From contig JAKLGA010000001.1 in assembly GCA_022710975.1 (NCBI GenBank), positions 496,001 through 560,000 of the forward strand: a stretch of 64,000 nt of DNA, in the 5' to 3' direction. The DNA is from Myxococcota bacterium. GTDB lineage: Bacteria > Myxococcota > B64-G9. The translations under genes and the position numbers were made by a program. Under the pieces are notes generated by a model, which ran no database searches, was not told where the DNA came from, and saw nothing but the letters and a program-made list of their open reading frames with translations. Shown one piece after another: positions 1 through 64,000 of the stretch. Within the stretch, counting starts at the first letter, position 1. The number at the start of each line of letters is the position of its first letter.

Positions 1-1
1 C

Positions 2-643
2 GATCGCCGGCAGGCCCTGTACCAGCACACGCCGCGGGCGGGCGGGCTGCCCGCCGGGCTGGCTGCGCTCGGGCTCGCCTGCCAGGACGTGACCGACGTG
101 GTGCTCACCCACCTGCACTTCGATCACGCCGGCGGGCTGTTCGCGCCCGATGGGCGGGGCGGCCTGGCGCCCGCCTTCCCCCGGGCCCAGGTGCACGTCC
201 AGGAGGCCGCCTGCCGCTGGGCCGCCGCGCCCAGCCTGGTCGACCAGGCCTCGTTCCTGCCTGGCGACGCAGCCCGCTGCGAGGCGGAGCTCGATCTGCG
301 TCTGCTGCAGGGGGACGAGACCCTGGCCGAGGGGCTGCGGGTCCAGGTGACCGCGGGGCACACCCCCGGCCACCAACTCGTGGTGGTGGGCGAGGGCCCG
401 GACACGCTGGTGTTCTGCGCCGATCTGATCCCCACCGCGACCCACGTGCGCCTGCCGTGGATCATGGCCTACGATCAGCGGCCGCTGCTGACCCTGGACG
501 AGAAGAAGGTGCTGGTGGCCCAGGCGGTCGAGGAGGGCTGGGCCCTGGTGTTCGAGCACGATCCGCTCACCGCCGCCTGCCGGCTGGTCGAGCGAGACGG
601 GCAGGTGGTGCCCGGAGAGACGCTGTGCCTCGACCCCGCCTGA
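2..643 (+). CDS. MBL-fold metallo-hydrolase, 5' end outside window
   Basis: The frame is open from the window edge, so the gene starts upstream; 213 residues are visible. The metal motif HLHFDH lies at about residues 37-42 of the visible part. A third His follows in GHTPGH, a bridging Asp in FCADL, and a late His in VFEHD, giving the full dinuclear zinc set of metallo-beta-lactamase-fold hydrolases. The sequence resembles the lactonase/AHL-hydrolase-like branch more than true beta-lactamases, but the substrate cannot be read from it. No export signal is visible because the N terminus is missing. The next gene starts 27 bp downstream on the same strand, so the two may be cotranscribed. Family call is firm; substrate unknown. 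Confidence 0.85.
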   Translation, partial: DRRQALYQHTPRAGGLPAGLAALGLACQDVTDVVLTHLHFDHAGGLFAPDGRGGLAPAFPRAQVHVQEAACRWAAAPSLVDQASFLPGDAARCEAELDLRLLQGDETLAEGLRVQVTAGHTPGHQLVVVGEGPDTLVFCADLIPTATHVRLPWIMAYDQRPLLTLDEKKVLVAQAVEEGWALVFEHDPLTAACRLVERDGQVVPGETLCLDPA

Positions 644-669
644 GCGGGGCGAGCGAGAGGGTGCACGCG

Positions 670-3600
670 ATGAGGAGCTGGCTTGGACTGGGTCTGCTGG
701 CGGTCGCCGTGTGGAGCTGGGGCCCGGCCGGGTGCGGCGGGGGGCAGGCCGGAGACGTCGACGCCGGCGAGGACGGGGATCAGGCCGCGGACGGCGACGG
801 CGGCGGGCTGTGCGCCATGGACGCCGACTGCGGAGGGGACGCCCGCTGCGTGGACGGCGTGTGCCGTCCGGCCGGCTGGTGCGCCGACGAGGGGGACTGC
901 CCGGAGGGCAGCCTGTGCAACCAGCTCAACCACGCCTGCGTGGCGGCCGAGTGCCTGGTGGACGGGGATTGCCCGGCGGCGGAGCGTTGCCAGGACGGCG
1001 TGTGCCTGCCGCGCTGCGAGGGCGTGGCCTGCCAGCCGGACGAGCGCTGCAACCCGGACACGGGGCTGTGCGAGCGCCTGACCTGCACGGTGGGCAGCGC
1101 CACCTGCGCGGCCGACGCCGACTGCCGCCCGGGGCTCTACTGCGATCCCGTCGGCCGCGGCTGCACCGAGTGCCCCACGGGCACCTTCTGCAACTTCCAC
1201 GAGTGCTTCCCGCTGCAGGCCGAGTGCCAGGTGCACGCGGACTGCGGCGCGGACGAGCGCTGCAACCCCGTCTCGCAGCGCTGCGAGGCCTACCCCGACA
1301 GCTGCTCGTCCGACGACGAGTGCGCCCCGCGCTACTGCAACCTATACGTGCACACCTGTCAGCCCGACCCCTTCACCGGGGACTGCTCGAGCGACCTCGA
1401 GTGCCAGGCGGCCTACGGCCCCGACTACTACTGCCATGAGCGCCTGCGCTCCTGCGTCCTGCCGCTGGGCCCGGGCGAGTGCTACGACACCGAGGACTGC
1501 GCCGACGCGGAGCTGGTGTGCAACCCGAAGGACAACAGCTGCGTCCCGCGGGGCTCCATCTGCGTCACCGACGCGGACTGCAACGCCGGCGACATCTGCC
1601 TGGCCGGCACCTGCGTGTTCCAGTGCCAGACCCCCTGCGAGACCGACGCCGAGTGCCTCAACGGCTACGCCTGCCGCAGCGGCTGCTGCGTCCTGGGCTC
1701 GACCTGCGTGGACGACTGGGACTGCCCGGCGGGCCAGGTGTGCCTGCAGGCCTGGTGCAGCCCGGCCTGCGGCGCGGACGATCCCTTCGAGGACAACGAC
1801 ACCAGCCTGACGGCCTCGCCCCTGCCCGGGCTGGTGCCCGGCGGCGCGGCGGAGTACCCGGGCCTGACGGTGTGCGACGGGGACGACGACTGGTACGCCA
1901 TCCTGGTACCGGCCAACCACCGGCTGCGGGTGCGGGTGGAGTTCTCCGACGCGCTGGGCGACATCGACATCGCGCTGTACGACTCCGCCGGCGGCTACTC
2001 GATCGACAGCAGCGCGGGCACGGGTGACTACGAGGAGGTCGAGGACGACGAGCAGGCCGCGGACACCACCTACCAGCTCAAGGTCCATCTCTACTCGGGC
2101 GGGAGCAACACCTACCTGGTGCGGGTCAGCCTGGAGCCGGTGGTCGATCCCTGCACCTACGCCGATCCCTTCGAGGACAACGACTCCGCCGCCCAGGCCA
2201 GCGCGCTGGCCGTCCCGGCCCTGGGCCAGGCCATCGAGCACCTGGCGCTGACCGTGTGCGGCGCGGACGTGGACTGGTACCGGGTGGACGCGCCGGCCGG
2301 CGCGCGCCTGGAGCTCCGCATCCAGTTCGATCACTACGCCGGCAACCTGCAGCTGGCGGCCTACATCGACCCGGCCGGGGCGACGGTGGCCACCAGCACC
2401 ACCGCCGACGACGAGGAGCTCATCATCGTCCAGCCGGTGGCCGACACCGGCTACTTCTTCAAGGTCTACGGCCAGTCCGGCGCCAGCAACACCTACGGGC
2501 TCCGCCTGAGCCAGGGCGCGCCCGAGTGCCTGGGGGACGATCCCTTCGAGCCCAACGACACCACCCAGCAGGCGGTCAACATGCCGCTGCCGTCCCCCGG
2601 CCCGGACGTGTACGCCGGCCTGGTGAGCTGCCTGGACAACGAGGACTGGTACGCCTTCCCGCTGCAGGCGGGCGACTCCTTCCGGGTCGATCTCGCCTTC
2701 ACCAGCAGCCAGGGCGACATCGAGATGTACCTGTTCGGCCCCAACGGCTCGAGCCTCGACTCCAGCACCTCGGGCAGCGACGCCGAGAGCGTCGAGGTGG
2801 TCGACTCGGGCGCCGGCCTGCACAAGGTCAAGGTCTACCACTGGTCCAGCGACGACGACGCCACCAACCCCTACCAGATGACGGTGACCTACTTCCCCGG
2901 CGGCGTGGATCCCACCTGCCAGGACGATCCGCTGGAGCCCAATGACTCGGCCGCGGCGGCCGCACCCGTGGGGCTGTCGCTGGCGGACGCGGCCGTGTGC
3001 GGCGGCGACCAGGACTGGTACGCCATCCCGGTCGCGGCCGGCGAGTACGTGCGGGTGCTCCTGGACTACACCCCGGCGGGTAGCCACCACCTGGCCATCG
3101 CCCTGCTGGGGCCCGACGGCGCCAGCGTGCTCGACCAGGACACCGGCTCGGCCGGGCACCCCAACCTGGAGGTGGCTGGCCGCGCCCAGGCCGACGGGCG
3201 CTTCTACCTGCGGGCCGAGCTCCAGACCCCCGCGCCGAGCGACCGCGCGCCCTACCAGTTCCTGGTGGCGCGCTCGTCCTTCGACTGCCTGGACGGCGGG
3301 CGCGAGCCGAACAACAGCGCGGTCGCGGCCGCGCCGCTGCCGCTCGGCGATTACACCGGCCTGGCCGTGTGCCGGGCCGCCCCGAACGATCAGGACTGGT
3401 ACCACCTGAGCGTGGGCGCCTGGGGGCGGCTGCACGTGGCGGCCGACTCCAACCCGGCCGACGGCGACCTGGGCCTGACCGTCTACCGGGACGACGGCGT
3501 CACCCTCGTGGGCGCCTCCGACCAGGCCGGCGCGCGGGAGCAGGTGAACGGGCCACGGGTGGCCGGGGAGACCACCTACCTGGTGCGCGTGCTCAACCGG

Positions 3601-5187
3601 GCCGTGCCCAACGCAGCCGATCTCGCCTACCGCCTGGCGGCCTGGGCGGATCCGCCGCCCGACTGCCAGGACGACGCGCTGGAGGAGGACGACGTGGCCC
3701 AGGAGGCCAACCTGCTGGGCGCCGGCGCGCTGGATGGGGTGCTGTGCCACGTGGACCCGGACTGGTTCGCGCTGGAGGTCCCGGCGCGCTTCCGCCTGCG
3801 CGCGGCGGCCAGCTACGATCCGGCCGCGGCCGCCCTGGAGCTGCGCGCCTACGAGGCCGACGGCACGACCCTCATCGCCGCCTCGACCACCCACTCGGGC
3901 ACCGAGGTGATCGACCGGCGCCTGGCCGCGAGCAGCACCGTGCTGCTGCAGCTCGCCATGTACCAGCCGACCGACCTGAAGCGGCTGCCCTACGCCCTGG
4001 ACGTGGTGCTGGAGTCCCCCCAGGAGTGCGTGGACGACGCCCTCGAGCCGAACAACGATCTGGCCTCTGCCAGCCCGCTGGTCGCGCCCGGCACGGGCGA
4101 CCTGGTGCTGTGCCCGGCCGACGCGGACGTGCATGCGCTCACGGTCACCCGGGGCACGCGCGCCTCGTTCAGCCTGGTCAACACCGGCGGGCTCGGTGAC
4201 GCGGACCTGTACCTGCTCGACGCCCAGGGCGCGACGCTGCGCAGCTCGACCCTGGCGGGGGCGGTGACGGACAGCATCGCCAACGTGGACAGCCTGTACG
4301 ACCAGACCTACTACCTGAGGGTGGTGCCCAAGGATCTGCTGGCCGACGACATCGTCGACTACCGCCTGGAGGTCGTCCTGGACACCTTCGTCCCGTGCGA
4401 CGACGACGCCTTCGAGCCCAACGACAGCGCGGCCACGGCCAGCGCTCTGGACGGCGAGCGCTGGCAGCCGGTGCTCGATCAGTGGGTGCTGGACCTGTCC
4501 GGCCTGTACGCCTGCCGCGCCGGCGCGGCGAACCCGCCGGACTGGTACTCCTTCTGGCTGGCCGCGGGCACGCACCTGTCGGTGAGCGTGAGCTTCCCGG
4601 TCGCCCGCAACGCGGACGTGTACCTGTACGGCCCGGATGGGACAACCCTGCTCGACTCCAGCGCGGCCAGCGCCAACCCGGAGGTGGTCGACTTCGGCGC
4701 CTTCGGCGCGCCCGCCGACGGCGTCTACTACCTCAAGGTGCTGGCCAAGGACCAGGTGAACAACTCCTTCGCCTACGCCATGTCGCTCGTCTCCGATCGG
4801 GCCTTCATCTGCCGGGCCGAGCCGTTCGACCCCTTCGAGCCCAATGCCTCTCCGGCCGAGGCGGTCGCCGGCGGCCACCTGACCGCGGGAGCCTACCCGG
4901 CGCTCAACCTGTGCGGCGCGGAGGACGACTACTACGCCGTGGACGCCCTGGCGGGCCAGACGCTCACCGCCACCGCCACCTTCGCCCCGGCGACCGACAT
5001 CGACCTCTACCTGCTGGACGCGGACGGCCTGACGCTGCTCGACGCGAGCGAGGGGGTGACCGGCACCGAGCAGGTCACCGCCACCCTGACCCAGGACGGA
5101 CCGGTGTTCCTGCTGCTGTACTTCAACAAGCACCACCCGGACTGGGTGGCGCCCTATGACCTCAACCTCGACATCGTCGGGCCGTGA
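670..5187 (+). CDS. Giant Cys-rich lipoprotein with nine PPC-like repeats
   Basis: 1,505 residues. The N terminus is a lipoprotein signal peptide with Cys22 after PAG, followed by an acidic Asp/Gly linker. Residues about 40-365 form a Cys-rich region of short EGF/Dickkopf-like units (repeated CxxDxDC-type spacing). From about residue 369 nine tandem domains of 120-140 residues follow. Each opens with a DPFEPND-like motif and continues with a C..D.DWY motif, which is the pattern of bacterial pre-peptidase C-terminal (PPC) beta-sandwich domains. Repeats start near residues 369, 498, 622, 752, 873, 1000, 1121, 1245 and 1387. No catalytic domain is present, so I infer a surface adhesin or binding scaffold. 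I chose the ATG at 670 because the longer upstream reading frame runs through the preceding gene and lacks a signal peptide. Confidence 0.85.
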   Translation: MRSWLGLGLLAVAVWSWGPAGCGGGQAGDVDAGEDGDQAADGDGGGLCAMDADCGGDARCVDGVCRPAGWCADEGDCPEGSLCNQLNHACVAAECLVDGDCPAAERCQDGVCLPRCEGVACQPDERCNPDTGLCERLTCTVGSATCAADADCRPGLYCDPVGRGCTECPTGTFCNFHECFPLQAECQVHADCGADERCNPVSQRCEAYPDSCSSDDECAPRYCNLYVHTCQPDPFTGDCSSDLECQAAYGPDYYCHERLRSCVLPLGPGECYDTEDCADAELVCNPKDNSCVPRGSICVTDADCNAGDICLAGTCVFQCQTPCETDAECLNGYACRSGCCVLGSTCVDDWDCPAGQVCLQAWCSPACGADDPFEDNDTSLTASPLPGLVPGGAAEYPGLTVCDGDDDWYAILVPANHRLRVRVEFSDALGDIDIALYDSAGGYSIDSSAGTGDYEEVEDDEQAADTTYQLKVHLYSGGSNTYLVRVSLEPVVDPCTYADPFEDNDSAAQASALAVPALGQAIEHLALTVCGADVDWYRVDAPAGARLELRIQFDHYAGNLQLAAYIDPAGATVATSTTADDEELIIVQPVADTGYFFKVYGQSGASNTYGLRLSQGAPECLGDDPFEPNDTTQQAVNMPLPSPGPDVYAGLVSCLDNEDWYAFPLQAGDSFRVDLAFTSSQGDIEMYLFGPNGSSLDSSTSGSDAESVEVVDSGAGLHKVKVYHWSSDDDATNPYQMTVTYFPGGVDPTCQDDPLEPNDSAAAAAPVGLSLADAAVCGGDQDWYAIPVAAGEYVRVLLDYTPAGSHHLAIALLGPDGASVLDQDTGSAGHPNLEVAGRAQADGRFYLRAELQTPAPSDRAPYQFLVARSSFDCLDGGREPNNSAVAAAPLPLGDYTGLAVCRAAPNDQDWYHLSVGAWGRLHVAADSNPADGDLGLTVYRDDGVTLVGASDQAGAREQVNGPRVAGETTYLVRVLNRAVPNAADLAYRLAAWADPPPDCQDDALEEDDVAQEANLLGAGALDGVLCHVDPDWFALEVPARFRLRAAASYDPAAAALELRAYEADGTTLIAASTTHSGTEVIDRRLAASSTVLLQLAMYQPTDLKRLPYALDVVLESPQECVDDALEPNNDLASASPLVAPGTGDLVLCPADADVHALTVTRGTRASFSLVNTGGLGDADLYLLDAQGATLRSSTLAGAVTDSIANVDSLYDQTYYLRVVPKDLLADDIVDYRLEVVLDTFVPCDDDAFEPNDSAATASALDGERWQPVLDQWVLDLSGLYACRAGAANPPDWYSFWLAAGTHLSVSVSFPVARNADVYLYGPDGTTLLDSSAASANPEVVDFGAFGAPADGVYYLKVLAKDQVNNSFAYAMSLVSDRAFICRAEPFDPFEPNASPAEAVAGGHLTAGAYPALNLCGAEDDYYAVDALAGQTLTATATFAPATDIDLYLLDADGLTLLDASEGVTGTEQVTATLTQDGPVFLLLYFNKHHPDWVAPYDLNLDIVGP

Positions 5188-5205
5188 GCTGAGCGCGCAC
5201 TCCGC

Positions 5206-6759
5206 TCAGGGGGCCGGGGCCGGGACGCAGGGGCTGGGGGTGGAGGCGCACAGGCCGTCCTTGGCCACGGCCTCCACCTGGAAGGCCTGCCCGGGCGGGG
5301 CGGCCGGCAGCCGCAGCCTGGTCGCGCCCGTCTCCAGCGCGGCCTCCCACTGCCCCGCGCAGCCCTCGCGGGCGCGGTAGATCCGGTAGCGCGCCGCGCC
5401 CGGCACGGCCGTCCAGGTGAGCTCGACGCCGGTGGGGGAGGCACGCGCCTGCAGCCTCGGCTTGCCCTCGAAGCACGGCTCCAGCGGCGCGGCCTCGCCG
5501 ATCAGGGTGGCCAGGGCGGCCTGGGCGACCGGGAAGGCGAAGGCCAGGTGCACGGCGAGCCCCGCGCGATCCTGGGTGGTGTGGTAGTAGGGGTTGAAGT
5601 CCGCGCCGTCGCACTCGCCGGGCTCGTCGGGCTCGAAGAAGTTCTCGGCGATCTCCACGGCCGGCACGCCGGCCGCCCAGAACGAGGCGTGGTCCGAGGC
5701 CCAGGTCGCGCTGGCGGTGAGCAGATCGTGGTCCAGCGCCAGCCCGTGCCGGTCGCCATGGGCCGCCAGGCAGGCCCCCAGCTGCTGGGAGCCCTGGAGC
5801 TCGCCGGCGTGGATCTCGAAGCAGCCGTCCCCGTCCCCGTCCCAGCCCGCCATGTCCACGTTCAGCACCCCGCGCACGTCCGACACGTCGTGCCCGGCCA
5901 CGTAGGCGTCGCTGCCCAGCAGCCCGAACTCCTCGCCGGTGAAGAAGATGATGCGGATGGTGCGCTGGAACCGCCAGCGCCGCAGCAGGCGGGCGGCCTC
6001 CAGCAGCGTGGCGCTGCCGCTGCCGTTGTCGTCCGCGCCGGGCGCGAGCGAGTAGGGCTGGTTCGAGGTGCTGTCGTAGTGGGCGGTGAGCAGCAACTCG
6101 CCCGCGTCTGGCGCGGCGCCTGGCAGCGTGAGCACCAGGTTCTTGCCCCGGCCCGCCCAGCCGTCGGTCCAGGCGTGCTCCTCGAGCCAGGGGCCGTAGC
6201 CCCACTGCTCGGCCTGCCGCACCAGGAAGGTGTAAGCGGCGTGGTCGGTCGCGCCGAACAGGACGTCGTGGTAGCGGGTGGGGAAGAACTGGCGCGCGCC
6301 GTCGAGCCAGGCCGCGCGGGCGCCGCTCACCCGCTCGACCCAGGCCAGCCAGGTGTCCGGCGCCGTGGCCTGCAGCAGCTCGTCCACGGCGGGGGGGTTC
6401 GCGCAGCGCGTCCGCGGACCGAGCCGTGACGGATCCGGCCAGAGCGAGGGCGCGGGCCCCTCCGCGAGCCGCCTGCCGCGCGCGCCCTGGCGGAAGAGCG
6501 CCTCGGCCCCTGCGCGCGTGAGCCGCAGCACGGCGCGGCGCTCGTCTCGCCACAGCGCCCGCTCCAGGGGCACGGCCGCCCCGCCCGGCCCGCCCAGGTC
6601 GAACTCGAGCAGGCGCTCGCCCGGCCCCGCGCCGGGCACCCGCAGCTCCAGGCCGCTGGCCAGGGTGACCAGGCCCTCGTCCGGACCGCAGCCCCCCACA
6701 CCCGCGGCGAGCGCCAGCCCGAGGCAGGCCCAGGTCGCGGTCTCGAGCGCGTGCGTCAA
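5206..6759 (-). CDS. M28 family zinc aminopeptidase-like lipoprotein
   Basis: 517 residues, with a likely lipobox VGGC near residue 24. The start is a TTG preceded by GGAGG at 6 nt; no ATG or GTG nearby keeps the signal peptide. The peptidase domain has the M28 set: TAHYDS (first zinc His, about residue 227), GADDNGSG (bridging Asp), FTGEEFGLLGS (catalytic Glu pair, about 275), NVDMAGWD, and YYHTTQD (last zinc His, about 393). The last 90 or so residues look like a fibronectin type III domain, a common appendage of exported peptidases. It probably trims peptides at the cell surface. It sits 63 bp downstream of the glycosyltransferase gene on the same strand and converges with the giant lipoprotein gene. 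Confidence 0.87.
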   Translation of the reverse strand: MTHALETATWACLGLALAAGVGGCGPDEGLVTLASGLELRVPGAGPGERLLEFDLGGPGGAAVPLERALWRDERRAVLRLTRAGAEALFRQGARGRRLAEGPAPSLWPDPSRLGPRTRCANPPAVDELLQATAPDTWLAWVERVSGARAAWLDGARQFFPTRYHDVLFGATDHAAYTFLVRQAEQWGYGPWLEEHAWTDGWAGRGKNLVLTLPGAAPDAGELLLTAHYDSTSNQPYSLAPGADDNGSGSATLLEAARLLRRWRFQRTIRIIFFTGEEFGLLGSDAYVAGHDVSDVRGVLNVDMAGWDGDGDGCFEIHAGELQGSQQLGACLAAHGDRHGLALDHDLLTASATWASDHASFWAAGVPAVEIAENFFEPDEPGECDGADFNPYYHTTQDRAGLAVHLAFAFPVAQAALATLIGEAAPLEPCFEGKPRLQARASPTGVELTWTAVPGAARYRIYRAREGCAGQWEAALETGATRLRLPAAPPGQAFQVEAVAKDGLCASTPSPCVPAPAP

Positions 6760-6822
6760 GCTCCACCTCCGCCGAAATGAACCCGTGGGCGGTCTCTTCC
6801 TGGCAGCCCCACCCGGGCAGGC

Positions 6823-8679
6823 TCAGCCCTGGGCGCCCCCGGCCGGGGCCGGCGGGGGCGCGGGCGGCTCCGGCTCCAGGCTGAGCAGGAAGAATTTGTT
6901 GCAGGTGCGGTCGAGCACCCTGAGGGACTTCCTCTGTTCCGGCCCGAGCTGTTCCTTGAGCTTCTCCAGGCGCGCCTGCTCCACCAGCAGGAACCGGCGG
7001 CGGTCGCGGTGCTCGGCCAGCCAGGCCTTGAGGCCGGCGTTGTTCTTGAGCTGCGTGACCTCGTTCTGCGAGTAGAAGGTCTCGCCCCGCCAGTTCATCA
7101 GGTACGCGCCGATGGGGTCGTCGGGCGCGCGCAGGGCGTGGTAGGCGTCGAACAGGTGGCGCTGGCTCCAGTGCGGGCCCATGGCCTGGAAGTAGTACCA
7201 GCCGCCCCACACCGCCGAGGCCAGGGCGCCGGCCACCAGCACCGGGAGCGCGAGGCGCCGGAGCTGCTCGCGCCCACGCAGCAGCAGGCCGGCCAGGCCG
7301 AGCGCCATCAGCCCGAACAGCGCGGCGAAGCCGATCTGGCCGACCAGCGCTTCGGCTGCGGGGAAGGGTCGCTCGTACTTGTAGACGAAGAGGTCGGTGA
7401 AGGCCTTGGGCAGCAGGCCGAGGTCGCGGGAGATCAGCGCCACGAACAGCACCAGGGCGAGCGCGGTGAGCCGGCCGGGGCGCTCCTCGCCGCGCGCGAA
7501 GCGGTCCAGCCACAGCGCGGCCAGCAGCGCCAGGGCGGGCACCATGGGCAGGGCGTAGTGGTGGAACTTGGTCACCGACAGGGCGACCAGGGCGAAGCCG
7601 GCCACGGCCCACAGCCACAGCAGGAGCTCCACCCGCCCGGCGCGATCCAGGGCCGCCCCGCCGCCCTCCAGGCGCCGGGCCGAGCGCACGGCGCCCCAGG
7701 CCATGAAGGGGAACCAGGGGTGGGTGCCCAGCCCGAGCTGCTCGATGAAGTAGGCGAAGGTGCCCCGGTCGCCGTGCACGCCCGAGGCCAGGCGGTAGAG
7801 GTGATCGTGCAGGAAGAAGCGCTGGAAGAAGGTCTTGCCCTCGTCGTCCTGCAGGGCCTGCAGCGCCGAGGTGAGGCTCAGGTACACGAACCAGGGCGCG
7901 GCCACGGCGATCAGCAAGGCGGCGCCGCTCCAGACCCGCATGCGGGCCAGGCGGGCCCAGTCCCAGCTGATGACGAAGTAGAGCAGGAAGACGAGGCCCG
8001 GCAGCAGCGCCGCCAGCAACCCCTTGGCCAGCACCCCCAGCCCGAGCAGGGCGTAGCCGGTGTACAGCAGCCCGGGCCGGGGCCGATCGTCGAGCCCGCC
8101 CCCGGCCAGCAGCGCCATGCCACCCGTGAGCAGGGCCACGAACGGCATGTCGGTCATGGCCTGGCGGGCGATGAAGTAGTACTGCGGACAGGTGGCCAGG
8201 ATCACCGCCGCCAGCAGCCCGACCCGCGGGCCGAAGAAACGGCGCCCCAGCAGGAAGGCGAAGACCAGGCCGGCGATGGCCAGCAGCGCGAAGGGCAGGC
8301 GCAGCAGCCACTCGAGCCCCGGCCTCAGGCCGGCCGGGGATGGCTCCACCCCCGCCAGCGCCATGGGCGCGGCCAGCAGCCACAGGGTGAGCGCCGGCTT
8401 GGAGAAGAAGTGTTTGCGATCCCGGCTCTGGCCCGGGCTCCACTCCCAGGTGGGCTCGAGCCAGTTGCCGCTGACCACCATCTCCCGCGCCACCTCGGCG
8501 TAGTGGGGCTCCCAGGGATCCCACAGGCCGGTCGAGCCCAGCCAGGGGAGGTAGAGCGCGAGCCCCAGGGCCGCGACCAGCAGCCAGCCGCGCGTGCCCT
8601 GCAGCCAGGCGAGCCGGCCGGTCGCGGACGCCGGGGGGGCTGCGGGCGGGCCGGCAGGTGGCTGCTGCGGGTTCTCCAC
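6823..8679 (-). CDS. ArnT/PMT-family membrane glycosyltransferase
   Basis: 618 residues and about a dozen hydrophobic segments. After the first membrane helix comes DPWEPHYAEVAREM, the acidic loop-1 motif typical of ArnT/PMT-like (GT-C, GT83) enzymes that move a sugar from a polyprenyl-phosphate donor. A second loop contains KHFFSKPALTLWL. A soluble C-terminal part follows the last helices (from about residue 490) and ends in a Pro-rich tail. I chose a GTG start at 8679: it lies 8 bp after the upstream gene's stop and has GAGG before it, while the longer frame would cross the upstream gene. Acceptor (lipid A, protein or glycan) cannot be inferred. Cotranscribed with the membrane protein gene upstream. 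Confidence 0.82.
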   Translation of the reverse strand: MENPQQPPAGPPAAPPASATGRLAWLQGTRGWLLVAALGLALYLPWLGSTGLWDPWEPHYAEVAREMVVSGNWLEPTWEWSPGQSRDRKHFFSKPALTLWLLAAPMALAGVEPSPAGLRPGLEWLLRLPFALLAIAGLVFAFLLGRRFFGPRVGLLAAVILATCPQYYFIARQAMTDMPFVALLTGGMALLAGGGLDDRPRPGLLYTGYALLGLGVLAKGLLAALLPGLVFLLYFVISWDWARLARMRVWSGAALLIAVAAPWFVYLSLTSALQALQDDEGKTFFQRFFLHDHLYRLASGVHGDRGTFAYFIEQLGLGTHPWFPFMAWGAVRSARRLEGGGAALDRAGRVELLLWLWAVAGFALVALSVTKFHHYALPMVPALALLAALWLDRFARGEERPGRLTALALVLFVALISRDLGLLPKAFTDLFVYKYERPFPAAEALVGQIGFAALFGLMALGLAGLLLRGREQLRRLALPVLVAGALASAVWGGWYYFQAMGPHWSQRHLFDAYHALRAPDDPIGAYLMNWRGETFYSQNEVTQLKNNAGLKAWLAEHRDRRRFLLVEQARLEKLKEQLGPEQRKSLRVLDRTCNKFFLLSLEPEPPAPPPAPAGGAQG

Positions 8680-8687
8680 GGCGCGCC

Positions 8688-9557
8688 TCAGCCCAGCCGC
8701 CCGGCCAGCAGGGACAGGACCATCCAGGCCACCGGGGGCAGGAGGATGAGCAGCCCGGGCAGGCCGCGGAGGAAACGGTGCACCAGGCCCTGCTTGCGCT
8801 CGCGGGCCTGGACCGAGCGCCGGTGGGCCCGCACCAGCGCGCCGAGCAGCATGGGCAGGCCCAGCACCACGGCCACCACCGCCGCGGTGATCTGGGCGGT
8901 CACCGGGATCCAGCCTGGATGCTCCGCGAGCCCGGGCGCGATCCGTGCCACCTCCCTCAGCCCGTTGTCCAGGGCGTCGGCCAGCCCGAAGAAGCCGAGC
9001 AGGACCACCAGCGGCACGGTCGCCGGCAGGTGCAGCTTGGCCAGGTTGAGGTCGCGCAGGTAGGCCGCCAGGACCTTGAAGCTCTGCTTGAGCTGGTACA
9101 GGCGTTTCCCGATCACCGCCCAGCAACGCGCGATCAGCCCCGAGCCCGGCACCACGTAGCCCAGACCCTCCGTCTCGGTCTCGACCGTCATGCTCAGCAC
9201 GCACAGCCACAGGGCGGCCAGCACGGCCCACAGCAGCGCGCCCACCTCCACGGCCGCGTGGCGGGCGGGCAGGTCGAGGAAGCCCTGGGCCCCCTGGCCG
9301 AAGATGCCCAGCGTGGCGTGCGCCATGCGCAGCAGGAGATCGATGCCCTCCTGCAGGGCCGGGAAGCCGAGGTGGAACCCCAGCCCGCACAGCGCCAGGA
9401 TGCCGAAGGGCAGGAAGAAGGACCGGCTCTGGCCCATCCCGTGGGTCAGCCCGCGGTACCAGCGAACCAGGAAGAAGCGCTTGACCGAGAGCCCGGGATC
9501 CGTGTCCTCGGACTCGCTGGTGTACAGGTTGGCCGGCCGTTTCTGCCCTTCGCCCAC
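8688..9557 (-). CDS. Multi-pass membrane protein of unknown function
   Basis: About 289 residues with four or five hydrophobic segments after a hydrophilic N-terminal 40 residues. The middle contains an amphipathic stretch between the second and third helices, and the C terminus ends with a strong helix. There is some resemblance in layout to YIP1-like membrane proteins, but no diagnostic motif. Start is uncertain: an ATG at 9569 lies inside a good -10 hexamer (TATGCT), so if that promoter is real the first usable codon is the GTG at 9557, which would begin a leaderless message. Eight base pairs separate its stop from the glycosyltransferase start, suggesting that it supports the same envelope glycan pathway. 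Confidence 0.7.
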   Translation of the reverse strand: MGEGQKRPANLYTSESEDTDPGLSVKRFFLVRWYRGLTHGMGQSRSFFLPFGILALCGLGFHLGFPALQEGIDLLLRMAHATLGIFGQGAQGFLDLPARHAAVEVGALLWAVLAALWLCVLSMTVETETEGLGYVVPGSGLIARCWAVIGKRLYQLKQSFKVLAAYLRDLNLAKLHLPATVPLVVLLGFFGLADALDNGLREVARIAPGLAEHPGWIPVTAQITAAVVAVVLGLPMLLGALVRAHRRSVQARERKQGLVHRFLRGLPGLLILLPPVAWMVLSLLAGRLG

Positions 9558-9564
9558 GGGGCGG

Positions 9565-9593
9565 AGCATACTGCGCCGCCCGGGGCGAGGCAA
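9565..9593 (-). promoter_or_regulatory. Sigma70-like promoter of the membrane protein/glycosyltransferase unit
   Basis: On the minus strand TTGCCT (9593-9588), a 17-bp spacer and TATGCT (9570-9565). The -10 overlaps the ATG at 9569, and the GTG at 9557 is 7 nt beyond the -10. Confidence 0.5.
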
Positions 9594-9686
9594 CGCCGGA
9601 GGTGGCCCGCCGCGGCCGTGGCGCCCGGCGCCCGGGATCGGGTAGAATGGCCTCGTCCAGGCCACTGCACACGGGAAGGAGCCTCC

Positions 9687-10985
9687 ATGCGTGCGACCCC
9701 TGCCGCCTGTCTCTGCGCGCTCACGCTCGCCTGTGCGCTCGCGCCGGCCCCGGCCCGCGCACACTGGTGCACCAACATCTACGACACGCCCGCCCGGCTG
9801 GTGGTGAAGCCCGAGCAGTCCACCATCTTCCCCGGCGACGCCGGCACGCTCAGGGTGTGGGTGCGCAACAACTTCCCTTACCTGGTCAAGAACGCGGAGC
9901 TGCGCGCCTCGAACGCGGACTTCGACGTCTCGGTGAGCCCGGCCCGGCAGGATATCTTCCCCGGCCAGGACGTGGCCTTCGACCTGCGCATCTCCCGCAG
10001 CGGCAGCTCGGGGGATGACGATCTGCACCTGCAGCTCCGGGTCTTCGAGGACACCGACCACGGCTCGAGCATGAAGGAGTGGCGCGGCCCGGACGACGAG
10101 TGGATCGACCAGGCGCCGGCCGAGGCGCTGCTGCGCGACAGGTTGGCCTCGGCCTCGCAGGCCGTGCAGCTCAACGCCGCCAAGCTGGCCGATCGGGTCA
10201 GCGAGGGCGAGGGCGTGGGCCTGCTGGTCGAGCTCTACGGCCGCCCGCGCCTCCAGTACAACTCCGACGGGGCCTACGGCGACGGGGAGTGGTTCGGGGA
10301 GCGCGCCCTGTCGGTCATGGACTACCAGCTGCTGCGCGCCGGCACCGAGCTGGCCATCCGCCGCGCGAGCGACCCGCGCGCCCTGGAGGCCATGCGCCTG
10401 GCCATGGACGACCCGGACGTGGTGTACCGCGGCGCCTCGGCCCTGCTGGCGGCCTACCTGGCGCGGGTGAGCGGGCAGGCGGAGGCGGTGCGCGCGCGGC
10501 TGACCAGCCTGGCCGAGGCCGACGCCTGCGGGGACGCCGGGCGCTGCGCGCACTACGGCTGGACGCCCTCGCCCGCGGCCCAGGCCATGGGCCGGGCGGC
10601 GCTGTTCGTGCTCGGCGAGGACGGCCAGCGCGCCGCGGTGGAGGCGGGGCTCCAGGATGCGGACGACGGCGTGAAGATGATCTGCGCCGCCGCCCTGGGC
10701 CTGCGCGGCGAGGACGCCCCGGTGCAGACCGCCCTCATCCCGCTGGTCAAGGACGAGTACGGCACCATCGAGCTGTACGCCCCGTACCTGCTCCAGCTCG
10801 TGGCCACCGACCGGCGCGGCCCGGACGGGCAAGGCCAGGTCTCCTTCTACCCCGAGCACGGGCCGTCCGATCCGTCGGGCGAGCCCGGCGGCTGCGCCAC
10901 CGGCGGGGCCCCCGGCGCGGCGGCCGGGCTGGCCCTGCTCGGCCTGCTGCTCGGGCGCTGGCTGCGGTCCGCCCGGCGGGGCTGA
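9687..10985 (+). CDS. Secreted protein with HEAT-like part and MYXO-CTERM-like tail
   Basis: 432 residues. A signal peptide (cleavage likely after ARA, about residue 27) is followed by HWCTNIYD. A beta-rich domain (about 35-130) has repeated IFPG(D/Q) turns, consistent with an Ig-like or cohesin-like fold. Residues about 220-385 are helical and repetitive, with pairs like those in HEAT/armadillo repeats. The end is a Gly/Cys stretch (GGCATGG), one hydrophobic helix and a short Arg cluster. This is the layout of the MYXO-CTERM sorting signal, in which a Cys precedes the helix. Start is the ATG with AAGGAG 6 nt upstream. A TAGAAT hexamer at 9643-9648 may be its -10. No enzymatic motif; function unknown. 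The next gene follows after 16 bp. Confidence 0.78.
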   Translation: MRATPAACLCALTLACALAPAPARAHWCTNIYDTPARLVVKPEQSTIFPGDAGTLRVWVRNNFPYLVKNAELRASNADFDVSVSPARQDIFPGQDVAFDLRISRSGSSGDDDLHLQLRVFEDTDHGSSMKEWRGPDDEWIDQAPAEALLRDRLASASQAVQLNAAKLADRVSEGEGVGLLVELYGRPRLQYNSDGAYGDGEWFGERALSVMDYQLLRAGTELAIRRASDPRALEAMRLAMDDPDVVYRGASALLAAYLARVSGQAEAVRARLTSLAEADACGDAGRCAHYGWTPSPAAQAMGRAALFVLGEDGQRAAVEAGLQDADDGVKMICAAALGLRGEDAPVQTALIPLVKDEYGTIELYAPYLLQLVATDRRGPDGQGQVSFYPEHGPSDPSGEPGGCATGGAPGAAAGLALLGLLLGRWLRSARRG

Positions 10986-11001
10986 GCAAGGGGAGTGTCC
11001 C

Positions 11002-12066
11002 ATGACGGGCGAGGCGGACACGCCGGGACAGCGAGGGGAGCCAGGGCTGCGGGAGGCCGCCCGGCTGCGGGACGAGGCCAACCGGCTGCGCTGGGACGGC
11101 AGCCAGGCGGGCTTCTACGAGGTGTACTTCCTCAAGTGGAACGACCGCCCCAGCCAGACCGCGGGCTGGCTGCGCTACACGCTGCTCAGTCCCCGCAAGG
11201 GTCGGGGCCCCGCGCTGGCCGAGCTGTGGGGCATCTTCTTCGACGCCGCCGACGCGCGCCGCAGCTTCGCGCTGAAGCGCAGCCTGCCCATCGAGCGCCT
11301 GCGGCTCGACCCCAACCGCTTCCGGCTGGAGCTCGGCGAGGCGCTGCTCGAGGACGGGGCCTGCCGGGGCGCCCTCGACGATCCCGATCGCGGCCACCGC
11401 CTGGCCTGGGACCTGCAGCTCAGCTCGCGGGAGGGGCCGCTGGTCCACTTCCCGTACGAGCCCATGTACCGCCTGGGCTTGCCCCGCACCAAGGTCCTCT
11501 CTCCGCACGTGGACGCGCGCTTCTCGGGCACGCTGCAGGTCGGCGAGCGCACCCTGCGCCTCGAGGGGGCCCCCGGCCAGCAGTCGCACCTGTGGGGCAC
11601 CCAGCACGCCCTGCGCTGGGCCTGGGGTCACTGCAACTGCTTCGAGGAGGACCCGCAGGCGGTCTGGGAGGGCCTGGACACGCAGCTCCCCCTCGGGCCG
11701 CTCGAGAGCCCGCACCTGGGGATGTTCTTCCTGCGCCGGGCCGGGCGCTGGCACCGCTTCGACGCCCCCTGGCGCTGGCTGCGCCAGGCCAGCCGCTGGA
11801 GCCTGGGGCGCTGGAGCTTCGCCGCGGAGGACGAGGAGTTGCGGGTGGTCGGGCTGGTCGAGGCGGAGCCCGGCCGCATGCTCGGGGTGAGCTACCAGGA
11901 CCCGGACGGCCGGCCGCTGTGGTGCAGCAACACGAAGCTCGCCGACATCCGTCTGCACCTGTCCGACACCCGGGGCCAGAGCCTGGGGACCCTGACCTCG
12001 CGCGGGGCCTGCGCCGCGGAGTTCGTCGAGCGCCGGGTCCAGCCCGGCGTGCCGATCTGGATCTGA
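11002..12066 (+). CDS. Tocopherol cyclase/CrtC-like (lipocalin-fold) protein, tentative
   Basis: 354 residues, no signal peptide or membrane helix. The sequence is rich in beta strands and in Trp and Arg. It contains HLWGTQHALRWAWGHCNCF-like residues around 198-213, reminiscent of the strand pair in tocopherol cyclase and hydroxyneurosporene-hydratase (CrtC) proteins, which are double-lipocalin folds acting on isoprenoid or lipid substrates. That resemblance is by eye only. The N-terminal 30 residues are charged and helical. It is 16 bp after the previous gene with GGGGAG before the ATG, and converges with the small lipoprotein gene. It could equally be a non-enzymatic lipid-binding protein. 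Confidence 0.6.
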   Translation: MTGEADTPGQRGEPGLREAARLRDEANRLRWDGSQAGFYEVYFLKWNDRPSQTAGWLRYTLLSPRKGRGPALAELWGIFFDAADARRSFALKRSLPIERLRLDPNRFRLELGEALLEDGACRGALDDPDRGHRLAWDLQLSSREGPLVHFPYEPMYRLGLPRTKVLSPHVDARFSGTLQVGERTLRLEGAPGQQSHLWGTQHALRWAWGHCNCFEEDPQAVWEGLDTQLPLGPLESPHLGMFFLRRAGRWHRFDAPWRWLRQASRWSLGRWSFAAEDEELRVVGLVEAEPGRMLGVSYQDPDGRPLWCSNTKLADIRLHLSDTRGQSLGTLTSRGACAAEFVERRVQPGVPIWI

Positions 12067-12075
12067 CCGACCCGC

Positions 12076-12510
12076 TCAGCCGGCGGGAGGGGCATAGACG
12101 CACGCGCGCGGGGCGCCCTCGAGCTCGGGCAGCTCGGGGTGGACCAGGGCGCAGCTCATGCGGTTCTCGCACTCCCCGCCGGAGCAGTCCCAGATGTCGC
12201 GGCACCCGTCGACGGTGTCGCACGCCAGGCGGCACACGAAGCTCTGCCGGACGCCGTCCTGGACGCAGCGGGCGGAGCGCGGGCAGGTGTCCTCGCCCTC
12301 GAGGGCCTCGGTGGCCGGGTCGTCGGGGGTGCAGTCGCGCACGGTGCAGTAGCCGCCGGGCACCCCCACCTGGCAGGTGAGCTCGAACCCGTCCTCCTGG
12401 CCGCACTGCGCGTCGGTCTGGCAGGCGTCGCCCACCTGGGTGGCGCCGCCGCAGCCGGCGCACAGGGTCGCCAGGGCCAGGCCGCGGAGAGCGAGGAGCC
12501 TGCTGCGCAT
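12076..12510 (-). CDS. Small Cys-rich lipoprotein
   Basis: 144 residues. A lipoprotein signal peptide ends at Cys20 (CAGC box). The mature part holds more than a dozen cysteines in spacings such as GDACQTDAQCG, like the Cys-rich units in the giant lipoprotein and in the lipoprotein at 40150-40830. These units probably form small disulfide-bonded domains at the cell surface. No catalytic residues are recognisable. Its promoter appears to abut the ATG directly and there is no convincing Shine-Dalgarno sequence, so it may be translated from a leaderless mRNA. It lies tail to tail with the lipocalin-like gene. Confidence 0.75.
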   Translation of the reverse strand: MRSRLLALRGLALATLCAGCGGATQVGDACQTDAQCGQEDGFELTCQVGVPGGYCTVRDCTPDDPATEALEGEDTCPRSARCVQDGVRQSFVCRLACDTVDGCRDIWDCSGGECENRMSCALVHPELPELEGAPRACVYAPPAG

Positions 12511-12517
12511 GTCTCGA

Positions 12518-12547
12518 CTGCTACCACCGCCCGGGCGGGGTGGTCAA
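12518..12547 (-). promoter_or_regulatory. Promoter of the small Cys-rich lipoprotein, probably leaderless
   Basis: Minus strand TTGACC (12547-12542), an 18-bp spacer, TAGCAG (12523-12518). Only 7 nt separate the -10 from the ATG at 12510, so transcription should begin at or next to the start codon. Confidence 0.5.
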
Positions 12548-12558
12548 GCGCCCGGGCC

Positions 12559-13422
12559 TCACTCCAGCCGGTAGCGCAGCTTGTGCGGCTGGCCACGCCG
12601 GCGCACGTCGAGCTCCACCTCGCGCGCCCCGCGCAGCCTCTGGAGGGCCTGCAGCACGACCTCGAGGTCGGTCAGGCCGATCCCGTCGACGCGCTCCAGC
12701 ACGTCGCCGTTCTGCAGGCCGAGCTGGTGGACCAGCGAGCCGGGGCGGATGGCGAACAGCTTGAAGCCGGACAGCGCGCCGCCCTCGAGGGCCGGCACCG
12801 CGCGTACCCCCTGGAGCGCGGCGCCCGGCGAGGCCAGCAGCCGCTCCAACCCCTCGCGCTCGACGACCCACCGGTCCGCCCCCTCCGCCCGGACGCGCAC
12901 CTCGGCCGCGGCAGGCGCGGCCGGGGCCGTCCCGCGCGGCGGCAGGGCGGGCGCGTGCGGCCCGAACGCCAGCACCTCCAGGCTCTCCCCGCGCCGCAGC
13001 AGCACCCGGTCCAGGCGGATGCCCTCCAGGGTCGCCTCCCCAAGCAGCGAATCCCCGAGCCGGTACGCGCCCGTCTCGGCGCGCTCCAGGTCGGTGACCA
13101 GCGCCAGCGACCAGGCCTCGGGCTCGGCTACCACCGTGGCCACCAGCTGGGCCCGCAGCGGGCTGAGCGGGAGCGCGGGCGGGAGCCCCGGCGCGGGCGG
13201 GCCCGCCAGGCGCGAGCCGAAGGCGTTGCGCTCGACGATGATCGCGTTGGAAGGCGCGGCCTGGGGAGCGGCCGCGGACGCGGCCGGGGTCCAGGCCCCC
13301 GGCCCGGTCCAGGGCCCTGGCCCCTGGGAGATCAGGTCCTGGATGATGCCGGACGTGAGCCAGGCGGCCGCGACCAGCCACCCGAGCCGGAGCAGGATTC
13401 GACCGGAGCCGAGTGCGCGCAT
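12559..13422 (-). CDS. GspC-like type II secretion PDZ protein
   Basis: 287 residues. One N-terminal membrane helix (about 8-26) is followed by an Ala/Pro linker and the sequence IVERNAFGSRL, the short motif that precedes the homology region of GspC proteins. About residues 60-115 form the homology-region-like beta domain (AQLVATVVAEPE onwards). The C-terminal 95 residues are a PDZ domain with GSLVHQLGLQNGDVLERVDG, matching the substrate-recognition PDZ of GspC. GspC links the outer-membrane secretin to the inner-membrane platform. The rest of a type II secretion cluster is not next to it here. Start ATG has GAGGAGG 5 nt upstream. It is divergent from the vWA operon. RseP/DegS-type PDZ proteins are a less likely alternative. 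Confidence 0.75.
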   Translation of the reverse strand: MRALGSGRILLRLGWLVAAAWLTSGIIQDLISQGPGPWTGPGAWTPAASAAAPQAAPSNAIIVERNAFGSRLAGPPAPGLPPALPLSPLRAQLVATVVAEPEAWSLALVTDLERAETGAYRLGDSLLGEATLEGIRLDRVLLRRGESLEVLAFGPHAPALPPRGTAPAAPAAAEVRVRAEGADRWVVEREGLERLLASPGAALQGVRAVPALEGGALSGFKLFAIRPGSLVHQLGLQNGDVLERVDGIGLTDLEVVLQALQRLRGAREVELDVRRRGQPHKLRYRLE

Positions 13423-13729
13423 GTCCCACCTCCTCGAGGGCAGGTAGAGCAATCCACATGCCAGGGGGCGCGCTGCACCACACGGGCTGTAACGGGATGT
13501 CTTTGAAGGTGTATTTCCTACGCTGGCGCTGGCGGGCGCGAGGACAACTTGTCCGCGGCCGGAGCCTCCTGGCACCCGTGGATGACAGCCTGTCCTCCCT
13601 GCTCTTGTTCCATTGACGCTCCTGGGCCGGGGCTCTAGAATCTCTCTGCCTTTCTCCCTCCCTGGTTGCCCGTCGGGGGAGGGGAGCGGGTTCAATCCTC
13701 GGGCGTCGGAACCCAGGCGAGGGCCTCGC
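13423..13729. other. 307-bp divergent intergenic region
   Basis: Lies between the GspC-like gene and the vWA operon. It contains the plus-strand promoter at 13613-13641 and a leader of about 80 nt before the GTG start at 13730. The remainder is somewhat less GC-rich than the flanking genes. I see no small gene, no strong hairpin and no clear minus-strand promoter in it. Confidence 0.6.
13613..13641 (+). promoter_or_regulatory. Strong sigma70-like promoter of the vWA operon
   Basis: TTGACG (13613-13618), exactly 17 bp, TAGAAT (13636-13641). Transcription would start near 13648, which rules out the upstream in-frame start codons of the next gene and supports the GTG at 13730. Confidence 0.7.
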
Positions 13730-15481
13730 GTGCAAGCATCCCGGCTGGAGAGTCTGCTGCGTCGGAGCCGTCGCCGGGTGATCCTCGGGCGGCTCGTGGG
13801 CGGCGCGCTGGACGTGGTGGTCTTCGGGCTGCTGGCCGCGCTCGCGCTGGGCGCCGCGGCCCAGGCCCTCGGGCCCTGGGGCGTGGGGGCGATCGCGGTC
13901 GCGCTCCTGCTCGGGGCCGCGGGCTACCTGGTGTGGGAGGCGCTGCGGCAGAACTCGCTGGCCGAGCACGCCGGCCGGCTGGACCGCGAGCTCGGCCTCC
14001 ACGACCGCATCTCGAGCGCCTTCGCCTTCGCCCGCGCCCCGCGCCGCAGCGAGTTCATGTCGGCCCACCTGCGCGAGACGGCCGCGTTCCTGGAGCGCGC
14101 CGGCGAGCCGCGCGTCAGGGTGCCCTGGCCCGCCCGGGCCCGCTCCTTCGGCCTGTTCCTGGCGCTGGCCCTGGTGGCGCTCCTGCCCCACGCCGATCGC
14201 AGCCAGGTGGAGGCGCGCGGCAACCTGGACGAGCGGCTGGAGCGCACGCGCGCCGTCCAGGGGCTGGTGCGCGAGCTGTCGGAGCTGCGCAGCCAGGTCG
14301 AGCGCAAGGGCCTGCCCAAGCTGGCGAAGGCCGTGGCCCGGGCCGAGGAGGCCATGCGCGAGGAGCTGCGCATCCTGGACCCCGAGCCCCCGCCCGAGCC
14401 GCAGGCGGCTCCGCAGGATCCCGGCGCGGCGGAGGACACCCTCCAGTCTGCCCGGGACGCGGACGCCCGGGCCGGCTCCGAGGGCGGCGCGGGCAACGTG
14501 GACGGCGCGGTGCGCGTCTCCCGGCTGGGCGCCTACAAGCCGGTGGGCAAGTTCGACGCCTTCCCCGAGGCCGCCTACGCCGAGGTGTTCGCCGAGCTGG
14601 ACGAGAACTTCTCCGATCTCGACCTGGGCGAGGCCGAGATGGAGCGCATGTCCGACTACCTGGGCGACATGTCCGGTCGCGTGGGCAACATGGGCATGAA
14701 GGACGACTCCCAGTCCGCCTCGATGGGCGGCCAGATGGCGGCCCCCAACGGCAAGGAGCTCATGGAGAACCCGGGCTTCGATCCCTTCGGGTCGAACGTC
14801 CGCTCGCTGCACCACAAGGCCTTCGCCGAGTTCCTGCGGCGCTACGCCTCCCACCTGGGCGACCGGGCGGCGGGTCGGGCCGCGACCCGCGCCAACCGCG
14901 AGGCCCAGGCCGGCAAGGCCACGGCCTTCGATCCGGCCAGCGCCGCGCCGCCCGAGGACGGCGAGCTGGCCCTCAAGGCGGTGACCGACAAGCCCGCCGG
15001 GAGCGAGCTGAAGGGCAGCCCGGACCAGTTGGCCAAGCTGTCCCGCATGGCCGCGGGCGGCGGCAAGCTCACCGGCTCCGAGAGCGCTGGCGACAAGACG
15101 GCCGTGCGCGGCACGGGCACGCGCCTGGGCGGCCAGGGCGCCGGCGTGGGTTCGGCGGCCGGCGGCCAGGGCGAGGGCCCGGCGGTCCTGCCGCGGGCCA
15201 CCGGCGGCGAGTACCTGCCGCTCGAGGGCAAGCTCGGCGACGGGCGCTCGGTGCTGCAGGTGATCGACGCCCGCGGCCGGCGCCACCTCGGGCCGGCCGC
15301 CGTGGGCGACGGCAGCCAGACGACCACCTGGAGCGACGTGTTCGGCGCGTACGCCCGGGGCGCCGAGGCCGAGCTGAACAGCGAGGCCGTGCCCCTCGAC
15401 CTCCGGGACTACGTGCGCGACTACTTCCGCGCCATCCGCCCCGAGCCCGCGCCCGCCGCGGACACCGAGCGCTCGAACTGA
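13730..15481 (+). CDS. Membrane-anchored coiled-coil protein, first gene of vWA operon
   Basis: 583 residues from a GTG with GGCGAGGG upstream; earlier starts precede the predicted transcription start. Two membrane helices (about residues 23-70) and a third (about 138-160) flank a basic segment. A helical, charged region (about 170-225) likely forms a coiled coil. The C-terminal 350 residues are low-complexity and Gly/Ala-rich, with a Met-rich patch (MSGRVGNMGM). The layout resembles the large DUF4175-like membrane proteins that accompany DUF58/vWA genes, but I see no enzyme motif. It is 15 bp from the DUF58 gene, so it likely acts with that unit at the inner membrane. Confidence 0.72.
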   Translation: MQASRLESLLRRSRRRVILGRLVGGALDVVVFGLLAALALGAAAQALGPWGVGAIAVALLLGAAGYLVWEALRQNSLAEHAGRLDRELGLHDRISSAFAFARAPRRSEFMSAHLRETAAFLERAGEPRVRVPWPARARSFGLFLALALVALLPHADRSQVEARGNLDERLERTRAVQGLVRELSELRSQVERKGLPKLAKAVARAEEAMREELRILDPEPPPEPQAAPQDPGAAEDTLQSARDADARAGSEGGAGNVDGAVRVSRLGAYKPVGKFDAFPEAAYAEVFAELDENFSDLDLGEAEMERMSDYLGDMSGRVGNMGMKDDSQSASMGGQMAAPNGKELMENPGFDPFGSNVRSLHHKAFAEFLRRYASHLGDRAAGRAATRANREAQAGKATAFDPASAAPPEDGELALKAVTDKPAGSELKGSPDQLAKLSRMAAGGGKLTGSESAGDKTAVRGTGTRLGGQGAGVGSAAGGQGEGPAVLPRATGGEYLPLEGKLGDGRSVLQVIDARGRRHLGPAAVGDGSQTTTWSDVFGAYARGAEAELNSEAVPLDLRDYVRDYFRAIRPEPAPAADTERSN

Positions 15482-15496
15482 AACACGGCGGGACAG

Positions 15497-16387
15497 ATGC
15501 CTCTGGGTGAGCTCCCGGCTTTCGACCCCGCCTTCCTCTCCCGGCTCGAGCAGCTTCACCTCTCGGCCAGGCGCATCTTCTCCGGCCGGCAGAACGCCCA
15601 GCACGTGTCGCGGAAACTGGGCACGGGCACCGAGTTCGCCGACCACCGCCCGTACGCGGCCGGCGACGATCTGCGCCTGCTGGACTGGAACGTCTATGCC
15701 CGCACCGGCCGGCTCTACACCAAGCTGTTCCGCCAGGAGGAGGACCGCAACCTGTTCTTCCTGGTCGACGTGAGCGGCTCGATGGGGGTGGAGCAGGCCA
15801 AGTTCGACTGCGCCCGGAGGCTGGCGGCCTGCCTGGCCTACATCGGCCTGCACGAGATGGATCGCGTCTACCTGGCCGGCTTCTCCAGCGGCATCACCGT
15901 GGCGCGGCCGGTGCTGCGCGGGCGCCGCGCGGTGGTCGAGATGCTGCGCTTCCTCTCGGGGCTGCGCACCGGTGGCGCCACCGACCTGGGCCGGACACTG
16001 CACCACTTCACCGGGCTGCACGGGGGCAAGGACGGGCTGCTGTTCCTGGTGTCCGATTTCCTCGACCTGGAGCGGGTGGCCGCCGCCCTGGACGGGTTCT
16101 TCCGCCTGGGGCTCGAGGTGGTCGGGCTGCACGTGGTCACCCCGGCCGAGCTCGAGCCCCGCCTGCTGGGGGAGTGGCGCCTGGAGGATCCCGAGGGCGG
16201 ACCGCCCCGCCGCGTGCACCTGACGCGCCGCATGGTGGCCCGCTACAAGACGGCGCTCCAGCAGCACGGCGAGCGTGTGCGGCGGCACCTGCAGGCCCGG
16301 CGCGGGGCGTACGTGCGGGTGCGCTCGGATCTGCCCCTCGAGGACCTGGTGCTGCGCGAGCTGCGCGCAGGCCACTTGCTGGCGTAG
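15497..16387 (+). CDS. DUF58 domain protein
   Basis: 296 residues, soluble. It opens with the DUF58 signature: GTGTEFADHRPYAAGDDLR followed by LDWNVYARTGRLYTKLF. A vWA-like fold then carries the metal-site motif DVSGSMG (DxSxS, about residues 91-95) and a later Thr/Asp pair around GGATDLGRTL. DUF58 proteins occur with MoxR ATPases and BatA/BatB-type vWA proteins, which are thought to assemble or mature cell-envelope complexes. The member here keeps the complete MIDAS-like residues. It lies between the coiled-coil protein (15 bp) and the BatA-like gene (8 bp). No MoxR gene is in the window. Confidence 0.88.
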   Translation: MPLGELPAFDPAFLSRLEQLHLSARRIFSGRQNAQHVSRKLGTGTEFADHRPYAAGDDLRLLDWNVYARTGRLYTKLFRQEEDRNLFFLVDVSGSMGVEQAKFDCARRLAACLAYIGLHEMDRVYLAGFSSGITVARPVLRGRRAVVEMLRFLSGLRTGGATDLGRTLHHFTGLHGGKDGLLFLVSDFLDLERVAAALDGFFRLGLEVVGLHVVTPAELEPRLLGEWRLEDPEGGPPRRVHLTRRMVARYKTALQQHGERVRRHLQARRGAYVRVRSDLPLEDLVLRELRAGHLLA

Positions 16388-16395
16388 GCGGGCCC

Positions 16396-18303
16396 ATGCG
16401 TCTGTTCGGGCTGACAGCCGCCGAGTTCACCCTGCTGTTCGCCGCCGCGGCGACCGTGGCGCTCATCGCCTACCTGCTCTCGTTCCGCCGCCGGGCCGCG
16501 CGCGTGGCCACGGCCCCCATCTGGAGGCTGGTGGCCAGCCGGCGCCGGACCCCGCTCAGGAAGCTCCTGGCCCTGGCCCTCGAGCTGCTGGTGCTGCTGC
16601 TGCTGTGCCTGGCGCTGGCCGATCCGCGCGAGGAGCCCGGCCAGGCCAGCCCGCCGGTGTACCTGGCCGTGGCCGTGGACGTCTCGGCCAGCATGGGCGC
16701 GCTGGAGGAGGGCGGCACCCGCCTGGACCTCGCCCGGCTGCTGGTGGGGCGCCTGGCCGCGGAGCTGGGGCCGCGCGATCGGCTGCTCTTGCTGGCCATG
16801 GACGACGGCTGCCGGCCGCTGGGCCGCTTCGAGCGCGAGCCGGCCGTGATCGGCCAGGCGCTGGCCAGCCTGGCCCCCTCGGCCGTCGCGGAGGACCTGC
16901 CCGCGGCCCTGGAGTTCGCCGGGAGCGCGCTGCTGTCCGAGGCGGTGCCCGAGCAGGCCGAGCGCCGCCTGGTGGTGGTGAGCGACCGCTTCCACCCCGT
17001 GGGGGAGCTCGACCCGCGCCTGGGGTTGTGGCAGCTCGCGGTGGGTGAGCCCCGCGACAACCTGGCGCTGACCGCCTTCGATCTCCGCCGGCGGGGCGGC
17101 GCGGCCAAGGGCAGCGAGGTGTTCGTCGAGGTCTCCAACCTGGGCCGGCGGGAGCGGGCGGTGCGCCTGGCGTTGCACACCCGGGCCGCCCTGCTGGGCG
17201 AGGAGGAGCTGCGGGTGCCCGCCGGCGGGCAGACCAGCCGCGCCTACTTCCTCCAGCCCATCGAGGAGGCCGAGGTCATGGCCAGCCTGCTCGCGCCGGG
17301 CGGCGGGGGGGCGGCCGACGCGTTCTCGCTGGACGATCGCGCCTACGGGCTGGTGCCCCAGCGGGTGGCGCGCAAGGTGCTGCTGGTGACCCCCGGGAAC
17401 CTCTTCCTCGAGAAGGCCCTGGGCCTGGATCCCAGCCTGGCGCTGAGCGTGCAGCGCCCCGACCAGCTCGATCCGGCCAGCCTGCAGGGCGCGGGCGAGG
17501 CCGGCTTCCAGGCGGCCGTGTTCGACGGGCTGTGCCCGGCCACGGGCGTGCCGAGCCTGTACTTCGATCCGCCCGGCGGGCCGGGCTGCCCGTTCGCCGT
17601 GGCCGAGGAGGTGGTCGAGCCGGTCCTCGGCCCGGTGCGCGGCGATCACCCGGTGACCACCGATCTCAACCTGGTGGATCTCCAGGCGCAGGCCGCCCGT
17701 CGGCTGGTGCCCGAGGCGGGCGACCTCGAGCTGTGGTCGGACGCGGGCGGGCCGATCATGCTGGCGCGCGAGCGCGGCGGGCTGAAGCTGCTGGGCCTCG
17801 GCCTCGATCCGGCCCGCAGCGATCTGCCCCTGCGGGTGGCCTTCCCGCTGCTGCTGCACAACTCGCTGGCCTGGTTCCTGGGCGAGGAGCCCGATCTGGG
17901 CGCCCAGGAGCGCTCGGTCGGCGGCCTCATCCCGCTGCCCGACTGGGCGGCCAGGGGGAGGGTGGAGACCCCGGACGGGAGCTCGCTCGCGCCGCTCGCG
18001 CTCGGCGGGCGGACGCTGCTCCGGCCGCGGCTGCCAGGCTTCTACCGGGTCCAGGCCGGGCGCGAGCGGCTGAGCGTGCCGGTGGCCTTCCAGCTCCGCG
18101 CGGAGTCCGACCTGGCCGGCGATCGGCAGGTGGGCCCGAGCCGGCTGCGCTGGGCCGGCGGCGAGCTGCCCGCCGAGCTGCGGGCCGGGCTGGGCGGGGC
18201 GGAGCCGGTGGTGCCGCCGCCCCAGTGGCCGCGGCTCCTGCTCGCGGTCGTGTGGCTGTTGCTGTTCGACTGGGTGTTCTACTGTTTCAGGATCCTGTTC
18301 TAG
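16396..18303 (+). CDS. BatA-like membrane protein with vWA domain
   Basis: 635 residues. It begins with the BatA N-terminal signature: a helix (about 8-25), then a basic linker with RRRAARVAT, then a second helix (about 58-75). The vWA domain follows with DVSASMG (DxSxS, about residues 95-99). The middle and C-terminal parts contain beta-rich segments and a GATase1-like flavodoxin-type region (about 330-480). The last 25 residues are a membrane helix with aromatic ends. The family is named for Bacteroides aerotolerance but is generally envelope-related. The start ATG is 8 bp after the DUF58 stop; the longer frame would overlap that gene by more than 200 bp. Confidence 0.85.
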   Translation: MRLFGLTAAEFTLLFAAAATVALIAYLLSFRRRAARVATAPIWRLVASRRRTPLRKLLALALELLVLLLLCLALADPREEPGQASPPVYLAVAVDVSASMGALEEGGTRLDLARLLVGRLAAELGPRDRLLLLAMDDGCRPLGRFEREPAVIGQALASLAPSAVAEDLPAALEFAGSALLSEAVPEQAERRLVVVSDRFHPVGELDPRLGLWQLAVGEPRDNLALTAFDLRRRGGAAKGSEVFVEVSNLGRRERAVRLALHTRAALLGEEELRVPAGGQTSRAYFLQPIEEAEVMASLLAPGGGGAADAFSLDDRAYGLVPQRVARKVLLVTPGNLFLEKALGLDPSLALSVQRPDQLDPASLQGAGEAGFQAAVFDGLCPATGVPSLYFDPPGGPGCPFAVAEEVVEPVLGPVRGDHPVTTDLNLVDLQAQAARRLVPEAGDLELWSDAGGPIMLARERGGLKLLGLGLDPARSDLPLRVAFPLLLHNSLAWFLGEEPDLGAQERSVGGLIPLPDWAARGRVETPDGSSLAPLALGGRTLLRPRLPGFYRVQAGRERLSVPVAFQLRAESDLAGDRQVGPSRLRWAGGELPAELRAGLGGAEPVVPPPQWPRLLLAVVWLLLFDWVFYCFRILF

Positions 18304-18313
18304 CGAGGGACCC

Positions 18314-20893
18314 GTGGGCGCACTGCTCGATCAGCTGCTCGCCGACCTGCAGTACTTCCTGGGTCGTTTCGAGCTACGCCTGGAGAACCCGGAGGGCCTG
18401 TGGCTGCTGGCCGGCCTGCCGGTCTTCCTGCTGGTGGGCCTGCGCATGGGCGAGGGCATGCGCTGGTGGCGCAAGGCCCTGGTGATGACGCTGCGGGCCG
18501 GCCTGGTCATGGCGCTCGCGGTGGCGCTCGCCCAGCCCGTGCGCGTGGAGCGCCAGCGCCAGCCGGCGGTGGTCCTGCTGGCCGACCTGTCCGCCAGCAT
18601 TTCCGCCGCGGCCCGCGAGCGCATGCGGACCTGGATCCAGGAGCTGTGGTCCGAGCGCGGCGAGGCGCCCACCTACCTGGTCGGCTTCGGCCGCACGCCC
18701 AGGCTGCTGGCCGGACCGGAGCACCGCCGGGTGGGGTTGCCGGAGGAGCCCGCGGCCGAGGGCAGCGATCCGGCCGCGGCGCTGAGGCTGGCCTACAGCC
18801 TGTTCCCGCCGAACCACGATCGACGGGTGGTGCTGCTCAGCGACGGGCTCGAGACCCAGGGCGACCTGCTGGCCGAGGCGGCCCTGGCCAAGGCCCAGGA
18901 CGTGCGCCTGTTCGTGGTGCCGCTGGGCGACGCGGACGCCTTCGATGCCCGGCTGGAGCAGCTCCGGGCGCCGGCCACCGCCCGCTCGGGTGATTCCCCC
19001 GAGGTGGAGGTGGAGGTGGCCGCGAACGGCGCGCGCCAGGTGCGCCTGGAGCTGCGGGTGGACGGCAAGCCCGCGGCCGAGGAGCGCGTGCGGCTGGCCC
19101 CCGGCCGGAACCAGCTCAAGGTCCGCGCCCCGCTGACGGGGCCCGGCTGGCACGAGCTGGAGGTGCGCCTGCGCGCCGCCGGCGACCGCTTCCCGCAGAA
19201 CGACCGCGCCCAGGCCCGGGTGTTCGTGCTCGGCCGGCCGCAGGTGCTGCTGGTGCAGGCCCAGCCGGGGGACGATCCGCTGGAGGCCGCGCTGCGCGGG
19301 CTGGAGGTGGATCTGCGCCCCGTCGGCCTGGCCGAGCTGCCCGCGGAGCCGGCCGCCCTGGCCGACCTCGATCTGCTGGTGCTCGACGACCTGGCCCTGT
19401 CCGAGCTCGGGCGGGAGCAGGTCGGCCGGCTGCAGACCGCGGTGGAGGAGTTCGGCGCCGGGCTGGTGGTGACGGTGGGCCCGCGCGGCGCAGCCCTGGC
19501 CGATCCCGAGCCGGCGCCGATGGAGTCGCTCCTGCCGGTCGAGTTCCGCCAGGTGAAGAAGAAGGAGGACATCCCGGCCGCCCTGGCCTTCGTCATGGAT
19601 CGCTCCTCCAGCATGGCCCGCGGGGAGAAGTTCAGCATCCTGCTGCGCGCCGTGGCCGACACCATGGGCCGGCTCAAGGACTCGGCCCAGGTGACGGTGA
19701 TCATGTTCGACGACTTCCCCGAGGTGGTCGTGCCGCTGACCGAAGCGCGCCAGCGCGACGAGATCCGCAAGGTGGTGCTGTCCCAGCGGCTGGGCGGCGG
19801 CACCTCGATGTTCCCGGCCCTGGAGGAGGCGCACAAGCAGCTCAAGAAGAGCGCGGCCAAGCTCAAGCACGTGATCCTCCTGTCCGATGGGCAGAGCATC
19901 AGCCTGTTCGACCACTACGGCTACATCGTGCAGAAGATGGTCGAGCGGGACATCACCGTGACCGCGGTGGCCCTGGGCCAGGACGCCGACCAGGAGGAGC
20001 TGAAGAAGGTCGCGGCCGCGGGCCAGGGGCGGTACTACTACACCGACAGCATGGACAACGTCCCCAAGATCTTCACCGCCGAGACGGAGAACATCACCGA
20101 GACCAACACCGTGGACAAGCCCATCCGGGTGTCGGCCGCCAAGCGCGTGCAGGCCCTGGCCGGGCTGGACTTCAGCAGCGCGCCGGCGCTCAAGGCCTAC
20201 GTGGCCTCCGAGGCGAAGCCCACCGCCGAGGTGCTGCTGACGAGCTCCGACCGCAACGAGCCGGTCCTCAGCCGCTGGCGTTTCGGGCTCGGGCGGGTGG
20301 TGTGCCTGTCCGCGGACGCCCAGGGGACCTGGGCCGCGGACTGGCCGGCCTGGGAGGGCTTCGCCCCGCTGTGGCGGCAGGTGGCCATGGACACCCTGCG
20401 GCGCAGCCCCCCGGGAGAGCTCAGGCTGCAGACCCGCGTGCAGGCCGAGCGCGGGGTGGTCAGCGTGCGCGTGCCTGCCGATCGGCCCGGCTGGGAGGCC
20501 CTGGTGCCCGAGCTGTGGCTCACCCCGCCGGGCGAGGCCGAGCGGCCGCTCCCCCTCGTGCGCCGTGGCATGGGCCTGTACCGGGCCGAGCTGGAGCTCG
20601 AGCAGCTCGGCTCGTACGCGCTGCGCGCCGAGCGGCTCGGGCGGCGCGGCGCGCGCGAGGCGGCCTACGGCTCGCTGGCCAGGAGCTACCCCGAGGAGTA
20701 CCTGTCGGCCGCGCCGGATCTGGCGCGGCTCACCCAGGCGGCCCGCCTGGCCGACGGCAGCCTCGAGCCCTCGCTCGCGGAGGTGCTGGCCCCCGGCAGC
20801 GCCACGCGCGAGCACCAGTCCCCGCGCTGGCCGCCGTTGCTGCTGCTCGCCCTGGGGCTGTACTGCCTGGAGCTGCTCCTCCGCCGGCTGTGA
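18314..20893 (+). CDS. Double-vWA membrane protein with GATase1-like domain
   Basis: 859 residues from a GTG with GAGGGA upstream, 10 bp after the BatA-like gene. Two or three helices near residues 32-75 anchor it. A first vWA-like domain has DLSASIS (about residues 94-99), then an Ig-like stretch (about 215-300), a GATase1-like domain (about 310-420), and a second complete vWA domain with DRSSSMA (about 430-435), GGGTSM and LLSDGQS. The C terminus ends with a helix and two Arg. Proteins of this layout typically close MoxR/DUF58/BatA operons. Two intact metal sites suggest that both domains bind ligands. It is the last gene of the unit driven from 13613. Confidence 0.85.
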   Translation: MGALLDQLLADLQYFLGRFELRLENPEGLWLLAGLPVFLLVGLRMGEGMRWWRKALVMTLRAGLVMALAVALAQPVRVERQRQPAVVLLADLSASISAAARERMRTWIQELWSERGEAPTYLVGFGRTPRLLAGPEHRRVGLPEEPAAEGSDPAAALRLAYSLFPPNHDRRVVLLSDGLETQGDLLAEAALAKAQDVRLFVVPLGDADAFDARLEQLRAPATARSGDSPEVEVEVAANGARQVRLELRVDGKPAAEERVRLAPGRNQLKVRAPLTGPGWHELEVRLRAAGDRFPQNDRAQARVFVLGRPQVLLVQAQPGDDPLEAALRGLEVDLRPVGLAELPAEPAALADLDLLVLDDLALSELGREQVGRLQTAVEEFGAGLVVTVGPRGAALADPEPAPMESLLPVEFRQVKKKEDIPAALAFVMDRSSSMARGEKFSILLRAVADTMGRLKDSAQVTVIMFDDFPEVVVPLTEARQRDEIRKVVLSQRLGGGTSMFPALEEAHKQLKKSAAKLKHVILLSDGQSISLFDHYGYIVQKMVERDITVTAVALGQDADQEELKKVAAAGQGRYYYTDSMDNVPKIFTAETENITETNTVDKPIRVSAAKRVQALAGLDFSSAPALKAYVASEAKPTAEVLLTSSDRNEPVLSRWRFGLGRVVCLSADAQGTWAADWPAWEGFAPLWRQVAMDTLRRSPPGELRLQTRVQAERGVVSVRVPADRPGWEALVPELWLTPPGEAERPLPLVRRGMGLYRAELELEQLGSYALRAERLGRRGAREAAYGSLARSYPEEYLSAAPDLARLTQAARLADGSLEPSLAEVLAPGSATREHQSPRWPPLLLLALGLYCLELLLRRL

Positions 20894-20906
20894 ACGCGAT
20901 TCGGTC

Positions 20907-20935
20907 TTGTGCCGCGAGGTCTGCGGCGATAGGAT
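20907..20935 (+). promoter_or_regulatory. Promoter upstream of the PilZ gene
   Basis: TTGTGC (20907-20912), 17 bp, TAGGAT (20930-20935). The same -35 and a similar -10 occur before the TPR lipoprotein gene. The leader is about 26 nt and contains AAAGGAG. Confidence 0.5.
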
Positions 20936-20967
20936 GTGCCGGGTCCAGAGACAAAGGAGCGGCTGGT

Positions 20968-21354
20968 ATGTCGGAGCGCAGGAACGGAGACGATCGCCGC
21001 GAGGGGAGCCGCAGCGCGGAGCGGCGCAGCGGGGATCGGCGCGAGAGCCACCGGGTGGCCATCTCGGTCGAGGTCAGGGTGGGCAACGGGCCCTACGAGA
21101 GCCACATGGGCAACGTGGGCATCGGCGGGATGTACTTCGAGAAGCCCCTCGATCTGCCCACCGGCGCCATGGTGCAGCTGCGCTTCACCCTGCCCGAGAT
21201 GGACAAGGCCGTCGAGGCCAAGGCCGAGGTGGTGGAGATCACGGCCGTGGGCAAGCCCTCCGCGGTCGGTACCCGGGTCCGCTTCGTCGACCTCGATCTG
21301 CGCAACGAGCTGCTCATCGCCCGCTTCCTCGATCAGCACAAGCAGCCGGGCTGA
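20968..21354 (+). CDS. PilZ domain protein (likely c-di-GMP receptor)
   Basis: 128 residues. The N-terminal 25 residues are a highly charged Arg/Glu/Asp repeat (ERRNGDDRRE, ERRSGDRRE). The PilZ domain then has the binding-loop RRESHR and the second motif NVGIGGMYFE, corresponding to (D/N)xSxxG with Gly in place of Ser. Since the Arg motif is intact, c-di-GMP binding is plausible but needs testing. No effector domain is attached, so it probably acts by protein contacts, as many single-domain PilZ adaptors do in motility or exopolysaccharide control. The next gene starts 2 bp after its stop. Start chosen for the AAAGGAG 8 nt upstream. Confidence 0.85.
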   Translation: MSERRNGDDRREGSRSAERRSGDRRESHRVAISVEVRVGNGPYESHMGNVGIGGMYFEKPLDLPTGAMVQLRFTLPEMDKAVEAKAEVVEITAVGKPSAVGTRVRFVDLDLRNELLIARFLDQHKQPG

Positions 21355-21356
21355 GC

Positions 21357-22637
21357 ATGAGACGGGCTCACCTCTGGATCGTCAGCCTGGTGCTGGTCGG
21401 CCTGGCCGGGCCCCAGGCCTCCGGCCAGGTCCCGGCCCAGGAGCTCCTCAGCCTGGCCCGCGGGGTGCAGGCCCGGGTGGAGACGCTGCGCGGCCTCAAG
21501 GCCCGGCGGGCCATCCGCTTCGAGCTGGCGGACGCCGAGCGGGTGCGCGCCTACGTGAAGCGGGCCATGGACGAGCAGTACGCCCCGGGCGAGTTCGCCC
21601 GCGAGGGCCTGGCCATGCAGGCGCTGGGCCTGATCCCCAGGGGACTCGACTACCCTGGCCTGATCCTGGAGCTGCTCCAGGAGCAGGTGGGCGGCTACTA
21701 CGATCCCAAGGGCGAGGTGTTCTACCTGGCCGCCTGGATGTCGGCCGGGACCCAGGCGCCCATCATCGCCCACGAGCTCACCCACGCACTCCAGGACCAG
21801 AGCTTCGATCTGGACGCCTACCAGGAGCGCCTGCGAGGCCGGTCGGACGCCATGCTGGCCCGCGCCGCGGTGGCCGAGGGCGACGCCAGCCTGGTCATGC
21901 TGCTCGACTCGGTCAGCGCCCTCGGCCTGGACATCGAGCCGGCCGCCCTGGGGCTGGACGGACCGATGGCGGATCTGCTGGTGCAGGCGTCCGCCGGGCA
22001 GTACCCGGCCCTGGCCCGCGCCCCGCGCGCGCTGCGCGAGGCGCTCATGTTCCCCTACATCCAGGGGATGGCCTTCGTCTCCGCGGTGCGCGCCCGCGGG
22101 GGCTGGAAGGCGGTGGATGGCCTCTACCGGCGGCTGCCCGAGTCGAGCGAGCAGATCATGCACCCCGAGCGCTACCTGGATTCGCCCGATCCGCCCACGG
22201 CGGTCAGCCTGCGCGCGCTCGAGGAGCTCGTGCCCGAGGGCTGGGAGACGATCTTCGAGGACGAGCTGGGCGAGGCCATGAGCCTGCAGCTCCTCGCGGC
22301 CTGGGGCGCGGACGACGGGACGGCCCGCCAGGCCGCCGCCGGCTGGGACGGGGATCGCTTCCGGGCCTACCAGCGCGGGGCGGAGCTCGGCTGGGCCGGG
22401 CTGTGGGTGTGGGACACCGAGACCGACGCCGTGGAGTTCGCCGCGGCCGCGGCGCAGGAGCTCCCGCTGCGCTGGCCCGGCGCCACGCCGGAGCCGGTGG
22501 ATGCCCGCCCGCGCATGGCCTGGCGGCTGGCCGACGGCCGCGCGAGCGCGGTGGTGCGCGCGGGCAGCCGCGTGGCGCTGGTCGACGGGCTGCCGCCCGC
22601 CGCCGTGGAGAAACTCCTGGGCGCGCTGCTGCCGTGA
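21357..22637 (+). CDS. Secreted HExxH zinc metalloprotease-like protein
   Basis: 426 residues with a signal peptide (about 1-22, cleavage near ASG). The catalytic motif HELTHALQDQ (HExxH) is at about residues 139-148. A downstream AVAEGDASL holds a Glu suited as third zinc ligand, which is the gluzincin arrangement. The region before it, GGYYDPKGEVFYL, is the strand that usually precedes this active site in a widespread family of uncharacterised bacterial zinc proteases. The C-terminal 200 residues have no catalytic motif. It starts 2 bp after the PilZ stop and has no clear ribosome-binding site, so its translation is probably coupled to that gene. Substrate unknown. Confidence 0.8.
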   Translation: MRRAHLWIVSLVLVGLAGPQASGQVPAQELLSLARGVQARVETLRGLKARRAIRFELADAERVRAYVKRAMDEQYAPGEFAREGLAMQALGLIPRGLDYPGLILELLQEQVGGYYDPKGEVFYLAAWMSAGTQAPIIAHELTHALQDQSFDLDAYQERLRGRSDAMLARAAVAEGDASLVMLLDSVSALGLDIEPAALGLDGPMADLLVQASAGQYPALARAPRALREALMFPYIQGMAFVSAVRARGGWKAVDGLYRRLPESSEQIMHPERYLDSPDPPTAVSLRALEELVPEGWETIFEDELGEAMSLQLLAAWGADDGTARQAAAGWDGDRFRAYQRGAELGWAGLWVWDTETDAVEFAAAAAQELPLRWPGATPEPVDARPRMAWRLADGRASAVVRAGSRVALVDGLPPAAVEKLLGALLP

Positions 22638-22643
22638 GGCGCG

Positions 22644-22673
22644 CCTTGACAACCTCCCGGCCACGGCCATACC
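22644..22673 (+). promoter_or_regulatory. Promoter of the Pro/Ala-rich membrane protein
   Basis: TTGACA (22644-22649), 18 bp, TACCGT (22668-22673). Predicted start near 22680; the leader carries AGGAGGA before the ATG at 22703. The -10 resembles TACGGT before the FHA gene. Confidence 0.55.
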
Positions 22674-22702
22674 GTGATGCAAACCTGCCAGGAGGATGAG
22701 CC

Positions 22703-23227
22703 ATGAGCAGCGAGACCCCGAACCAGGCCACCGGTGCACCCGTGGAGGCCCCCAAGCCCGCCCCGGTGGCGCCGCCCGCGCCTCCCGCTGCTCCCGCTGC
22801 TCCCGCTGCGGCCCTCCCGGAGCTCTCCTCGGGCGAGCGCCGGGAGCGGATCCGCGGACAGCGTTCGCTCTTCATCCACGTGCTGCTGATGTTCCTGGTG
22901 TCGATCGTGGTGTTCGTGATCGGCACCTACTTCTTCGTGGTGCCCTACATCATCCAGACACAGCTGACGGTCGCCGATCAGCAGAACCAGATCATCGAGC
23001 TCCAGGGGGGCAACGAGGAAGAGGGCGCGCCCGGGGAGGGCGAGGTCGACGAGGGCGGTGAGGCAGGTGAGGCAGGTGAGGGCGGCGAGGTCCCGGCCCC
23101 TGCGCCTGCTCCGGGTGGCGAGGGCGCAGCCCCGGCCCCGGCTCCCGAGCCTGCCCCGGCTCCTGCTCCGGCTCCCGCTCCGGCTCCGGCCCCGGCTCCC
23201 GTGCCTGCCCCGGCCAAGGCGCCCTGA
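22703..23227 (+). CDS. Single-pass membrane protein with Pro/Ala repeat tail
   Basis: 174 residues. A Pro/Ala-rich N-terminal 45 residues, one membrane helix (about residues 56-80, VLLMFLVSIVVFVIGTYF), a short Gln-rich segment, an acidic Glu/Gly stretch and then a long (Pro-Ala)n tail made of imperfect repeats. The tail is the kind of stiff spacer that crosses the peptidoglycan in TonB-like proteins, but no folded terminal domain follows it. The repeats may vary in number between strains. It is monocistronic, with its own promoter and a hairpin downstream. Function not recognisable. Confidence 0.72.
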   Translation: MSSETPNQATGAPVEAPKPAPVAPPAPPAAPAAPAAALPELSSGERRERIRGQRSLFIHVLLMFLVSIVVFVIGTYFFVVPYIIQTQLTVADQQNQIIELQGGNEEEGAPGEGEVDEGGEAGEAGEGGEVPAPAPAPGGEGAAPAPAPEPAPAPAPAPAPAPAPAPVPAPAKAP

Positions 23228-23260
23228 GCACCCTTCCTGGCCCGTGCTCTGAACCCGAGA

Positions 23261-23273
23261 CCCCCTTCGGGGG
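23261..23273. terminator. C/G hairpin with UUCG-type loop between convergent genes
   Basis: CCCCC-TTC-GGGGG, readable also as a stem closed by the stable C(UUCG)G tetraloop. It sits between the convergent ends at 23227 and 23348. There is no T-run on either side, so termination strength is uncertain. Confidence 0.45.
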
Positions 23274-23347
23274 CCGCTGCGCTGCGCTCGCCGTGCTCGC
23301 TTGCTTCGCTGCCCGACACCCGACACCAGACACGGTGAGGGCTGCCC

Positions 23348-24163
23348 TCAGGGTTGAGCCGCGGGCGCGGGCTCCAGGTCGAGGCTCTCGAACGGCGTAC
23401 CCTCCGGGGGCGAGAGCTTGAACAGGGCCTGCTCCAGCGCGGGGTTCGCCTCGATCTCCTGGAGCTTGAGCTTGAGGTGCATCTCCTCGGCCGGCATCTC
23501 CAGGCGCAGCTTCTCTGGGGCCACCGCCAGCCCGTCCCGCACCTTCCAATCCTCGTACTCGATCAGGTAGCGGCGCCGGCCGCCCGCGAGCAGCTCGATC
23601 CGTACAGGCCGCAGCAGCTCGGCGTCCACCACGATCGTCTGGCGTTCGCGGGCGTTCTGCAGGCTGAGCAGGTAGGGCCGCCCGGCCGCCCCGCCGGACA
23701 GGGCCGCCTCGGCGTAGGCGATCCAGGGCGGCTCGCCGAGCAGGAGCGCCCCGAGCTGGGCCCCGTCGAGCGGCACGGGCAGCATGCGGCCCAGGTTGGC
23801 CGGGGTGGCGCGCCCGCCGATCACCCGGCCCTGCTCCAGGTCCCAGACCGTGAACCGCTCTCCGTCCGAGACCAGGATCGACAGCGGAGCCTCGAAGAAG
23901 CTCTCGGTCTCGAAGCGCAGCCAGGCCGGGCGCGCCGCCAGGTAGAGCACGTGGGCCTTGATGCGCTGGCCGCCCTGGCGCATGTCGACGCTGCCCGCCG
24001 CGCGCAGCGACTCGAGCCGCGAGAGATCCGCGCGCATGGCCTGCAAGAGCGCCTCGGGCGACTCGAAGGTCTGGCCGTGCCCCGGCCCATCCGGCCGGCG
24101 GCCCGGGCAGCCGGCCAGGCCGGCCGCCAGCGCCAGGCACAGCCAGGGCGAGAGTCGGTTCAT
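23348..24163 (-). CDS. LolA/LolB-like (DUF4292-type) lipoprotein
   Basis: 271 residues with a lipobox LAGC ending at Cys19. The mature part begins with a helix rich in Leu/Arg (LLQAMRADLSRLESLRAAGS) and continues with curved-sheet strands (AHVLYLAARPAWLRFE, ILVSDGERFTVWD). This is the pattern of the LolA/LolB half-barrel fold and of DUF4292 lipoproteins, which bind lipids or lipoproteins at the outer membrane. The gene overlaps the FHA gene by 4 bp (ATGA), so translation is coupled. A true LolB role is uncertain; it could instead be a periplasmic lipid carrier serving an FHA-regulated system. Confidence 0.72.
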   Translation of the reverse strand: MNRLSPWLCLALAAGLAGCPGRRPDGPGHGQTFESPEALLQAMRADLSRLESLRAAGSVDMRQGGQRIKAHVLYLAARPAWLRFETESFFEAPLSILVSDGERFTVWDLEQGRVIGGRATPANLGRMLPVPLDGAQLGALLLGEPPWIAYAEAALSGGAAGRPYLLSLQNARERQTIVVDAELLRPVRIELLAGGRRRYLIEYEDWKVRDGLAVAPEKLRLEMPAEEMHLKLKLQEIEANPALEQALFKLSPPEGTPFESLDLEPAPAAQP

Positions 24164-24696
24164 CGCAGCGCCGACAGGCTGACGAGCAGGTCGTAGAACC
24201 CGCCCGCCGTGTAGAAGATGAAGTTCATGTCGCCGAAGGCCACCAGGTCGCCGTCGTCCAGCGCCTTGGGCTGCCGCCCGGCGAGCGCCTGGCCGTTGAC
24301 CCGGGTGCCGTTGGTCGAGTCCATGTCGGTGAGCGTGAACCGCCCACAGGTGTCGTCCAGGCGGAAGAAGGCGTGGTGCTTGGACACGGTCAGGTGGGCC
24401 ACCACCAGATCGTTGGAGTCGGTGCGCCCCACCAGCACCTGGGAGGCGAAGGAGTTGCGTTCGGCCTTGGACACCGGCACCACGCTCTCCAGCGGGGAGG
24501 GCAGCGGCTGCTCGATGCGCAGCTCCTTCGTGGACGGGTCGATGCGCATCTTCTGGGTGTTGCCGTACTCCTCGCGCGGCGCCAGGCTGTCGGGCGAGGA
24601 GCGCTGGATCAGCACGGGCTCCGGGTAGCGCTCGAGGAACTGCTCTCTCGTCAGGCTGCGGGCGATGGGCAGGTAGTCGTTGATCATCCGGGACAT
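24160..24696 (-). CDS. FHA domain protein
   Basis: 178 residues, soluble. The FHA domain spans about residues 80-160 with the phosphopeptide-binding signature: GRTDSNDLVV, then TVSKHH (the usual S..H), then DSTNGTRVNG. FHA domains bind phosphothreonine, so the protein probably reads out a Ser/Thr kinase. The first 75 residues are helical without a recognised domain. The predicted promoter leaves only about 12 nt of leader and there is no Shine-Dalgarno sequence. The stop overlaps the start of the LolA-like gene (ATGA). Confidence 0.87.
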   Translation of the reverse strand: MSRMINDYLPIARSLTREQFLERYPEPVLIQRSSPDSLAPREEYGNTQKMRIDPSTKELRIEQPLPSPLESVVPVSKAERNSFASQVLVGRTDSNDLVVAHLTVSKHHAFFRLDDTCGRFTLTDMDSTNGTRVNGQALAGRQPKALDDGDLVAFGDMNFIFYTAGGFYDLLVSLSALR

Positions 24697-24714
24697 GCGT
24701 GTGGTTCCGCCCTC

Positions 24715-24744
24715 ACCGTAGGCCGCGCGCGGAAAGCCTGTCAA
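24715..24744 (-). promoter_or_regulatory. Promoter of the FHA / LolA-like pair
   Basis: Minus strand TTGACA (24744-24739), 18 bp, TACGGT (24720-24715), inside the 54-bp gap after the TPR gene, so the pair can be expressed independently of it. Confidence 0.55.
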
Positions 24745-24750
24745 GCGCGC

Positions 24751-26640
24751 TCACGGCGTCAACCCGAGCTTCTGCAGGCGCACCTCGATCTCCTTGCGAT
24801 CGCGAGGCTCGGGCCGGGACTGCAGCGCGCGCCGGTAGTGCTGGATGGCCTCCTCACGCTGGCCGAGCTTCTCGTGGGCGTCGCCGATGTGCATGATGAT
24901 GACCGCCTCTCCCGGGGAGATGCGGTCGGCCCGCTGCAGGTACTCGAGCGCCCTGGGGAAGTCGCCCTTGCGGAAGAGCACCCAGCCGAGCGAGTCGGTG
25001 ATCGCGCCGTTGCCCGGGTTCAGCAGCAGCGCGCGCCGGATCAGGCGCTCGGCCTCGTCCAGATCGCGGTTCTGGTCGGCCAGGGTGTAGCCGATGAAGT
25101 TGAGCGCCGCGGAGTTGTTCGGGTCCACCTCGAGGAGTTTCCGCATGGCGGTGATGCTCTCGTCCGCCTGGCCGAGCTGCTCGAGCAGCGCGCCCAGGGC
25201 GTAGAGCAGGGCCACCTCCTCGGGTTTGCGCTCCAGGGCGGCGCGCAGGAGCTTGACCCCCTCCGGACCACGGCCGGCCTCCTGCAGCACGCTGGCCTTG
25301 GCCTCGACGAGCTCGGGCAGCTCCGGGTTCGCCTGCAGGCCCTGGTCGAGCAGCCTGAGCGCCTCGGGCGTGCGCTGGAGCTTGGCCAGCACCACGCCCA
25401 GCGTGCGCAGCACCCGCGCCACGTCCTCCGGCTCGGCCGCCTTCGACCGGGCGGCCTCCAGCACCTGCGCGGCCTCCTGCAGCCGGTCCAGGCGCTGCAG
25501 CGCGTAGCCGAGCGTGGTCTGGGCCCGCAGGTAGAAGCGGGAGTCGGGCAGCACCTTCTGCATCTGCACGATGGCTTTGTCGAACTCCTTGCGCTCCTCG
25601 TACAGGTACGCCAGGAACATGCGCAGCCCGTCCAGCCCCGGGCTCGCGCCCACGGCCCGCTCGAGCTCGGCGATGGCGGCCTCCTGCTGGTTGACCTCCA
25701 CCAGCGCCTGGGCCACGTAGTAGGCGTTGGTCGGGTCGCCGGAGCGCAGCTGGGCGAGGTAGGCCTGGGCGGCGGCCTCGTCCCCGTCCTTGAGGTACAG
25801 CCGGGCCAGCGCCGCCATGATGGCCGGGTCCTCCGGGTTGACCTCGAGGGCCTCGGACTGGACGGCGATCGACTCCTTGTAGCGCCCCTGGCCCTCGAGC
25901 AGGGAGGCCATCAGCTGGATGGTCTCCAGGTCGTTCGGATCGACGGCCAGGGCCCGGCGGAAGTACTGCTCGGCGCGCGCCTCTTCGCCGCGCTCGAAGT
26001 AGATGTCGCCGATCTTGCGGAACCCGGCCGCGCTGTCCGGGTTGGCCTCGGTCATGCGCTCGAGCACGTCCAGGGCCAGATCGCGCTGCTTGCGGTCGAG
26101 GTAGATGGCCGCCAGGCGGGCGAAGGCGTCGATCTGGCGGGGTGCCAGGGCCACGATGCGGTCGAGCGTCTTGACCGCCTCGTCCAGGCGCTGGGCCTGC
26201 ACCAGGCCGTCGGCCCGGAGCAGCAGCGACTCCACGTGGTCGGGCTTGAGCTCCAGGGCCGCCTCGGCCTCCTCGGACGCCAGGCGCCACAGGCCCTGCC
26301 GCGCGTACAGCCTGCCCAGCGACACGTGCAGCCAGGGCGAGCCGTTGTCGTACACCAGCGCCTGGCGCATCTCGAGGACCGCCTCCCGGGGCCGGCCGGA
26401 CTCGAGCAGCAGCCGGGCCTTCAGGTAGTGGCCGTAGGCCAGCGCGCTGGCCGCGGGCCCGGTCGGCTCGGCCGCACCCACGCGGGGCTCGGCCGGGGGC
26501 GGCCCGGGCGGTCCGGGCTCGACGGCGCCGGCGGCGGCCCGGTGGGCGGGCTGGGCGCCGGGGGCGGACGGGGTGGTCGCGCACGCGGTCGCGAGGACCA
26601 GGACCAGGCACACGAGAAGGTTGGAGATAGGGCGTCCCAT
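24751..26640 (-). CDS. TPR-repeat lipoprotein
   Basis: 629 residues. The signal peptide ends in LATAC (lipobox, Cys about residue 20), followed by an Ala/Pro linker of about 50 residues. From about residue 75 to the end there are some 14-15 tandem 34-residue TPR units, recognisable by A....P......G..Y spacing such as LDRIVALAPRQIDAFARLA. Such lipoproteins act as assembly scaffolds at the outer membrane, in the manner of PilF/Tgl. A closely placed promoter (-10 at 26657-26652) rules out the ATG at 26661 and supports the start at 26640. It is divergent from the small membrane protein gene. Confidence 0.85.
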   Translation of the reverse strand: MGRPISNLLVCLVLVLATACATTPSAPGAQPAHRAAAGAVEPGPPGPPPAEPRVGAAEPTGPAASALAYGHYLKARLLLESGRPREAVLEMRQALVYDNGSPWLHVSLGRLYARQGLWRLASEEAEAALELKPDHVESLLLRADGLVQAQRLDEAVKTLDRIVALAPRQIDAFARLAAIYLDRKQRDLALDVLERMTEANPDSAAGFRKIGDIYFERGEEARAEQYFRRALAVDPNDLETIQLMASLLEGQGRYKESIAVQSEALEVNPEDPAIMAALARLYLKDGDEAAAQAYLAQLRSGDPTNAYYVAQALVEVNQQEAAIAELERAVGASPGLDGLRMFLAYLYEERKEFDKAIVQMQKVLPDSRFYLRAQTTLGYALQRLDRLQEAAQVLEAARSKAAEPEDVARVLRTLGVVLAKLQRTPEALRLLDQGLQANPELPELVEAKASVLQEAGRGPEGVKLLRAALERKPEEVALLYALGALLEQLGQADESITAMRKLLEVDPNNSAALNFIGYTLADQNRDLDEAERLIRRALLLNPGNGAITDSLGWVLFRKGDFPRALEYLQRADRISPGEAVIIMHIGDAHEKLGQREEAIQHYRRALQSRPEPRDRKEIEVRLQKLGLTP

Positions 26641-26651
26641 GGCGATCCGGG

Positions 26652-26680
26652 ATGCTACCATCCGGGCCGCGCCCGCACAA
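26652..26680 (-). promoter_or_regulatory. Promoter of the TPR lipoprotein gene
   Basis: Minus strand TTGTGC (26680-26675), 17 bp, TAGCAT (26657-26652); predicted start near 26645, only about 5 nt before the ATG at 26640. Confidence 0.55.
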
Positions 26681-26706
26681 CGCCCGCGCGCTGGCGGGCA
26701 GCGGGC

Positions 26707-26735
26707 TTGTCCCCGGGCCCCCTTGCTGGCATGCT
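26707..26735 (+). promoter_or_regulatory. Promoter of the small membrane protein / ttcA unit
   Basis: TTGTCC (26707-26712), 17 bp, CATGCT (26730-26735). The leader of about 16 nt carries GAGGAGG before the ATG at 26758. Confidence 0.45.
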
Positions 26736-26757
26736 CCCCGGGGTCGAGGAGGCTCGC

Positions 26758-26982
26758 ATGATCATGACCATCGTGTGGGTGCTGGTCGCCGCCGGGTTGT
26801 TCACCTGGAACCACCTCCGGGGAGACGAGGCCTTCATCGGCGTGCGCTTCACCGAGCACGCGCTCGGCTTCCCGCTGAACGCGGGCTGGCTGGCCATCGC
26901 CGTCGCGCTCTACTGCCTGATCCGCTGGCTGGTGCGGCGGAAGCGGAGCGCCCAGGCCGGGCCTCCGGCCGGCGGGGCCTGA
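26758..26982 (+). CDS. Small two-helix membrane protein
   Basis: 74 residues: a membrane helix at the N terminus (about 3-18), a short polar loop containing TWNHLRGDE, a second helix (about 43-60) and a basic tail with RRKR. A GAGGAGG lies 5 nt before the ATG. It is only 8 bp from ttcA, but nothing links it to tRNA modification. No recognised family. Confidence 0.6.
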   Translation: MIMTIVWVLVAAGLFTWNHLRGDEAFIGVRFTEHALGFPLNAGWLAIAVALYCLIRWLVRRKRSAQAGPPAGGA

Positions 26983-26990
26983 GGCGGACG

Positions 26991-27827
26991 ATGCCCGCGC
27001 GCAGCGATCGGGCCCGGCCGAGCAGCGATCTCGAGCACCTGATCATGCGCCGGGTGGGGCAAGCCATCGGCGACTTCGACCTGGTGCGCCCCGGGGATCG
27101 CATCCTGGTGGCGCTGTCCGGCGGCAAGGACTCCTTCAGCCTGCTGCGCATCCTCGAGCTCCACCGCCGGCGCTCCCCGTTCCCCTTCGAGCTCCACGCC
27201 GTGCACCTGGACGCCGGCTGGGACCCCGCCTCGGCCGATCGGGTGGCCGAGCGGGTGCGCGCCCAGGGGCTCGAGGTGGAGGTCGTGCGCCGGGACATCA
27301 AGGGCTGCGTCCAGGCCCACCTGCGGCCGAACACCAACCCGTGCGCCTTCTGCGCCCGGCTCCGGCGCGGTTTCCTGTACGATCTGGCGCACGCCCGCGG
27401 TTTCCACAAGATCGCCCTGGGCCACCACCTGGACGACCTGGCCGAGACGGTGCTGTTGAACCTGTTCTTCACCGGCCAGCTCAAGTCCATGGCCGTGGAT
27501 CTGACCGCGGACGACGGGCGCAACCGGGTCATCCGGCCGCTGGCCTACGTGGAGGCCTCACTGCTCAAGGCCTACGTCGAGGCGGTCGGCTTCAGCCCGG
27601 TCGCCGTGGACTGCCCGCACCACGCCAAGCACCAGGACCCCCGCCGGGGCATGATGCGTCGGATGATCGAGGAGCTGGCCGGGCCCTACCCCCGGGTGCG
27701 CCGTTCGCTGCTGGCGTCGCTGAAGCACGTGCGCCCGAGCCACCTGCTCGACCGGGAGCTGCGCGCGGCCTGGGCCGCGGCGGGCCACGGCAGGCGGCCG
27801 GGCGAGGTCGGGCCCGAGGAGGAGTGA
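26991..27827 (+). CDS. ttcA: tRNA 2-thiocytidine biosynthesis protein TtcA
   Basis: 278 residues, close to the usual size of the family. The PP-loop SGGKDS (about residues 43-48) binds ATP, and the pair CAFC (Cys118/Cys121) plus a third Cys (about residue 208, VDCPHH) match the iron-sulfur ligands of TtcA. The motif GHHLDDLAETVLLNL between them is also typical. The enzyme makes 2-thiocytidine at position 32 of some tRNAs from ATP and a sulfur donor. The N terminus is a short Arg-rich extension. TtuA-type thiolases are an alternative but carry two extra zinc fingers that are absent here. Located 8 bp after a small membrane protein gene. Confidence 0.9.
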   Translation: MPARSDRARPSSDLEHLIMRRVGQAIGDFDLVRPGDRILVALSGGKDSFSLLRILELHRRRSPFPFELHAVHLDAGWDPASADRVAERVRAQGLEVEVVRRDIKGCVQAHLRPNTNPCAFCARLRRGFLYDLAHARGFHKIALGHHLDDLAETVLLNLFFTGQLKSMAVDLTADDGRNRVIRPLAYVEASLLKAYVEAVGFSPVAVDCPHHAKHQDPRRGMMRRMIEELAGPYPRVRRSLLASLKHVRPSHLLDRELRAAWAAAGHGRRPGEVGPEEE

Positions 27828-27845
27828 GGGGACCGCTTGCGCCGC

Positions 27846-27876
27846 TTGCCTCCACCCCGGGGGAGGGGTGTATATT
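27846..27876 (+). promoter_or_regulatory. Possible promoter with inverted repeat before the MshEN-REC gene
   Basis: TTGCCT (27846-27851), 19 bp, TATATT (27871-27876). The spacer contains CACCCC / GGGGTG (27853-27858 and 27865-27870), which could be an operator or, followed by TATATTT, the terminator of ttcA. Confidence 0.4.
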
Positions 27877-27930
27877 TCCGGCGCGACAAGGCCGGGTCTC
27901 CCCTGGGGAGACAGCAGGAGAAGGGTCGGA

Positions 27931-29316
27931 ATGCAGAAGGCACCCATCGGAAAGATCCTGCTGGAGAAGAAGAAGATCGACCAGGCCCAGCTGGGCGCGG
28001 CCCTCGAGCGGCAGCGGCAGCAAGGTGGGCGCCTGGCCTCGATCCTGCTCGAGATGGGCGCGGCCGGCGAGGAGGATCTGCTGCGGGCGCTGTCCGAGCA
28101 GCTCGGGGTGCCGGCCGTGGATCTGGCCGGCTGCATCCTGCCCCTCTCGGCCGCGGATCTGGTGCCCGCGCAGGTGGCCAGCCAGGCCTCCATCCTGCCT
28201 CTGGGGATGCGCGAGGATCGGGTCATGCTGGCCATGGCCAACCCCCAGGACCAACAGACCATCGACGAGGTCAAGTTCGTCACCGGCAAGAAGATCGAGC
28301 CCTACGTGGTGATCGACGTGCGCCTGCGCCAGGTGCAGCGCGAGCTGTACGCCATCCGCCAGCGCGATCCCAAGCAAGAGTTCTGGCGCGGCATGCGCGC
28401 GCACGAGCCCGCGGGCAAGCTCCCGCCGCAGGGCGTGCTGACCATCGTGGCGCCCGAGCTGCCCGAACCGGACGTGAGCCTGGCGCCGGACGAGGAGATC
28501 CTGACCATCGAGGTGTCCACCAGCCAGGACGTGCTCCAGGAGATGGCCGCGGCCGAGCCCGCGGGCGGCAAGAAGGTGCTGGTGGTGGACGACGAGCCGG
28601 ACATCCTGCGCATGCTGGAGAAGGCGCTCACCTCGGAAGGCTACCAGGTGATCACCGCCACCCGCGGCCTGGAGGCGCTGCAGGCGGTCAAGAGCCACAG
28701 CCCGGCCCTGATCTTGCTGGACGCCATGCTGCCCGAGATCCACGGCTTCGAGATCTGCAAGAAGATCAAGACCAGCAAGCGCTTCGGGACCATCCCGGTG
28801 ATCATGATCAGCGCCGTCTACCGCGGCTGGCGCTACGCGCTCGACGCCAAGGAGGCCTACGGGGCCGACGACTTCTTCGAGAAGCCCTTCCGCATCGCCC
28901 AGCTGCTGAAAAGGGTGCGGGAGCTGACCGACTCCGGCGTGGCGCAGGCCGAGGCCGAACCCGAGGTGGCCAACGCAGCCTACCAGCGCGGCGTGGCGCT
29001 CTATCGGGACAAGAAGCTCACCGAGGCCGAGGCCGCGCTGCGGGAAGCGGCCCAGCTCGACCCGTTCAGCCCCAACGTGCACTACGCGCTCGCCAACGTG
29101 CTGCTGGCCCGCAACCTGATCTACGAGGCCATCCAGGAGTTCGAGGCGACCATCGAGCTGAAGCCCGACCTGTTCGCCCCGCTGCGCAGCCTGGCGATCC
29201 TGTACCAGAAGAAGGGGTTCCGGAACAAGGCCATCGAGCTGTGGGAGCGGGCCCTGCGCTGCAGCCCGGAGGGCGAGCGCGACGAGGTCAAGGCGCAGCT
29301 CCTCAAGCTCCTGTGA
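27931..29316 (+). CDS. MshEN - response regulator - TPR protein
   Basis: 461 residues. Residues about 1-150 match the N-terminal domain of type II/IV secretion ATPases (MshEN fold): GRLASILLEMG, LLRALSEQLG and the VMLAMANPQD strand. Some MshEN domains bind c-di-GMP; the key RLGxx motif here reads RLASI, so binding is uncertain. A receiver domain (about 212-335) has DDEPD, the phospho-Asp in LLDAMLPE (about residue 264), a Ser in the T/S position (MISAVY) and the Lys in EKPF. Two or three TPRs follow (about 345-461). There is no output DNA-binding domain, so it likely signals by protein contacts. It is 36 bp before the GltJ/AgmX-like gene. Confidence 0.87.
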   Translation: MQKAPIGKILLEKKKIDQAQLGAALERQRQQGGRLASILLEMGAAGEEDLLRALSEQLGVPAVDLAGCILPLSAADLVPAQVASQASILPLGMREDRVMLAMANPQDQQTIDEVKFVTGKKIEPYVVIDVRLRQVQRELYAIRQRDPKQEFWRGMRAHEPAGKLPPQGVLTIVAPELPEPDVSLAPDEEILTIEVSTSQDVLQEMAAAEPAGGKKVLVVDDEPDILRMLEKALTSEGYQVITATRGLEALQAVKSHSPALILLDAMLPEIHGFEICKKIKTSKRFGTIPVIMISAVYRGWRYALDAKEAYGADDFFEKPFRIAQLLKRVRELTDSGVAQAEAEPEVANAAYQRGVALYRDKKLTEAEAALREAAQLDPFSPNVHYALANVLLARNLIYEAIQEFEATIELKPDLFAPLRSLAILYQKKGFRNKAIELWERALRCSPEGERDEVKAQLLKLL

Positions 29317-29352
29317 CGGAGCCCGGCGGGGGCGGTCGGGCGAGCGAGCGAC

Positions 29353-31230
29353 ATGCGGTTCACCTGCGACAAGTGCAATGCCCTGTACTCCATCGCGGAC
29401 GACAAGGTCCGCGGCAAGCTGGTGCGGTTTCGCTGCAAGCGATGCCAGCAGGTCCTCCTGCTGCGGGGGGACGGGGCGGCGCGCGCGGGAGGCGCCGCGC
29501 AGCCGCCCGCGCCGGAGGCCGCGTCCGCCGGCCGTCCGGGCGCCCCGGTGGAGTGGTTCGCCGGCCTGGACGGCCAGGAGCAGGGCCCGATCGGGCTGGC
29601 CGAGCTGGAGCGCCGGCTCCGCAGCGGCGCCCTGACGCAGGAGCACTTCTTCTGGCGGGAGGGGATGCAGGACTGGTTGCCGCTCGAGCAGGTGCCCGAG
29701 CTGGCCCACCTGGCGGGCACGGCCGGCGCGCGGCCGGCCGGGTTGCCCGCCCCCCCGCCGGTCCCGCGCGACGCGCGGCGGGACGAGCGCCAGCGCGCGG
29801 TGGAGCGGGAGCGCGAGTCCGCGCTGCAGCTGCGCCGGGAGGCGGACCGCAAGGCGGCCGAGGCGGAGCGCAGGGCGGCCGAGGCCGAGCGCAAGGCGGC
29901 CGAGGCGGAGCGCAAGGCGGCCGAGGCCGAGGCGCGCCGCGCCCAGGCCGCGCGCGAGGCCGAGCAGGCCGAGGCCGAGATCGGCCGGGTGGACACGGGC
30001 AAGTTCAGCACGCTCGAGGGCGGCGCGATCGCCCCGGCGGTCCGCAAGGTCGTGCCGCAGGCCTCCAGCGTGGACGAGTCCGATGCGGAGCGCAAGCAGC
30101 TCGTCGAGCGGGCCATCAAGCGGCGGGCCAAGGCGCGCGTCGGCCGGCACGAGGAGCGCATCGCCGACGAGTTCTTCAGCGGCGGCGAGGAGGGCCTGGA
30201 CGACGAGTCCCTGCCGCCGCCCCCGGTGGCTGGTGACGCGTCCGAGCTGGCCCAGCGGCTCCACCAGGAGTCCATCCACGAGGAGTACGCCATCCTGGAG
30301 GGCAACGACCCCGAGGCGCAACGCCGGCGCCAGGAGCGCGACGCGGAGGTCGCCCGGGTGGCCGCCGCGCAGGCCGGGGTCAGGTCGCAGAAACGGCGCC
30401 TGGCCATGGCGCTGCTCTCCATGGGGCTGGTGATCGCGGTGCTGGGCGGCCTGCTGGCCCTGGCCCAGGTGCAGGGCTGGTTCTCGGCCTTCGGCGGGCT
30501 GAGCCTGCAGGACGCGGACGGGGAGCTGCTCGACCTCGAGCTGGCCCAGGCCGGCAACCTGTCGCCCGAGGAGGCGCGCCGCCTGCGCGAGCGCCTCCTG
30601 ACCAGCCGCAAGGCGGGCGCGCGGCGGAACGGCAAGCGCCCGGGCGGGGCGGGCAAGGCCGGCCGCGATCCGGGCGCGGAGGCGCTGGCCGACGTGCTCG
30701 GCCAGGGCAAGCCGGCGCTGAGCGAGTCCGAGGCGGCCCTGGCCGCCTTCTACGGGGCGCAGGCGGGGGACAAGCCCGAGAGCCCGACGCTGCGCGGCGT
30801 GGGCGGCGTGGACTTCAGCGCCGCGGGGCTCCAGCTGCCCGGCGGGCTGGGCGGTCCGGCCGACCCGCTCGCGCCGGCGCTCGCCAAGCCCGAGGTGGTC
30901 CCGGACGCGCCGGGCGCGGCGGGCGGGCCCCGGCGGTTGACCGAGCTGCAGATCCGGCTCACGGTGCAGCGCAACCGACCCCAGGTGAAGTACTGCCTCG
31001 AGCGCCAGCTCAAGAAGGACTCGTCCGTGGCCGGGAAGCTCGAGCTCACGGTGCGGGTCCGGCCCGACGGCCGGGTGGAGTGGGTCAAGGTGGCCACCGA
31101 GAAGTTCCGCAACACCTTCCTCGAGGACTGCCTGGTGAAGAAGGTGCAGCAGTGGATGTTCCCCACCTTCGATGGCGAGGCCTACGAGCTGAGCGTGCCG
31201 CTGCTGCTGACCGCCCAGGATACCTACTGA
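29353..31230 (+). CDS. GltJ/AgmX-like protein: zinc ribbon, GYF, coiled coil, TonB-like end
   Basis: 625 residues. Residues 1-37 form an MJ0042-type zinc ribbon (Cys5, Cys8, Cys28, Cys31). A GYF_2-like domain follows at about 72-122 (WFAGLDGQEQGPIG, then REGMQDWLPL). Residues about 145-210 are a coiled coil built on 7-residue KAAEAER repeats. One membrane helix lies at about 350-372. The last 100 residues (from 527) match the AgmX/PglI C-terminal domain, a TonB-like fold with RNRPQVKYCLE. This order is that of GltJ/AgmX of the Myxococcus gliding apparatus, where cytoplasmic modules contact MglA and the periplasmic part transmits force. Here a role in a related motility or envelope machine is inferred. 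No other glt genes are in the window. Confidence 0.85.
   Translation: MRFTCDKCNALYSIADDKVRGKLVRFRCKRCQQVLLLRGDGAARAGGAAQPPAPEAASAGRPGAPVEWFAGLDGQEQGPIGLAELERRLRSGALTQEHFFWREGMQDWLPLEQVPELAHLAGTAGARPAGLPAPPPVPRDARRDERQRAVERERESALQLRREADRKAAEAERRAAEAERKAAEAERKAAEAEARRAQAAREAEQAEAEIGRVDTGKFSTLEGGAIAPAVRKVVPQASSVDESDAERKQLVERAIKRRAKARVGRHEERIADEFFSGGEEGLDDESLPPPPVAGDASELAQRLHQESIHEEYAILEGNDPEAQRRRQERDAEVARVAAAQAGVRSQKRRLAMALLSMGLVIAVLGGLLALAQVQGWFSAFGGLSLQDADGELLDLELAQAGNLSPEEARRLRERLLTSRKAGARRNGKRPGGAGKAGRDPGAEALADVLGQGKPALSESEAALAAFYGAQAGDKPESPTLRGVGGVDFSAAGLQLPGGLGGPADPLAPALAKPEVVPDAPGAAGGPRRLTELQIRLTVQRNRPQVKYCLERQLKKDSSVAGKLELTVRVRPDGRVEWVKVATEKFRNTFLEDCLVKKVQQWMFPTFDGEAYELSVPLLLTAQDTY
29851..29931 (+). 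repeat. 21-bp tandem repeats coding for coiled-coil heptads
   Basis: Three full and one partial copy of a 21-bp unit (29851-29871, 29872-29892, 29893-29913, then partial) encoding KAAEAER-type heptads. Near-identical DNA makes it prone to copy-number change, which would lengthen the coil in whole heptads. Confidence 0.7.
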
Positions 31231-31259
31231 CCCCGGCTCGCGTGAGCGCCGGCCAGGGG

Positions 31260-31298
31260 CCCCCGCGGCGCGGGGGAGCCCGGCGCCGGGCGGCGCCG
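31260..31298. terminator. Two adjacent GC hairpins between convergent genes
   Basis: A 7-bp stem with GGC loop (31260-31276) and a 7-bp CGGCGCC/GGCGCCG stem with 4-nt loop (31281-31298) fill the gap between the ends at 31230 and 31300. No T-run follows, so this is a structural barrier or weak bidirectional terminator. Confidence 0.45.
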
Positions 31299-31299
31299 C

Positions 31300-33054
31300 T
31301 CAGGACACCCGGCGGGAGAAGCTCTTGATCGCCAGGAGCTCGACGCCCTGCTCCTTGCGCGCGTCCGAGCGGGCCTCCAGGCCAGGGCCCATGCCCTCGA
31401 TGCGGTAGGTGCGGTACTCGGACTGGCTGTGGCGCAGGAAGCCCTGGGACTCCTGATCCTCGCGGATGAGGGCCGGGTAGACCAGGTAGGACTCCAGCAC
31501 CGCCTTGAAGGCCACCAGCACCTCGGCCTGCTTGTCCCGGCGCTTCTCCAGCTCCACCAGGCTCTGCTTGCGGCCGAGGGTGATCTCGTTGAACAGGTAG
31601 ATGAGCCCGTTGAAGTAGCCCGAGCGACCGGGCGGGGTCAGGCGGCGGAAGTTGCGGGTGCAGCGGTAGCGATCGATCTCGTGCTCCAGGAACTCCATCA
31701 TCTCGCGCCCGAGGAACTCGCGCCCCAGGAACTCGATGTCGTCCAGGATCTGGTACAGCGCGGCCACCTTGGGCTTGTTGATGAACTTGACCTCGATCAG
31801 CCGGCGCTCCTCGGTGTTGAACGAGGGCCGCCGCAGCTTGTCCTCGAGCGCCTGCAGGAAGAAGATGTTCTTGAAGCCCGTGCCGTACAGCCGCTTGGGG
31901 ATGCTGAAGCCCAGGCTCCGATCCATGTCGCGGGTGTTGTTCAAGCGGTCCAGGAGCTTGGCCAGGATCTCGCGGAAGGCGTTGCGGCGCACCTCCTCCT
32001 TGGCCGAGTACTCGCCCAGGCCGGTCTCGTAGAAGTTGTGCACCTGGACCAGGTAGTCGTCGAGCAGCCGCTCGGCGTTCGGGAAGATCGGCCGGAGCTC
32101 CTCGAGCAGCCTGGACCGATCCATGGTGTCCAGCGTCGCGTCCGGCTTGGGGTACAGCAGGCCCTGCAGGTAGGCGTAGTAGCTCATGTCGCGGCGCCGG
32201 GAGAGCGCGGCGAGGATGTCCATGATCGAGTGCAGCGACTCGTGGTAGCGGTGCGGCGAGGGGAAGTAGCGGACGTGGTCGAAGAGCGTCAGGGCGATCT
32301 CGAAGAAGATGCCCGAGGCGTGGTCGTTGTAGGCGTCGATGTGCTTCTGGATGATGCGGTGGCGGAGCTGGACCGGCACGTCCTTCATGCGCTTGCCGGC
32401 GTACTCCCCGTACGCCGGATCGCGCAGCTCCCGCTCGATCAGCCCCTCGGTCCACAGGTCCAGCTTCTCCTCGATGATGTCGTGCAGCAGGGTGGGGATG
32501 ATGCTGAGCTCGCGCAGCCCGTTGCGCGCCGCCCCGCGGGCCGCCTCCAGCGGGTGGATGGCGGCCGCGCGCTTACTCTTGCGCGGGATGTTGCGCATGA
32601 CCCGGCAGATCATGTCGATGGCCCGCTGCATGAGCGAGATGAGGTGCGGGCTGTGGTCGCCCTCCGCGCCGGACAGCAGGTGGCGGGTGAGGTCGGCCAG
32701 GATGCGGGCGTGCTCCGCGTCCAGCGTGTAGTAGGTGTTGAGGACCTGCAGGCGCTTGGCGTACGGCTTGGATGCCAGATCCGCCCGCCGGCGTTCGCAC
32801 TCCTGGTAGTGCCCGTGCGGATCGGCCTCGATGCGGTCGTAGAACGGGGTGAGCGCCTCGATCTTTCGGGTCAGGCGGTTGGCGATCTGGTTGAATTCCT
32901 GGACCTTGGCCTGCTCCTCGAGCAACGCGTCCGACAGGGTCAGCAGCCGCCCTTCGCCCAGCTCGACCAGCAGATCCTTGTACCGGATCCGACCCTCACG
33001 CCCTTCCTTGTCCTGATAGGTGATGAAACGGTTTCGGATGGACTCGTCGAGCAT
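31300..33054 (-). CDS. Divergent RelA/SpoT-type HD domain protein without synthetase domain
   Basis: 584 residues, no signal peptide. About residues 166-195 read HPLEAARGAA and TLLHDIIEE, which match the first His, HD pair and acidic motif of the ppGpp-hydrolase HD domain of RelA/SpoT (HP...A, LHDVVED). Near residue 368 there is LLDRLNNTRDMDR, matching the ADRLHNMRTL motif with Asp and Asn four residues apart. About 170 extra residues separate the two parts, unlike SpoT. No synthetase, TGS or ACT domain is visible, nor a zinc finger. I infer a metal-dependent phosphohydrolase acting on a nucleotide, possibly an alarmone; substrate unproven. The start at 33054 fits the promoter at 33117-33089, while the ATG at 33084 would coincide with the transcription start. 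Confidence 0.72.
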   Translation of the reverse strand: MLDESIRNRFITYQDKEGREGRIRYKDLLVELGEGRLLTLSDALLEEQAKVQEFNQIANRLTRKIEALTPFYDRIEADPHGHYQECERRRADLASKPYAKRLQVLNTYYTLDAEHARILADLTRHLLSGAEGDHSPHLISLMQRAIDMICRVMRNIPRKSKRAAAIHPLEAARGAARNGLRELSIIPTLLHDIIEEKLDLWTEGLIERELRDPAYGEYAGKRMKDVPVQLRHRIIQKHIDAYNDHASGIFFEIALTLFDHVRYFPSPHRYHESLHSIMDILAALSRRRDMSYYAYLQGLLYPKPDATLDTMDRSRLLEELRPIFPNAERLLDDYLVQVHNFYETGLGEYSAKEEVRRNAFREILAKLLDRLNNTRDMDRSLGFSIPKRLYGTGFKNIFFLQALEDKLRRPSFNTEERRLIEVKFINKPKVAALYQILDDIEFLGREFLGREMMEFLEHEIDRYRCTRNFRRLTPPGRSGYFNGLIYLFNEITLGRKQSLVELEKRRDKQAEVLVAFKAVLESYLVYPALIREDQESQGFLRHSQSEYRTYRIEGMGPGLEARSDARKEQGVELLAIKSFSRRVS

Positions 33055-33088
33055 GGTCCTCGCGCCTTTGGCCGCCCCGTCCATCCGA

Positions 33089-33117
33089 GACTAACCTCGC
33101 CTGTCGCGGGGTGTCAA
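33089..33117 (-). promoter_or_regulatory. Promoter of the HD-domain gene
   Basis: Minus strand TTGACA (33117-33112), 17 bp, TTAGTC (33094-33089). Leader of about 28 nt ending GCGAGGACC before the ATG at 33054. Confidence 0.6.
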
Positions 33118-33182
33118 ACATCCCCCCTCCGGGACCCCGGCGGAAGCTGAAAAACCATGCTCGCTCAAAGCGTTTGGCCGGG

Positions 33183-33211
33183 TTGACCGCCTGGAGTGCA
33201 TGTGCTAGTGA
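33183..33211 (+). promoter_or_regulatory. Promoter of pheST
   Basis: TTGACC (33183-33188), 17 bp, TAGTGA (33206-33211). Start predicted near 33218; the leader has GGCGAGGAG before the ATG at 33256. The in-frame ATG at 33196 falls inside the promoter and is rejected. Confidence 0.6.
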
Positions 33212-33255
33212 ACGCTTGCCGTGCGGCGCCAGCGTGCGCCGGGCGAGGAGCGCGC

Positions 33256-34815
33256 ATGAAGCCGGAAGAGCTCGCAGCCACCTTGCACCCCCTGGAGATC
33301 CGGGTCCTGCTGGCCCTGGGGCCCGAGGGCCGGCTGGCCGAACGGACCTTCTCCGCCGAGGGGGTGACGCAGGCCCAGCTACGCACCGTGATCGAGTGGC
33401 AGCTCGCCAAGGAGTGCATGCGCCTGCTGGCCACCGAGGAGAAGACCTGGGTCGAGCTGACCGAGCTGGGCGAGAAATACGCCGCCCAGAAGACCCCGGC
33501 CCAGGCCATCTTCAAGCTGTTCCAGACCCAGACCACGCTCTCCAGCGCCCAGCTCGCGGCCTCGCTGCCGGTCTACGACCAGGCGGAGAGGGGCAGCGCC
33601 TTCGGCGCCCTGAAGAAGGAGAACTGCCTCCTGGAGGTCGAGAATGGCGTCTTCTCCTGGAAGCCGGCGGCCAGCCTGCCCGCGCGTTTCTCGCTGGAGC
33701 AGGCGCTGATCGAGAAGGTGAAGGCCGCCGGACGCCAGGAGATGTCGGCGCTCACCCTCGAGGAGAAGTCCCTGGTGGAGGGGGGCAGCAGGAAGCGGGG
33801 CAAGGAGAAGGGCGTGTTCCGCCTGGTGACCGAGCAGGCCCGGCAGCTCGAGCTGACCGAGCTCGGCCAGGCGGTGCGGGAGGCCGCCCGGAAGCTGGGC
33901 CGCTCCGGGGACGAGGTCAACGCCCTGACCTCGGCCATGCTGGCGGACGGCTCCTGGCGCGGCAAGTCCTTCCGGCGCTACAACCTCCAGATCCGCCCCC
34001 CGCGCCGGGTGGCCGGCCGGCGCAACCCGTACCGCGAGTTCCTCGACCGCGTGCGGCGCAAGCTCATCGGCCTGGGCTTCGAGGAGATGCGCGGCCAGCT
34101 CGTGGAGACCGAGTTCTGGAACATGGACGCGCTGTTCATGCCCCAGTTCCACTCGGCGCGCGACATCCACGACGTGTACTTCGTGAAGCAACCCACGCAC
34201 GCCCCGGCGCTGGAGGAGCCCTTCGCCTCCCGGGTGGCCGCGGCCCACTCCGACGGCGGCCAGACCGGCAGCCGCGGCTGGGGCTACGACTTCGATCGCG
34301 AGCGCTCCCGGCGGCTGGTGCTGCGCAGCCAGGGCACGGTGCTGTCCGCGCGCTGGCTGCACCGGGCCGCGGTGCCGGGCAAGTACTTCGCGGTGGCGCG
34401 CTGCTTCCGCTACGACCAGGTGGACGCCACCCACGCGCCGGACTTCTTCCAGTGCGAGGGCATCGTGCTGGGGGAGCAGATCGACTTCGTGACCCTGCTC
34501 GGCCTGCTCAGGCTGTTCGCCAAGGAGGTGGCCCGGGCGGAGGAGATCCACTTCGCCCCGGCCTACTTCCCCTTCACCGAGCCCTCGGTGGAGATCCACG
34601 TGAAGCACCCGACGCTCGGCTGGACCGAGCTGGGCGGGGCGGGCATCTTCCGGCCCGAGGTGGTCCGGCCGCAGGGCGTGGAGGTGCCGGTGATCGCCTG
34701 GGGCCTGGGCCTGGATCGCATGGCCATGATGGCCATGGGACTGGACGACATCCGCGAGCTGTTCTCCTCCGATCTCAACCGGATGCGCACCACCAACGTG
34801 CGGCTGAGGGACTAG
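33256..34815 (+). CDS. pheS: Phenylalanyl-tRNA synthetase alpha, archaeal/eukaryotic type
   Basis: 519 residues; bacterial PheS is about 330, archaeal and cytosolic eukaryotic alpha chains about 500. The N-terminal 240 residues hold winged-helix modules (LHPLEIRVLLALG and later helices), as in the archaeal type, in place of the bacterial coiled coil. The catalytic core has class II motifs in their archaeal form: VETEFWNMDALFMPQ (about 287), ARDIHDVYF, THAPDFFQCEG and, as motif 3, AWGLGLDRMAMM (about 484). It charges tRNA-Phe together with the beta chain. The pheT start is 3 bp after its stop. Since both chains are of this type, the pair was probably acquired or inherited as a unit; base composition is like its neighbours. 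Confidence 0.92.
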   Translation: MKPEELAATLHPLEIRVLLALGPEGRLAERTFSAEGVTQAQLRTVIEWQLAKECMRLLATEEKTWVELTELGEKYAAQKTPAQAIFKLFQTQTTLSSAQLAASLPVYDQAERGSAFGALKKENCLLEVENGVFSWKPAASLPARFSLEQALIEKVKAAGRQEMSALTLEEKSLVEGGSRKRGKEKGVFRLVTEQARQLELTELGQAVREAARKLGRSGDEVNALTSAMLADGSWRGKSFRRYNLQIRPPRRVAGRRNPYREFLDRVRRKLIGLGFEEMRGQLVETEFWNMDALFMPQFHSARDIHDVYFVKQPTHAPALEEPFASRVAAAHSDGGQTGSRGWGYDFDRERSRRLVLRSQGTVLSARWLHRAAVPGKYFAVARCFRYDQVDATHAPDFFQCEGIVLGEQIDFVTLLGLLRLFAKEVARAEEIHFAPAYFPFTEPSVEIHVKHPTLGWTELGGAGIFRPEVVRPQGVEVPVIAWGLGLDRMAMMAMGLDDIRELFSSDLNRMRTTNVRLRD

Positions 34816-34818
34816 GCC

Positions 34819-36489
34819 ATGCCGACCATCACCGTCGATCCGAGCGACTTCCAGGAGCTGCTGGGCTTCGCCATGGACGAGGCCGCCCTGGGCACCCACC
34901 TCGATCTGGTCAAGGGGGAGTTCAAGGGCCGCGACGAGGCCGGCCAGTGGCGCGTGGAGCTGAACGACACCAACCGCCCCGACCTGTGGTCGGCCGAGGG
35001 CATCGCCCGCCAGCTGCGGGCGGCCCGCGGCCGGCGCCGGGACTACCCCTTCTTCCGCGGCGAGCCGTGCGGCGAGATCCGCGTGGAGCCGGGCCTGGAG
35101 GCCATCCGGCCCTGCGTCGCGGCCTTCGTCGTGCGCGGGGTGCGGGTGACCGAGCGCTCGCTCGCCCAGCTCATCCAGACCCAGGAGAAGCTGGCCGAGA
35201 ACTTCGGCCGCAAGCGCAAGGACGTGGCCATCGGGGTTTACAACCTGGCCAAGATCCGCTTCCCGGTCAGCTACCGGGCCGTGGATCCCAGGGCGCACGC
35301 CTACGTCCCGCTGGGCTTCGAGGAGCCCATGCCGCTCGCGGAGATCCTCACCCGCCACCCCAAGGGCATCCAGTACGGCGACGTCCTGGCCGGCCACGCG
35401 CGGGTGCCCTACCTGACCGACGCCGGGGGGCTCACGCTGAGCATGCCGCCGATCATCAACTCGCGCGAGCTGGGCGAGGTGCAGCCGGGCGACAGTGAGC
35501 TGTTCGTCGAGGCCACCGGCACCGACCTGGCCAAGGTGCTGCTGGCGCTCGACATCCTGGCCTGCGATCTGGCCGATCGGGGCGGGCGCGTCCAGCGCGT
35601 GCGGACCGTCTTCCCGGCCGCCACCCCCTTCGGCCGGGAGGTGGACGCGCCGCGCGATCTGGACCTGGGGCTCAGCATCCCGCTGACCGAGTTCGGGCGG
35701 CTCCTGGGCGTGCCGGTCACCCCGGTCGAGGTGGACAACGTGCTCGAGCGCTACGGCTGCGAAGTCCACGTGGAGGGCCAGAGCGTGCGGGTGGTGCTGC
35801 CGCCCTACCGGGCCGACTACCTGCACCCGGTGGACGTGGTCGAGGACTTCGCCATCGCGCGCGGCTACGAGACCTTCGAGCCGCGCATGCCCCGGGACTT
35901 CACCGCGGGCCGCGCGGACCCCGTCAGCCTGCTGGAGGACAAGACCCGCGACGCGATGATCGGCCTGGGCTACGAGGAGATCATCTCCAACATCCTCACC
36001 AGCCGGACGGAGCTCCGGACGCACATGCAGCGCGAGGCCCCGCCGCTGGTCGAGGTGGCCAACGTGATGAACGAGAACTTCGCCGCGCTGCGCGACTCGC
36101 TGCTGCCCTGCCTGCTGCGGGTCGAGGCGCGCAGCGGCACCGCCACCTACCCGCACCGGCTGTTCGAGGCCGGCGAGGTGGCCTGGTTCGATCCGCAGGC
36201 GCCGCACGGCTCGCGCACCCGGCTGCTGCTGGGGGCGCTGGTGGTGCACCGCGAGGCCAGCCTGTCCGAGGCGCACGCCGACCTCGACTTCCTGGCCCAG
36301 CAGCTCGGCGGCGAGGTCAGCCTGCGCGAGGAGGAGCACCCCTCCTTCCTGCCCGGCCGCTCCGCGCGCGTGCTGCTGGCCGACCGGCCCATTGGCTGGC
36401 TGGGAGAGCTGCACCCGGGCGTGCTCGAGCGCTGGCAGATCGGCGTGCCCGCGGCCGCCTTCGAGCTGGAGCTCGAACCGCTCCTGTGA
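34819..36489 (+). CDS. pheT: Phenylalanyl-tRNA synthetase beta, archaeal/eukaryotic type
   Basis: 556 residues, the length of archaeal beta chains; the bacterial beta chain is near 800 with an extra tRNA-binding EMAP domain at the N terminus and an FDX-ACB domain at the C terminus. Neither is present here. The signature ELNDTNRPDLWSAEGIAR (about residues 52-69) is that of the archaeal/eukaryotic beta chain. B3/B4 editing-type region follows (about 90-270, with IGVYNLAKIRFP), then the B5 DNA-binding-like fold (about 285-355) and a catalytic-like, inactive class II fold. The next gene overlaps or starts within 2 bp of its stop, so the three genes form one unit. Confidence 0.92.
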   Translation: MPTITVDPSDFQELLGFAMDEAALGTHLDLVKGEFKGRDEAGQWRVELNDTNRPDLWSAEGIARQLRAARGRRRDYPFFRGEPCGEIRVEPGLEAIRPCVAAFVVRGVRVTERSLAQLIQTQEKLAENFGRKRKDVAIGVYNLAKIRFPVSYRAVDPRAHAYVPLGFEEPMPLAEILTRHPKGIQYGDVLAGHARVPYLTDAGGLTLSMPPIINSRELGEVQPGDSELFVEATGTDLAKVLLALDILACDLADRGGRVQRVRTVFPAATPFGREVDAPRDLDLGLSIPLTEFGRLLGVPVTPVEVDNVLERYGCEVHVEGQSVRVVLPPYRADYLHPVDVVEDFAIARGYETFEPRMPRDFTAGRADPVSLLEDKTRDAMIGLGYEEIISNILTSRTELRTHMQREAPPLVEVANVMNENFAALRDSLLPCLLRVEARSGTATYPHRLFEAGEVAWFDPQAPHGSRTRLLLGALVVHREASLSEAHADLDFLAQQLGGEVSLREEEHPSFLPGRSARVLLADRPIGWLGELHPGVLERWQIGVPAAAFELELEPLL

Positions 36490-36491
36490 CC

Positions 36492-38927
36492 ATGCCCGAG
36501 CGAACCTGCCAGGCCGAGGGCCCGCTGGAGGCGGCGGTCCGGGCCCGCCTCCCCCACTCGGTGCTGGCCGAGGCCAGCGCGCTCGATCGCGAGCTGTGCC
36601 GCGCGGCCGCTGGCGCCGCGGGCGACGCGCCCGCCGACTGGGCCTTCCTGCTGTGGGGCATCGAGGCCTTCGCCGACCACTACCCCTCCACCCTGGTAGG
36701 CGCCCCGGCCGCGGTGAGCGCGCTGGGCGCGGGATGCCTGGAAGCCGCCGCCCGCGCCCCGTCCGCGGCCCTGCGCCAGCGCGCGGCCGCCGCCTCGCTG
36801 CGCCTCGCCTCCAGCGTGTGCACCGAGGTGTCCCGGGTGGGCGCCGATCGGGTGGCGCCCGAGCTGCCCCGCGGCCTGACCGGGCTGCTGACGGCGCTCG
36901 GCCAGGGGCACGCGGCCGAGCTCGGGCCGGACGAGCTCCCGCGGCTGCGCGAGATCGGCCGGGCGGTGGTGCTGCTGGCCGAGGAGGGCCGGCCGCCTGC
37001 GCTGTGGTTCGGCCTGCTCGATCGCCTGCTGGAGCTGCTGCTCGGGGTGACCCGCGCGGCGCTCGAGCGCGAGGCGGGTTACGACGGGCGCTGGGACGCG
37101 CAGGCGGAGGCCGGGGAATTGGCACGCTCGCTCGGGCTGCTCGCGCCGGTGCGCGCCGCGCGCCTGGACGAGGATCGGGCCTGGCTGGGAGGGCTGGAGT
37201 CGGCCTGGCGCGCGGGCCGGCGCTCGTCCACCGAGGTCTTCATGGATCTGCTGGAGTACGAGCGGCCCGCCGCGCGCGCCGCGGCCTGGGAGGCCTGGTT
37301 GCGGGCCGTGCTGCCCGCGGCGGGCCCTGCGCCCGCGCCCACCGCCCGGGCGCTGCTCCAGGCCGGCCTCACCGACTGGCTCGCGCGCACCCGCGACCGC
37401 GGACACCTCCTGCGCCTCGCCCGGGGCCTGCGCGGCCTGGCCGCCGCCGGCGGCCCGCAGGCCGGGGGCGTGGCCGGGGTCCTGGGCGCGCGCCTCGCGG
37501 AGGAGGCGGGACGCGGCGCCCTGGAGCCGGTCCACGAGGCGCTGCGCTCCGCCGCGGCCGCCTGGCTGGAGGCCGAGGGGCCCGGGGCCCTGGCGCAGGC
37601 GCTGGCGCTGCGCAGCGGCCCGGTGGCCGGGTTGCCCCTGTCGCTGGCGGATGTGCGCTGGCGCCTCGGGCTGCTCGAGGCGCGGCCGGGCTGGGCGCGG
37701 GCGCTGGTGCTCGACACCCTGGCGGCCTTCGGCCTGGAGCGCGTGCGCCTGCCCGAGGCCGGCGCCGGCGCCGCGGAGCTGGCCGAGCTCCTGGCCGCGC
37801 TCCTCGGCCGCGGCTGGCCCGAGCCCCTGAGGTTCCCGCTGCGGGCCCTGGTGCGGCTGGCGCCGCTGCCGCCCCTGCAGCTCAGCGGACCGACCACCCG
37901 CGCGACCCTGCTGGCCCTGGCGCCCGCCGGCCCGAGCTACCTGGGGGATCTGCGCGAGCGGGTGCTGGATGCGCCCGGGCCGGACAACCTGGTGGACGCG
38001 GAGCGGGTGCTCGAGTTCTGGCGCAGCGGGGAGCCGCAGGCGCTCGGCGGGCTGGCCAGCCCGGACGCGCTGGCCACCCTGACGCTCACCGTCCCGCGCG
38101 ACGCGGACATCCGCAGCCTGCTGGAGGGCCTGGCGCAGCACGCCCCGGGCGCGGACAAGCGCGGGGTGCGCTGGCTGGCCCACCTGCCGGCCACCTTCCA
38201 CGAGGTCGAGACGCTGCGCAAGCTGGCGGGCTTCGCCGGGCTGCACGCGGAGGCGGTCCAGACCCTGGCCTGCATGCTGCGCCTGCACCGGGCGCTGGCG
38301 GAGCGCTACGCGGCCCGGCGCCCGCGCGCGGCGCGGGCGGACGCGCGCCCCGTCGATGAGCTGCTCGCCAGGGCCGACGAGCTGCTCGGCCGGAGCGGCG
38401 CCGCGCCCGGGAGGCTCATGGGGGACGAGGCCGGCGCCTGTTTCGAGGGGCTGCCCGCCTTCGGGCGCCTGGAGCGCTTCGCCGACGAGCTGCGCCTGGG
38501 GGCCGAGCTGGAGCTCGTGCTGGAGCAGCTCGCCAGGCGGGTGCCACCCGAGGGACCGGCCGGGCGGGAGGTGCTGCTGCGCATGCTGCGGTACGCCCGC
38601 GCGAGCGGCCACGCCCTGGACGGGCTGCAGGCCCGGCTGGAGGGCGCGGCTGGGCTCACCGCGGCGCTGCGCGGCGCGGCGGGGGAGGAGTCCGCGGCGC
38701 TGCGCGCGGGGCTCCTCGCCGAGCTCGGGCCGTACGTGCTCGGCTCCTGCCGGCGGCTGCTCGAGAACCCCCTGGCGGAGCCCACGCCGGACTACCGCCA
38801 GGCGCTGGAGGCGGCGCGGGGCGCCGGGCTCGCGCGGGTGGCCGAGGTGCTGGGCGCCCACCTGGTGGACGAGCTCCTGGGCGCTGACGGGGGGCTGCAG
38901 TCCTTGATGCGATACGTGCGGGGCTGA
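36492..38927 (+). CDS. 811-residue helical protein of unknown function
   Basis: 811 residues from the ATG at 36492; a GTG at 36486 overlapping the pheT stop (GTGA) would add two residues. The sequence is almost entirely Ala/Leu/Arg/Glu helices with no signal peptide, membrane helix, nucleotide-binding loop or metal motif. Short helix pairs recur irregularly, so a HEAT- or TPR-like solenoid is possible. It is coupled to pheT and has no promoter of its own. A role in tRNA charging is therefore suggested by position only. It ends before a 9-bp tandem repeat and the convergent radical SAM gene. I do not recognise the family. Confidence 0.7.
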   Translation: MPERTCQAEGPLEAAVRARLPHSVLAEASALDRELCRAAAGAAGDAPADWAFLLWGIEAFADHYPSTLVGAPAAVSALGAGCLEAAARAPSAALRQRAAAASLRLASSVCTEVSRVGADRVAPELPRGLTGLLTALGQGHAAELGPDELPRLREIGRAVVLLAEEGRPPALWFGLLDRLLELLLGVTRAALEREAGYDGRWDAQAEAGELARSLGLLAPVRAARLDEDRAWLGGLESAWRAGRRSSTEVFMDLLEYERPAARAAAWEAWLRAVLPAAGPAPAPTARALLQAGLTDWLARTRDRGHLLRLARGLRGLAAAGGPQAGGVAGVLGARLAEEAGRGALEPVHEALRSAAAAWLEAEGPGALAQALALRSGPVAGLPLSLADVRWRLGLLEARPGWARALVLDTLAAFGLERVRLPEAGAGAAELAELLAALLGRGWPEPLRFPLRALVRLAPLPPLQLSGPTTRATLLALAPAGPSYLGDLRERVLDAPGPDNLVDAERVLEFWRSGEPQALGGLASPDALATLTLTVPRDADIRSLLEGLAQHAPGADKRGVRWLAHLPATFHEVETLRKLAGFAGLHAEAVQTLACMLRLHRALAERYAARRPRAARADARPVDELLARADELLGRSGAAPGRLMGDEAGACFEGLPAFGRLERFADELRLGAELELVLEQLARRVPPEGPAGREVLLRMLRYARASGHALDGLQARLEGAAGLTAALRGAAGEESAALRAGLLAELGPYVLGSCRRLLENPLAEPTPDYRQALEAARGAGLARVAEVLGAHLVDELLGADGGLQSLMRYVRG

Positions 38928-38936
38928 AACCCGATC

Positions 38937-38972
38937 GAGTGGACGAAGTGGACGCGGTGGACCGAGTGGACA
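38937..38972 (+). repeat. Four 9-bp tandem repeats
   Basis: Copies GAGTGGACG, AAGTGGACG, CGGTGGACC and GAGTGGACA occupy the short gap between the convergent ends at 38927 and 38991. No hairpin is formed by them. Confidence 0.65.
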
Positions 38973-38990
38973 CCGGAGACAGGGACGGGA

Positions 38991-40118
38991 TCAGCTGGCC
39001 AGGGCGAGCCGGAGCTGGCGCATGGCCGGGCGGCCCTCGAAGAGCAGGAAGGGCGCGGCCCGCTCGGCCCGCAGGCTCAGCCGGCGGAGATCCTCGAGGC
39101 TGCGGATGGGGCTCGCCCGCCGGGCGGCCAGGATGCGTTCGACCGCGAGCGGCCCCAGGCCGGGCACCTGGAGCAACTCCTCCCGGTCGGCCCGGTTCAC
39201 CTCCAGCGGGAAGCGCTCCGGGTGGCGGCGGGCCCAGGCGGTCTTGGGATCCTCGTCGAGCGGCAGGTTGCCAGCGGGGTCGAGCGCCATGTCATCCTCC
39301 TCGAAGCCGTAGCGTCTCAGCAGGAAGTCGGCCTGGTACAGGCGGAGCTGACGTCTGGCCGGGGCCGCCGGCCGATCCTCGAGCGGGGTGCCCGGCACGG
39401 GCCGGAAGGCCGAGTAGTACACCCGGCTGGCGCCATGCCGGCGGTACATGCGGGCGGCCGCGCCGAGCAGCTCGGCGTCGGTCTCGCCGGCCGGCCCCAC
39501 CACGAGCTGGGTGGTGTGGCCGCGGGCCCGCCCGCGCCGGGCGCGCACCTCGTCCGCGATCCAGCCCACCCGGGTCAGGATGTCCGCGGACAGCTGCTTG
39601 CCTCCGGACAGCGCCCGCAGGCGCGCCGGGGTGGGCGCCTCCAGGTTGATGGACAGCCGGTCGGCGAGCGCGGCCGCCCGGACCACCTGGGACCGCTCCA
39701 CGCCGGGCAGGATCTTGAGGTGCACGAAGCCCTGGAAGGCGTGCCGGGTGCGCACCAGCTCCACCGCCGCCAGCATGCGATCCATGGTGCGGATCGGGTC
39801 GCTCCCCAGGCCCGAGGACAGGAACAGGGCCTCGGCCCGGCCGGCGCGCACCAGCTCGGCGAACAGCCGGGCCAGCTCCTCGGGCGCGAAGCGGGTCCGG
39901 CAGGTGTCCCGGCCGGCGCGCTGGGCGCAGTAGCCGCAGTCCCCGGTGCAGGCGTTGTCGAGCAGCGTCTTCAGCATGGCCACCGGCCGGCCCGAGGGGT
40001 GCACCGCGCGGTAGATGAAGCCGCCCTGGGCCGAGCCCCGGTCCGCCGCCTGGGCCTCGCCCTCGGCCTCCACGTCGGCCTGGCCGGTCAGCAGCTCGAG
40101 CTTGCGCCTGATCTCCAT
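38991..40118 (-). CDS. Radical SAM protein of putative DNA modification/repair family
   Basis: 375 residues. The [4Fe-4S]/SAM motif is CTGDCGYC (Cys57, Cys61, Cys64), followed by a TIM-barrel-like core with LSSGLGSDPIRTMDRM and LPGVERSQV. The C-terminal 90 residues contain helix-hairpin-helix DNA-binding sequence (LLQVPGLGPLAVERILAAR). This combination fits the radical SAM family usually encoded beside a uracil-DNA-glycosylase-like partner (TIGR03916/TIGR03915 pair). The partner is not here. The reaction is unknown; DNA is the probable substrate. The promoter (-10 at 40130-40125) is 6 nt from the ATG, so the message is likely leaderless. Confidence 0.88.
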   Translation of the reverse strand: MEIRRKLELLTGQADVEAEGEAQAADRGSAQGGFIYRAVHPSGRPVAMLKTLLDNACTGDCGYCAQRAGRDTCRTRFAPEELARLFAELVRAGRAEALFLSSGLGSDPIRTMDRMLAAVELVRTRHAFQGFVHLKILPGVERSQVVRAAALADRLSINLEAPTPARLRALSGGKQLSADILTRVGWIADEVRARRGRARGHTTQLVVGPAGETDAELLGAAARMYRRHGASRVYYSAFRPVPGTPLEDRPAAPARRQLRLYQADFLLRRYGFEEDDMALDPAGNLPLDEDPKTAWARRHPERFPLEVNRADREELLQVPGLGPLAVERILAARRASPIRSLEDLRRLSLRAERAAPFLLFEGRPAMRQLRLALAS

Positions 40119-40124
40119 GCCCCC

Positions 40125-40153
40125 AGACTACTGAACAGATGACCAGGTGTCAA
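40125..40153 (-). promoter_or_regulatory. Promoter of the radical SAM gene, probably leaderless
   Basis: Minus strand TTGACA (40153-40148), 17 bp, TAGTCT (40130-40125); the ATG at 40118 is 6 nt beyond. The TGA stop of the upstream lipoprotein gene (40152-40150) lies inside the TTGACA. Confidence 0.65.
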
Positions 40154-40830
40154 GGGGGTTCGGGCTCGACCCCGCAGCCGGGGGCGCAGAGCGCGCCGCA
40201 GCAGGTGAAGCCGGTCGGACAGGCGGGCAGCGCCTCGCCGCACAGGGCCGTGCAGCGCAGATCCGCCCCGCAGTGGGCGCCCGCGGGGCAGTCCGCGTCC
40301 AGGTCGCAGTCGCGGCCGTCCTGGCACTCGAAGCCCAGGCAGTAGCGGCTGCCCGGGCAGTCCGCGTCCCTGGCGCACAGGATGCCGCACTCGCCCAGGT
40401 GGGTGGCGACCGTGACCCGGGCCTCCTGGCCCTCCCGGGTCTCGAGGCCGCCCGCCACCCCGCACTCGTCCACGACCTTGCGGTTGAGGTCGTCCTCGAC
40501 CTCGCTGGCGAGTTGCAGCAGGTACGGGTCCTGCCCGCCGGCGTTGGGCGCGACGCCCACCGCCAGGCGCCTGCGCCCGGTGTCGGGGTCGAGCGGCAGG
40601 TCGTCCCACAGGGGCTCCCGGTAGACCACCGGGTCCAGCACGTCCGTGCTCCGCACCACCTTGACCCGCACCCACACGGGCGGGTTGAGCGGATCGAAGC
40701 CCCGCAGCGCCGCGGGCGAGCTGGCGCGCTGCACCCGGATGGCCAGCGAGCTCAGCCGGTCCACCGGCCCGCAGCCGTCGAGCCCGGCCAGCGAACACAT
40801 CAGGACCGCGGCGTGGAGCGCGAGGCGCAT
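40150..40830 (-). CDS. Lipoprotein with Cys-rich C-terminal part
   Basis: 226 residues; lipobox LDGC ends at Cys20. A beta-rich domain of about 130 residues follows with no known motif. Residues about 145-220 are Cys-rich with CARDADCPGSRYC and CDLDADCPAGAHC, the same small-disulfide-unit type as in the giant lipoprotein. The stop overlaps the -35 of the radical SAM gene. A predicted promoter 6 nt from the ATG suggests another leaderless message. Function unknown. Confidence 0.75.
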   Translation of the reverse strand: MRLALHAAVLMCSLAGLDGCGPVDRLSSLAIRVQRASSPAALRGFDPLNPPVWVRVKVVRSTDVLDPVVYREPLWDDLPLDPDTGRRRLAVGVAPNAGGQDPYLLQLASEVEDDLNRKVVDECGVAGGLETREGQEARVTVATHLGECGILCARDADCPGSRYCLGFECQDGRDCDLDADCPAGAHCGADLRCTALCGEALPACPTGFTCCGALCAPGCGVEPEPP

Positions 40831-40836
40831 GGCCCG

Positions 40837-40866
40837 AGGATACCCTCTGGCCTCCCGGCCCGTCCA
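40837..40866 (-). promoter_or_regulatory. Promoter of the Cys-rich lipoprotein at 40830, probably leaderless
   Basis: Minus strand TGGACG (40866-40861), 18 bp, TATCCT (40842-40837); the ATG at 40830 is 6 nt beyond the -10. Confidence 0.45.
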
Positions 40867-40875
40867 GTGGCCGGG
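40854..40875 (-). terminator. Hairpin after the sulfur operon
   Basis: CCCGGCC (40854-40860), 8-nt loop, GGCCGGG (40869-40875), a perfect 7-bp stem 9 bp beyond the rhodanese-fold stop. No clear T-run follows; it also overlaps the -35 of the next gene. Confidence 0.45.
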
Positions 40876-40884
40876 CGATCCCGG

Positions 40885-41517
40885 CTATCCACAGGATCCG
40901 GCCTTGCGGCGGGCGGAGGCCTGCAGCTTCACCTTGCGGGTGAACTCCCGGCCGGCCAGGGACTGGACGCCCGGATCGCTCTCCGGGTGGCGATCGCCCA
41001 GGGCGGCCTCGAAGGTGTAGCGGCGGCAGTCGTCGAGCGGGCAGTCGCCCCGCGTCAGGCCGAGCCGCGCCTGGAAACCGAAGGCCTGGAGCCAGCCATG
41101 GATGCCGCCCGCCAGCAGGTAGACGCGCGGCACGCGCTGGGCGCTGAGCAGCTTCCAGCCCTCGCGGGCGCGCCCCTCGCCGTTGGAGACCAGCACCACC
41201 ACCGCGTCGCGGGGCAGGCCGGAGGCGAAGGCGGGGGTGGCGAGCTCCGGGAGCGTCGTCCGGCGCGCGTCGAGGATGTGGAACAGGTTGAACTCGTTCT
41301 CCTCGCGCAGGTCGAGCAGCTCGAGGCGCAGGCCCGGGTTGTGGCCGAGCTCCAGCAGCTCGAACGGCTCGAGCTGGGCCTCCCCGGCCGCCAGGCGGGC
41401 CTCCAGGGCGGCGGCCTGGGCCGCCAGGCGCTCCTCCGGGCTCGGGCTGCCGAACAGCCACAGCGCCGCCCCGAGCAGCAGGGCCAGGAGCGCCCCGGCG
41501 CGCTTCCAGGTCAGCAT
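40885..41517 (-). CDS. Membrane-anchored rhodanese-fold protein lacking the catalytic Cys
   Basis: 210 residues. One N-terminal membrane helix (about 6-22) puts the rest in the periplasm. The rhodanese fold is visible in LELLDLREENEFNLFHI (the usual DVR..EF..GHI segment), the active-site strand VVVLVSNGEGRAREGW and the closing VYLLAGGIHGW. The loop that normally reads CxxGxR has Ser (VSNGEGR), so sulfurtransfer by the standard mechanism is unlikely. Other Cys (CPLDDC, and a last AGSCG) could carry sulfur. It overlaps the upstream YeeE/YedE gene by 7 bp and ends the operon. It may bind rather than transfer sulfane sulfur. Confidence 0.82.
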   Translation of the reverse strand: MLTWKRAGALLALLLGAALWLFGSPSPEERLAAQAAALEARLAAGEAQLEPFELLELGHNPGLRLELLDLREENEFNLFHILDARRTTLPELATPAFASGLPRDAVVVLVSNGEGRAREGWKLLSAQRVPRVYLLAGGIHGWLQAFGFQARLGLTRGDCPLDDCRRYTFEAALGDRHPESDPGVQSLAGREFTRKVKLQASARRKAGSCG

Positions 41518-42116
41518 GGCTTGCCTCCGTCCCGGGCGGCGAAGTGGGCCTCCACCCGCTCGGCCACGAAGAACATGGCCAGCGCCATGGCCACCACGCC
41601 GAAGGCCACCAGGCCCGGGCTGACCCCCAGGAGAGCCGGAAGGGTCAGCTCGCCGTAGTTGCCCGAGGCGTCGAAGAAGGCCTGGAACAGGCCGACCGAC
41701 TCGCCGAACGCGGTCACCCCCACGAACAGCCCCAGCACGAAGAACAGCCCATCCGCCTTGAGGGTGGCCAGGCTCACCAGGGCCGTGCCCGGGCAGTAGC
41801 CGCCCACCACGAAACCGACCCCGAAGACGAGCCCGCCCACGATCCCCGGCCACAGGTGGGTGGGGTTGACGAACAGCACCTCGGACCTCACCAGCCCCAG
41901 CGCGTCCCCGCCGACCAGCAGCAGCATGGCGGTGACGATGGCGGTGAACATCACCTTGAGCACCCGCATGTCGCGCAGGTAGAACTGGGCCGCCAGGTTC
42001 TTCGAGTTGCCGAAGCCGGCCTGCTCCAGGGCGAAGCCGAACAAGAAGCCGGCCAGCACGTACAGGGCGTTCGCCCCCAGGTGGCCCACGCTCGCGTCCA
42101 GATCCAGTGGGAACAT
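41511..42116 (-). CDS. YeeE/YedE family half-transporter (first type)
   Basis: 201 residues with five or six hydrophobic segments. VLAGFLFGFALEQAGF near the N terminus and GGLVFGVGFVVGGYCPGTAL in the middle, with the conserved Cys of the sulfur-transport family (YeeE/YedE, thiosulfate or other reduced sulfur import). Full-length members have about 350 residues and two homologous halves; here two genes code for the halves. It is 12 bp after the other half. Since both halves keep one Cys motif, they presumably pair. Substrate not determined; the context suggests thiosulfate, tetrathionate or sulfane sulfur. Confidence 0.88.
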   Translation of the reverse strand: MFPLDLDASVGHLGANALYVLAGFLFGFALEQAGFGNSKNLAAQFYLRDMRVLKVMFTAIVTAMLLLVGGDALGLVRSEVLFVNPTHLWPGIVGGLVFGVGFVVGGYCPGTALVSLATLKADGLFFVLGLFVGVTAFGESVGLFQAFFDASGNYGELTLPALLGVSPGLVAFGVVAMALAMFFVAERVEAHFAARDGGKPC

Positions 42117-42128
42117 GGCCTCGCCTCC

Positions 42129-42647
42129 TCAGGTCCACAGCCGGCGCACGAAGTACGCCACCAGGTAGGCGCCCGCGAACACGGCGAACATGAAGGCCCA
42201 GGAGCCGGCCGACAGCACGGCGCCGCCCGAGAGCGCCTGGCTGGAGGTGCAGCCGCGGGCCAGGCGCACGCCGAAGCCGGCGATGGAGCCGCCCAGCAGC
42301 GCGTAGGCCCAGCGGGCGCGGGGGGTGATGCGCGGGCCGTGGTAGGTCTCGGGCCTCACCCGGCCGGCCAGCAGGCCCGAGGCCAGGCCGCCCAGCACCA
42401 CCCCCAGGATCTCCCACACGATCCAGTTGTCCAGCGGGCTCGGGGGGCTCTCCACCAGGTTGACCAGGTAGGCGTTCTGCGCGGCGTGGCCGGGCAGCAG
42501 AGCCGCCTCGGCCGAGCCGGCCAGCAGCGCCACCCCGCCGGAGGCGCCCAGGCCGTGCCCGAACACCAGGAACGAGCCGAACAGCACCACGCCCAGGAAC
42601 ACCCCGGCCAGGTAGGGGTTCATGTACTTCCAGGCTGCGCGTTTCAT
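42129..42647 (-). CDS. YeeE/YedE family half-transporter (second type)
   Basis: 172 residues with four hydrophobic segments. The conserved family motif is RGCTSSQALSGGAVLS near residues 126-141, including its Cys, followed by SWAFMFAVF. The start ATG overlaps the end of the cytochrome b gene by 4 bp, so translation is coupled. Half-size YeeE proteins encoded side by side occur in several bacteria. The position between an electron-transfer module and a rhodanese-fold protein fits uptake of a reduced sulfur compound. Confidence 0.88.
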   Translation of the reverse strand: MKRAAWKYMNPYLAGVFLGVVLFGSFLVFGHGLGASGGVALLAGSAEAALLPGHAAQNAYLVNLVESPPSPLDNWIVWEILGVVLGGLASGLLAGRVRPETYHGPRITPRARWAYALLGGSIAGFGVRLARGCTSSQALSGGAVLSAGSWAFMFAVFAGAYLVAYFVRRLWT

Positions 42648-43300
42648 TTCGGCTCCTCCTCGCGGCACTCGGCCTGGCCGTAGCCGGTCAGCATGGTGCG
42701 CAGGTTGGCCCACCAGGTCGAGCCGGTGGTCGTCATGTACACGTGCAGGATGAGGAAGGCGGCGAACAGCCAGGCGCCCAGCCGGTGCAGCACGGCCACC
42801 ACGGGCATGCCGCCGAACCAGCCCAGCAGCTCGGGCTGGCTGTCTGCGCCCAGCTTCAGCAGGCCGGTCAGGGCCATCAGCGGCAGCAGCACGTTCAGGA
42901 TCAGGAAGTAGGTCACCTTCTGCAGGGGCAGCAGGCGCTTCTCCGGGGTGCGCTCGAAGGGGTGCGGCTCGCCGCGGAAGATGCCCAGCACGTAGTAGCG
43001 GGCGTGGTGCATGCCCAGCGGGAAGATGTCCTTCACCGAGGGGACGTAGCGCCGGATGAGGCCCGAGGCCAGGTTGTAGAACAGCGCCAGGCCCGCGTTC
43101 ACCAGCAGCACCCAGGCGGCCGCGTGGTGCACCGCCACGGCCGAGGCGAAGCCGAGCGGGGCGAAGGCCGCGGGGAAGGCGATGGCGAACCCGGTCAGCA
43201 GCAGCGCCACGGCGCTCAGCGCCTGGAGCCAGTGCCACAGGCGCTCGTACAGGGTGTAGAACCGAACCAGCCCGGGGCTGGAGGCGTTCGCGGATCCCAT
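42644..43300 (-). CDS. Cytochrome b561/thiosulfate-reductase-type membrane subunit
   Basis: 218 residues with four membrane helices. Histidines positioned as heme ligands: YERLWHWLQ in helix 1, AVHHAAAWVLL in helix 2 and FAAFLILHVYM in helix 4. This is the di-heme cytochrome b pattern of thiosulfate reductase, Ni-Fe hydrogenase and formate dehydrogenase subunits. It would pass electrons between the quinone pool and the periplasmic multiheme cytochromes. It starts 3 bp after the seven-heme cytochrome and overlaps the next gene by 4 bp. The C terminus has a Cys in YGQAEC. Confidence 0.88.
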   Translation of the reverse strand: MGSANASSPGLVRFYTLYERLWHWLQALSAVALLLTGFAIAFPAAFAPLGFASAVAVHHAAAWVLLVNAGLALFYNLASGLIRRYVPSVKDIFPLGMHHARYYVLGIFRGEPHPFERTPEKRLLPLQKVTYFLILNVLLPLMALTGLLKLGADSQPELLGWFGGMPVVAVLHRLGAWLFAAFLILHVYMTTTGSTWWANLRTMLTGYGQAECREEEPK

Positions 43301-43303
43301 GCT

Positions 43304-45451
43304 TCACCTCCCGGCGCGGCCGCGCCGGCGCTGGACGAGGATGCGCAGGCCGCCGTGGACCATGACGCCCACGCCGGTGCCGACCACCAGCAGCAGGCCG
43401 AGGACATCCAGCCAGGTGAGCCCCTGGGCGCCGTGCACGTAGGCGCCGCCGGGCCGGGCCGCGGCCTGGTAGGTGACCCGGCCGTCCGCGCCGGCCGAGA
43501 TCCGGCCGGCCAGCTCGGTGCGCGTGTCCCCCACCACCCGCGGCAGCACCCCGCCCGGGGCGTGGTCCGCCAGGGCGAAGGCGCGCGTCACCCGGCCGCC
43601 CGGGGCGTGGCAGGCCGTGCAGTCCCGCAGCGCCCAGCGGGCCGGGGGCACCCCGTGCCCGAGGGTGTAGGGCTGCAGCTCCGCCTGGATGCGGGGCGCC
43701 CGCACGCCGACCGCCTCGAGCCGCGCGGCCACGGCGGCCACCTCGGCGGGGGTGTCCAGGCGCAGCTCGGCCTCGCGGAGCTGCCCGTCGCCGTCCGCGT
43801 CCAGCGCGGCCGTGACCGCGGGGTGGTAGCCCTCGGGGCTGAACAGCGCCCGCTCCAGGTCCAGGAGGCGCACCGGCGCGGGCGGCTCGCCCTGCACCCA
43901 GAACCAGGCGCTGGTCAGGTTGTGGGGCGCGAGCCGGAGCGAGCCCGCCTGGGTCCGGTGGGGCAGCAGCGCCGGCTCGAAACCGGTCACCAGGCTGGCC
44001 GGGTCGTTGACCGGTCCCTCCACCCCGCGGTGGCTCACCCGCGGCTGGCGATCCGGGCCGAGCAGGGTCCAGTCGGTGGACATGCGGGCCGGCGCCAGCA
44101 GTCGCGGCAGGTGGCAGGCCTCGCACGCCAGGCGCTCGAAGTGGGTGCGCTTGAAGGGCAGGAAGTCGTGCACGGCCTGGGCGTCGTGGCAGTCGCGGCA
44201 GTCGCGCATGCTGCCGTCCAGGCGCCGCGCGGCCGTGCCCTGCGAGGTGTGGCCCTTGACCAGCTCGTGATCGGGCCGCCACAGGTAGTCCTCCACGGAG
44301 GTGCGGCGGGCGTCGAAGGCCAGGTGGAGCAGCGGCCGCTCCGGCCCGGCCCGCTTGAGGTCGAAGGCCGGGTTGTTGGGCGCGTGGTGGCAGTCGCTGC
44401 ACTCGAGCAGGCGCTCGGCGTGCACGTCCCAGGGCATGTCCAGCCCGTCCTTGCCGGCCAGGTTCATGCCGCTCAGGCGGGCCCGGGCCGGGGAGTAGAT
44501 GGCGCCGCCGGTCTCGGCCGACCAGTTCTGCAGGGAGTTCTCGAACACCACCGGGTCGCTGCAGCGGCAGGCGCGGCCGTGGCACTGGCGGCAGCTCGCG
44601 CTGCGCGCCCGGCCGAGGCCCAGCCGCTCGGCCCGCACGCTGCCGTCGGGCTCGAAGGCCGCGGCCAGGTAGCGGAAACCCGCCTCGTCGCGCGCGACCA
44701 GGCCGGTGCCCAGCAGGGTGGCGGTCGAGGCCCAGGCGAAGCGCCCCTGCTGGAGCGCCTGGATGCGGGCCGCGTTGTCGGGGGCCGCCGCGTGGCACAG
44801 CATGCAGTTGAGCTCCACGGTGCCCGAGGCCTTCCAGTCCCAGGCGCGCGGCTCGCCGCTGGCGGGATCGAGCACGTGGCTGTCCGGGTCCCAGGCGCCC
44901 CGTGGGCCGCGGGCGTCGAGGAGCTGGCCGTCGATTCTACTGCGCTCGGCCGGGCCGCCGCCCACGTGGCGGGCCCCCAGGCGCTGGATCCACTCGGCCG
45001 TGCCGAGATCCAGGCTGGCCGCGCCGGGCGGCGTGAGCGCGCGGTAGGTGAGGGGGTCCCAGCGCCCGAACAGGCCCGGGCCGGTGTCCCACGGGCGGCC
45101 GCTCTCGGTCCGGCCGGGCTCCGCGAGCTCGTCCAGGCCGGCCTGGGCGTGGTAGTTGTGCGCGGCGATGAAGGCCGTGTCGTGGCAGCCGGCGCAGGAG
45201 CGCATGAACGACACCGGCCGGCCGCTGCGCAGCACGGGTTCGCCCTGGGCGTCGAGGAGCGGCGTGGCCGGGTGGATCTCGTGGCGCGGCTCGCGCGCCG
45301 GCGGGCCGGCGTGCTCGAGGGTGACCGGCGGCGGCGCGGCCTGCGGGGCGGCCGGGTCCGCGCTCACCGAAGGCGCCCCGTCGTCGGCGCGGGCGAGCCC
45401 CGCCAGCCCCAGGCCGGCCAGCGCCACGAGGGCCGCTCGTCGCAGGCTCAT
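43304..45451 (-). CDS. Seven-heme periplasmic c-type cytochrome, C-terminal membrane anchor
   Basis: 715 residues. A signal peptide (cleavage near ARA, residue 22) and seven CxxCH motifs: CAGCH, CMLCH, CRQCH, CSDCH, CRDCH, CEACH and CTACH. A CRC follows the third. The C-terminal 40 residues have one membrane helix and a basic end. Large parts between the hemes lack known domains, so this does not match NapC/NrfB or MtrA closely. It lies between the octaheme cytochrome (overlap 4 bp) and cytochrome b, and so is the probable electron carrier between them. Start chosen at 45451 for the signal peptide and the ATGA-type overlap. Confidence 0.87.
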   Translation of the reverse strand: MSLRRAALVALAGLGLAGLARADDGAPSVSADPAAPQAAPPPVTLEHAGPPAREPRHEIHPATPLLDAQGEPVLRSGRPVSFMRSCAGCHDTAFIAAHNYHAQAGLDELAEPGRTESGRPWDTGPGLFGRWDPLTYRALTPPGAASLDLGTAEWIQRLGARHVGGGPAERSRIDGQLLDARGPRGAWDPDSHVLDPASGEPRAWDWKASGTVELNCMLCHAAAPDNAARIQALQQGRFAWASTATLLGTGLVARDEAGFRYLAAAFEPDGSVRAERLGLGRARSASCRQCHGRACRCSDPVVFENSLQNWSAETGGAIYSPARARLSGMNLAGKDGLDMPWDVHAERLLECSDCHHAPNNPAFDLKRAGPERPLLHLAFDARRTSVEDYLWRPDHELVKGHTSQGTAARRLDGSMRDCRDCHDAQAVHDFLPFKRTHFERLACEACHLPRLLAPARMSTDWTLLGPDRQPRVSHRGVEGPVNDPASLVTGFEPALLPHRTQAGSLRLAPHNLTSAWFWVQGEPPAPVRLLDLERALFSPEGYHPAVTAALDADGDGQLREAELRLDTPAEVAAVAARLEAVGVRAPRIQAELQPYTLGHGVPPARWALRDCTACHAPGGRVTRAFALADHAPGGVLPRVVGDTRTELAGRISAGADGRVTYQAAARPGGAYVHGAQGLTWLDVLGLLLVVGTGVGVMVHGGLRILVQRRRGRAGR

Positions 45452-46908
45452 GGCTCCACCCCCTGCGGGCCGGCCACCAGCCGGCGCATGACGCGACCGC
45501 CCATGCGGGCCGGGTCGCCCGGGTAGCCGAGCGCCCGCCAGTCCATGCGCCCGCCCTCCGTGTGGCAGTCGGTGCACTGCAGGCTGCGCCCCTTGGGCGC
45601 CACCATGTGGTTCAGGTTCCAGTGCATGTCGGTCTCGGCGAAGGCGAACTTGCCGCTGAAGGGCAGGCCGGCCGCCTGGGCGCCGAGCGCCAGGGCCTGG
45701 CCCCAGTCGAAGGTGGTCCAGTAGCCGTCCTGCCCGACCGTCTTGGGCACCAGCAGGACGCGGTGCTCGACGTCGTAGGGTTGCTTACCCCGGTGGATCT
45801 TGAAGGGCCAGATGAGCGCGCGCGGATCGTGGATGTCGCCCTGGGGCTTGTTGATGTGCACCACCGCGGTCGGGTCGATCGGGTCGCCCTTCAGGTAGCG
45901 GGCCACGTCGCCGTTGAACCACCCGTACTCGGGCACCAGGCCGGTCTGGTAGACGAAGGAGCCCTTGATCTTCATGTAGTGGTGCGGATCGGCCTGGGGC
46001 ACGTCCGCCCCGGCGGTCGACCAGTCCCAGACCACCTTGGTCGGCAGGGAGCGCGCCACCTCGGGCAGGTGGCAGGTCTGGCAGGCCACCGCCGACAGGT
46101 GGTCGTTCAGCCGCGTGCTGGCGTGCGGGCGGGCGGCGTGGCAGGCGGTGCAGCCGAACTGGTTCGTGTCGGTCGCGCTGACCGAGATCATGCGGCCGCG
46201 GATGCGGTGGTGCTCGGTGCGGTGGCACTCGGTGCAGGCGAAGTCCTCCCGGCCCATGTGCACGTCCACCCGCTCCACGGGCCTGGCCAGCGAGCCGTCG
46301 AGGTCGCCGTGCTTGACCGCGTCGCCGCCGCCGCCGCTGAAGTGGCAGGCGCCGCAGTTGTCGCGGCCGGGGCGGCCGACGCTCCTGGCCGCGGCCAGCA
46401 GATCCACCCCCTCGGCCGGCAGGCCGGAGGCGCCCTTGGAGTAGGTGCCCGAGCGATCGTGGCACACCAGGCAGTCGACCAGCTCGGCCCGCGAGAAGTC
46501 GAAGCTCGCGTCCCGCCAGCCGTAGCCCGCGTGGCAGATCGTGCACCTCGGCCAGTTGCCCTCGATGCTGATGCAGAAGTTGTTGATCAGGTTGCGCTTG
46601 CCGATGCGCACCGGCTCCTGGTGCCCAGGGACCACCTCCGGGTCGCCCAGCCACAACCAGTGCGAGGTCTGCATGAGCTCCTCGGCCGCCCGCGGGTGGC
46701 ACTCCAGGCAGGCCCGGGTGACCGCGGGGCCGTCCGCGAAGCGCTTGCCCTCGAACAGGCCGGAGTGGTCCGTGGGGGTCAGCCGGGGGCGCAGGTGCTC
46801 CCGGGGCCGGTCCGCCTCGGCCCGCGCCGGGACGAGCGTCCAGGCCAGGGCGCCCACCAGGGCCAGGGCCAGGACCGCCGCCGCCCAGCCCGCGCGCCGC
46901 GCGCTCAT
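45448..46908 (-). CDS. Octaheme tetrathionate-reductase-family cytochrome (OTR-like)
   Basis: 486 residues. A signal peptide (about 1-30) and eight CxxCH motifs: CLECH, CTICH, CLVCH, CGACH, CTECH, CTACH, CQTCH and CTDCH. Their spacing and the surrounding sequence (NLINNFCISIEGNWPRCTIC, then GMSVSATDTNQFGC-like) match the Shewanella octaheme tetrathionate reductase family. That family reduces tetrathionate in vitro and also nitrite and hydroxylamine. The long heme-free segment between hemes 7 and 8 (GDVARYLKGDP, FDWGQALALGAQ) is conserved in the family. Placed right after the repressor gene (ATGA overlap). The physiological substrate is likely an oxidised sulfur compound in view of the neighbours, which is inference. 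Confidence 0.9.
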   Translation of the reverse strand: MSARRAGWAAAVLALALVGALAWTLVPARAEADRPREHLRPRLTPTDHSGLFEGKRFADGPAVTRACLECHPRAAEELMQTSHWLWLGDPEVVPGHQEPVRIGKRNLINNFCISIEGNWPRCTICHAGYGWRDASFDFSRAELVDCLVCHDRSGTYSKGASGLPAEGVDLLAAARSVGRPGRDNCGACHFSGGGGDAVKHGDLDGSLARPVERVDVHMGREDFACTECHRTEHHRIRGRMISVSATDTNQFGCTACHAARPHASTRLNDHLSAVACQTCHLPEVARSLPTKVVWDWSTAGADVPQADPHHYMKIKGSFVYQTGLVPEYGWFNGDVARYLKGDPIDPTAVVHINKPQGDIHDPRALIWPFKIHRGKQPYDVEHRVLLVPKTVGQDGYWTTFDWGQALALGAQAAGLPFSGKFAFAETDMHWNLNHMVAPKGRSLQCTDCHTEGGRMDWRALGYPGDPARMGGRVMRRLVAGPQGVEP

Positions 46909-47282
46909 GACCGCCCCCCCCCCCGCCGCTCGCGGACGCAGCCCTCCAGGCAGAGGATCACCCGGCGCAGGCGCACCTCGGCCAGGTGGTAGCGGGCGTG
47001 GCCGTTGGAGCGGTTCGCCTTGACCAGCTCGCGCATGCGCAGCAGCCGCAGCTGCTGGGAGACGATGGCCTGCGGCGCCCCCAGGCGCGCGGCCAGGGCG
47101 CCCACCTGCTGCTCGCCTTCGCACAGGATGGCCACGATGCGCAGGCGCAGCGGGTGGGCGATGGCCTTGAGCAGCTCGGCGCCCAGGTCGCAGCCGTCCG
47201 GATCGTCCCGCAGGCCGGCCCCGGCCTGGGCGTCGTCGGGCTCGGCGCCGGGCGCGGGGGAGGGGGTGTGGCGTGGGGTCAT
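46905..47282 (-). CDS. ArsR-family redox or sulfur-responsive repressor
   Basis: 125 residues with the ArsR winged-helix pattern: LLKAIAHPLRLRIVAIL, LAARLG, AIVSQQLRLLRMRELV and a beta wing NGHARYHL. Four Cys: 31, 54 (ILCEGE), 111 and 115 (ILCLEGC). A Cys in the second helix and another in the last helix occur in BigR/SqrR persulfide-sensing repressors, though by my alignment from memory Cys54 is one helical turn away from theirs. An arsenic-type CVC site is absent. The 3' end has an 11-G tract on the coding strand followed by an ATGA overlap with the octaheme gene. The palindrome at 47296-47319 is its likely operator. Confidence 0.85.
   Translation of the reverse strand: MTPRHTPSPAPGAEPDDAQAGAGLRDDPDGCDLGAELLKAIAHPLRLRIVAILCEGEQQVGALAARLGAPQAIVSQQLRLLRMRELVKANRSNGHARYHLAEVRLRRVILCLEGCVRERRGGGRS
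46914..46924 (-). repeat. Homopolymer tract, 11 G on the arsR coding strand
   Basis: Codes for part of the C-terminal Arg-Gly-Gly-Gly-Arg segment of the repressor, 5 bases before the stop/start overlap. Such runs are prone to slippage in replication and in sequencing. Confidence 0.75.
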
Positions 47283-47295
47283 GCGGCTCCTCCAT

Positions 47296-47319
47296 GAATA
47301 TAGCGATATCTATATATTC
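47296..47319. promoter_or_regulatory. 24-bp palindromic operator of the sulfur operon
   Basis: GAATATA (47296-47302) and TATATTC (47313-47319) are a perfect inverted repeat with the same centre as GATATC (47305-47310). Ten of 12 base pairs are matched. It lies 14 bp before the repressor start, is AT-rich in a very GC-rich genome, and overlaps the -10. Confidence 0.75.
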
Positions 47320-47340
47320 CGCCATCGGCCGGGTTGTCAA
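47311..47340 (-). promoter_or_regulatory. Promoter of arsR and the sulfur operon
   Basis: Minus strand TTGACA (47340-47335), 18 bp, TATATA (47316-47311). Start predicted near 47304. The leader has GGAGGAG before the ATG at 47282. The -10 is inside the palindrome, so repressor binding should block RNA polymerase. Confidence 0.7.
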
Positions 47341-47375
47341 GGCCGGTCTCGGGCACCGGCGGCCCGAACTCGGGG

Positions 47376-47403
47376 TTGCTTCCGGTCCGCCGCGGCGTAG
47401 TAT
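47376..47403 (+). promoter_or_regulatory. Promoter of the first HAD hydrolase, probably leaderless
   Basis: TTGCTT (47376-47381), 16 bp, TAGTAT (47398-47403); the ATG at 47411 is 7 nt beyond. No Shine-Dalgarno sequence. Confidence 0.45.
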
Positions 47404-47410
47404 CTAGCGG

Positions 47411-48172
47411 ATGGTAGGCCTGTGGCTTTTCGACATCGACGGGACCCTGATGCTCTCGGGCGGCGCCGGGCTGCGCGCCCTGGAGCGCGCCTTCCTCGAG
47501 CTGTACGACCTGCCGGACGCCATGCGCGGGGTGGAGTGCGACGGCATGACCGATCCCGCCATCGTGCGCAAGGTGCTGCAGCCCCGCGGCCTGGACACGG
47601 ACACCAACATCGGCCGCACCCTGGAGGCCTACCTCGCGCATCTGGACCGGACCCTGGCCGAGGTGCGGGACGGGGTGCGCGTGCTGCCGGGCGTGCGCGA
47701 CTGCCTGCGCTTCCTGGCGGCCCGGCCCGAGGTGTGCCTGGGGCTGGCCACCGGGAACGTCGAGCCCGGGGCCCGGCTCAAGCTGGAGGCCGTCGGGCTG
47801 CTCCCGCACTTCCCCTTCGGCGGCTTCGGCTCGGACGCCGAGCCGCGCGCGGAGCTGGTCAAGCTGGCCATGCTGCGGGGCCGGCTCCGCACCCGGCAGC
47901 CGGCCGCCCCGGCCGTGGTGCTCGGCGACACGCCGCGGGACGTGCTCGCGGCCCACGCCGCGGGCGCCCTGGCCGTGGGGGTGGCCGCCGCGGGCTACCC
48001 GGCCGCGGCGCTCGTGCAGGCCGGCGCCGACCTGGTGCTGGACTCCCTGGCCCTGCCGGAGCTCTGGTACCCGCGCGTGGCCGAGCTGCTGGCCGCCCGC
48101 CAGGCGCTCGGCGCGGCAGGCAACCCGGACCCGGCGCCCGCGCATTCTCCCGGCTGCGTGCGTCCAGGCTGA
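47411..48172 (+). CDS. HAD-superfamily hydrolase (phosphoglycolate phosphatase-like)
   Basis: 253 residues. HAD motifs: FDIDGTL (nucleophile Asp and general acid Asp, about residues 8-10), LATGNVE (motif II), a Lys in RAELVKLAM (motif III) and VVLGDTPRDV (motif IV). The helical cap between about residues 20 and 85 is of the C1 type seen in Gph/PGMB-like phosphatases. Substrate unknown. It lies divergently from the sulfur operon with 128 bp between start codons. The last 20 residues are a Pro-rich tail. It ends 34 bp before the interrupted L,D-transpeptidase gene on the opposite strand. Confidence 0.87.
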   Translation: MVGLWLFDIDGTLMLSGGAGLRALERAFLELYDLPDAMRGVECDGMTDPAIVRKVLQPRGLDTDTNIGRTLEAYLAHLDRTLAEVRDGVRVLPGVRDCLRFLAARPEVCLGLATGNVEPGARLKLEAVGLLPHFPFGGFGSDAEPRAELVKLAMLRGRLRTRQPAAPAVVLGDTPRDVLAAHAAGALAVGVAAAGYPAAALVQAGADLVLDSLALPELWYPRVAELLAARQALGAAGNPDPAPAHSPGCVRPG

Positions 48173-48206
48173 GCACCTCCAGGCCGCGGAGCACTGGGCG
48201 CCCTGC

Positions 48207-49424
48207 TCACTCCAGCCCGACCTCGCCGGCCCGGCCGCGGACGGCCAGCCACGCCAGGGCGTCCCCGGGCGCCTGCTCGGCGTAGGTGTGCACCCGGAAG
48301 CGGAGCCCGCTGCGCAGGTAGCCCTTGGACAGGGCCTCGTCCAGATCGAGGGGGCGCATGTGCTCGCAGCCGTGGGACTCGAGCAGGGGGACCGCCTGGC
48401 CGTAGCGCCGCTCGCCCGGCGCGGTGGGGTGGATCAGGTGCCCGGCGATGCGCCCCTGACGGTCCTGCAGGTAGATGCCGCGGTGGCCGAAGTCGGACAG
48501 CTCGTAGCGGGCGGGCAGCTCGCCCCGCACCAGGAAGTCCTCGCGGACGAAGCGCTACGACTCGGGCATGCGGGCGAAGACGCTACGCGGACCGGTGGCC
48601 GCCCGCCACTCGTCGCCCCCGGGCAGGCGAAACTCGATCTGGCCCTCCCGCTCGCGCAGCTCGGCCCCGAAGGGGATCTGGGAGTACTTCCAGCTCGAGG
48701 TCACGTGGGGGCCGCTCCCGGCCAGCGTGAAGGTGCCCGCCGGGGTGGGGGCCCAGGAGAAGTGCGGGTCCACCCAGCTCCGCCCGTCCGGGCGGCCCTC
48801 GGCGGGTCCGCCGCGCATGGGGTAGACGTCCACCACCTGCCCGCGCTGGCGCACCACCAACAGCCGGGCCTGGTCGCCGGGGTAGAAGTCGAGCTGGACC
48901 CCGGACGGCGGGGCCGAGGGGCGGTCCAGGTCGAGCAGCGGGGCCTGGCTCTCGGTCAGCAGGTGGTTCAGCCGCAGCAGGGTGGTGGTGTCCAGCGTCC
49001 CGCTCGGCGGGGTGTGCACGGACTCCTGCAGCGCCCGCACCGCGGCCTGGCAGCCCGCGTCGTAGCGCGTGCCCGGCCCCGGGTCCAGCCGGCGGTCGCC
49101 GAGCAGCTCGGCCGCCGCGCCCAGGGCCGCGCGCAGCCGGGCCACCTCGAGCCCGCGCGCGCCGGGCCGCAGCAGCACCCGGCTGGTGTCCTCGAGCTCC
49201 GGGACCCGCCCCTGGATGTAGGCCTTGAGGACCTCGAAGGCCTCGGGGCTCACGCGCGCGGCGCAGCGCCGCACCAGGTCGGTCACCCGACCCCGCGGGT
49301 CCAGCAGGTGGGCCGAGGCGTCCGCGCCCTCGGCCAGCTGCAGCGCGTCCTCCCGGTCCACGCGGCAGTCGGCGGCCAGCTCCTCCTCGCGGCGGTCGAA
49401 CACGCTCACGCCCAGATCTCCCAT
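48207..49424 (-). pseudogene. L,D-transpeptidase gene interrupted by one in-frame TAG
   Basis: The reading frame starts at the ATG at 49424 (GAGGAGG upstream), runs 289 codons to TAG at 48557-48555, and continues in the same frame from RFVREDFL to a stop at 48207. Read through, it is a 405-codon protein with a peptidoglycan-binding-like region (about 110-180) and a YkuD domain that spans the TAG: LDFYPGDQARLLVV before it, GHRGIYLQDRQG after it, and the catalytic SHGC near the end. Each half is incomplete, so either the gene is inactivated, the TAG is a sequencing error, or it is read through. TAG ends at least five other genes here, so reassignment is unlikely. Confidence 0.8.
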
Positions 49425-49686
49425 GCGCCCCTCCTCGTTGGCGGCCGCGAGCGGCCGCGCAGTGCGTCCACCGGCGGAGCTAGCAACCGGCGGGCCAGCG
49501 TCCTCGCGCGGGCCCGGGGGCACGATTCTCCGGGAGTTTTCCCGGCCGGCCGCCCTGCCGGTGCGCGCAGGAGCCGGTCGGCGTGTCCGGATTCCGGGCA
49601 CCCCCCCGGCACCCCCGGCTGTCGCCGCCCTCGTCCCGCTGGCGCCGTCCTCGCGTTTCGCGGTACAGCTTCGGTCAGGAGGAGGC

Positions 49687-50424
49687 ATGGCGCTCAGGGC
49701 GGTGCTGTTCGACTTCGGCGACACCCTGCTATCCACCCGGCTGGACTGGCCGCGGGTGCTGCAGCAGAACGCCGACAGCCTGGTCGAGGCGCTGCGGCCC
49801 CTGCTGCCGGGCCTGGACTTCCCCCGCCTGCAGCGGGACTTCCTGGCGGTGCGCGGGGAGGGCAAGCGCCGGGCCGCCCGGAAGCACGTGGAGACCCCGG
49901 CCACGCTGAGCCTGGAGCGCGCGCTCGGGCTGCAGGGCGTGCGCGATCCGTCGCCCGGGCTGCTCCAGGCAGGGGTGGACGCCTTCTTCGCCCCGGAGGA
50001 GGCCGCCTACTCGATCCTGACCGGCGTGCCCGAGGCCCTGGCCAGGCTGCGCGCGCTGGGGCTCCGGCTCGGGGTCGTGTCCAACGCCACCTGCGGCCAG
50101 CTCATCCGCCGGGCCCTCGCGCGGCGCGGGCTGCTGTACGCCTTCGAGCTGGTGGTGGTCTCCGCCGAGGAGGGCATGTGCAAGCCCGAGCCCGAGCTCA
50201 TGCTCCGGGCGCTCGCGCGGCTCGGGGTCGCGCCCGGGGCGGCGGCCATGGTCGGCGATCGGCTGGAGACGGACGTGCTGGGCGCCGGGCGGGCCGGGCT
50301 GCGCTCGGTGCTGGCGGACTTCTTCGGCGACGGCGCCCAGCCCGTGGCGCCGGCGCCCGTCCCGGACGCCATCGTGCGCCATCCCGAGGCCCTGGTGCCG
50401 CTGTGCAGGTCGTGGATGCGCTGA
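49687..50424 (+). CDS. HAD-superfamily hydrolase
   Basis: 245 residues. Motif I FDFGDTLL (about 8-15), motif II VVSNATCG, motif III Lys in GMCKPEPEL and motif IV MVGDRLETDVLGA are all intact. The cap region (about 20-90) is helical with KRRAARKHVE. It is of the general GPH/DehII-like group; substrate unknown. Start ATG has GGAGG 5 nt upstream. A perfect 10-bp hairpin with a T-rich tail lies downstream. It is the second HAD gene in 2.3 kb but not closely similar to the first. Confidence 0.87.
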   Translation: MALRAVLFDFGDTLLSTRLDWPRVLQQNADSLVEALRPLLPGLDFPRLQRDFLAVRGEGKRRAARKHVETPATLSLERALGLQGVRDPSPGLLQAGVDAFFAPEEAAYSILTGVPEALARLRALGLRLGVVSNATCGQLIRRALARRGLLYAFELVVVSAEEGMCKPEPELMLRALARLGVAPGAAAMVGDRLETDVLGAGRAGLRSVLADFFGDGAQPVAPAPVPDAIVRHPEALVPLCRSWMR

Positions 50425-50455
50425 GCTCGCGGAGCGCGGGGTTTCAGAAACGCGC

Positions 50456-50493
50456 CCCTGTGCGCTGGGAGCGCACAGGGACTGGGTTTTGTT
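50456..50493 (+). terminator. Intrinsic-type terminator after the second HAD gene
   Basis: CCCTGTGCGC (50456-50465), TGGGA loop, GCGCACAGGG (50471-50480), a perfect 10-bp stem followed by ACTGGGTTTTGTT. A second small hairpin (50495-50508) lies beside the convergent gene's stop. Confidence 0.6.
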
Positions 50494-50509
50494 CGCGCCT
50501 GAAGGCGCT

Positions 50510-52054
50510 CTAAAACCTCGCCTGCGCGGCGATGTTCATGCCCAGGATGTGCGGATCGGTGAAAGTCGAGTACACGTTCAGGCCGCCGGTGTCGCTGACG
50601 TAGCGCACCTGGTTGTCGTCCCAGGTGTAGTACAGCTCGGCCACCACCGCCAGGATCTCCGAGATGTCCCACTTGCAGGTGGCCTTGACCGACCAGATCA
50701 GGCGGGCGCCCTCGTTGACCGGCAGGATGGAGCGGCTGGCGATGTCGCGCACCACCACGGTGCGCTTGCCCATGAAGGTGGCCCCGCCGACGTCCAGGTT
50801 CTCGATGGTGTAGGTGGCCGGGGACTGCATGCCGAAGACCAGGCCCGGGGTGAGGTGCAGCGAGGGGAAGTGGTAGTCGAAGCCCAGGGCCACGAAGTAC
50901 TCGGGGTTGACGCTGGCCGAGGCCGGCAGCTCCTGGAACGGGGTGAACGAGGGCACCTCGTACAGCAGGAAGGACATGGTGCGGAACATGGCGTCCAGGT
51001 GCGCGCGCAGGTACTTCCACTTCATCATGAAGTTGAGGTCGAAGGCGTAGGCGATCTGGTTGACCGTGGTGCCGTACTGGTCGGGATCGGACAGCGTCTG
51101 GAACAGGATCGAGCCCTCGTGCTTGACCACGAAGGAGAAGCTGTCGTCGTAGGTCTCGAGGCGGAAGAACTTGGCCTCCATGTCCGGGTCGTTCTTGTAC
51201 AGCGAGAAGTCGATCGAGGTGCCGATGGGCATGCCCGAGTGGTAGCCGATCTGGTAGGAGCCGCCGCCGCCGTACATGGGGAAGCCCTTCACGCCCTCCT
51301 CGGCGAAGTTGCCGCGGGTAAAGAAGCCGCCGTTCACCTCGGCCCGGATGCCCTCGATGTCCACCCCCAGGCCCGCCAGGGCGCCGTAGTTGGTGACCTG
51401 CTCGGTCTGGTCGGCTTCGTCGATGTTCTCCGAGATGCGCGTGGTCTTCAGCCCCAGGAAGCCGTAGCCCCAGGGCAGGTTGAGCTGCAGCTTCATGGCC
51501 GGCACCAGGTTGGCGTCGCCCTTGCGCAGCGGGAACACGCGGCTGCCGCCCCAGGAGATCTTGTAGGAGTAGCCCAGGCGGAAGCGGTCGCCGGACACGG
51601 GGAAGACCACCAGCTCGATGTTCCGGTCCTTGGCGTCGCCCTGGGACAGGTCGTACACCAGGCGGATGTACGAGCCGGCGTCGTAGAACTTGTTGTAGGT
51701 GGTCCAGTCGTCGCCGGACGACTCGCCCTGGATCAGGAAGCGCACCACCAGGGCGGCCTCCGTGGTGAGGTAGTCGAAGAAGGCCGGCATCTTCTTGTAC
51801 AGCACCAGGTGGCTCATGGTCTCGAAGCCGGAGAACTTCGTCTCGTAGTTGTCGAAGAACAGCGTGTTCGACTTGTCGGCGCCGATGCCGAAGCCGGGGC
51901 TGTTGATCTCGGTGTCGCCCGGGTCCGCGAAGAAGTTGTTCTCCGACAGCACGAAGCTCAGGCGGGCGTCGATGAAGTCGCCGGCCAGGGCCGGCGTGGC
52001 CAGGGCGCCGACCAGCAGCAGGGCCAGCGTCGCGACAGGGGTTCGGCGGTGCAT
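50510..52054 (-). CDS. Outer-membrane beta-barrel protein
   Basis: 514 residues. A signal peptide (about 1-24, cleavage after ALA) and a body of alternating aromatic/hydrophobic strands such as MKLQLNLPWGYGFLG and NPEYFVALGFDYHF. The chain ends with Phe (IAAQARF), as in Bam-inserted porins. There is a segment with Asp-rich turns (GDDWTTYNKFYDAG). No known transport family is recognised. It is the last gene of a four-gene unit whose other products are lipoproteins, so it could be their channel or partner. Start fits GAGAGGA 6 nt upstream; in-frame ATGs at 52075 and 52093 give poorer signal peptides. Confidence 0.78.
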   Translation of the reverse strand: MHRRTPVATLALLLVGALATPALAGDFIDARLSFVLSENNFFADPGDTEINSPGFGIGADKSNTLFFDNYETKFSGFETMSHLVLYKKMPAFFDYLTTEAALVVRFLIQGESSGDDWTTYNKFYDAGSYIRLVYDLSQGDAKDRNIELVVFPVSGDRFRLGYSYKISWGGSRVFPLRKGDANLVPAMKLQLNLPWGYGFLGLKTTRISENIDEADQTEQVTNYGALAGLGVDIEGIRAEVNGGFFTRGNFAEEGVKGFPMYGGGGSYQIGYHSGMPIGTSIDFSLYKNDPDMEAKFFRLETYDDSFSFVVKHEGSILFQTLSDPDQYGTTVNQIAYAFDLNFMMKWKYLRAHLDAMFRTMSFLLYEVPSFTPFQELPASASVNPEYFVALGFDYHFPSLHLTPGLVFGMQSPATYTIENLDVGGATFMGKRTVVVRDIASRSILPVNEGARLIWSVKATCKWDISEILAVVAELYYTWDDNQVRYVSDTGGLNVYSTFTDPHILGMNIAAQARF

Positions 52055-52105
52055 GCGGTGTCCTCTCTCCGTCATGGATTCCGGGTGGGTCATGGGGAGC
52101 CTCGT

Positions 52106-53755
52106 TCAGTCTCGGATTTCCGGGGGCACGTCGTTCGGCCCGTGGCCGATGATGACGAGCCAGCGGGGCCGGGCCGCGCGGACCTGGCGCAGGTTGCCCT
52201 GCAGGACCGCGATGTCCCGCCCCAGGTTCTCCTGGGCGGTCGGGTCGTAGGTCACCAGCGTCTCGCGGCTGATCACGCTGATCTGCGGACCGTTCACCTC
52301 GGGCGGGTCGGCGGCCGGGTCCGGGGGCAGGGCCACGCCCCACTGGCCGAACTGCTCCAGGGTCGACAGCTCCGAGCAGATGAACTCTGGCTTCACCGTC
52401 AGCTGCATGCAGTTCGGGCGGATGTCGGTGATGTCTGCCTCCCAGGGGCAGATCACCCGGCAGACGTGATCGAGCGCGTCCTCGTCGGTCCAGCCACCGC
52501 AGCGCAGGCTCGCGCAGTCCGCGTCGGCGTCGCAGCGACCCTCGGTGCTGACCGCCCACAGGGTCTCCGGCTTGGCCCGCACCCGCTTGACCGTCAGCAG
52601 CGTGGCGCCGTCGTGCTTGAGGCACGCGTCCCGGCAGGCGTACTCCTCGGGGTTGTCGGTGGAGATGAGCGGCAGCTCGAGATCGGAGTTGAAGTCGCAG
52701 TCCAGGAAGAGATCGGTCGTGTGCACGTCCTCGAGGCGCACCCGGGCCGACTCGAGCGCCTCGATCACGAAGCTCGCCTTGCTGTAGCCGCACTGGTGCG
52801 CGTCGGTGGGCTTGGAGTCGTCCCGGCACATCTCCGTGGTGATGGGGGCGGGCGGGACCGCGGCGTCGATGTCCGCCACCTTGAAGGGCCGGTTGTCGTG
52901 GTTGGCGTCCATGGCCCGGGTCCAGGCCGGGAAGCCGATCTGGGTGCAGCCGGAGAAGTCCTGGGTGGTGCCGACCAGCCGGTCGAGGCGGTCGCCCTCG
53001 TCGAGATCCTCCGGGTACGAGTAGGAGTAGGAGTACAGGTGATTGAAGCCCAGGCCCTGGTCGGCCAGATCGGTCACGAAGAAGCCCTCGTTGAAGATGC
53101 CGGTCACCAGGAGCTGGCCGTGGCCGTCGGTGAAGGGACCCGTGGCGTCCCGCTTGCAGTCGAACTCCACGAAGCGGTCGGCCAGGGCCGAGGTGTCGTT
53201 CTTCAGCACCCACTCGGGCTGGTACTGGACCTGGCGCAGGCTGGGGTTTGCGAAGTGCAGGATGTTGGACACCCCGGCCGCCCAGGTGCCCTCGGGCACG
53301 ATCTGCTCCACGCTGTCCATGCCGGCCTGGGCCGGCGGCCCGGGCACCCAGCGCACGTCCTCGATCCACAGCGTGGTGCGGCCGAACACCTTGCGCACGC
53401 TGACCGTGCCCGAGGCCCGGCCCTCGAAGAAGGTCACCGTGGCCGGGTCCACGATCTCGCCCGGGGTGATGCGGAAACGCGCCTCGCCCGCGTAGTCCAG
53501 CATGCGGGCGCCGTGCTGGTCGATGGCCTCGGCCACGAACACCAGGCCGACGTCGTTCTCGGGCACGTCCCAGGGCGCGGCCAGGGTGCCATCGCCGCCG
53601 GCGATCCCCTGCACCTCGACCACCGTGACGCGGAAGGAGGCCAGGCCGTTCTCCAGGCTGCGCTGCTCCACGCAGGGTCCCGCGGCCAGCCCGGCCAGCA
53701 GCACCAGGCCCGTCCCCAGGACACCGGCCAGCACGCGCATCGTCTTCTTCGCCAT
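52106..53755 (-). CDS. Lipoprotein of unknown function
   Basis: 549 residues with a lipobox-like AAGPC after a hydrophobic segment (Cys about 28). The mature protein is beta-rich (FRVTVVEVQG, AEARFRITPG) and contains a Cys-rich stretch in the second half (CDADADCASLRCGG), similar to the small disulfide units in other lipoproteins in the window. Tyr-rich NHLYSYSYSYPED and an Asp-rich region (DCDFNSDLE) are noticeable. No catalytic motif found. It lies between the nucleotidase (11 bp) and the barrel (51 bp) genes. It may be a surface substrate-binding or accessory protein. Confidence 0.72.
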   Translation of the reverse strand: MAKKTMRVLAGVLGTGLVLLAGLAAGPCVEQRSLENGLASFRVTVVEVQGIAGGDGTLAAPWDVPENDVGLVFVAEAIDQHGARMLDYAGEARFRITPGEIVDPATVTFFEGRASGTVSVRKVFGRTTLWIEDVRWVPGPPAQAGMDSVEQIVPEGTWAAGVSNILHFANPSLRQVQYQPEWVLKNDTSALADRFVEFDCKRDATGPFTDGHGQLLVTGIFNEGFFVTDLADQGLGFNHLYSYSYSYPEDLDEGDRLDRLVGTTQDFSGCTQIGFPAWTRAMDANHDNRPFKVADIDAAVPPAPITTEMCRDDSKPTDAHQCGYSKASFVIEALESARVRLEDVHTTDLFLDCDFNSDLELPLISTDNPEEYACRDACLKHDGATLLTVKRVRAKPETLWAVSTEGRCDADADCASLRCGGWTDEDALDHVCRVICPWEADITDIRPNCMQLTVKPEFICSELSTLEQFGQWGVALPPDPAADPPEVNGPQISVISRETLVTYDPTAQENLGRDIAVLQGNLRQVRAARPRWLVIIGHGPNDVPPEIRD

Positions 53756-53766
53756 GGCCGGCCTCC

Positions 53767-56097
53767 TCAGTTGACCTTGCGGACGATGCGCCCGTCCGAG
53801 CGGGCCACCACGATGGGGAACTCGAGCGGGTTCTGGCAGAACTTCTCCACCGCCGGGTTGATGGCCGGGCACTTGACCAGGTTCCCGTCCTGCACGTCCC
53901 CGCAGGTGCAGCTGCCCTTGACCAGCAGGCCGCGCTGGGTATCCGGGGTGCGGTACTGCAGGCAGAAGGCCAGGCTGAAGGGGTCGACCGAGTTGGGGTC
54001 GCTGCTCAGCAGGTCCCGGCAGGTCGGGTAGCGGCCCATGTACTCGATCAGCGCCTCGCGCATGGGGATGTTGGTGTTGATCTTGGTGGTGTTGCGCCGG
54101 AGCATGCTGAAGCCCGAGCCGCCGCCGGCGATGTAGTCGTTGGTGGCCATCTTGTAGGAGGCGGTCAGGTTCAGCGGTGCGCCGCTGATGCGGATGTCCT
54201 CGGCCGGGTGCGCGTAGCAGCGGCCCTGCGCGGCGCCCTTGTCCAGCAGGCACTGCCAGGCGTTGGAGCCCTCGTAGTCCGGGGAGCACAGCTCGGGCCT
54301 GAGCGCGCAGCAGTCCTCGGGGGCGTCGCAGGGCTGGGCCCGATCGTTCAGCTTCACCTGGCCGCAGTTCATCACGAAGGAGCAGCCCGAGATCTGGGCC
54401 TGGCTCTGGCAGCCGCGGCCGGAGGAGCGCTCGGTGATGAAGTCGAACATCTCCTCGATCTCGTAGCCGCTGAGGTACATCACGGTGATGGTGTTCTCGA
54501 AGGGGAACACGTTGAACACCGTCTCCATGTCGATCACGCCCGGGTAGAAGTTGTCGCGGATGCCGAGCGTGTTGGTCACGCAGAACTCGGCCTCGACGCG
54601 CTTGCGCACCATCATGGCCGTGGTGGTCATGTCCCCCAGCGGCGCGTCGCCGCCGGTGGCGGTGTCCTTGCGGTCGACGCCCTTGGGCGTGTAGCCGAAC
54701 ACCTGGGTCAGGATGAAGCGCGGGTCGAACTCCATCTGGGTGCGGTAGGGGGTGAGCAGGTTGCGCGTGGCCGCGTGCCCGCGGGCGGCGCAGTGGGCCG
54801 CCAGCACCCCGGTCTCCAGGGCGAAGAAGGGGTTCATCGAGCCGTCCGGGAGGTAGGACTGGGGCCGCGGCTCCGAGCACCAGATGGTGTCGATGGGCGA
54901 CAGCGTCTGCTCGTGTGCCACGATCTCGGCCCCGTAGGGCGCCAGCCTGCCGCGCTCGCAGTCCGCGTCCGTGGTGCAGGCGGTCTGGTAGCTGAAGTGG
55001 TTGTCCTCCGGCACGCAGCGGCCTGAGACGCACAGGTACTCGTCCGCCGGCACGGCCACCATCAGGTCCAGGCGGGTCATGAACTTGGCGAAGGCGCCGG
55101 GGTGCTCGAGCAGCACCTTGCGCCCGGCCGGGTCGGTCAGCACCATGGGCGGGCGGGTGAGCACGTGCAGGTGCCCGCCCAGGATGACGTCGATGCCCCG
55201 CACCCCGGGCACCCAGAACTTCTCCACCCCCGGCTGGCACTCCGGGCAGTCCATCTCGATCCAGGGATCCTGGTCCCGCTCGGTGAACTGGCGCAGATCC
55301 TGGTCCTCGCCGAAGTACATGTCGTGGCCGTCGGTCAGCTCCTGGTCCTCGGTCAGGCCCAGGTGGCTGAGCACCACGACGAGATCCACCGCGGGGCTGA
55401 GGAACTCGACGTAGGCCCGCACCGTCTCGTTGGCCTCGAGCGGGGTGATGCCGGCCGAGTTGGCCCCGTCCATGATGGTGTACATCGAGCCGATGTCGCC
55501 CATGCCGATGATGCCCAGCCGCAGCCCGCCCGCGTTGACGATGGTGAAGGGCTGGATGGTGCGCCCCAGGTTGGTGTTCTGCTCGACGCTCCAGTCCTTG
55601 AACACGTAGTTGGCCGCCAGCAGCGGGTAGTTGACCCAGCGCTCGGCCTGGATGGCCAGGTTGGTGTGACCCTTGTCGAACTCGTGGTTCCCCAGCGCCA
55701 CGGCGTCCGCGCCGATCGCGGCCAGCCAGCGGAACTCGGGCTCGCCGTCGCCGAAGTTGAACACGGGCGCGCCCTGGAAGATGTCGCCCGAGTCGAGGTA
55801 CACCACGCGCTGGCCGCGCTGGCGCTCGCGCTGGATCAGCGCGGCGATGCGCTCCAGGCCGCCGTAGGGCGCCGTGCCGCCGTACAGCCCGTCGCCCTCG
55901 TCGTGGGAGTTCGGCTTCAGATCGTAGGGGAACAGGCGCGAGTGGATGTCGGAGGTGCGCAGCACCGTCAGCCGGATGGTCGAGCCCGCGATGTTGGACT
56001 GCTCGGTCTCGATGGTGCAGGCGGTGGCGGCCAGCAGCCCGATCACCGCCGCGCCCAGGGTCCTGAATCTCCAGGCAGGCATGGCGTATCCCTTCAT
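53767..56097 (-). CDS. 5'-nucleotidase/UshA-family metallophosphatase lipoprotein
   Basis: 776 residues; lipobox AATAC ends near Cys27. Calcineurin-type metal motifs: RTSDIHSRL (Asp, His), YLDSGDIFQG (Asp), ALGNHEFDKG (Asn, His), VVLSHLG (His) and ILGGHLHVLT (His, His). The C-terminal half has the 5'-nucleotidase substrate domain with YKMATNDYIAGGGSGF. Several insertions with Cys pairs make it larger than UshA (about 550). It should dephosphorylate nucleotides or 2',3'-cyclic nucleotides outside the cell. It overlaps the upstream OB-fold gene by 4 bp (ATGA), supporting this start. Confidence 0.9.
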   Translation of the reverse strand: MKGYAMPAWRFRTLGAAVIGLLAATACTIETEQSNIAGSTIRLTVLRTSDIHSRLFPYDLKPNSHDEGDGLYGGTAPYGGLERIAALIQRERQRGQRVVYLDSGDIFQGAPVFNFGDGEPEFRWLAAIGADAVALGNHEFDKGHTNLAIQAERWVNYPLLAANYVFKDWSVEQNTNLGRTIQPFTIVNAGGLRLGIIGMGDIGSMYTIMDGANSAGITPLEANETVRAYVEFLSPAVDLVVVLSHLGLTEDQELTDGHDMYFGEDQDLRQFTERDQDPWIEMDCPECQPGVEKFWVPGVRGIDVILGGHLHVLTRPPMVLTDPAGRKVLLEHPGAFAKFMTRLDLMVAVPADEYLCVSGRCVPEDNHFSYQTACTTDADCERGRLAPYGAEIVAHEQTLSPIDTIWCSEPRPQSYLPDGSMNPFFALETGVLAAHCAARGHAATRNLLTPYRTQMEFDPRFILTQVFGYTPKGVDRKDTATGGDAPLGDMTTTAMMVRKRVEAEFCVTNTLGIRDNFYPGVIDMETVFNVFPFENTITVMYLSGYEIEEMFDFITERSSGRGCQSQAQISGCSFVMNCGQVKLNDRAQPCDAPEDCCALRPELCSPDYEGSNAWQCLLDKGAAQGRCYAHPAEDIRISGAPLNLTASYKMATNDYIAGGGSGFSMLRRNTTKINTNIPMREALIEYMGRYPTCRDLLSSDPNSVDPFSLAFCLQYRTPDTQRGLLVKGSCTCGDVQDGNLVKCPAINPAVEKFCQNPLEFPIVVARSDGRIVRKVN

Positions 56098-57557
56098 GGC
56101 CCGGCGCTCAGCACGAGATCCGCGTCCGTGCGCGGCTGCAGGCGGAAGTGGTAGAAGGACCAGGTCAGCACGCCGGTGATGGAGTCGAAGGCCTGGCCCA
56201 GCGCGCGCTGGTCGGTCGGGCACGGGGTGCCGCCCGTGGCCGGGCAGACGAAGGGGTACTTCATCTGCCAGCCCACGATCAGGGTCTGGGCGGGCTCGGC
56301 GGTGGGGGCGACCACGAAGTCGCCGTAGTCGGTGGCGCCGTAGACCGCGGCGGTGGTGCTGACCCCCTCCACCCGCACCAGCACGCTCTCGTAGGCCTCG
56401 CCCTGGGGGCCGGTGTCGTTGATCTCGCCGCAGGGGAGCACGGCCGGGTCGGGCAGCGGGGCGGCGCCCTGGACCACGACCGAGGCGGCCTCGATCTGCG
56501 AGTTGTCGTAGTACTCGACGTAGGTCCCGGTGAGGTCGATCAGGCTACCCGGGCCGAAGCCCGGCGGCAGGGTGAGCCCGCGGGCGTACACGAAGATGCC
56601 GCTCCAGGGGCCGCCGGCCGGATCCTGCGCGTAGAAGGAGGGCTGGTTCGAGGTGGGGAACACCGGCGAGGTGACCACCAGCCCGCGCACCTCCACCTCG
56701 CACTCCGCCTGCACCGCCGCCGCGTCGGCCCGGTTCTGGATCTGCGCGACGGTCACCGGCTCGGTCGGGCAGGGGTCCGGGAGGCAGGCGGTGACGTCCT
56801 CGGGGGCCCACAGGTCGTCGCACGAGCGGGGCTGCAGCCGGAAGGCGCTGTAGGAGTACTCCAGCACCCCGTCGAGGTGGGCGAAGGCCAGGCCGACGGT
56901 CTTCACGAAGTAGTAGTTGGAGTCGAACTTGGGGCCGACCGTCAGCTCCAGCCCCTCGCCCGAGGCGGGCCGCACGCCGAAGTCGCCGTAGCCCAGGTCG
57001 GCGTTGGAGAGGGTGACGTCCTCGACCCGCACGACCACGCTCTCCCACCGCTCGCAGTCGCTGCCGCCGGTCGCGATCTGGTCGGTGGTGACCACGCTGG
57101 GGGGCGGCAGGGGGTGCCCGGATTCGAGCACGACGACGGTGGTGGCGACCACCTCGGTGTAGTCGTAGAACTCCTGCACCATGCCGCGCAGGTTGACCAG
57201 ATCGCCGGGCTGGACGCCGTCCTCCAGCTCGGGCGCGTAGACGAACACGCCCGACCACTCGCCGCCCTCGGGCTCGGACACCCAGAAGGAGTCCGGCGTG
57301 GTGGAGGCCGAGGTGCCCTCGATCATGGTGGTGGTCACCACCACCTCCCGCAGCGTCACCGCCGAGCCGGCCTCGACGAAGTCCGGGTGCTCCGGGTTCT
57401 GCAGCGCCTGGATGGGCAGGTCGTCCGCGGCGCCGTCCCCGTTGGCGTCCAGGAAGTACTCGGGGAAGAGCTCGCCCGCGCGTCCGTCGCAGCCGGAGGC
57501 GATCCACACGAGCGAGAATTCCATGAGGATACAAGCCGAAAAGCGCCAACCGGGCAT
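56094..57557 (-). CDS. Lipoprotein with two OB-fold-like domains, nuclease-associated type
   Basis: 487 residues; lipobox IASGC. Two similar halves of about 190 residues (about 40-230 and 270-480). Each has a strand such as VTLREVVVTT or VEVRGLVVTS, a WSGVFVYA or WSGIFVYA, a GDLVNLRG or GSLIDLTG, and an end reading VLEYSYSAFRLQPR or VLTWSFYHFRLQPR. This pattern is that of the OB-fold domains in extracellular nucleases such as YhcR or ExeM. No nuclease domain is attached. Combined with the nucleotidase, it suggests binding of extracellular nucleic acids. Start 57557 lies 8 nt after AGGAGG. Confidence 0.82.
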   Translation of the reverse strand: MPGWRFSACILMEFSLVWIASGCDGRAGELFPEYFLDANGDGAADDLPIQALQNPEHPDFVEAGSAVTLREVVVTTTMIEGTSASTTPDSFWVSEPEGGEWSGVFVYAPELEDGVQPGDLVNLRGMVQEFYDYTEVVATTVVVLESGHPLPPPSVVTTDQIATGGSDCERWESVVVRVEDVTLSNADLGYGDFGVRPASGEGLELTVGPKFDSNYYFVKTVGLAFAHLDGVLEYSYSAFRLQPRSCDDLWAPEDVTACLPDPCPTEPVTVAQIQNRADAAAVQAECEVEVRGLVVTSPVFPTSNQPSFYAQDPAGGPWSGIFVYARGLTLPPGFGPGSLIDLTGTYVEYYDNSQIEAASVVVQGAAPLPDPAVLPCGEINDTGPQGEAYESVLVRVEGVSTTAAVYGATDYGDFVVAPTAEPAQTLIVGWQMKYPFVCPATGGTPCPTDQRALGQAFDSITGVLTWSFYHFRLQPRTDADLVLSAGP

Positions 57558-57583
57558 GCGTGCCACCTCCTGACCAACGCACT

Positions 57584-57612
57584 CTTCTAATCCCCTGGTC
57601 GGGGCGAGTCAA
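57584..57612 (-). promoter_or_regulatory. Promoter of the four-gene surface operon
   Basis: Minus strand TTGACT (57612-57607), 17 bp, TAGAAG (57589-57584). Predicted start near 57577; the short leader carries AGGAGG before the ATG at 57557. Confidence 0.6.
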
Positions 57613-57694
57613 CGCTGTTTTTCGCGATCCTACGGGAGGTTCGCCGCGGCGCGCAGGGTGCCGGACTTGTGTCGCTTTCGGCCGGACCATCCTT

Positions 57695-58648
57695 TCAGTC
57701 CGGGGCGGCGGGCTCCGGGGTCGGGGGGGGACCTGAGTCCGGGAGGGGCCTCTCCGCCTGCTCCGGGGGAGGGGCGGACGGAGGACCGCAGCAGGCCTGG
57801 ATGGCGGCGAGCGCCGCCTGGTGCTCCTCCGCGGAGGCGAAGCCGGCCGCCTCCAGGCGCGCGAGCACGACCTCGGACCGGCGCACCAGCTCGGCCGAGC
57901 GCCGCACCGGGCTCAGGCGGAGCGGGCGGGGGATGACGGCGGCCAGGCGGGCCATCTCGTCCAGGCCGAGCGCGGCCGGCGCCTTGCCGAAGTAGGCGCG
58001 GCTGGCCGGGCCCACGCCGTAGATGCCGGGGCCCCACTCGATGCAGTTCAGGTACAGCTCCAGGATGCGCGCCTTGGGCAGCTCCTCCTCGAGCCGGTCG
58101 ACCAGGTACCACTCCTCGAGCTTGCGCAGGTAGCTGCGCCTGGGCGACAGGTACAGGTTCTTGACGAGCTGCTGGCTGATGGTGCTCGCCCCGCGCACCA
58201 CCCGCCCCTCGCGCAGGTTGGTGCGGGCGGCCGCCTCCACCTCGTGCCAGTCCACCCCGTCGTGCTGCCAGAAGGCGGCGTCCTCGGCCAGCACCACCGC
58301 CCGCTGCAGCAGGCGCGGGATGCGGCCGAGCGGCACCCAGGCGCGGGTCAGCGGCGGGAAGCCCTTCGGCAGCTTGCCCTGCTCCCGCCTGAGCTCGATC
58401 AGCGCCGTGGTCTCCGGGTTGTGATCGCGCAGCCGCCCCACGTCCGGCTGGCTCAGGCCGCACCAGGCCAGCAGCGCCCCCAGGAGCAGCACCAGGCCGA
58501 GGGGCAGCCGGGCGCGGCGGACGCCCCGCCACAGACGCTGGAGCGCGGGCCGCCGGGGCGGGCCGGGCATGGGCGCGGGTCCGGCCGGCGGGCCAGAGGG
58601 CGCCGCGTCTGGAGGCGCGGCGTCAGGGGGCGTTGCCTGGGGGCTCAC
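57695..58648 (-). CDS. mtgA: Monofunctional peptidoglycan glycosyltransferase (MtgA-like)
   Basis: 317 residues from a GTG at 58648 that overlaps the upstream stop by 4 bp; an ATG at 58570 is an alternative. A membrane helix (about 48-66 from the GTG) is followed by the GT51 domain: AEDAAFWQHDGVD (catalytic Glu), GASTISQQLVKNLYLSP, RKLEEWYLV and ILELYLNCIEWG (second Glu), then YFGKAPAALGLDEMA. No transpeptidase domain is present, so it polymerises glycan strands from lipid II without cross-linking. The Pro-rich ends before and after the domain are unusual but occur in GC-rich deltaproteobacteria. Confidence 0.9.
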   Translation of the reverse strand: MSPQATPPDAAPPDAAPSGPPAGPAPMPGPPRRPALQRLWRGVRRARLPLGLVLLLGALLAWCGLSQPDVGRLRDHNPETTALIELRREQGKLPKGFPPLTRAWVPLGRIPRLLQRAVVLAEDAAFWQHDGVDWHEVEAAARTNLREGRVVRGASTISQQLVKNLYLSPRRSYLRKLEEWYLVDRLEEELPKARILELYLNCIEWGPGIYGVGPASRAYFGKAPAALGLDEMARLAAVIPRPLRLSPVRRSAELVRRSEVVLARLEAAGFASAEEHQAALAAIQACCGPPSAPPPEQAERPLPDSGPPPTPEPAAPD

Positions 58649-59664
58649 GGCGGGGTCTCGGAGTAGCTCGTCACCGCCCGCTCGGCCAGGGGCTGGTCGG
58701 GGTCCAGGGCTGCGTCGAGCAGATCGACGTGGGTGGGCGGACCGTTCTGGCTGCCCTGCACGACGAGCTGCCAGTGGATGCCGTGGACCTCCCCGAGCGG
58801 CGGCTCGAGCACCACCAGGAAGCGCTCTCCCAGGTTGTGCAGATCGGCGCCGTAGGCCAGCCGGAAGGGGCCTTCCACCTCCTGGGCCTGCCCGCCGAGG
58901 GTCACCCGGGCCCAGGTGAGCCCGGCCGCGCCCGTGCCCATGCTGGGCGGCAGGTAGCGCCGGGTGGCCTCGACGGTGTCGCCGCCCTCCAGGCCGAGGA
59001 CCTGGGCGTAGGCGCCGGCCTGGCCCAGGCTGCACGAGGTGAGCGACTGCTGCTCGGTCCGGTAGTCGCTGCCCGAGTCGAGCCGCAGCTCGAGCTCCAC
59101 CTGGCGCCCGTCCTCGTCCAGCCCCTGCAGGGGCTCGCCGACCTGATCGGCCTCGAAGCGCAGCTCGGCCGGATCCGCGACCCCCTCCCGGGTGCAGAAC
59201 GTCATTCGCAGGCTCAGGCTGGCCTGGTGCGTGCCGGCCTGGAGCTCGAAGGCCTGCTGGGCCTCGAACCGGTCGCAGAAGCCGCCCAGGAAGGTCTCCC
59301 GCCGGTGGCTGAGCGCGGCCGCCGAGGTGGCGGTCGCCGGGGCGGGGCTGGGGCCGCCGATCTCCAGGCCGGTGAACAGCGCGGGCTCGGCCTGCAGGCC
59401 CGGGCGGAGCTCAAGGGTCTGGGCCGGGAACTGCACCCGGGCGCGCAGCGCCAGCTCCTCGGCGGCCGTGCGCTGCCTCATGAACCCGGCGCAGGCCTGG
59501 GCGCCGGGCTCGAACACCGCGCGGTAGGTGGGCCCGGCGCCGTCGTCCGATCCGTCGGACCCGTCGGATCCGTCGGATCCGTCGGATTCCCCATCCTGGT
59601 CCCCTGCGCAGCCCGACCCGGCCAGGCACAGGAGCGCAGCGAGTCCCCAGATCCACGCCTTCAT
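58645..59664 (-). CDS. Lipoprotein with Gly-Ser-Asp repeat linker
   Basis: 339 residues; lipobox AGSGC (Cys19). Right behind it is a (Gly-Ser-Asp)n linker coded by 9-bp tandem repeats, then a beta-rich body of about 290 residues with three Cys. I do not recognise the fold. Translation of the glycosyltransferase gene is coupled to its stop (GTGA), so it could be an activator or tether of that enzyme, as LpoA/LpoB are for penicillin-binding proteins; this is inference from position. GGAGG lies 7 nt before the ATG. Confidence 0.72.
   Translation of the reverse strand: MKAWIWGLAALLCLAGSGCAGDQDGESDGSDGSDGSDGSDDGAGPTYRAVFEPGAQACAGFMRQRTAAEELALRARVQFPAQTLELRPGLQAEPALFTGLEIGGPSPAPATATSAAALSHRRETFLGGFCDRFEAQQAFELQAGTHQASLSLRMTFCTREGVADPAELRFEADQVGEPLQGLDEDGRQVELELRLDSGSDYRTEQQSLTSCSLGQAGAYAQVLGLEGGDTVEATRRYLPPSMGTGAAGLTWARVTLGGQAQEVEGPFRLAYGADLHNLGERFLVVLEPPLGEVHGIHWQLVVQGSQNGPPTHVDLLDAALDPDQPLAERAVTSYSETPP
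59552..59587 (-). repeat. 9-bp tandem repeats in the lipoprotein linker
   Basis: Four CCGTCGGAC/T units on the plus strand (59552-59587), encoding the Ser-Asp-Gly linker just after the lipid-anchoring Cys. Copy number may vary, changing tether length without a frameshift. Confidence 0.7.
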
Positions 59665-59686
59665 GGCCGCACCTCCGGTCTGGCCG

Positions 59687-59715
59687 AATCTACCACCCGG
59701 TCCGCGACGCGTCAC
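59687..59715 (-). promoter_or_regulatory. Promoter of the lipoprotein / glycosyltransferase pair
   Basis: Minus strand GTGACG (59715-59710), 17 bp, TAGATT (59692-59687). Leader of about 17 nt with GGAGG before the ATG at 59664. Confidence 0.45.
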
Positions 59716-59717
59716 GC

Positions 59718-59748
59718 TTGACTCGGCCGGGCTTTCGGAGAGGATAGG
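59718..59748 (+). promoter_or_regulatory. Possible promoter of the two-zinc-ribbon gene
   Basis: TTGACT (59718-59723) followed by GATAGG (59743-59748) with a 19-bp spacer; the ATG at 59769 is preceded by GGGAGG. Spacing is long, so confidence is limited. Confidence 0.35.
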
Positions 59749-59768
59749 TGCAACCCGGGAGGTCGCCG

Positions 59769-60104
59769 ATGAAGTGCCCGAAGTGCGGGGACGTGGAGAT
59801 GGTCAAGGAGCAGGTCCAGGACCTCGAGCTGGACCGCTGCCCGACCTGCCGGGGGATCTTCTTCGACCCGGGCGAGCTCCAGACCGTGCTCCAGCGCAGG
59901 CTGGTGGACCAGGTCGAGGGGCTGCCCGAGATCCTGGTGCAGACCGGCCAGCGCGACGGCAACCCCGCCCACTGCTACCTGTGCGGGCTGTCGATGGTGG
60001 CCAAGAAGGCCCCGGGCGAGGTGCGCGTGGACTGGTGCCCGGGCTGCAAGGGCGTGTTCCTCGACAGCGGCGAGCTGACGGTCATCGAGGCCCTGCGGCC
60101 CTGA
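59769..60104 (+). CDS. Small protein with two TFIIB-type zinc ribbons
   Basis: 111 residues. Two equal halves: CPKCG then CPTCRGIFFDPGEL (about residues 3-36), and CYLCG then CPGCKGVFLDSGEL (about 66-100). Each half is a zf-TFIIB-like ribbon with four Cys for one zinc. No DNA-binding extension is seen, and such short proteins are common in Proteobacteria without assigned function. GGGAGG is located 6 nt before the ATG. It converges with the CarD-like fusion gene, 7 bp apart. Confidence 0.8.
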   Translation: MKCPKCGDVEMVKEQVQDLELDRCPTCRGIFFDPGELQTVLQRRLVDQVEGLPEILVQTGQRDGNPAHCYLCGLSMVAKKAPGEVRVDWCPGCKGVFLDSGELTVIEALRP

Positions 60105-60111
60105 GGCCGGG

Positions 60112-61833
60112 CTACTCCGCGATCTTCGGCCCCAGCGCGATCCCGCCGTCCGCCTCGCCCAGCGCGAAGCGCCCCAGGAACGACAGCCCCAGCACCCCGT
60201 CGAGCGGCGTCCCGGCCTCGTCCTGCCAGCCCGCGAGCTCCGCGACCAGGGCCTCGACCCTGCCCGCCCGGGCGCCGTCGAGCTCCACCTGGGGCAGCAC
60301 GGCCAGCCAGCCCGTGCGCACCTCCCGCCCGTCCCACAGGAGCAGGTCGGGCTGGCCGGCGGGGCGGTCCAGGCCCAGCCGGCTGGCCAGCGCCGGGCTG
60401 ACCAGCGACAGGCCGAGCTGGAGGTCGAGCAGCACGCGCGCCCGCCGCCCGTCGCCCAGGCCGACCTCCACCGGCGGCAGCGCGCCGTCCTCCTGCGCCT
60501 CCACGAAGGCGTGCCCGCTGCCGGCCATGCCCTGGCAGTCCGGGGCGCGGTAGAGCCCCTCGAGGGCGGACAGCAGCTCCTCGTCCTCGGCCGCCTCCGG
60601 GTGGTGGAAGGCCACCTGCTCGAGCGCGAAGATGCCCTCGCACTCCCGGCCGGCCTCGCGGGCCGCGCGGGCCATGGAGAAGGGGATGGTGCGCAGGCGG
60701 GGCTGCAGGGCCAGCGCCTGGCGGTAGTCCTCCAGCGCCCGGGGCCAGTCGCGCAGCCGCTCGTGCACCTCCGCGCGCCACCAGCGGAAGTCCTTGTCGC
60801 GCGGGTAGCGCTCGATGAGCTGGCCCACGTCGGCCAGGGCCTCGGGGTACTCGCCCTGGCGCTTGTGGGCCTCGTGGGTCACCCACAGCAGGCGGTCGAA
60901 CGGGCCGCACTCGGCCAGGAAGCGGCGGGCGCGGGCCACCAGGCGCGGGTGGTCCCCGAGCTCGAGGAGCTGCTCGGCGAAGTGGAGCATCTTGACCCGG
61001 TCGCAGGGCTCCTGCTCGAGGCGCTGGGCCGCCCGTTTCACCTCGAGCTCGTGCTTGCCGTAGTCGAAGGGCTCCTCGTAGGTGGCGACCAGCCAGGCGG
61101 TCAAGCCGCCCAGGAGGCCCGCCAGCCCCAGCGCCAGGCTCAGCGCGAGTGCCCGGCGTGCGCGCCGGCGGGCGCGGGCGCAGGCCGGGCACAGGAAGCG
61201 TGCGCCGTCGGCCGTGGCGCACAGCTCGCACATCGGCCGGAGGCACTCCGCGCAGGAGTCCGTGGCGGCCTTGCGCGGGTGCTGGTGGCAGGGCACGGCC
61301 GGGGCCGGGCCGTCCGGCTCCGGCGGGGCGGCGGGCGCCGGGGGGTGCCACACGGCCTCGAGCTCGGCCCGGAGCGTGGCGGGCGGGAACCCGAGCGCCA
61401 GGCCGAGCTCGGCCAGCACCTGGGCCTCGAGCTCCTCCCGGAACCGCAGCTCGCCCGGGCTGGGGTCGGGCAGCGCGTGCAGCAGGCGCACCAGGCGGGC
61501 CAGGCCGCCGAGCTGCCCCGCGGCCGCGGTGGCCAGGCGCGCGTCGGGCGAGGTCTCCTCGGGGCGGGCGTCGGCGGGCGGCCGGGGGGCCCGCAGCAGC
61601 GCCAGGGCCGCCTCGGCCTCCGGCCGCGGCGACGGGGGGCGCAGCTTCAGCACCGCGTCCTCCAGCCCGATCTCGAGCCGCAGGCCGCTGGCGAAGGCGA
61701 GCACCAGCAGGGGTTCCGGGGCGCCGTCCGCGCCGGGCGCCTCGGCCACCCCCCGCACCTCGGCCAGGCCGTGGGGCGGCATGACGACCCGGTCGCCCAC
61801 CCGCAGCCTGAGGATGCCGAGGATGTCCTCCAT
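60112..61833 (-). CDS. Fusion protein: CarD-like, B-box zinc, membrane helix, TPR, retropepsin fold
   Basis: 573 residues. Residues about 1-60 resemble the RNA-polymerase-binding domain of CarD/CdnL (VGDRVVMPPHGLAEVRGV). Residues about 175-215 form a B-box-like zinc motif (CHQHPRKAATDSC, CLRPMCELC, CPAC). A membrane helix lies near 228-250. TPR-like helices occupy about 265-430. The last 125 residues follow the bacterial retropepsin pattern (VEVGLGDGRRARVLLD, then DGVLGLSFLGRF). The active-site DTG is replaced by DLQ, so proteolysis is doubtful. Start at 61833 follows GTGAGG; an ATG at 61845 would add four residues. Confidence 0.78.
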   Translation of the reverse strand: MEDILGILRLRVGDRVVMPPHGLAEVRGVAEAPGADGAPEPLLVLAFASGLRLEIGLEDAVLKLRPPSPRPEAEAALALLRAPRPPADARPEETSPDARLATAAAGQLGGLARLVRLLHALPDPSPGELRFREELEAQVLAELGLALGFPPATLRAELEAVWHPPAPAAPPEPDGPAPAVPCHQHPRKAATDSCAECLRPMCELCATADGARFLCPACARARRRARRALALSLALGLAGLLGGLTAWLVATYEEPFDYGKHELEVKRAAQRLEQEPCDRVKMLHFAEQLLELGDHPRLVARARRFLAECGPFDRLLWVTHEAHKRQGEYPEALADVGQLIERYPRDKDFRWWRAEVHERLRDWPRALEDYRQALALQPRLRTIPFSMARAAREAGRECEGIFALEQVAFHHPEAAEDEELLSALEGLYRAPDCQGMAGSGHAFVEAQEDGALPPVEVGLGDGRRARVLLDLQLGLSLVSPALASRLGLDRPAGQPDLLLWDGREVRTGWLAVLPQVELDGARAGRVEALVAELAGWQDEAGTPLDGVLGLSFLGRFALGEADGGIALGPKIAE

Positions 61834-61962
61834 GGGCCTCACCATCTTTTAGGTTGCAGCCGGGCCGCCGCTCGTGTGAGCATGCGCATCTTCCGACCCC
61901 GGGGGCCCTGCCGAGGAGCGCCGGGGAGGGAGGAGCTGGGTCCCAGTCGTGGAGGTGCGCCC

Positions 61963-62310
61963 ATGCGCAAGAAGACGGAGAACCGCGTGACTGTCCGGCG
62001 CCGGGTGCGGCGCCCCACGGCCCGGGCCGTGGATCTGACGCGCCTGTGCTGCCGCGCCGCGCCCGAGATGGGTCGGCGCCAGGCCAAGACCATCGAGGCC
62101 GCCATCCTCAGCACCCTGCCGCGGAGCCGGCCCGGGATGCTGTTCGACGAGCTGGTCGATCGGCTGGCCATGCACTTGAACCCCGTGGCGTTTCCCCTGC
62201 GGCGCACCGTGAGCCGCTACGCCAAGGCCGTGCAGCTCGATCTCGAGGAGCGCGGCCTGATCGAGCGCGTGCCCGGCAGCTCGCCCATCCGCCTCCGCCG
62301 CGTCCGCTGA
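61963..62310 (+). CDS. Small basic winged-helix-like protein
   Basis: 115 residues. A strongly basic N-terminal 25 residues (RRRVRRPTAR) and a C-terminal helical part ending in a possible wing: FDELVDRLAMHL, then LDLEERGLIERVPG and a last IRLRRVR strand. This layout suits a DNA-binding winged helix, but no family is recognised. GGAGG lies 7 nt before the ATG. Its last 94 bp overlap the 3' end of the NlpC/P60-like gene on the other strand. Confidence 0.65.
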   Translation: MRKKTENRVTVRRRVRRPTARAVDLTRLCCRAAPEMGRRQAKTIEAAILSTLPRSRPGMLFDELVDRLAMHLNPVAFPLRRTVSRYAKAVQLDLEERGLIERVPGSSPIRLRRVR

Positions 62311-63416
62311 GCCCCGCGCCTCCAGCGCAGCACCCGCACCCGGCTCTGGGTGTAGGCCGTGTCCCGGATGGGCTGCTCGCAGGGCGGCGCCCAGTAGGTG
62401 TGGATGAGCACGTCGTTCAGGTCGAGCACCCCCAGCGGCGCCCGGTCCTCGCGGAGCGCCCCCACGTGTCCGGGGAAGAGCAGCAGATCCCCGGGCTGGA
62501 TCTCGCCGGCCCCCGCGCCGATGCGCACGGGCTGCCCGCGCTCGGTCACGAAGCGCCCGTCCGCGTCCACCCGCGCGGCGCGGGCCACGGTGGAGGCCAC
62601 CTCCGGCAGGTGCCAGGTGGCCCGGTAGGGCAGCTCCTTGCCCAGGCGGCGCGCCCCGTACACGATGAAGTCCGCGCAGTCCGAGCCGATCAGCCGCTCG
62701 GCCTGGTGCTCGGCGGGCGGCTCCCCGGCCGAGCCCCAGATGTAGGGGGTGTTGAACAGCTCGGTGAGCCGGCCCAGGTAGCTGTCGTCGCGCCGCAGCG
62801 CCACGCGGGTGACCTGGCTCGACAGCCCGCCGCGGTGGAGGCTCCCGGCCCCGGGCGAGGCGAGCGGCGCCGCCCCCTCGCGGGCCAGCTCCACCTGGAA
62901 GGCCATGGTGCCGAGCCCGCCCTGCGCGTCCGCGTAGGGCGGCAGCGGGCGGGCGTCGGCCGGCCGGGACCAGGGCGCGCCGGGCGCGTCCGGGGCGGCC
63001 CAGGGGAAGGTGCGGTACTCGATCGCGTCCCAGTGGAAGCCGCCTCGGGTGTTGTTGTAGCTGTCGCCGACCGGCTGCACCTTGGACCAGGCGAGCGTCC
63101 AGCCCGCGGCCGCGGGCAGGGTGGCGGGTCTGCGCAGCCGCGCCGCGGGCACCCGCCCGTCCGGGAGCTCGACCGCCTCGGCCTCGCTCACCACCACGGG
63201 CCTGCCGTCCAGGCGGGCCTCGACCGCGGCGAACAGGGTGACGCCCTGGTCGAGCCGGGCGCGCGCGATGCCCACCCGGGCCACGCTCTCCCCCGGCCCC
63301 TGGGCCAGCACCCACACCCGCTCCGGGACGAGCTCCTGCCCGCGCGCCCCCGGCGCGGCGAGCAGCGCGAGCGAGCACGACAGCAGCACCCAGGTGCAGG
63401 GCTTCGAGCGCGTCAT
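62217..63416 (-). CDS. Secreted NlpC/P60-like cysteine peptidase
   Basis: 399 residues with a signal peptide (about 1-25, cleavage after ARG or similar). The C-terminal domain (about 215-350) has NTPYIWGS, GSDCADFIVYGARRLG with the catalytic Cys, and GDLLLFPGHVGAL with the His, which is the NlpC/P60 pattern of cell-wall amidases. The N-terminal 200 residues are beta-rich with TFPWAAPDAPG and no assigned domain. The final 31 residues after VRVLRW are Arg/Ser-rich and lie antisense to the neighbouring gene, so they are probably a non-functional extension. A TAGGCT hexamer ends 6 nt before the ATG. The -35 is weak. Confidence 0.8.
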   Translation of the reverse strand: MTRSKPCTWVLLSCSLALLAAPGARGQELVPERVWVLAQGPGESVARVGIARARLDQGVTLFAAVEARLDGRPVVVSEAEAVELPDGRVPAARLRRPATLPAAAGWTLAWSKVQPVGDSYNNTRGGFHWDAIEYRTFPWAAPDAPGAPWSRPADARPLPPYADAQGGLGTMAFQVELAREGAAPLASPGAGSLHRGGLSSQVTRVALRRDDSYLGRLTELFNTPYIWGSAGEPPAEHQAERLIGSDCADFIVYGARRLGKELPYRATWHLPEVASTVARAARVDADGRFVTERGQPVRIGAGAGEIQPGDLLLFPGHVGALREDRAPLGVLDLNDVLIHTYWAPPCEQPIRDTAYTQSRVRVLRWRRGAQRTRRRRMGELPGTRSIRPRSSRSSCTALA

Positions 63417-63674
63417 GGCCCCAGCCTACCACGCCCCCGGCCCGGATCTAGGAGGACAGGAAACTCTGATTGGCTCGGAGGAGGAGGGGCAAGGACTAGG
63501 ATTTCTTTTAGGGTAGGAGGAGGCAGGAGGGGAAGGGAAGGGTAGGTGGGCGAGGCTCGCCGCGTCCACCGAGCGCCTCGGCCCGCGCCTGCCTGGTCCT
63601 CCGGCCCTTACCCTTTAAGAATGCCTTTTCTTTCTTTTCCTGGAGCGTCAGGATCGTTGCGCGGGAGGCTCCGG
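63417..63674. other. Intergenic stretch with purine-rich then pyrimidine-rich tract
   Basis: 258 bp without a gene I can support. Between about 63450 and 63545 the plus strand is nearly all A and G (GGAGGAGGAGGGG, GGAGGCAGGAGGGG and similar). Between about 63605 and 63640 it is mostly C and T (CCCTTTAAG, TTTTCTTTCTTTTCC). Clearly less GC-rich than the flanks. The ferredoxin promoter should be here, but none is clear. Confidence 0.6.
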
Positions 63675-63896
63675 GTGCAGGTCATGTGCATACGTGAAGA
63701 GCTGTGCGAGCGCTGCGGGGCGTGCTGGGCGGAGTGTCCGCGCGGGGCCATCGAGCGCCGCGAGGAGGGGGGGCAGGAGCGCTACCGGGTGACGCCGGCC
63801 CTGTGCGACCTTTGCCGGACCGAGGCGCGCGGGCCGCGCTGCCGGGCGGCCTGTCCGGTGGTGGGCTGCCTGGTGGAGGTCCGGGGCCCTACTTGA
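63675..63896 (+). CDS. Small two-cluster ferredoxin-like protein
   Basis: 73 residues from a GTG at 63675 with GGAGG at 6 nt; an ATG at 63684 is an alternative. CERCGACWAEC followed by Pro is a [4Fe-4S] motif, and CDLCRTEARGPRCRAAC with a following VGC supplies the second. The arrangement resembles the HycB/DmsB-type four-Cys pairs more than classical bacterial ferredoxins, with 10 or so residues inserted in the second set. It probably shuttles electrons to an unknown partner. It overlaps the mutS2 end by 8 bp on the other strand. Confidence 0.75.
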   Translation: MQVMCIREELCERCGACWAECPRGAIERREEGGQERYRVTPALCDLCRTEARGPRCRAACPVVGCLVEVRGPT

Positions 63897-64000
63897 GGCT
63901 CACCACGGTCACCCCGTCCCCGCCCTCCTCGAGGGCGCCCGCGCGGAAGTGGCGCGGGTAGGGGGAGCCCTTGAGGTGCGCGCGGATGGCGGCCCGCAGC
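63889..64000 (-). CDS. mutS2: MutS2 C-terminal Smr end, partial
   Basis: Only the last 36 codons lie in the window; the gene continues beyond 64000. The visible protein reads LRAAIRAHLKG, then FRAGALEEGGDGVTVVSLK before a TAG. The GGDGVTVV ending after a helix is that of the Smr nuclease domain of MutS2. MutS2 suppresses recombination or acts in ribosome rescue in different bacteria. The rest must be seen to confirm the ATPase part. Confidence 0.75.
   Translation of the reverse strand, partial: LRAAIRAHLKGSPYPRHFRAGALEEGGDGVTVVSLK

Follow-up and report, generated by a model that had tools for sequence, protein, structure and literature searches.

An archaeal-type phenylalanyl-tRNA synthetase as the sole PheRS of a myxococcote and a shared trait of its family

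The Myxococcota bacterium studied here is confirmed to encode a complete phenylalanyl-tRNA synthetase (PheRS) of the archaeal/eukaryotic type, and this pheS-pheT pair is the only PheRS of the genome. We assign a probability of roughly 0.85 to the reading that it is a functional (alpha-beta)2 enzyme which the ancestor of the family acquired by horizontal transfer, most likely from a bacterium in the circle of the planctomycetes and the Caldifarciminota group, with loss of the native pheST.

The gene pair and its present neighbourhood

Both genes begin with ATG and are separated by 3 bases (Table 1; positions are those of the window, that is, the whole 64-kb stretch of DNA that was analysed). 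A preliminary description of this DNA, whose coordinates, lengths and reading frames prove exact, had assigned both chains to the archaeal/cytosolic type by their length and motifs, and profile searches agree: alpha exceeds the NCBIfam cut-off for archaeal PheS (NF003210, 350 bits) over residues 9-516, and beta matches pheT_arch (TIGR00471) end to end and above cut-off, while its 109.2 bits against the bacterial model TIGR00472 stem from the shared B5/catalytic-like part and remain below the cut-off of 402.65. Alpha is also above the cut-off of the general bacterial pheS model TIGR00468 (327 vs 237 bits). The absence of EMAP and FDX-ACB from beta, likewise claimed beforehand, holds: a Pfam search of the chain returned B5 and CLM and no tRNA_bind (EMAP/OB, PF01588), FDX-ACB (PF03147) or Phe_tRNA-synt_N, all of which Pfam finds in the PheRS of a phylum relative (L189), the first two in its PheT. 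The signature proposed for the pair, ELNDTNRPDLWS, is present in beta and corresponds to DTNRPDLWSAEG of Pyrococcus horikoshii PheT. By comparison, the bacterial PheST of four other Myxococcota (L189-L192) catalyzes the same reaction with a class II core and a B5 domain, but consists of an alpha chain of ~350 aa and a beta chain of ~810 aa with tRNA_bind, B3/4, B5, CLM and FDX-ACB, encoded in an rplT-pheST-ihfA operon.

The closest PDB chains are P. horikoshii PheT (2cxi), which the N-terminal fold of the predicted beta chain resembles, and eukaryotic cytosolic enzymes (3l4g, 8s8b); the model of alpha can be aligned over its full length with the human cytosolic alpha chain (3l4g_C, Foldseek). 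The catalytic half of the alpha model is weak (mean pLDDT 72) and the model was used for the N-terminal part only, where the first 200 residues form small helix/strand domains at high confidence. The winged-helix N terminus of the preliminary description stands as far as confident modules and a full-length match to the human chain are concerned, and a winged-helix identity of the individual domains is plausible.

Table 1. Positions of the gene pair, its domains and neighbouring genes in the window
Feature	Position	Strand	Evidence or remark
Response-regulator/MshEN/TPR gene	27724..29313		precedes GltJ-like gene
Zinc-ribbon/GYF_2 protein	29353..31230	+	AgmX/PglI-type C-terminal domain related to gliding motility protein GltJ
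Divergent upstream gene, 594 aa	31300..33084	-	no known family; 63-67% identity in L034, L037, L039; absent from planctomycete loci
pheS, archaeal/eukaryotic-type PheRS alpha, 519 aa	33256..34815	+	NF003210 520.5 bits, PF01409; start matches family relatives
Alpha N-terminal extension (~residues 1-220), region of DBD/winged-helix domains in archaeal/eukaryotic PheRS	33256..33915	+	confident helix/strand modules in model; full-length Foldseek match to 3l4g_C; NF003210 from residue 9
Class II motif 2 region RCFRYDQVDATH, alpha residues 382-393	34399..34434	+	F-R-x-D in related rows
FPF of amino-acid pocket, alpha residues 438-440	34567..34575	+	invariant in A2
pheT, archaeal/eukaryotic-type PheRS beta, 556 aa	34819..36489	+	TIGR00471 448.6 bits; predicted structure vs 2cxi, Foldseek TMt 0.91
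Beta editing-site stretch (L199, S208, N214, E231, T233)	35413..35517	+	aligned with P. horikoshii L202, S211, N217, D234, T236
B5 domain of beta	35677..35868	+	PF03484, residues 287-350
Catalytic-like (CLM) domain of beta; chain end, without FDX-ACB (B8)	35902..36474	+	PF17759, residues 362-552
Downstream gene, 813 aa, overlaps pheT stop by 4 bases	36486..38927	+	homologues beside pheT in L032, L033, L035, L036, L038, L039, 28-38% identity
Radical SAM protein, putative DNA modification/repair rSAM_link_UDG kind, with C-terminal helix-hairpin-helix	38991..40118	-	TIGR03916 277 bits, below cut-off 343.5

The pair is found away from the native site, in the host genome on a different contig, and its neighbourhood is conserved across the family while sharing nothing with planctomycete loci. 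GC3 is 0.975 in pheS and pheT alike, as in neighbouring genes, in keeping with the host-like composition remarked on earlier; composition and conserved neighbourhood together indicate that the acquisition is older than the family. The 813-aa downstream gene has no Pfam or NCBIfam match, and in six of the eight other family genomes pheT is followed by a fast-evolving homologue; given this recurrence and the overlap of its start with the pheT stop, its translation may be coupled to that of pheST. An Rfam search of the window detected no RNA element such as a T-box.

Archaeal or planctomycete DNA that entered a MAG by contamination or mis-binning might be suspected where the assembly is in 29 contigs and the relatives are MAGs. 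This explanation is refuted in practice, both by the setting of the pair, in 64 kb with conserved family synteny, host GC3 and a GltJ-like gene nearby, and by its presence in nine independent assemblies from which the native gene is missing as well.

Distribution in Myxococcota and the emptied native operon

In the host genome, which is 7.13 Mb long and 98.6% complete, PF01409, the family of the PheS catalytic core, is matched only once. The second, bacterial-type pheST for which the preliminary description recommended a search was not found there, and no bacterial PheT exceeds the TIGR00472 cut-off in the host or in the eight other genomes of its family, genome-wide statements that refer to searches of the genomes. 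Scores above the pheT_arch cut-off occur in nine of 195 Myxococcota genomes, comprising all nine of the host family and none of the 186 others; in this sample the kinship labels give no other family in the order or class of the host family. The relatives are MAGs deposited as Deltaproteobacteria or Myxococcales bacterium and placed in Myxococcota, the phylum to which, by the taxonomy of these relatives, the host, previously called 'deltaproteobacterium-like', also belongs.

Such a distribution weighs on ancestral retention, whereby a bacterial ancestor possessed both types, of which the archaeal one was kept in this family. Old and fully ameliorated as the gene is, retention would require its loss in every other lineage, and the family sequences are placed inside those of other phyla; we consider it very improbable.

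The native site is recognizable. In the four other Myxococcota the gene order is infC-rpmI-rplT-pheS-pheT-ihfA, with thrS preceding infC in the three whose locus extends that far; a tRNA-Val gene precedes thrS in all three of these and a tRNA-Pro gene follows ihfA in two, and in the fourth locus (G009) ihfA is followed by a merR-like gene. The locus was read in eight genomes of the family (L181-L188): there a merR-like gene instead comes immediately after rplT, and the block lies between tRNA-Val and tRNA-Pro wherever these were found. Set against rplT-pheS-pheT-ihfA in relatives, the rplT-merR arrangement of the family lacks pheS, pheT and ihfA in an operon whose synteny is otherwise preserved. 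The native pair would have been lost from it, along with ihfA, after the archaeal-type pair arrived. The disappearance of ihfA with pheST, downstream of which it lies in other Myxococcota, is an observation on the operon only. Separately, free-standing B3/4-domain proteins occur in some members of the family, as ORFs of ~225-235 aa that match only the B3/4 domain of bacterial PheT (positions ~219-335; G002:C74, G003:C172, G005:C398).

Bacterial relatives and the origin of the pair

Outside Myxococcota, 392 planctomycete genomes were sampled, 30 of which score above the pheT_arch cut-off, as do all four genomes of the WOR-3/Caldifarciminota group (L118-L120, L041). Bacterial PheT above cut-off is absent from all 21 planctomycete and Caldifarciminota-group genomes with archaeal-type PheRS that were checked, the latter four included. 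Spirochaetes, put forward earlier as the textbook exception among bacteria, are thus a real exception but not the sole one. Searched for among plasmids and viral contigs, the beta chain gave no match, and among phages weak bacterial-type matches only.

Trees, as the preliminary description had advised, were built from beta alone, alpha alone and the two concatenated; their main points agree, and the pair groups with the archaeal type and not with bacterial PheS/PheT. The archaea sampled are mostly one DPANN phylum plus Pyrococcus, spirochaete sequences are not included, and MAGs make up most of the planctomycete and family genomes. The host family is monophyletic in the concatenated tree (support 100/100) and joins planctomycete type A (ten sequences, nine of them in this tree) at 99/98, and then the Caldifarciminota group at 100/100; the archaeal rows nearest to this bacterial clade are a Woesearchaeota-like subset. 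The family nests among the type A branches: planctomycete monophyly is rejected at AU p 0.029, a modest value from a test made after the tree was seen, and the exact sister within planctomycetes is weakly supported (80-88) and not the same for alpha and beta. After Dayhoff recoding, which dampens the effect of the shared high-GC composition, the topology persists at lower support. Other Planctomycetota (L098-L100, L103, L105-L111) carry a type B archaeal-type PheRS with a longer beta chain and the editing residues LSNDT; it is placed apart from type A, from which it follows that Planctomycetota acquired archaeal-type PheRS at least twice, independently.

The replacement by old horizontal transfer that had been suggested is well sustained by the family-wide occurrence of the pair, the loss of native pheST and a tree position away from bacterial PheS/PheT, and we read these sequences as recording one old replacement in the family. 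The common ancestor of this deep-branching family would have taken up pheS-pheT horizontally, and, because the family nests in a bacteria-only clade in the alpha, beta and concatenated trees, the donor was probably a bacterium rather than an archaeon. The donor line would most likely be a bacterium of the planctomycete/Caldifarciminota circle, itself supplied earlier by a Woesearchaeota-like archaeon. We give about even odds to a more general proposal, in which a bacterially adapted clade, once derived from a Woesearchaeota-like archaeon, passes among the Caldifarciminota group, some Planctomycetota and one Myxococcota family, displacing pheST and re-tuned to a U20 tRNA-Phe.

Alternatively, an archaeon may have passed the pair directly to the myxococcote ancestor, with planctomycetes receiving theirs from Myxococcota or independently from the same archaeal donor line. 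Woesearchaeota-group archaea are indeed the nearest non-bacterial kin of the clade, and planctomycete type B, elsewhere in the tree, demonstrates that several independent bacterial acquisitions exist; however, direct transfer is rendered unlikely by the union of the family, type A and the Caldifarciminota group in a single clade that excludes every archaeon sampled (100/100), and by the nesting of the family among planctomycete branches.

A bacterial intermediary also distinguishes our preferred reading from the published case. Archaeal-type PheRS has replaced the bacterial enzyme in Spirochaeta, Treponema and Borrelia, for which Thermococcales-like donors were proposed (Andam and Gogarten 2011, PMC3191353), and only part of the spirochaete phylum has it (PMC3191353). 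There, too, both subunits were replaced together, the native form is absent, the trait is clade-wide and chain lengths are similar, and this likeness in size class and in the kind of replacement could be taken to mean that a single spirochaete-like acquisition from Thermococcales lies behind all bacterial archaeal-type PheRS. We find this quite improbable, since the published spirochaete PheRS groups with Pyrococcus and Thermococcus, whereas Pyrococcus PheT falls outside the clade holding the family (96-97 SH-aLRT, beta tree), an indirect argument for a separate event. The nearest kin of the Myxococcota family are instead bacterial, followed by Woesearchaeota-group archaea, and in this family, unlike the spirochaetes, the emptied native operon is demonstrable.

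Catalysis, tRNA-Phe and implications

In this enzyme class II motif 2, the Phe pocket and motif 3 are all intact, and they are conserved across the clade. Motif 2 reads F-R-x-D in all rows of the family, planctomycete type A, Caldifarciminota and the Woesearchaeota group, as against F-R-N-E in eukaryotes; the pocket is FPF in the family and in Woesearchaeota-group rows, FPY in most other archaea and NPY in eukaryotes. An adaptation to bacteria was ruled out as the meaning of FRxD/FPF, because Woesearchaeota-group archaea have the same signature, which marks ancestry. The editing residues are LSNET in all nine family members (LSNDT in P. horikoshii, with E also in most archaeal rows), and with L, S, N, E and T so kept, editing of Tyr-tRNA-Phe is expected. 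Alpha would activate Phe and charge tRNA-Phe(GAA), the B3/B4 editing site of beta would clear Tyr-tRNA-Phe, and the N-terminal domains of alpha would grip the tRNA in place of the bacterial B8 domain. Architecture, the lack of B8/FDX-ACB and EMAP, and editing residues are all shared with the archaeal and eukaryotic cytosolic (alpha-beta)2 enzymes (2cxi, 3l4g), from which the Myxococcota enzyme would differ in serving a bacterial U20 tRNA-Phe.

The host (contig C6, ~71.5 kb) and seven family relatives have tRNA-Phe genes of the usual bacterial kind, with U20, GAA and A73. In the family, position 27-43 is A27-U43, as against G27-C43 in other Myxococcota. Bacillus subtilis tRNA-Phe has the same A27-U43 arm with a bacterial PheRS, and a tie between the loss of G27-C43 and the archaeal enzyme was therefore dropped; U59 is not diagnostic as a marker either. 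At position 20, Phe identity is reported to differ, with G20 in yeast and Aeropyrum pernix and U20 in Escherichia coli (PMC9976931), and archaeal/eukaryotic PheRS-tRNA-Phe pairs have been described as non-cross-reacting with bacterial pairs (PMC3275996). Judged by its sequence, tRNA-Phe was not replaced along with the synthetase, and because it keeps the bacterial U20, the enzyme would have to accept U20. This differs from the DPANN-derived TyrRS and TrpRS of CPR bacteria, which likewise stand in for the bacterial enzymes but are accompanied by archaeal tRNA identity (PMC5370408). A pattern search for tRNA-Phe of the Woesearchaeota group, the putative donor, gave only tRNA-Ile-like matches. 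One planctomycete with type B PheRS (G308) has unusual tandem tRNA-Phe/tRNA-Gln genes (L153, 1142-1215 and 1497-1567) with a shortened D loop and C at the position-20 equivalent where others have T.

While the kind of replacement is known from spirochaetes, the open-access full-text literature searched did not mention an archaeal-type PheRS for Myxococcota, for Planctomycetota or for the WOR-3 group, nor the emptied native pheST site. Both PheRS genes serve as bacterial phylogenetic markers (PMC3798382), and since alpha passes TIGR00468, marker trees built for these groups can pick up a foreign gene unnoticed. Cross-domain replacement of an essential two-subunit synthetase is rare, and with the native operon recognizably emptied and position 20 of the tRNA left as it was, this family makes it possible to test how a bacterial tRNA comes to be served by an archaeal synthetase.

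Follow-up and report, generated by a model that had tools for sequence, protein, structure and literature searches.

The gene studied here lies on the minus strand of a 64,000-nucleotide stretch of DNA from a Myxococcota bacterium, the whole of which we refer to as the window. The surrounding genome comprises 7.13 Mb in 29 contigs, and the window falls inside a contig of 920 kb. The gene encodes an unusual chain of five parts, which the initial annotation of the window had described at its correct coordinates and without a strand. The chain is real: it is 573 amino acids long, and orthologues are present in two further genera of its family, represented by the genomes G007 and G006. The features of the locus, with the evidence for each, are as follows.

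60112..61833, minus strand: whole fusion gene, 573 aa (open reading frame, third-position GC of 0.99, full-length orthologues in G007 and G006)
61633..61809, minus strand: CarD-like RID, residues 9-67 (profile and HMM matches, alignment)
61348..61632, minus strand: CarD/CdnL C-terminal helical domain (CTD), residues 68-162 (profile match; CarD_C in 2/3 members)
61180..61290, minus strand: B-box-like zinc motif, C182, H185, C194, C197, C202, C205, C215 and C218 (ligands conserved among homologues with this part)
61096..61152, minus strand: single transmembrane (TM) helix, residues 228-246, N-terminus predicted inside (hydropathy and charge count)
60520..61068, minus strand: TPR helices, residues 256-438, predicted extracytoplasmic (TPR_16 above cut-off; model mostly confident)
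60121..60519, minus strand: degenerate retropepsin-like domain, residues 439-571 (Asp_protease_2 score; profile match to ApRick, 5c9b)
60418..60426, minus strand: D470-L471-Q472 at the place of the catalytic DTG (alignments)
61963..62310, plus strand: divergently transcribed DUF6958 gene, 115 aa (Pfam DUF6958, 60.4 bits; adjoins the fusion in all three genomes)
62217..63416, minus strand: exported protein, presumably of NlpC/P60 type from a sequence motif, conserved neighbour (synteny; no Pfam match)
58645..59664, minus strand: lipoprotein-like gene, conserved neighbour (synteny; multi-copy family)

The ATG at 61833 gives the 573 codons listed above, and an alternative in-frame ATG four codons upstream (61845) is possible. 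A few shorter overlapping frames on the plus strand also reach a third-position GC content of 0.98-0.99. Since this property is shared between the strands, we identify the fusion frame as the coding frame because full-length homologues of it exist.

A CdnL-like module at the N-terminus

CarD and CdnL are global, often essential promoter factors that act on RNA polymerase (RNAP). The initial annotation had assigned a CarD-like domain to the first 60 residues of the chain. In single-sequence scans the window protein scores 17.5, 19.9 and 22.1 bits for the Pfam RID family (PF02559), below the cut-off of 23. The window N-terminus alone nevertheless finds the one ordinary CdnL of its own genome, from residue 8 to 166 (E 4.9e-4), and the likeness becomes secure once a profile of the three fusion N-termini is used. 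This profile matches CarD/CdnL structures in the PDB, including M. tuberculosis CarD and a CdnL-type chain (2lwj), with E 1.7e-7 to 1.5e-6 over profile positions 8-146, and it aligns with the phylum's CdnL proteins over 160 columns with an hhalign probability of 97.8. The C-terminal domain, CarD_C (PF21095), is matched in two of the three fusion members. Thus, the assignment to CarD holds for the N-terminus and the proposed extent does not: judged by its profile matches, the CarD part is a whole two-domain CdnL-like module of about 160 residues, with the RID and the helical C-terminal domain in their usual order.

An AlphaFold2 model of window residues 1-171, built from the single sequence, has a mean pLDDT of 50.3 and shows helices in the CTD region. 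Foldseek, run with this low-confidence model, placed CarD chains at ranks 1-4 but with E-values of 0.44-1.6 and TM-scores of 0.22-0.28, and we discount this result as evidence. A fourth match to PF02559 in the same genome (C8:121224, 17.2 bits) was also set aside, the locus showing no CarD likeness when scanned with the fusion's N-terminus.

Between G007 and G006, identity is 57% in the RID and 52% in the CTD, compared with 18% in the linker; the zinc part (76%) and the TPR part (70%) are more alike, the protease part (49%) and the TM stretch (32%) less so. Because the RID and CTD are conserved in this way and the linker is not, we conclude that the fused CarD module is still under selection.

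Residues that contact polymerase and promoter

We number contact residues according to M. xanthus CdnL, taking Y34, R47 and P49 of M. tuberculosis CarD to be the equivalents of its F36, M49 and P51. According to PMC4182748, these three residues are needed for binding to RNAP-beta, and R90, R91 and R93 are needed for function; the contacts between CdnL and RNAP are described there as partly species-specific. The tryptophan W88, which over 95% of CarD proteins share, acts as a wedge at the promoter in M. tuberculosis and Thermus (PMC4182748, PMC4593161), and its replacement by alanine is tolerated in M. xanthus CdnL (PMC4182748). In M. xanthus CarD, according to PMC4374960, the C-terminal module binds CarG, and mutations of RNAP contacts bring no drastic drop in activity.

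The initial annotation had raised the question of whether the N-terminal domain conserves these contact residues. We read the positions from an alignment of 26 CarD-type domains (12 CdnL, 5 CarD, the 3 fusions, and others), whose register is the same in a HMMER alignment to M. tuberculosis CarD. The window protein has P41, E54 and G56 at the positions of F36, M49 and P51, E92 at the position of the tryptophan, and T94, S95 and D97 at those of R90, R91 and R93. Across the three fusions, the residues are, in the order window, G007, G006:

Position 36 (RNAP-beta): P, gap, A
Position 49 (RNAP-beta): E, E, D
Position 51 (RNAP-beta): G, T, S
Position 88 (minor-groove W): E, F, F
Position 90 (basic patch, R): T, D, E
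Position 91 (basic patch, R): S, R, G
Position 93 (basic patch, R): D, E, K

The equivalent of P51 and the tryptophan are each present in 12/12 CdnL and 5/5 CarD proteins and in 0/3 fusions. R90 and R93 are likewise found in all 12 CdnL proteins versus none of the fusions, and R91, present in every CdnL, occurs among the fusions in G007 only, which is the sole exception to replacement in 3/3 fusions among the positions tested. The net charge of the CTD is +7 in the genome's own CdnL, as opposed to -4, -2 and -1 in the fusions. With the exception of R91 in G007, the consensus contact residues have been lost; given that the contacts are in part species-specific, this does not in itself prove a loss of RNAP binding.

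The zinc motif, TPR helices and retropepsin-like domain

From residue 181 onward the chain belongs to a wider family consisting of a zinc motif, one TM helix, TPR helices and a retropepsin-like domain. We aligned this region in 16 rows (alignment A5), the N-termini being of a different kind in L019 and L031. The B-box zinc motif of the initial annotation stands as a pattern of ligands, conserved in the homologues with that part, and falls short as a Pfam assignment: PF00643 scores 10.6 bits, below its cut-off of 24.1, and zf-B_box is matched in 4/16 rows of A5 at E 0.01. The other parts are borne out. There is one TM helix, at residues 228-246; TPR_16 scores 37.0 bits against a cut-off of 32.7, and the TPR region is modelled as helical hairpins at high pLDDT; and the retropepsin-like domain is recognised by Asp_protease_2 (PF13650) at 31.3 bits against a cut-off of 24.3. 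The latter family is found in all 16 rows of A5 at E 0.01, and the A5 profile matches the Rickettsia protein ApRick (5c9b) with E 5.6e-7. In a model of residues 252-573, made with one partial relative, the TPR part is mostly confident and the protease part lies below pLDDT 50, so that the case for the protease fold is made entirely by the profiles.

The motif D-T/S-G is a requirement of the retropepsin-like aspartic protease family. In the window protein residues 470-472 read DLQ, just as had been annotated; the corresponding triplet is QLG in G006 and, in G007, either SLD when ungapped or DT with the glycine deleted by the HMM. It had also been asked whether homologues keep DTG, and most do: 11 of the 14 CarD-free homologues with a protease part have the triplet intact (L004, L005, L006, L007, L008, L009, L010, L013, L014, L018 and L031), as against 0/3 fusions. 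The remaining three have DTD (L012), DGD (L017) and SGR (L019), and the whole protease domain is absent from three further homologues (L011, L015 and L016). The retropepsin part of the fusion is thus probably a dead protease.

In one member of the family, L019 (from G138), an RDD-type membrane domain stands at the N-terminus, ahead of the TPR-retropepsin core, and the triplet is SGR; RDD is matched by one A5 member, at 1.2e-11. Judged from its sequence, L019 is another case of N-terminal exchange with loss of the triplet.

Predicted orientation in the membrane

The charge on the N-terminal side of the TM helix is +6, +6 and +3 in the fusions, versus -2, -2 and -1 on the C-terminal side, and the homologues with the zinc-TM part carry +3 to +7 on the N-terminal side. 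Moreover, in at least nine loci (L020, L021, L023, L024, L026, L028, L029, L030 and L031, the last with DTG) the TPR part directly follows a lipoprotein-type signal, which replaces the zinc-TM part, the lipobox being judged by eye. Together, the charge bias and the lipoprotein homologues suggest that the CarD module and zinc motif lie inside, and the TPR helices and pseudo-protease outside.

Distribution of the fusion

Searching 146 genomes with the whole protein gave matches down to a limit of E 0.001 in 69 of them, many being generic TPR matches. Beyond the window, the only full-length matches in this set are those in G007 (50% identity, residues 9-572) and G006 (45%, residues 7-572). A match in G017 seemed to have an N-terminal extension (residue 90 on); we disregarded this stretch, as it stems from upstream of the probable start codon. 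When 195 genomes of the phylum were searched with the N-terminal profile, 116 had some CarD-type match; the fusions score 298, 281 and 239 bits, compared with 60 for the next protein. Proteins were inspected at 17 of these places and then at 13 further ones (18 loci, five of them repeats), and the rest were judged by frame length. Among the 195 genomes no further fusion came to light, and the count within this phylum is therefore 3/195.

The fusions form one clade with support of 100/100. The link between CarD gain and DTG loss therefore represents a single event (n = 1), and the loss of DTG is not specific to the fusion, because three homologues without CarD have lost it as well.

Conserved neighbours

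In each of the three fusion genomes the fusion lies back to back with the DUF6958 gene, and the exported protein and the lipoprotein-like gene are encoded nearby. Among the nine genomes of the class, DUF6958 occurs in 4 (the three fusion genomes and G004), the exported protein in 6 and the lipoprotein-like family in 6, the last often in several copies per genome. In G004 the DUF6958 gene, the exported protein and a nitroreductase stand together with no fusion seen beside them. The homologues in G004 and G005 sit elsewhere than at the fusion locus, and the association of this gene neighbourhood with a fusion is confined to the three genomes. The DUF6958 product gave us the impression of a winged helix, which a PDB sequence search did not support.

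Two further observations concern this region. The lipoprotein-like family of 58645-59664 has no Pfam match and up to nine matches per genome, with copies in G002, G005, G006 and G007. At 59748-60104 on the plus strand, convergent with the fusion, the window encodes a small protein that contains a pair of zinc ribbons of TFIIB type (PF13453, 85.8 bits) and was not found beside the fusion in G006 or G007.

Possible functions of the fusion protein

Catalytically dead protease folds often retain the ability to bind peptides. For this reason, and because the C-terminal module of M. xanthus CarD docks CarG (PMC4374960), we favour a reading to which we give about an even chance: that the fusion is a single-pass inner-membrane adaptor or receptor, derived from an extracytoplasmic protease-scaffold, whose co-opted CdnL-like module serves as a cytoplasmic protein-binding end. 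An ancestral membrane-anchored extracytoplasmic TPR-protease would have lost its catalytic triplet and gained the cytoplasmic module. Outside, the TPR scaffold and the retropepsin fold without its triplet would bind a ligand, proteolysis having presumably given way to peptide binding only. Inside, the zinc motif and a CdnL-like module without the residues for RNAP-beta or the promoter fork would hold another cytoplasmic protein and perhaps pass on a signal. On circumstantial grounds the DUF6958 product would be the strongest candidate for this partner, and the genome's own CdnL is another.

The initial annotation proposed that a membrane-tethered CarD-like domain could link envelope state with transcription, with the caveat that the CarD part might have been reused for another role. 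The loss of contact residues weakens the proposal and lends better support to the caveat. If the fusion is nonetheless a tethered regulator, its periplasmic part would sense the envelope, and its CarD part would act on RNAP at promoters by way of a shifted contact surface. The retention of the whole RID and CTD, the likely cytoplasmic placement of the CarD part, the variation of contacts between species (PMC4182748) and the DUF6958 gene that always adjoins the fusion are all consistent with such a role, the winged-helix look of the DUF6958 product having found no support. Against it stand the replacement in all three fusions of the three RNAP-beta contacts, the tryptophan and the essential basic positions, apart from R91 in G007, and a hairpin at the F36/Y34 position that is shorter in G007 and G006. 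We regard this role as rather unlikely; if the fusion does act on transcription, it would connect the envelope with the promoter machinery through a single protein.

It is also unlikely that the TPR part alone matters, the CarD and protease parts being relics on their way out that are kept as spacers. The TPR helices are indeed among the best conserved parts (61-70% identity among the fusions), they survive alone as lipoproteins in other members of the family, and L011, L015 and L016 do without the protease part. Against this, identity across genera is still 29-57% in the RID and CTD, unlike in the G007-G006 linker, and the CarD part contains the invariant stretch SPGE-RFR--LE-QVL-E.

A membrane decoy seems to us clearly improbable. 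Here the module would pair with the cell's own CdnL and hold it at the membrane, and the outside part would tune growth-linked transcription by sequestration. M. xanthus CdnL mutants without the beta contacts still self-interact (PMC4182748), so a contact-less copy could pair, and the genome does have one ordinary CdnL; but the fused module is closer to the DUF4241-linked CarD-like domains described below than to CdnL. A bolder version, in our view equally a long shot, is a dead-protease receptor. By pairing its contact-less CdnL copy with the ordinary CdnL of the cell, or else with another partner such as the DUF6958 protein, it would let envelope state set the free pool of a global initiation factor. 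If true, a CdnL-pairing receptor would amount to transmembrane signalling without a kinase, a sigma factor or an anti-sigma factor.

Finally, that the protein is a membrane-bound aspartic protease still active with DLQ, the CarD part being its cytoplasmic handle, is very improbable: the window protein does retain D470 in the Asp column and, close to its end, the LGLSFL stretch, but the family requires D-T/S-G, the motif of G006 (QLG) has no Asp, and that of G007 is out of register or without Gly.

Relation to known proteins

All parts of the fusion are of known kinds, and their combination appears to be new. Our literature searches found no membrane CarD fusion, nor any conserved membrane protein in which almost all of the CarD contacts examined here are missing. 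The CdnL/CarD proteins (M. tuberculosis CarD, M. xanthus CdnL; PF02559 and PF21095) have the same order of RID and helical C-terminal domain, whereas the fusion is joined to a membrane protein and is without the RNAP-beta contacts, the tryptophan wedge and the basic patch. The N-terminal domain of M. xanthus CarD, which acts with CarG, contains the same CdnL-type module, and its C-terminal half is the protein-protein interaction part (PMC4374960). Unlike the fusion, M. xanthus CarD has an HMGA tail, and CarD proteins keep the P51 equivalent and the tryptophan (5/5). The zinc-TM-TPR-retropepsin proteins of Myxococcota, such as L004 and L005, share the architecture from residue 181 (34% and 32% identity), but they are without a CarD part and mostly have DTG intact. 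Two retropepsin-like systems differ from the fusion by its degenerate triplet, TPR helices and cytoplasmic part: the Rickettsia protein ApRick, described as a protease and matched by the A5 profile, and the Rlo proteases of P. aeruginosa, which are secreted (PMC12239564).

Other divergent CarD-like domains

The closest profile to the fusions' CarD part comes from Myxococcota proteins in which a CarD-like RID and CTD are joined to DUF4241-like tails: L059, L060, L062 and L071, from G189, G023, G186 and G051 (hhalign 99.2 over 149 columns). The DUF4241 match itself is weak and is found among the four tails only in L059 (17.7 bits versus a cut-off of 27), and a literature search for DUF4241 found no relevant paper. 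These proteins and the fusions have in common a PDxR motif before the third helix; no TM, TPR or protease part was seen in the former. They have the P51 equivalent in 3/4 cases and the tryptophan in 2/4, and their basic positions are partly degenerate.

In a tree of CarD parts, the fusions and the DUF4241-tail proteins lie across a branch with support of 98/97 from CdnL and CarD. The program warned of long branches meeting, and we use the tree, with care, only for this one branch. It seems that the module departed from the canonical form either repeatedly or a single time, before the two groups arose. Either way, the two-domain CarD module persists without polymerase and DNA contacts in the fusions, and partly so in the DUF4241-linked proteins. 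A CarD-type annotation, then, need not mean binding to RNAP, and the module may be a unit for protein binding that lends itself to reuse.

In G128 (L087:1860-2906), too, a CarD-like N-terminus, here very divergent, precedes a DUF4253 domain that scores 44.5 bits against a cut-off of 27, which suggests yet another reuse of the CarD module.
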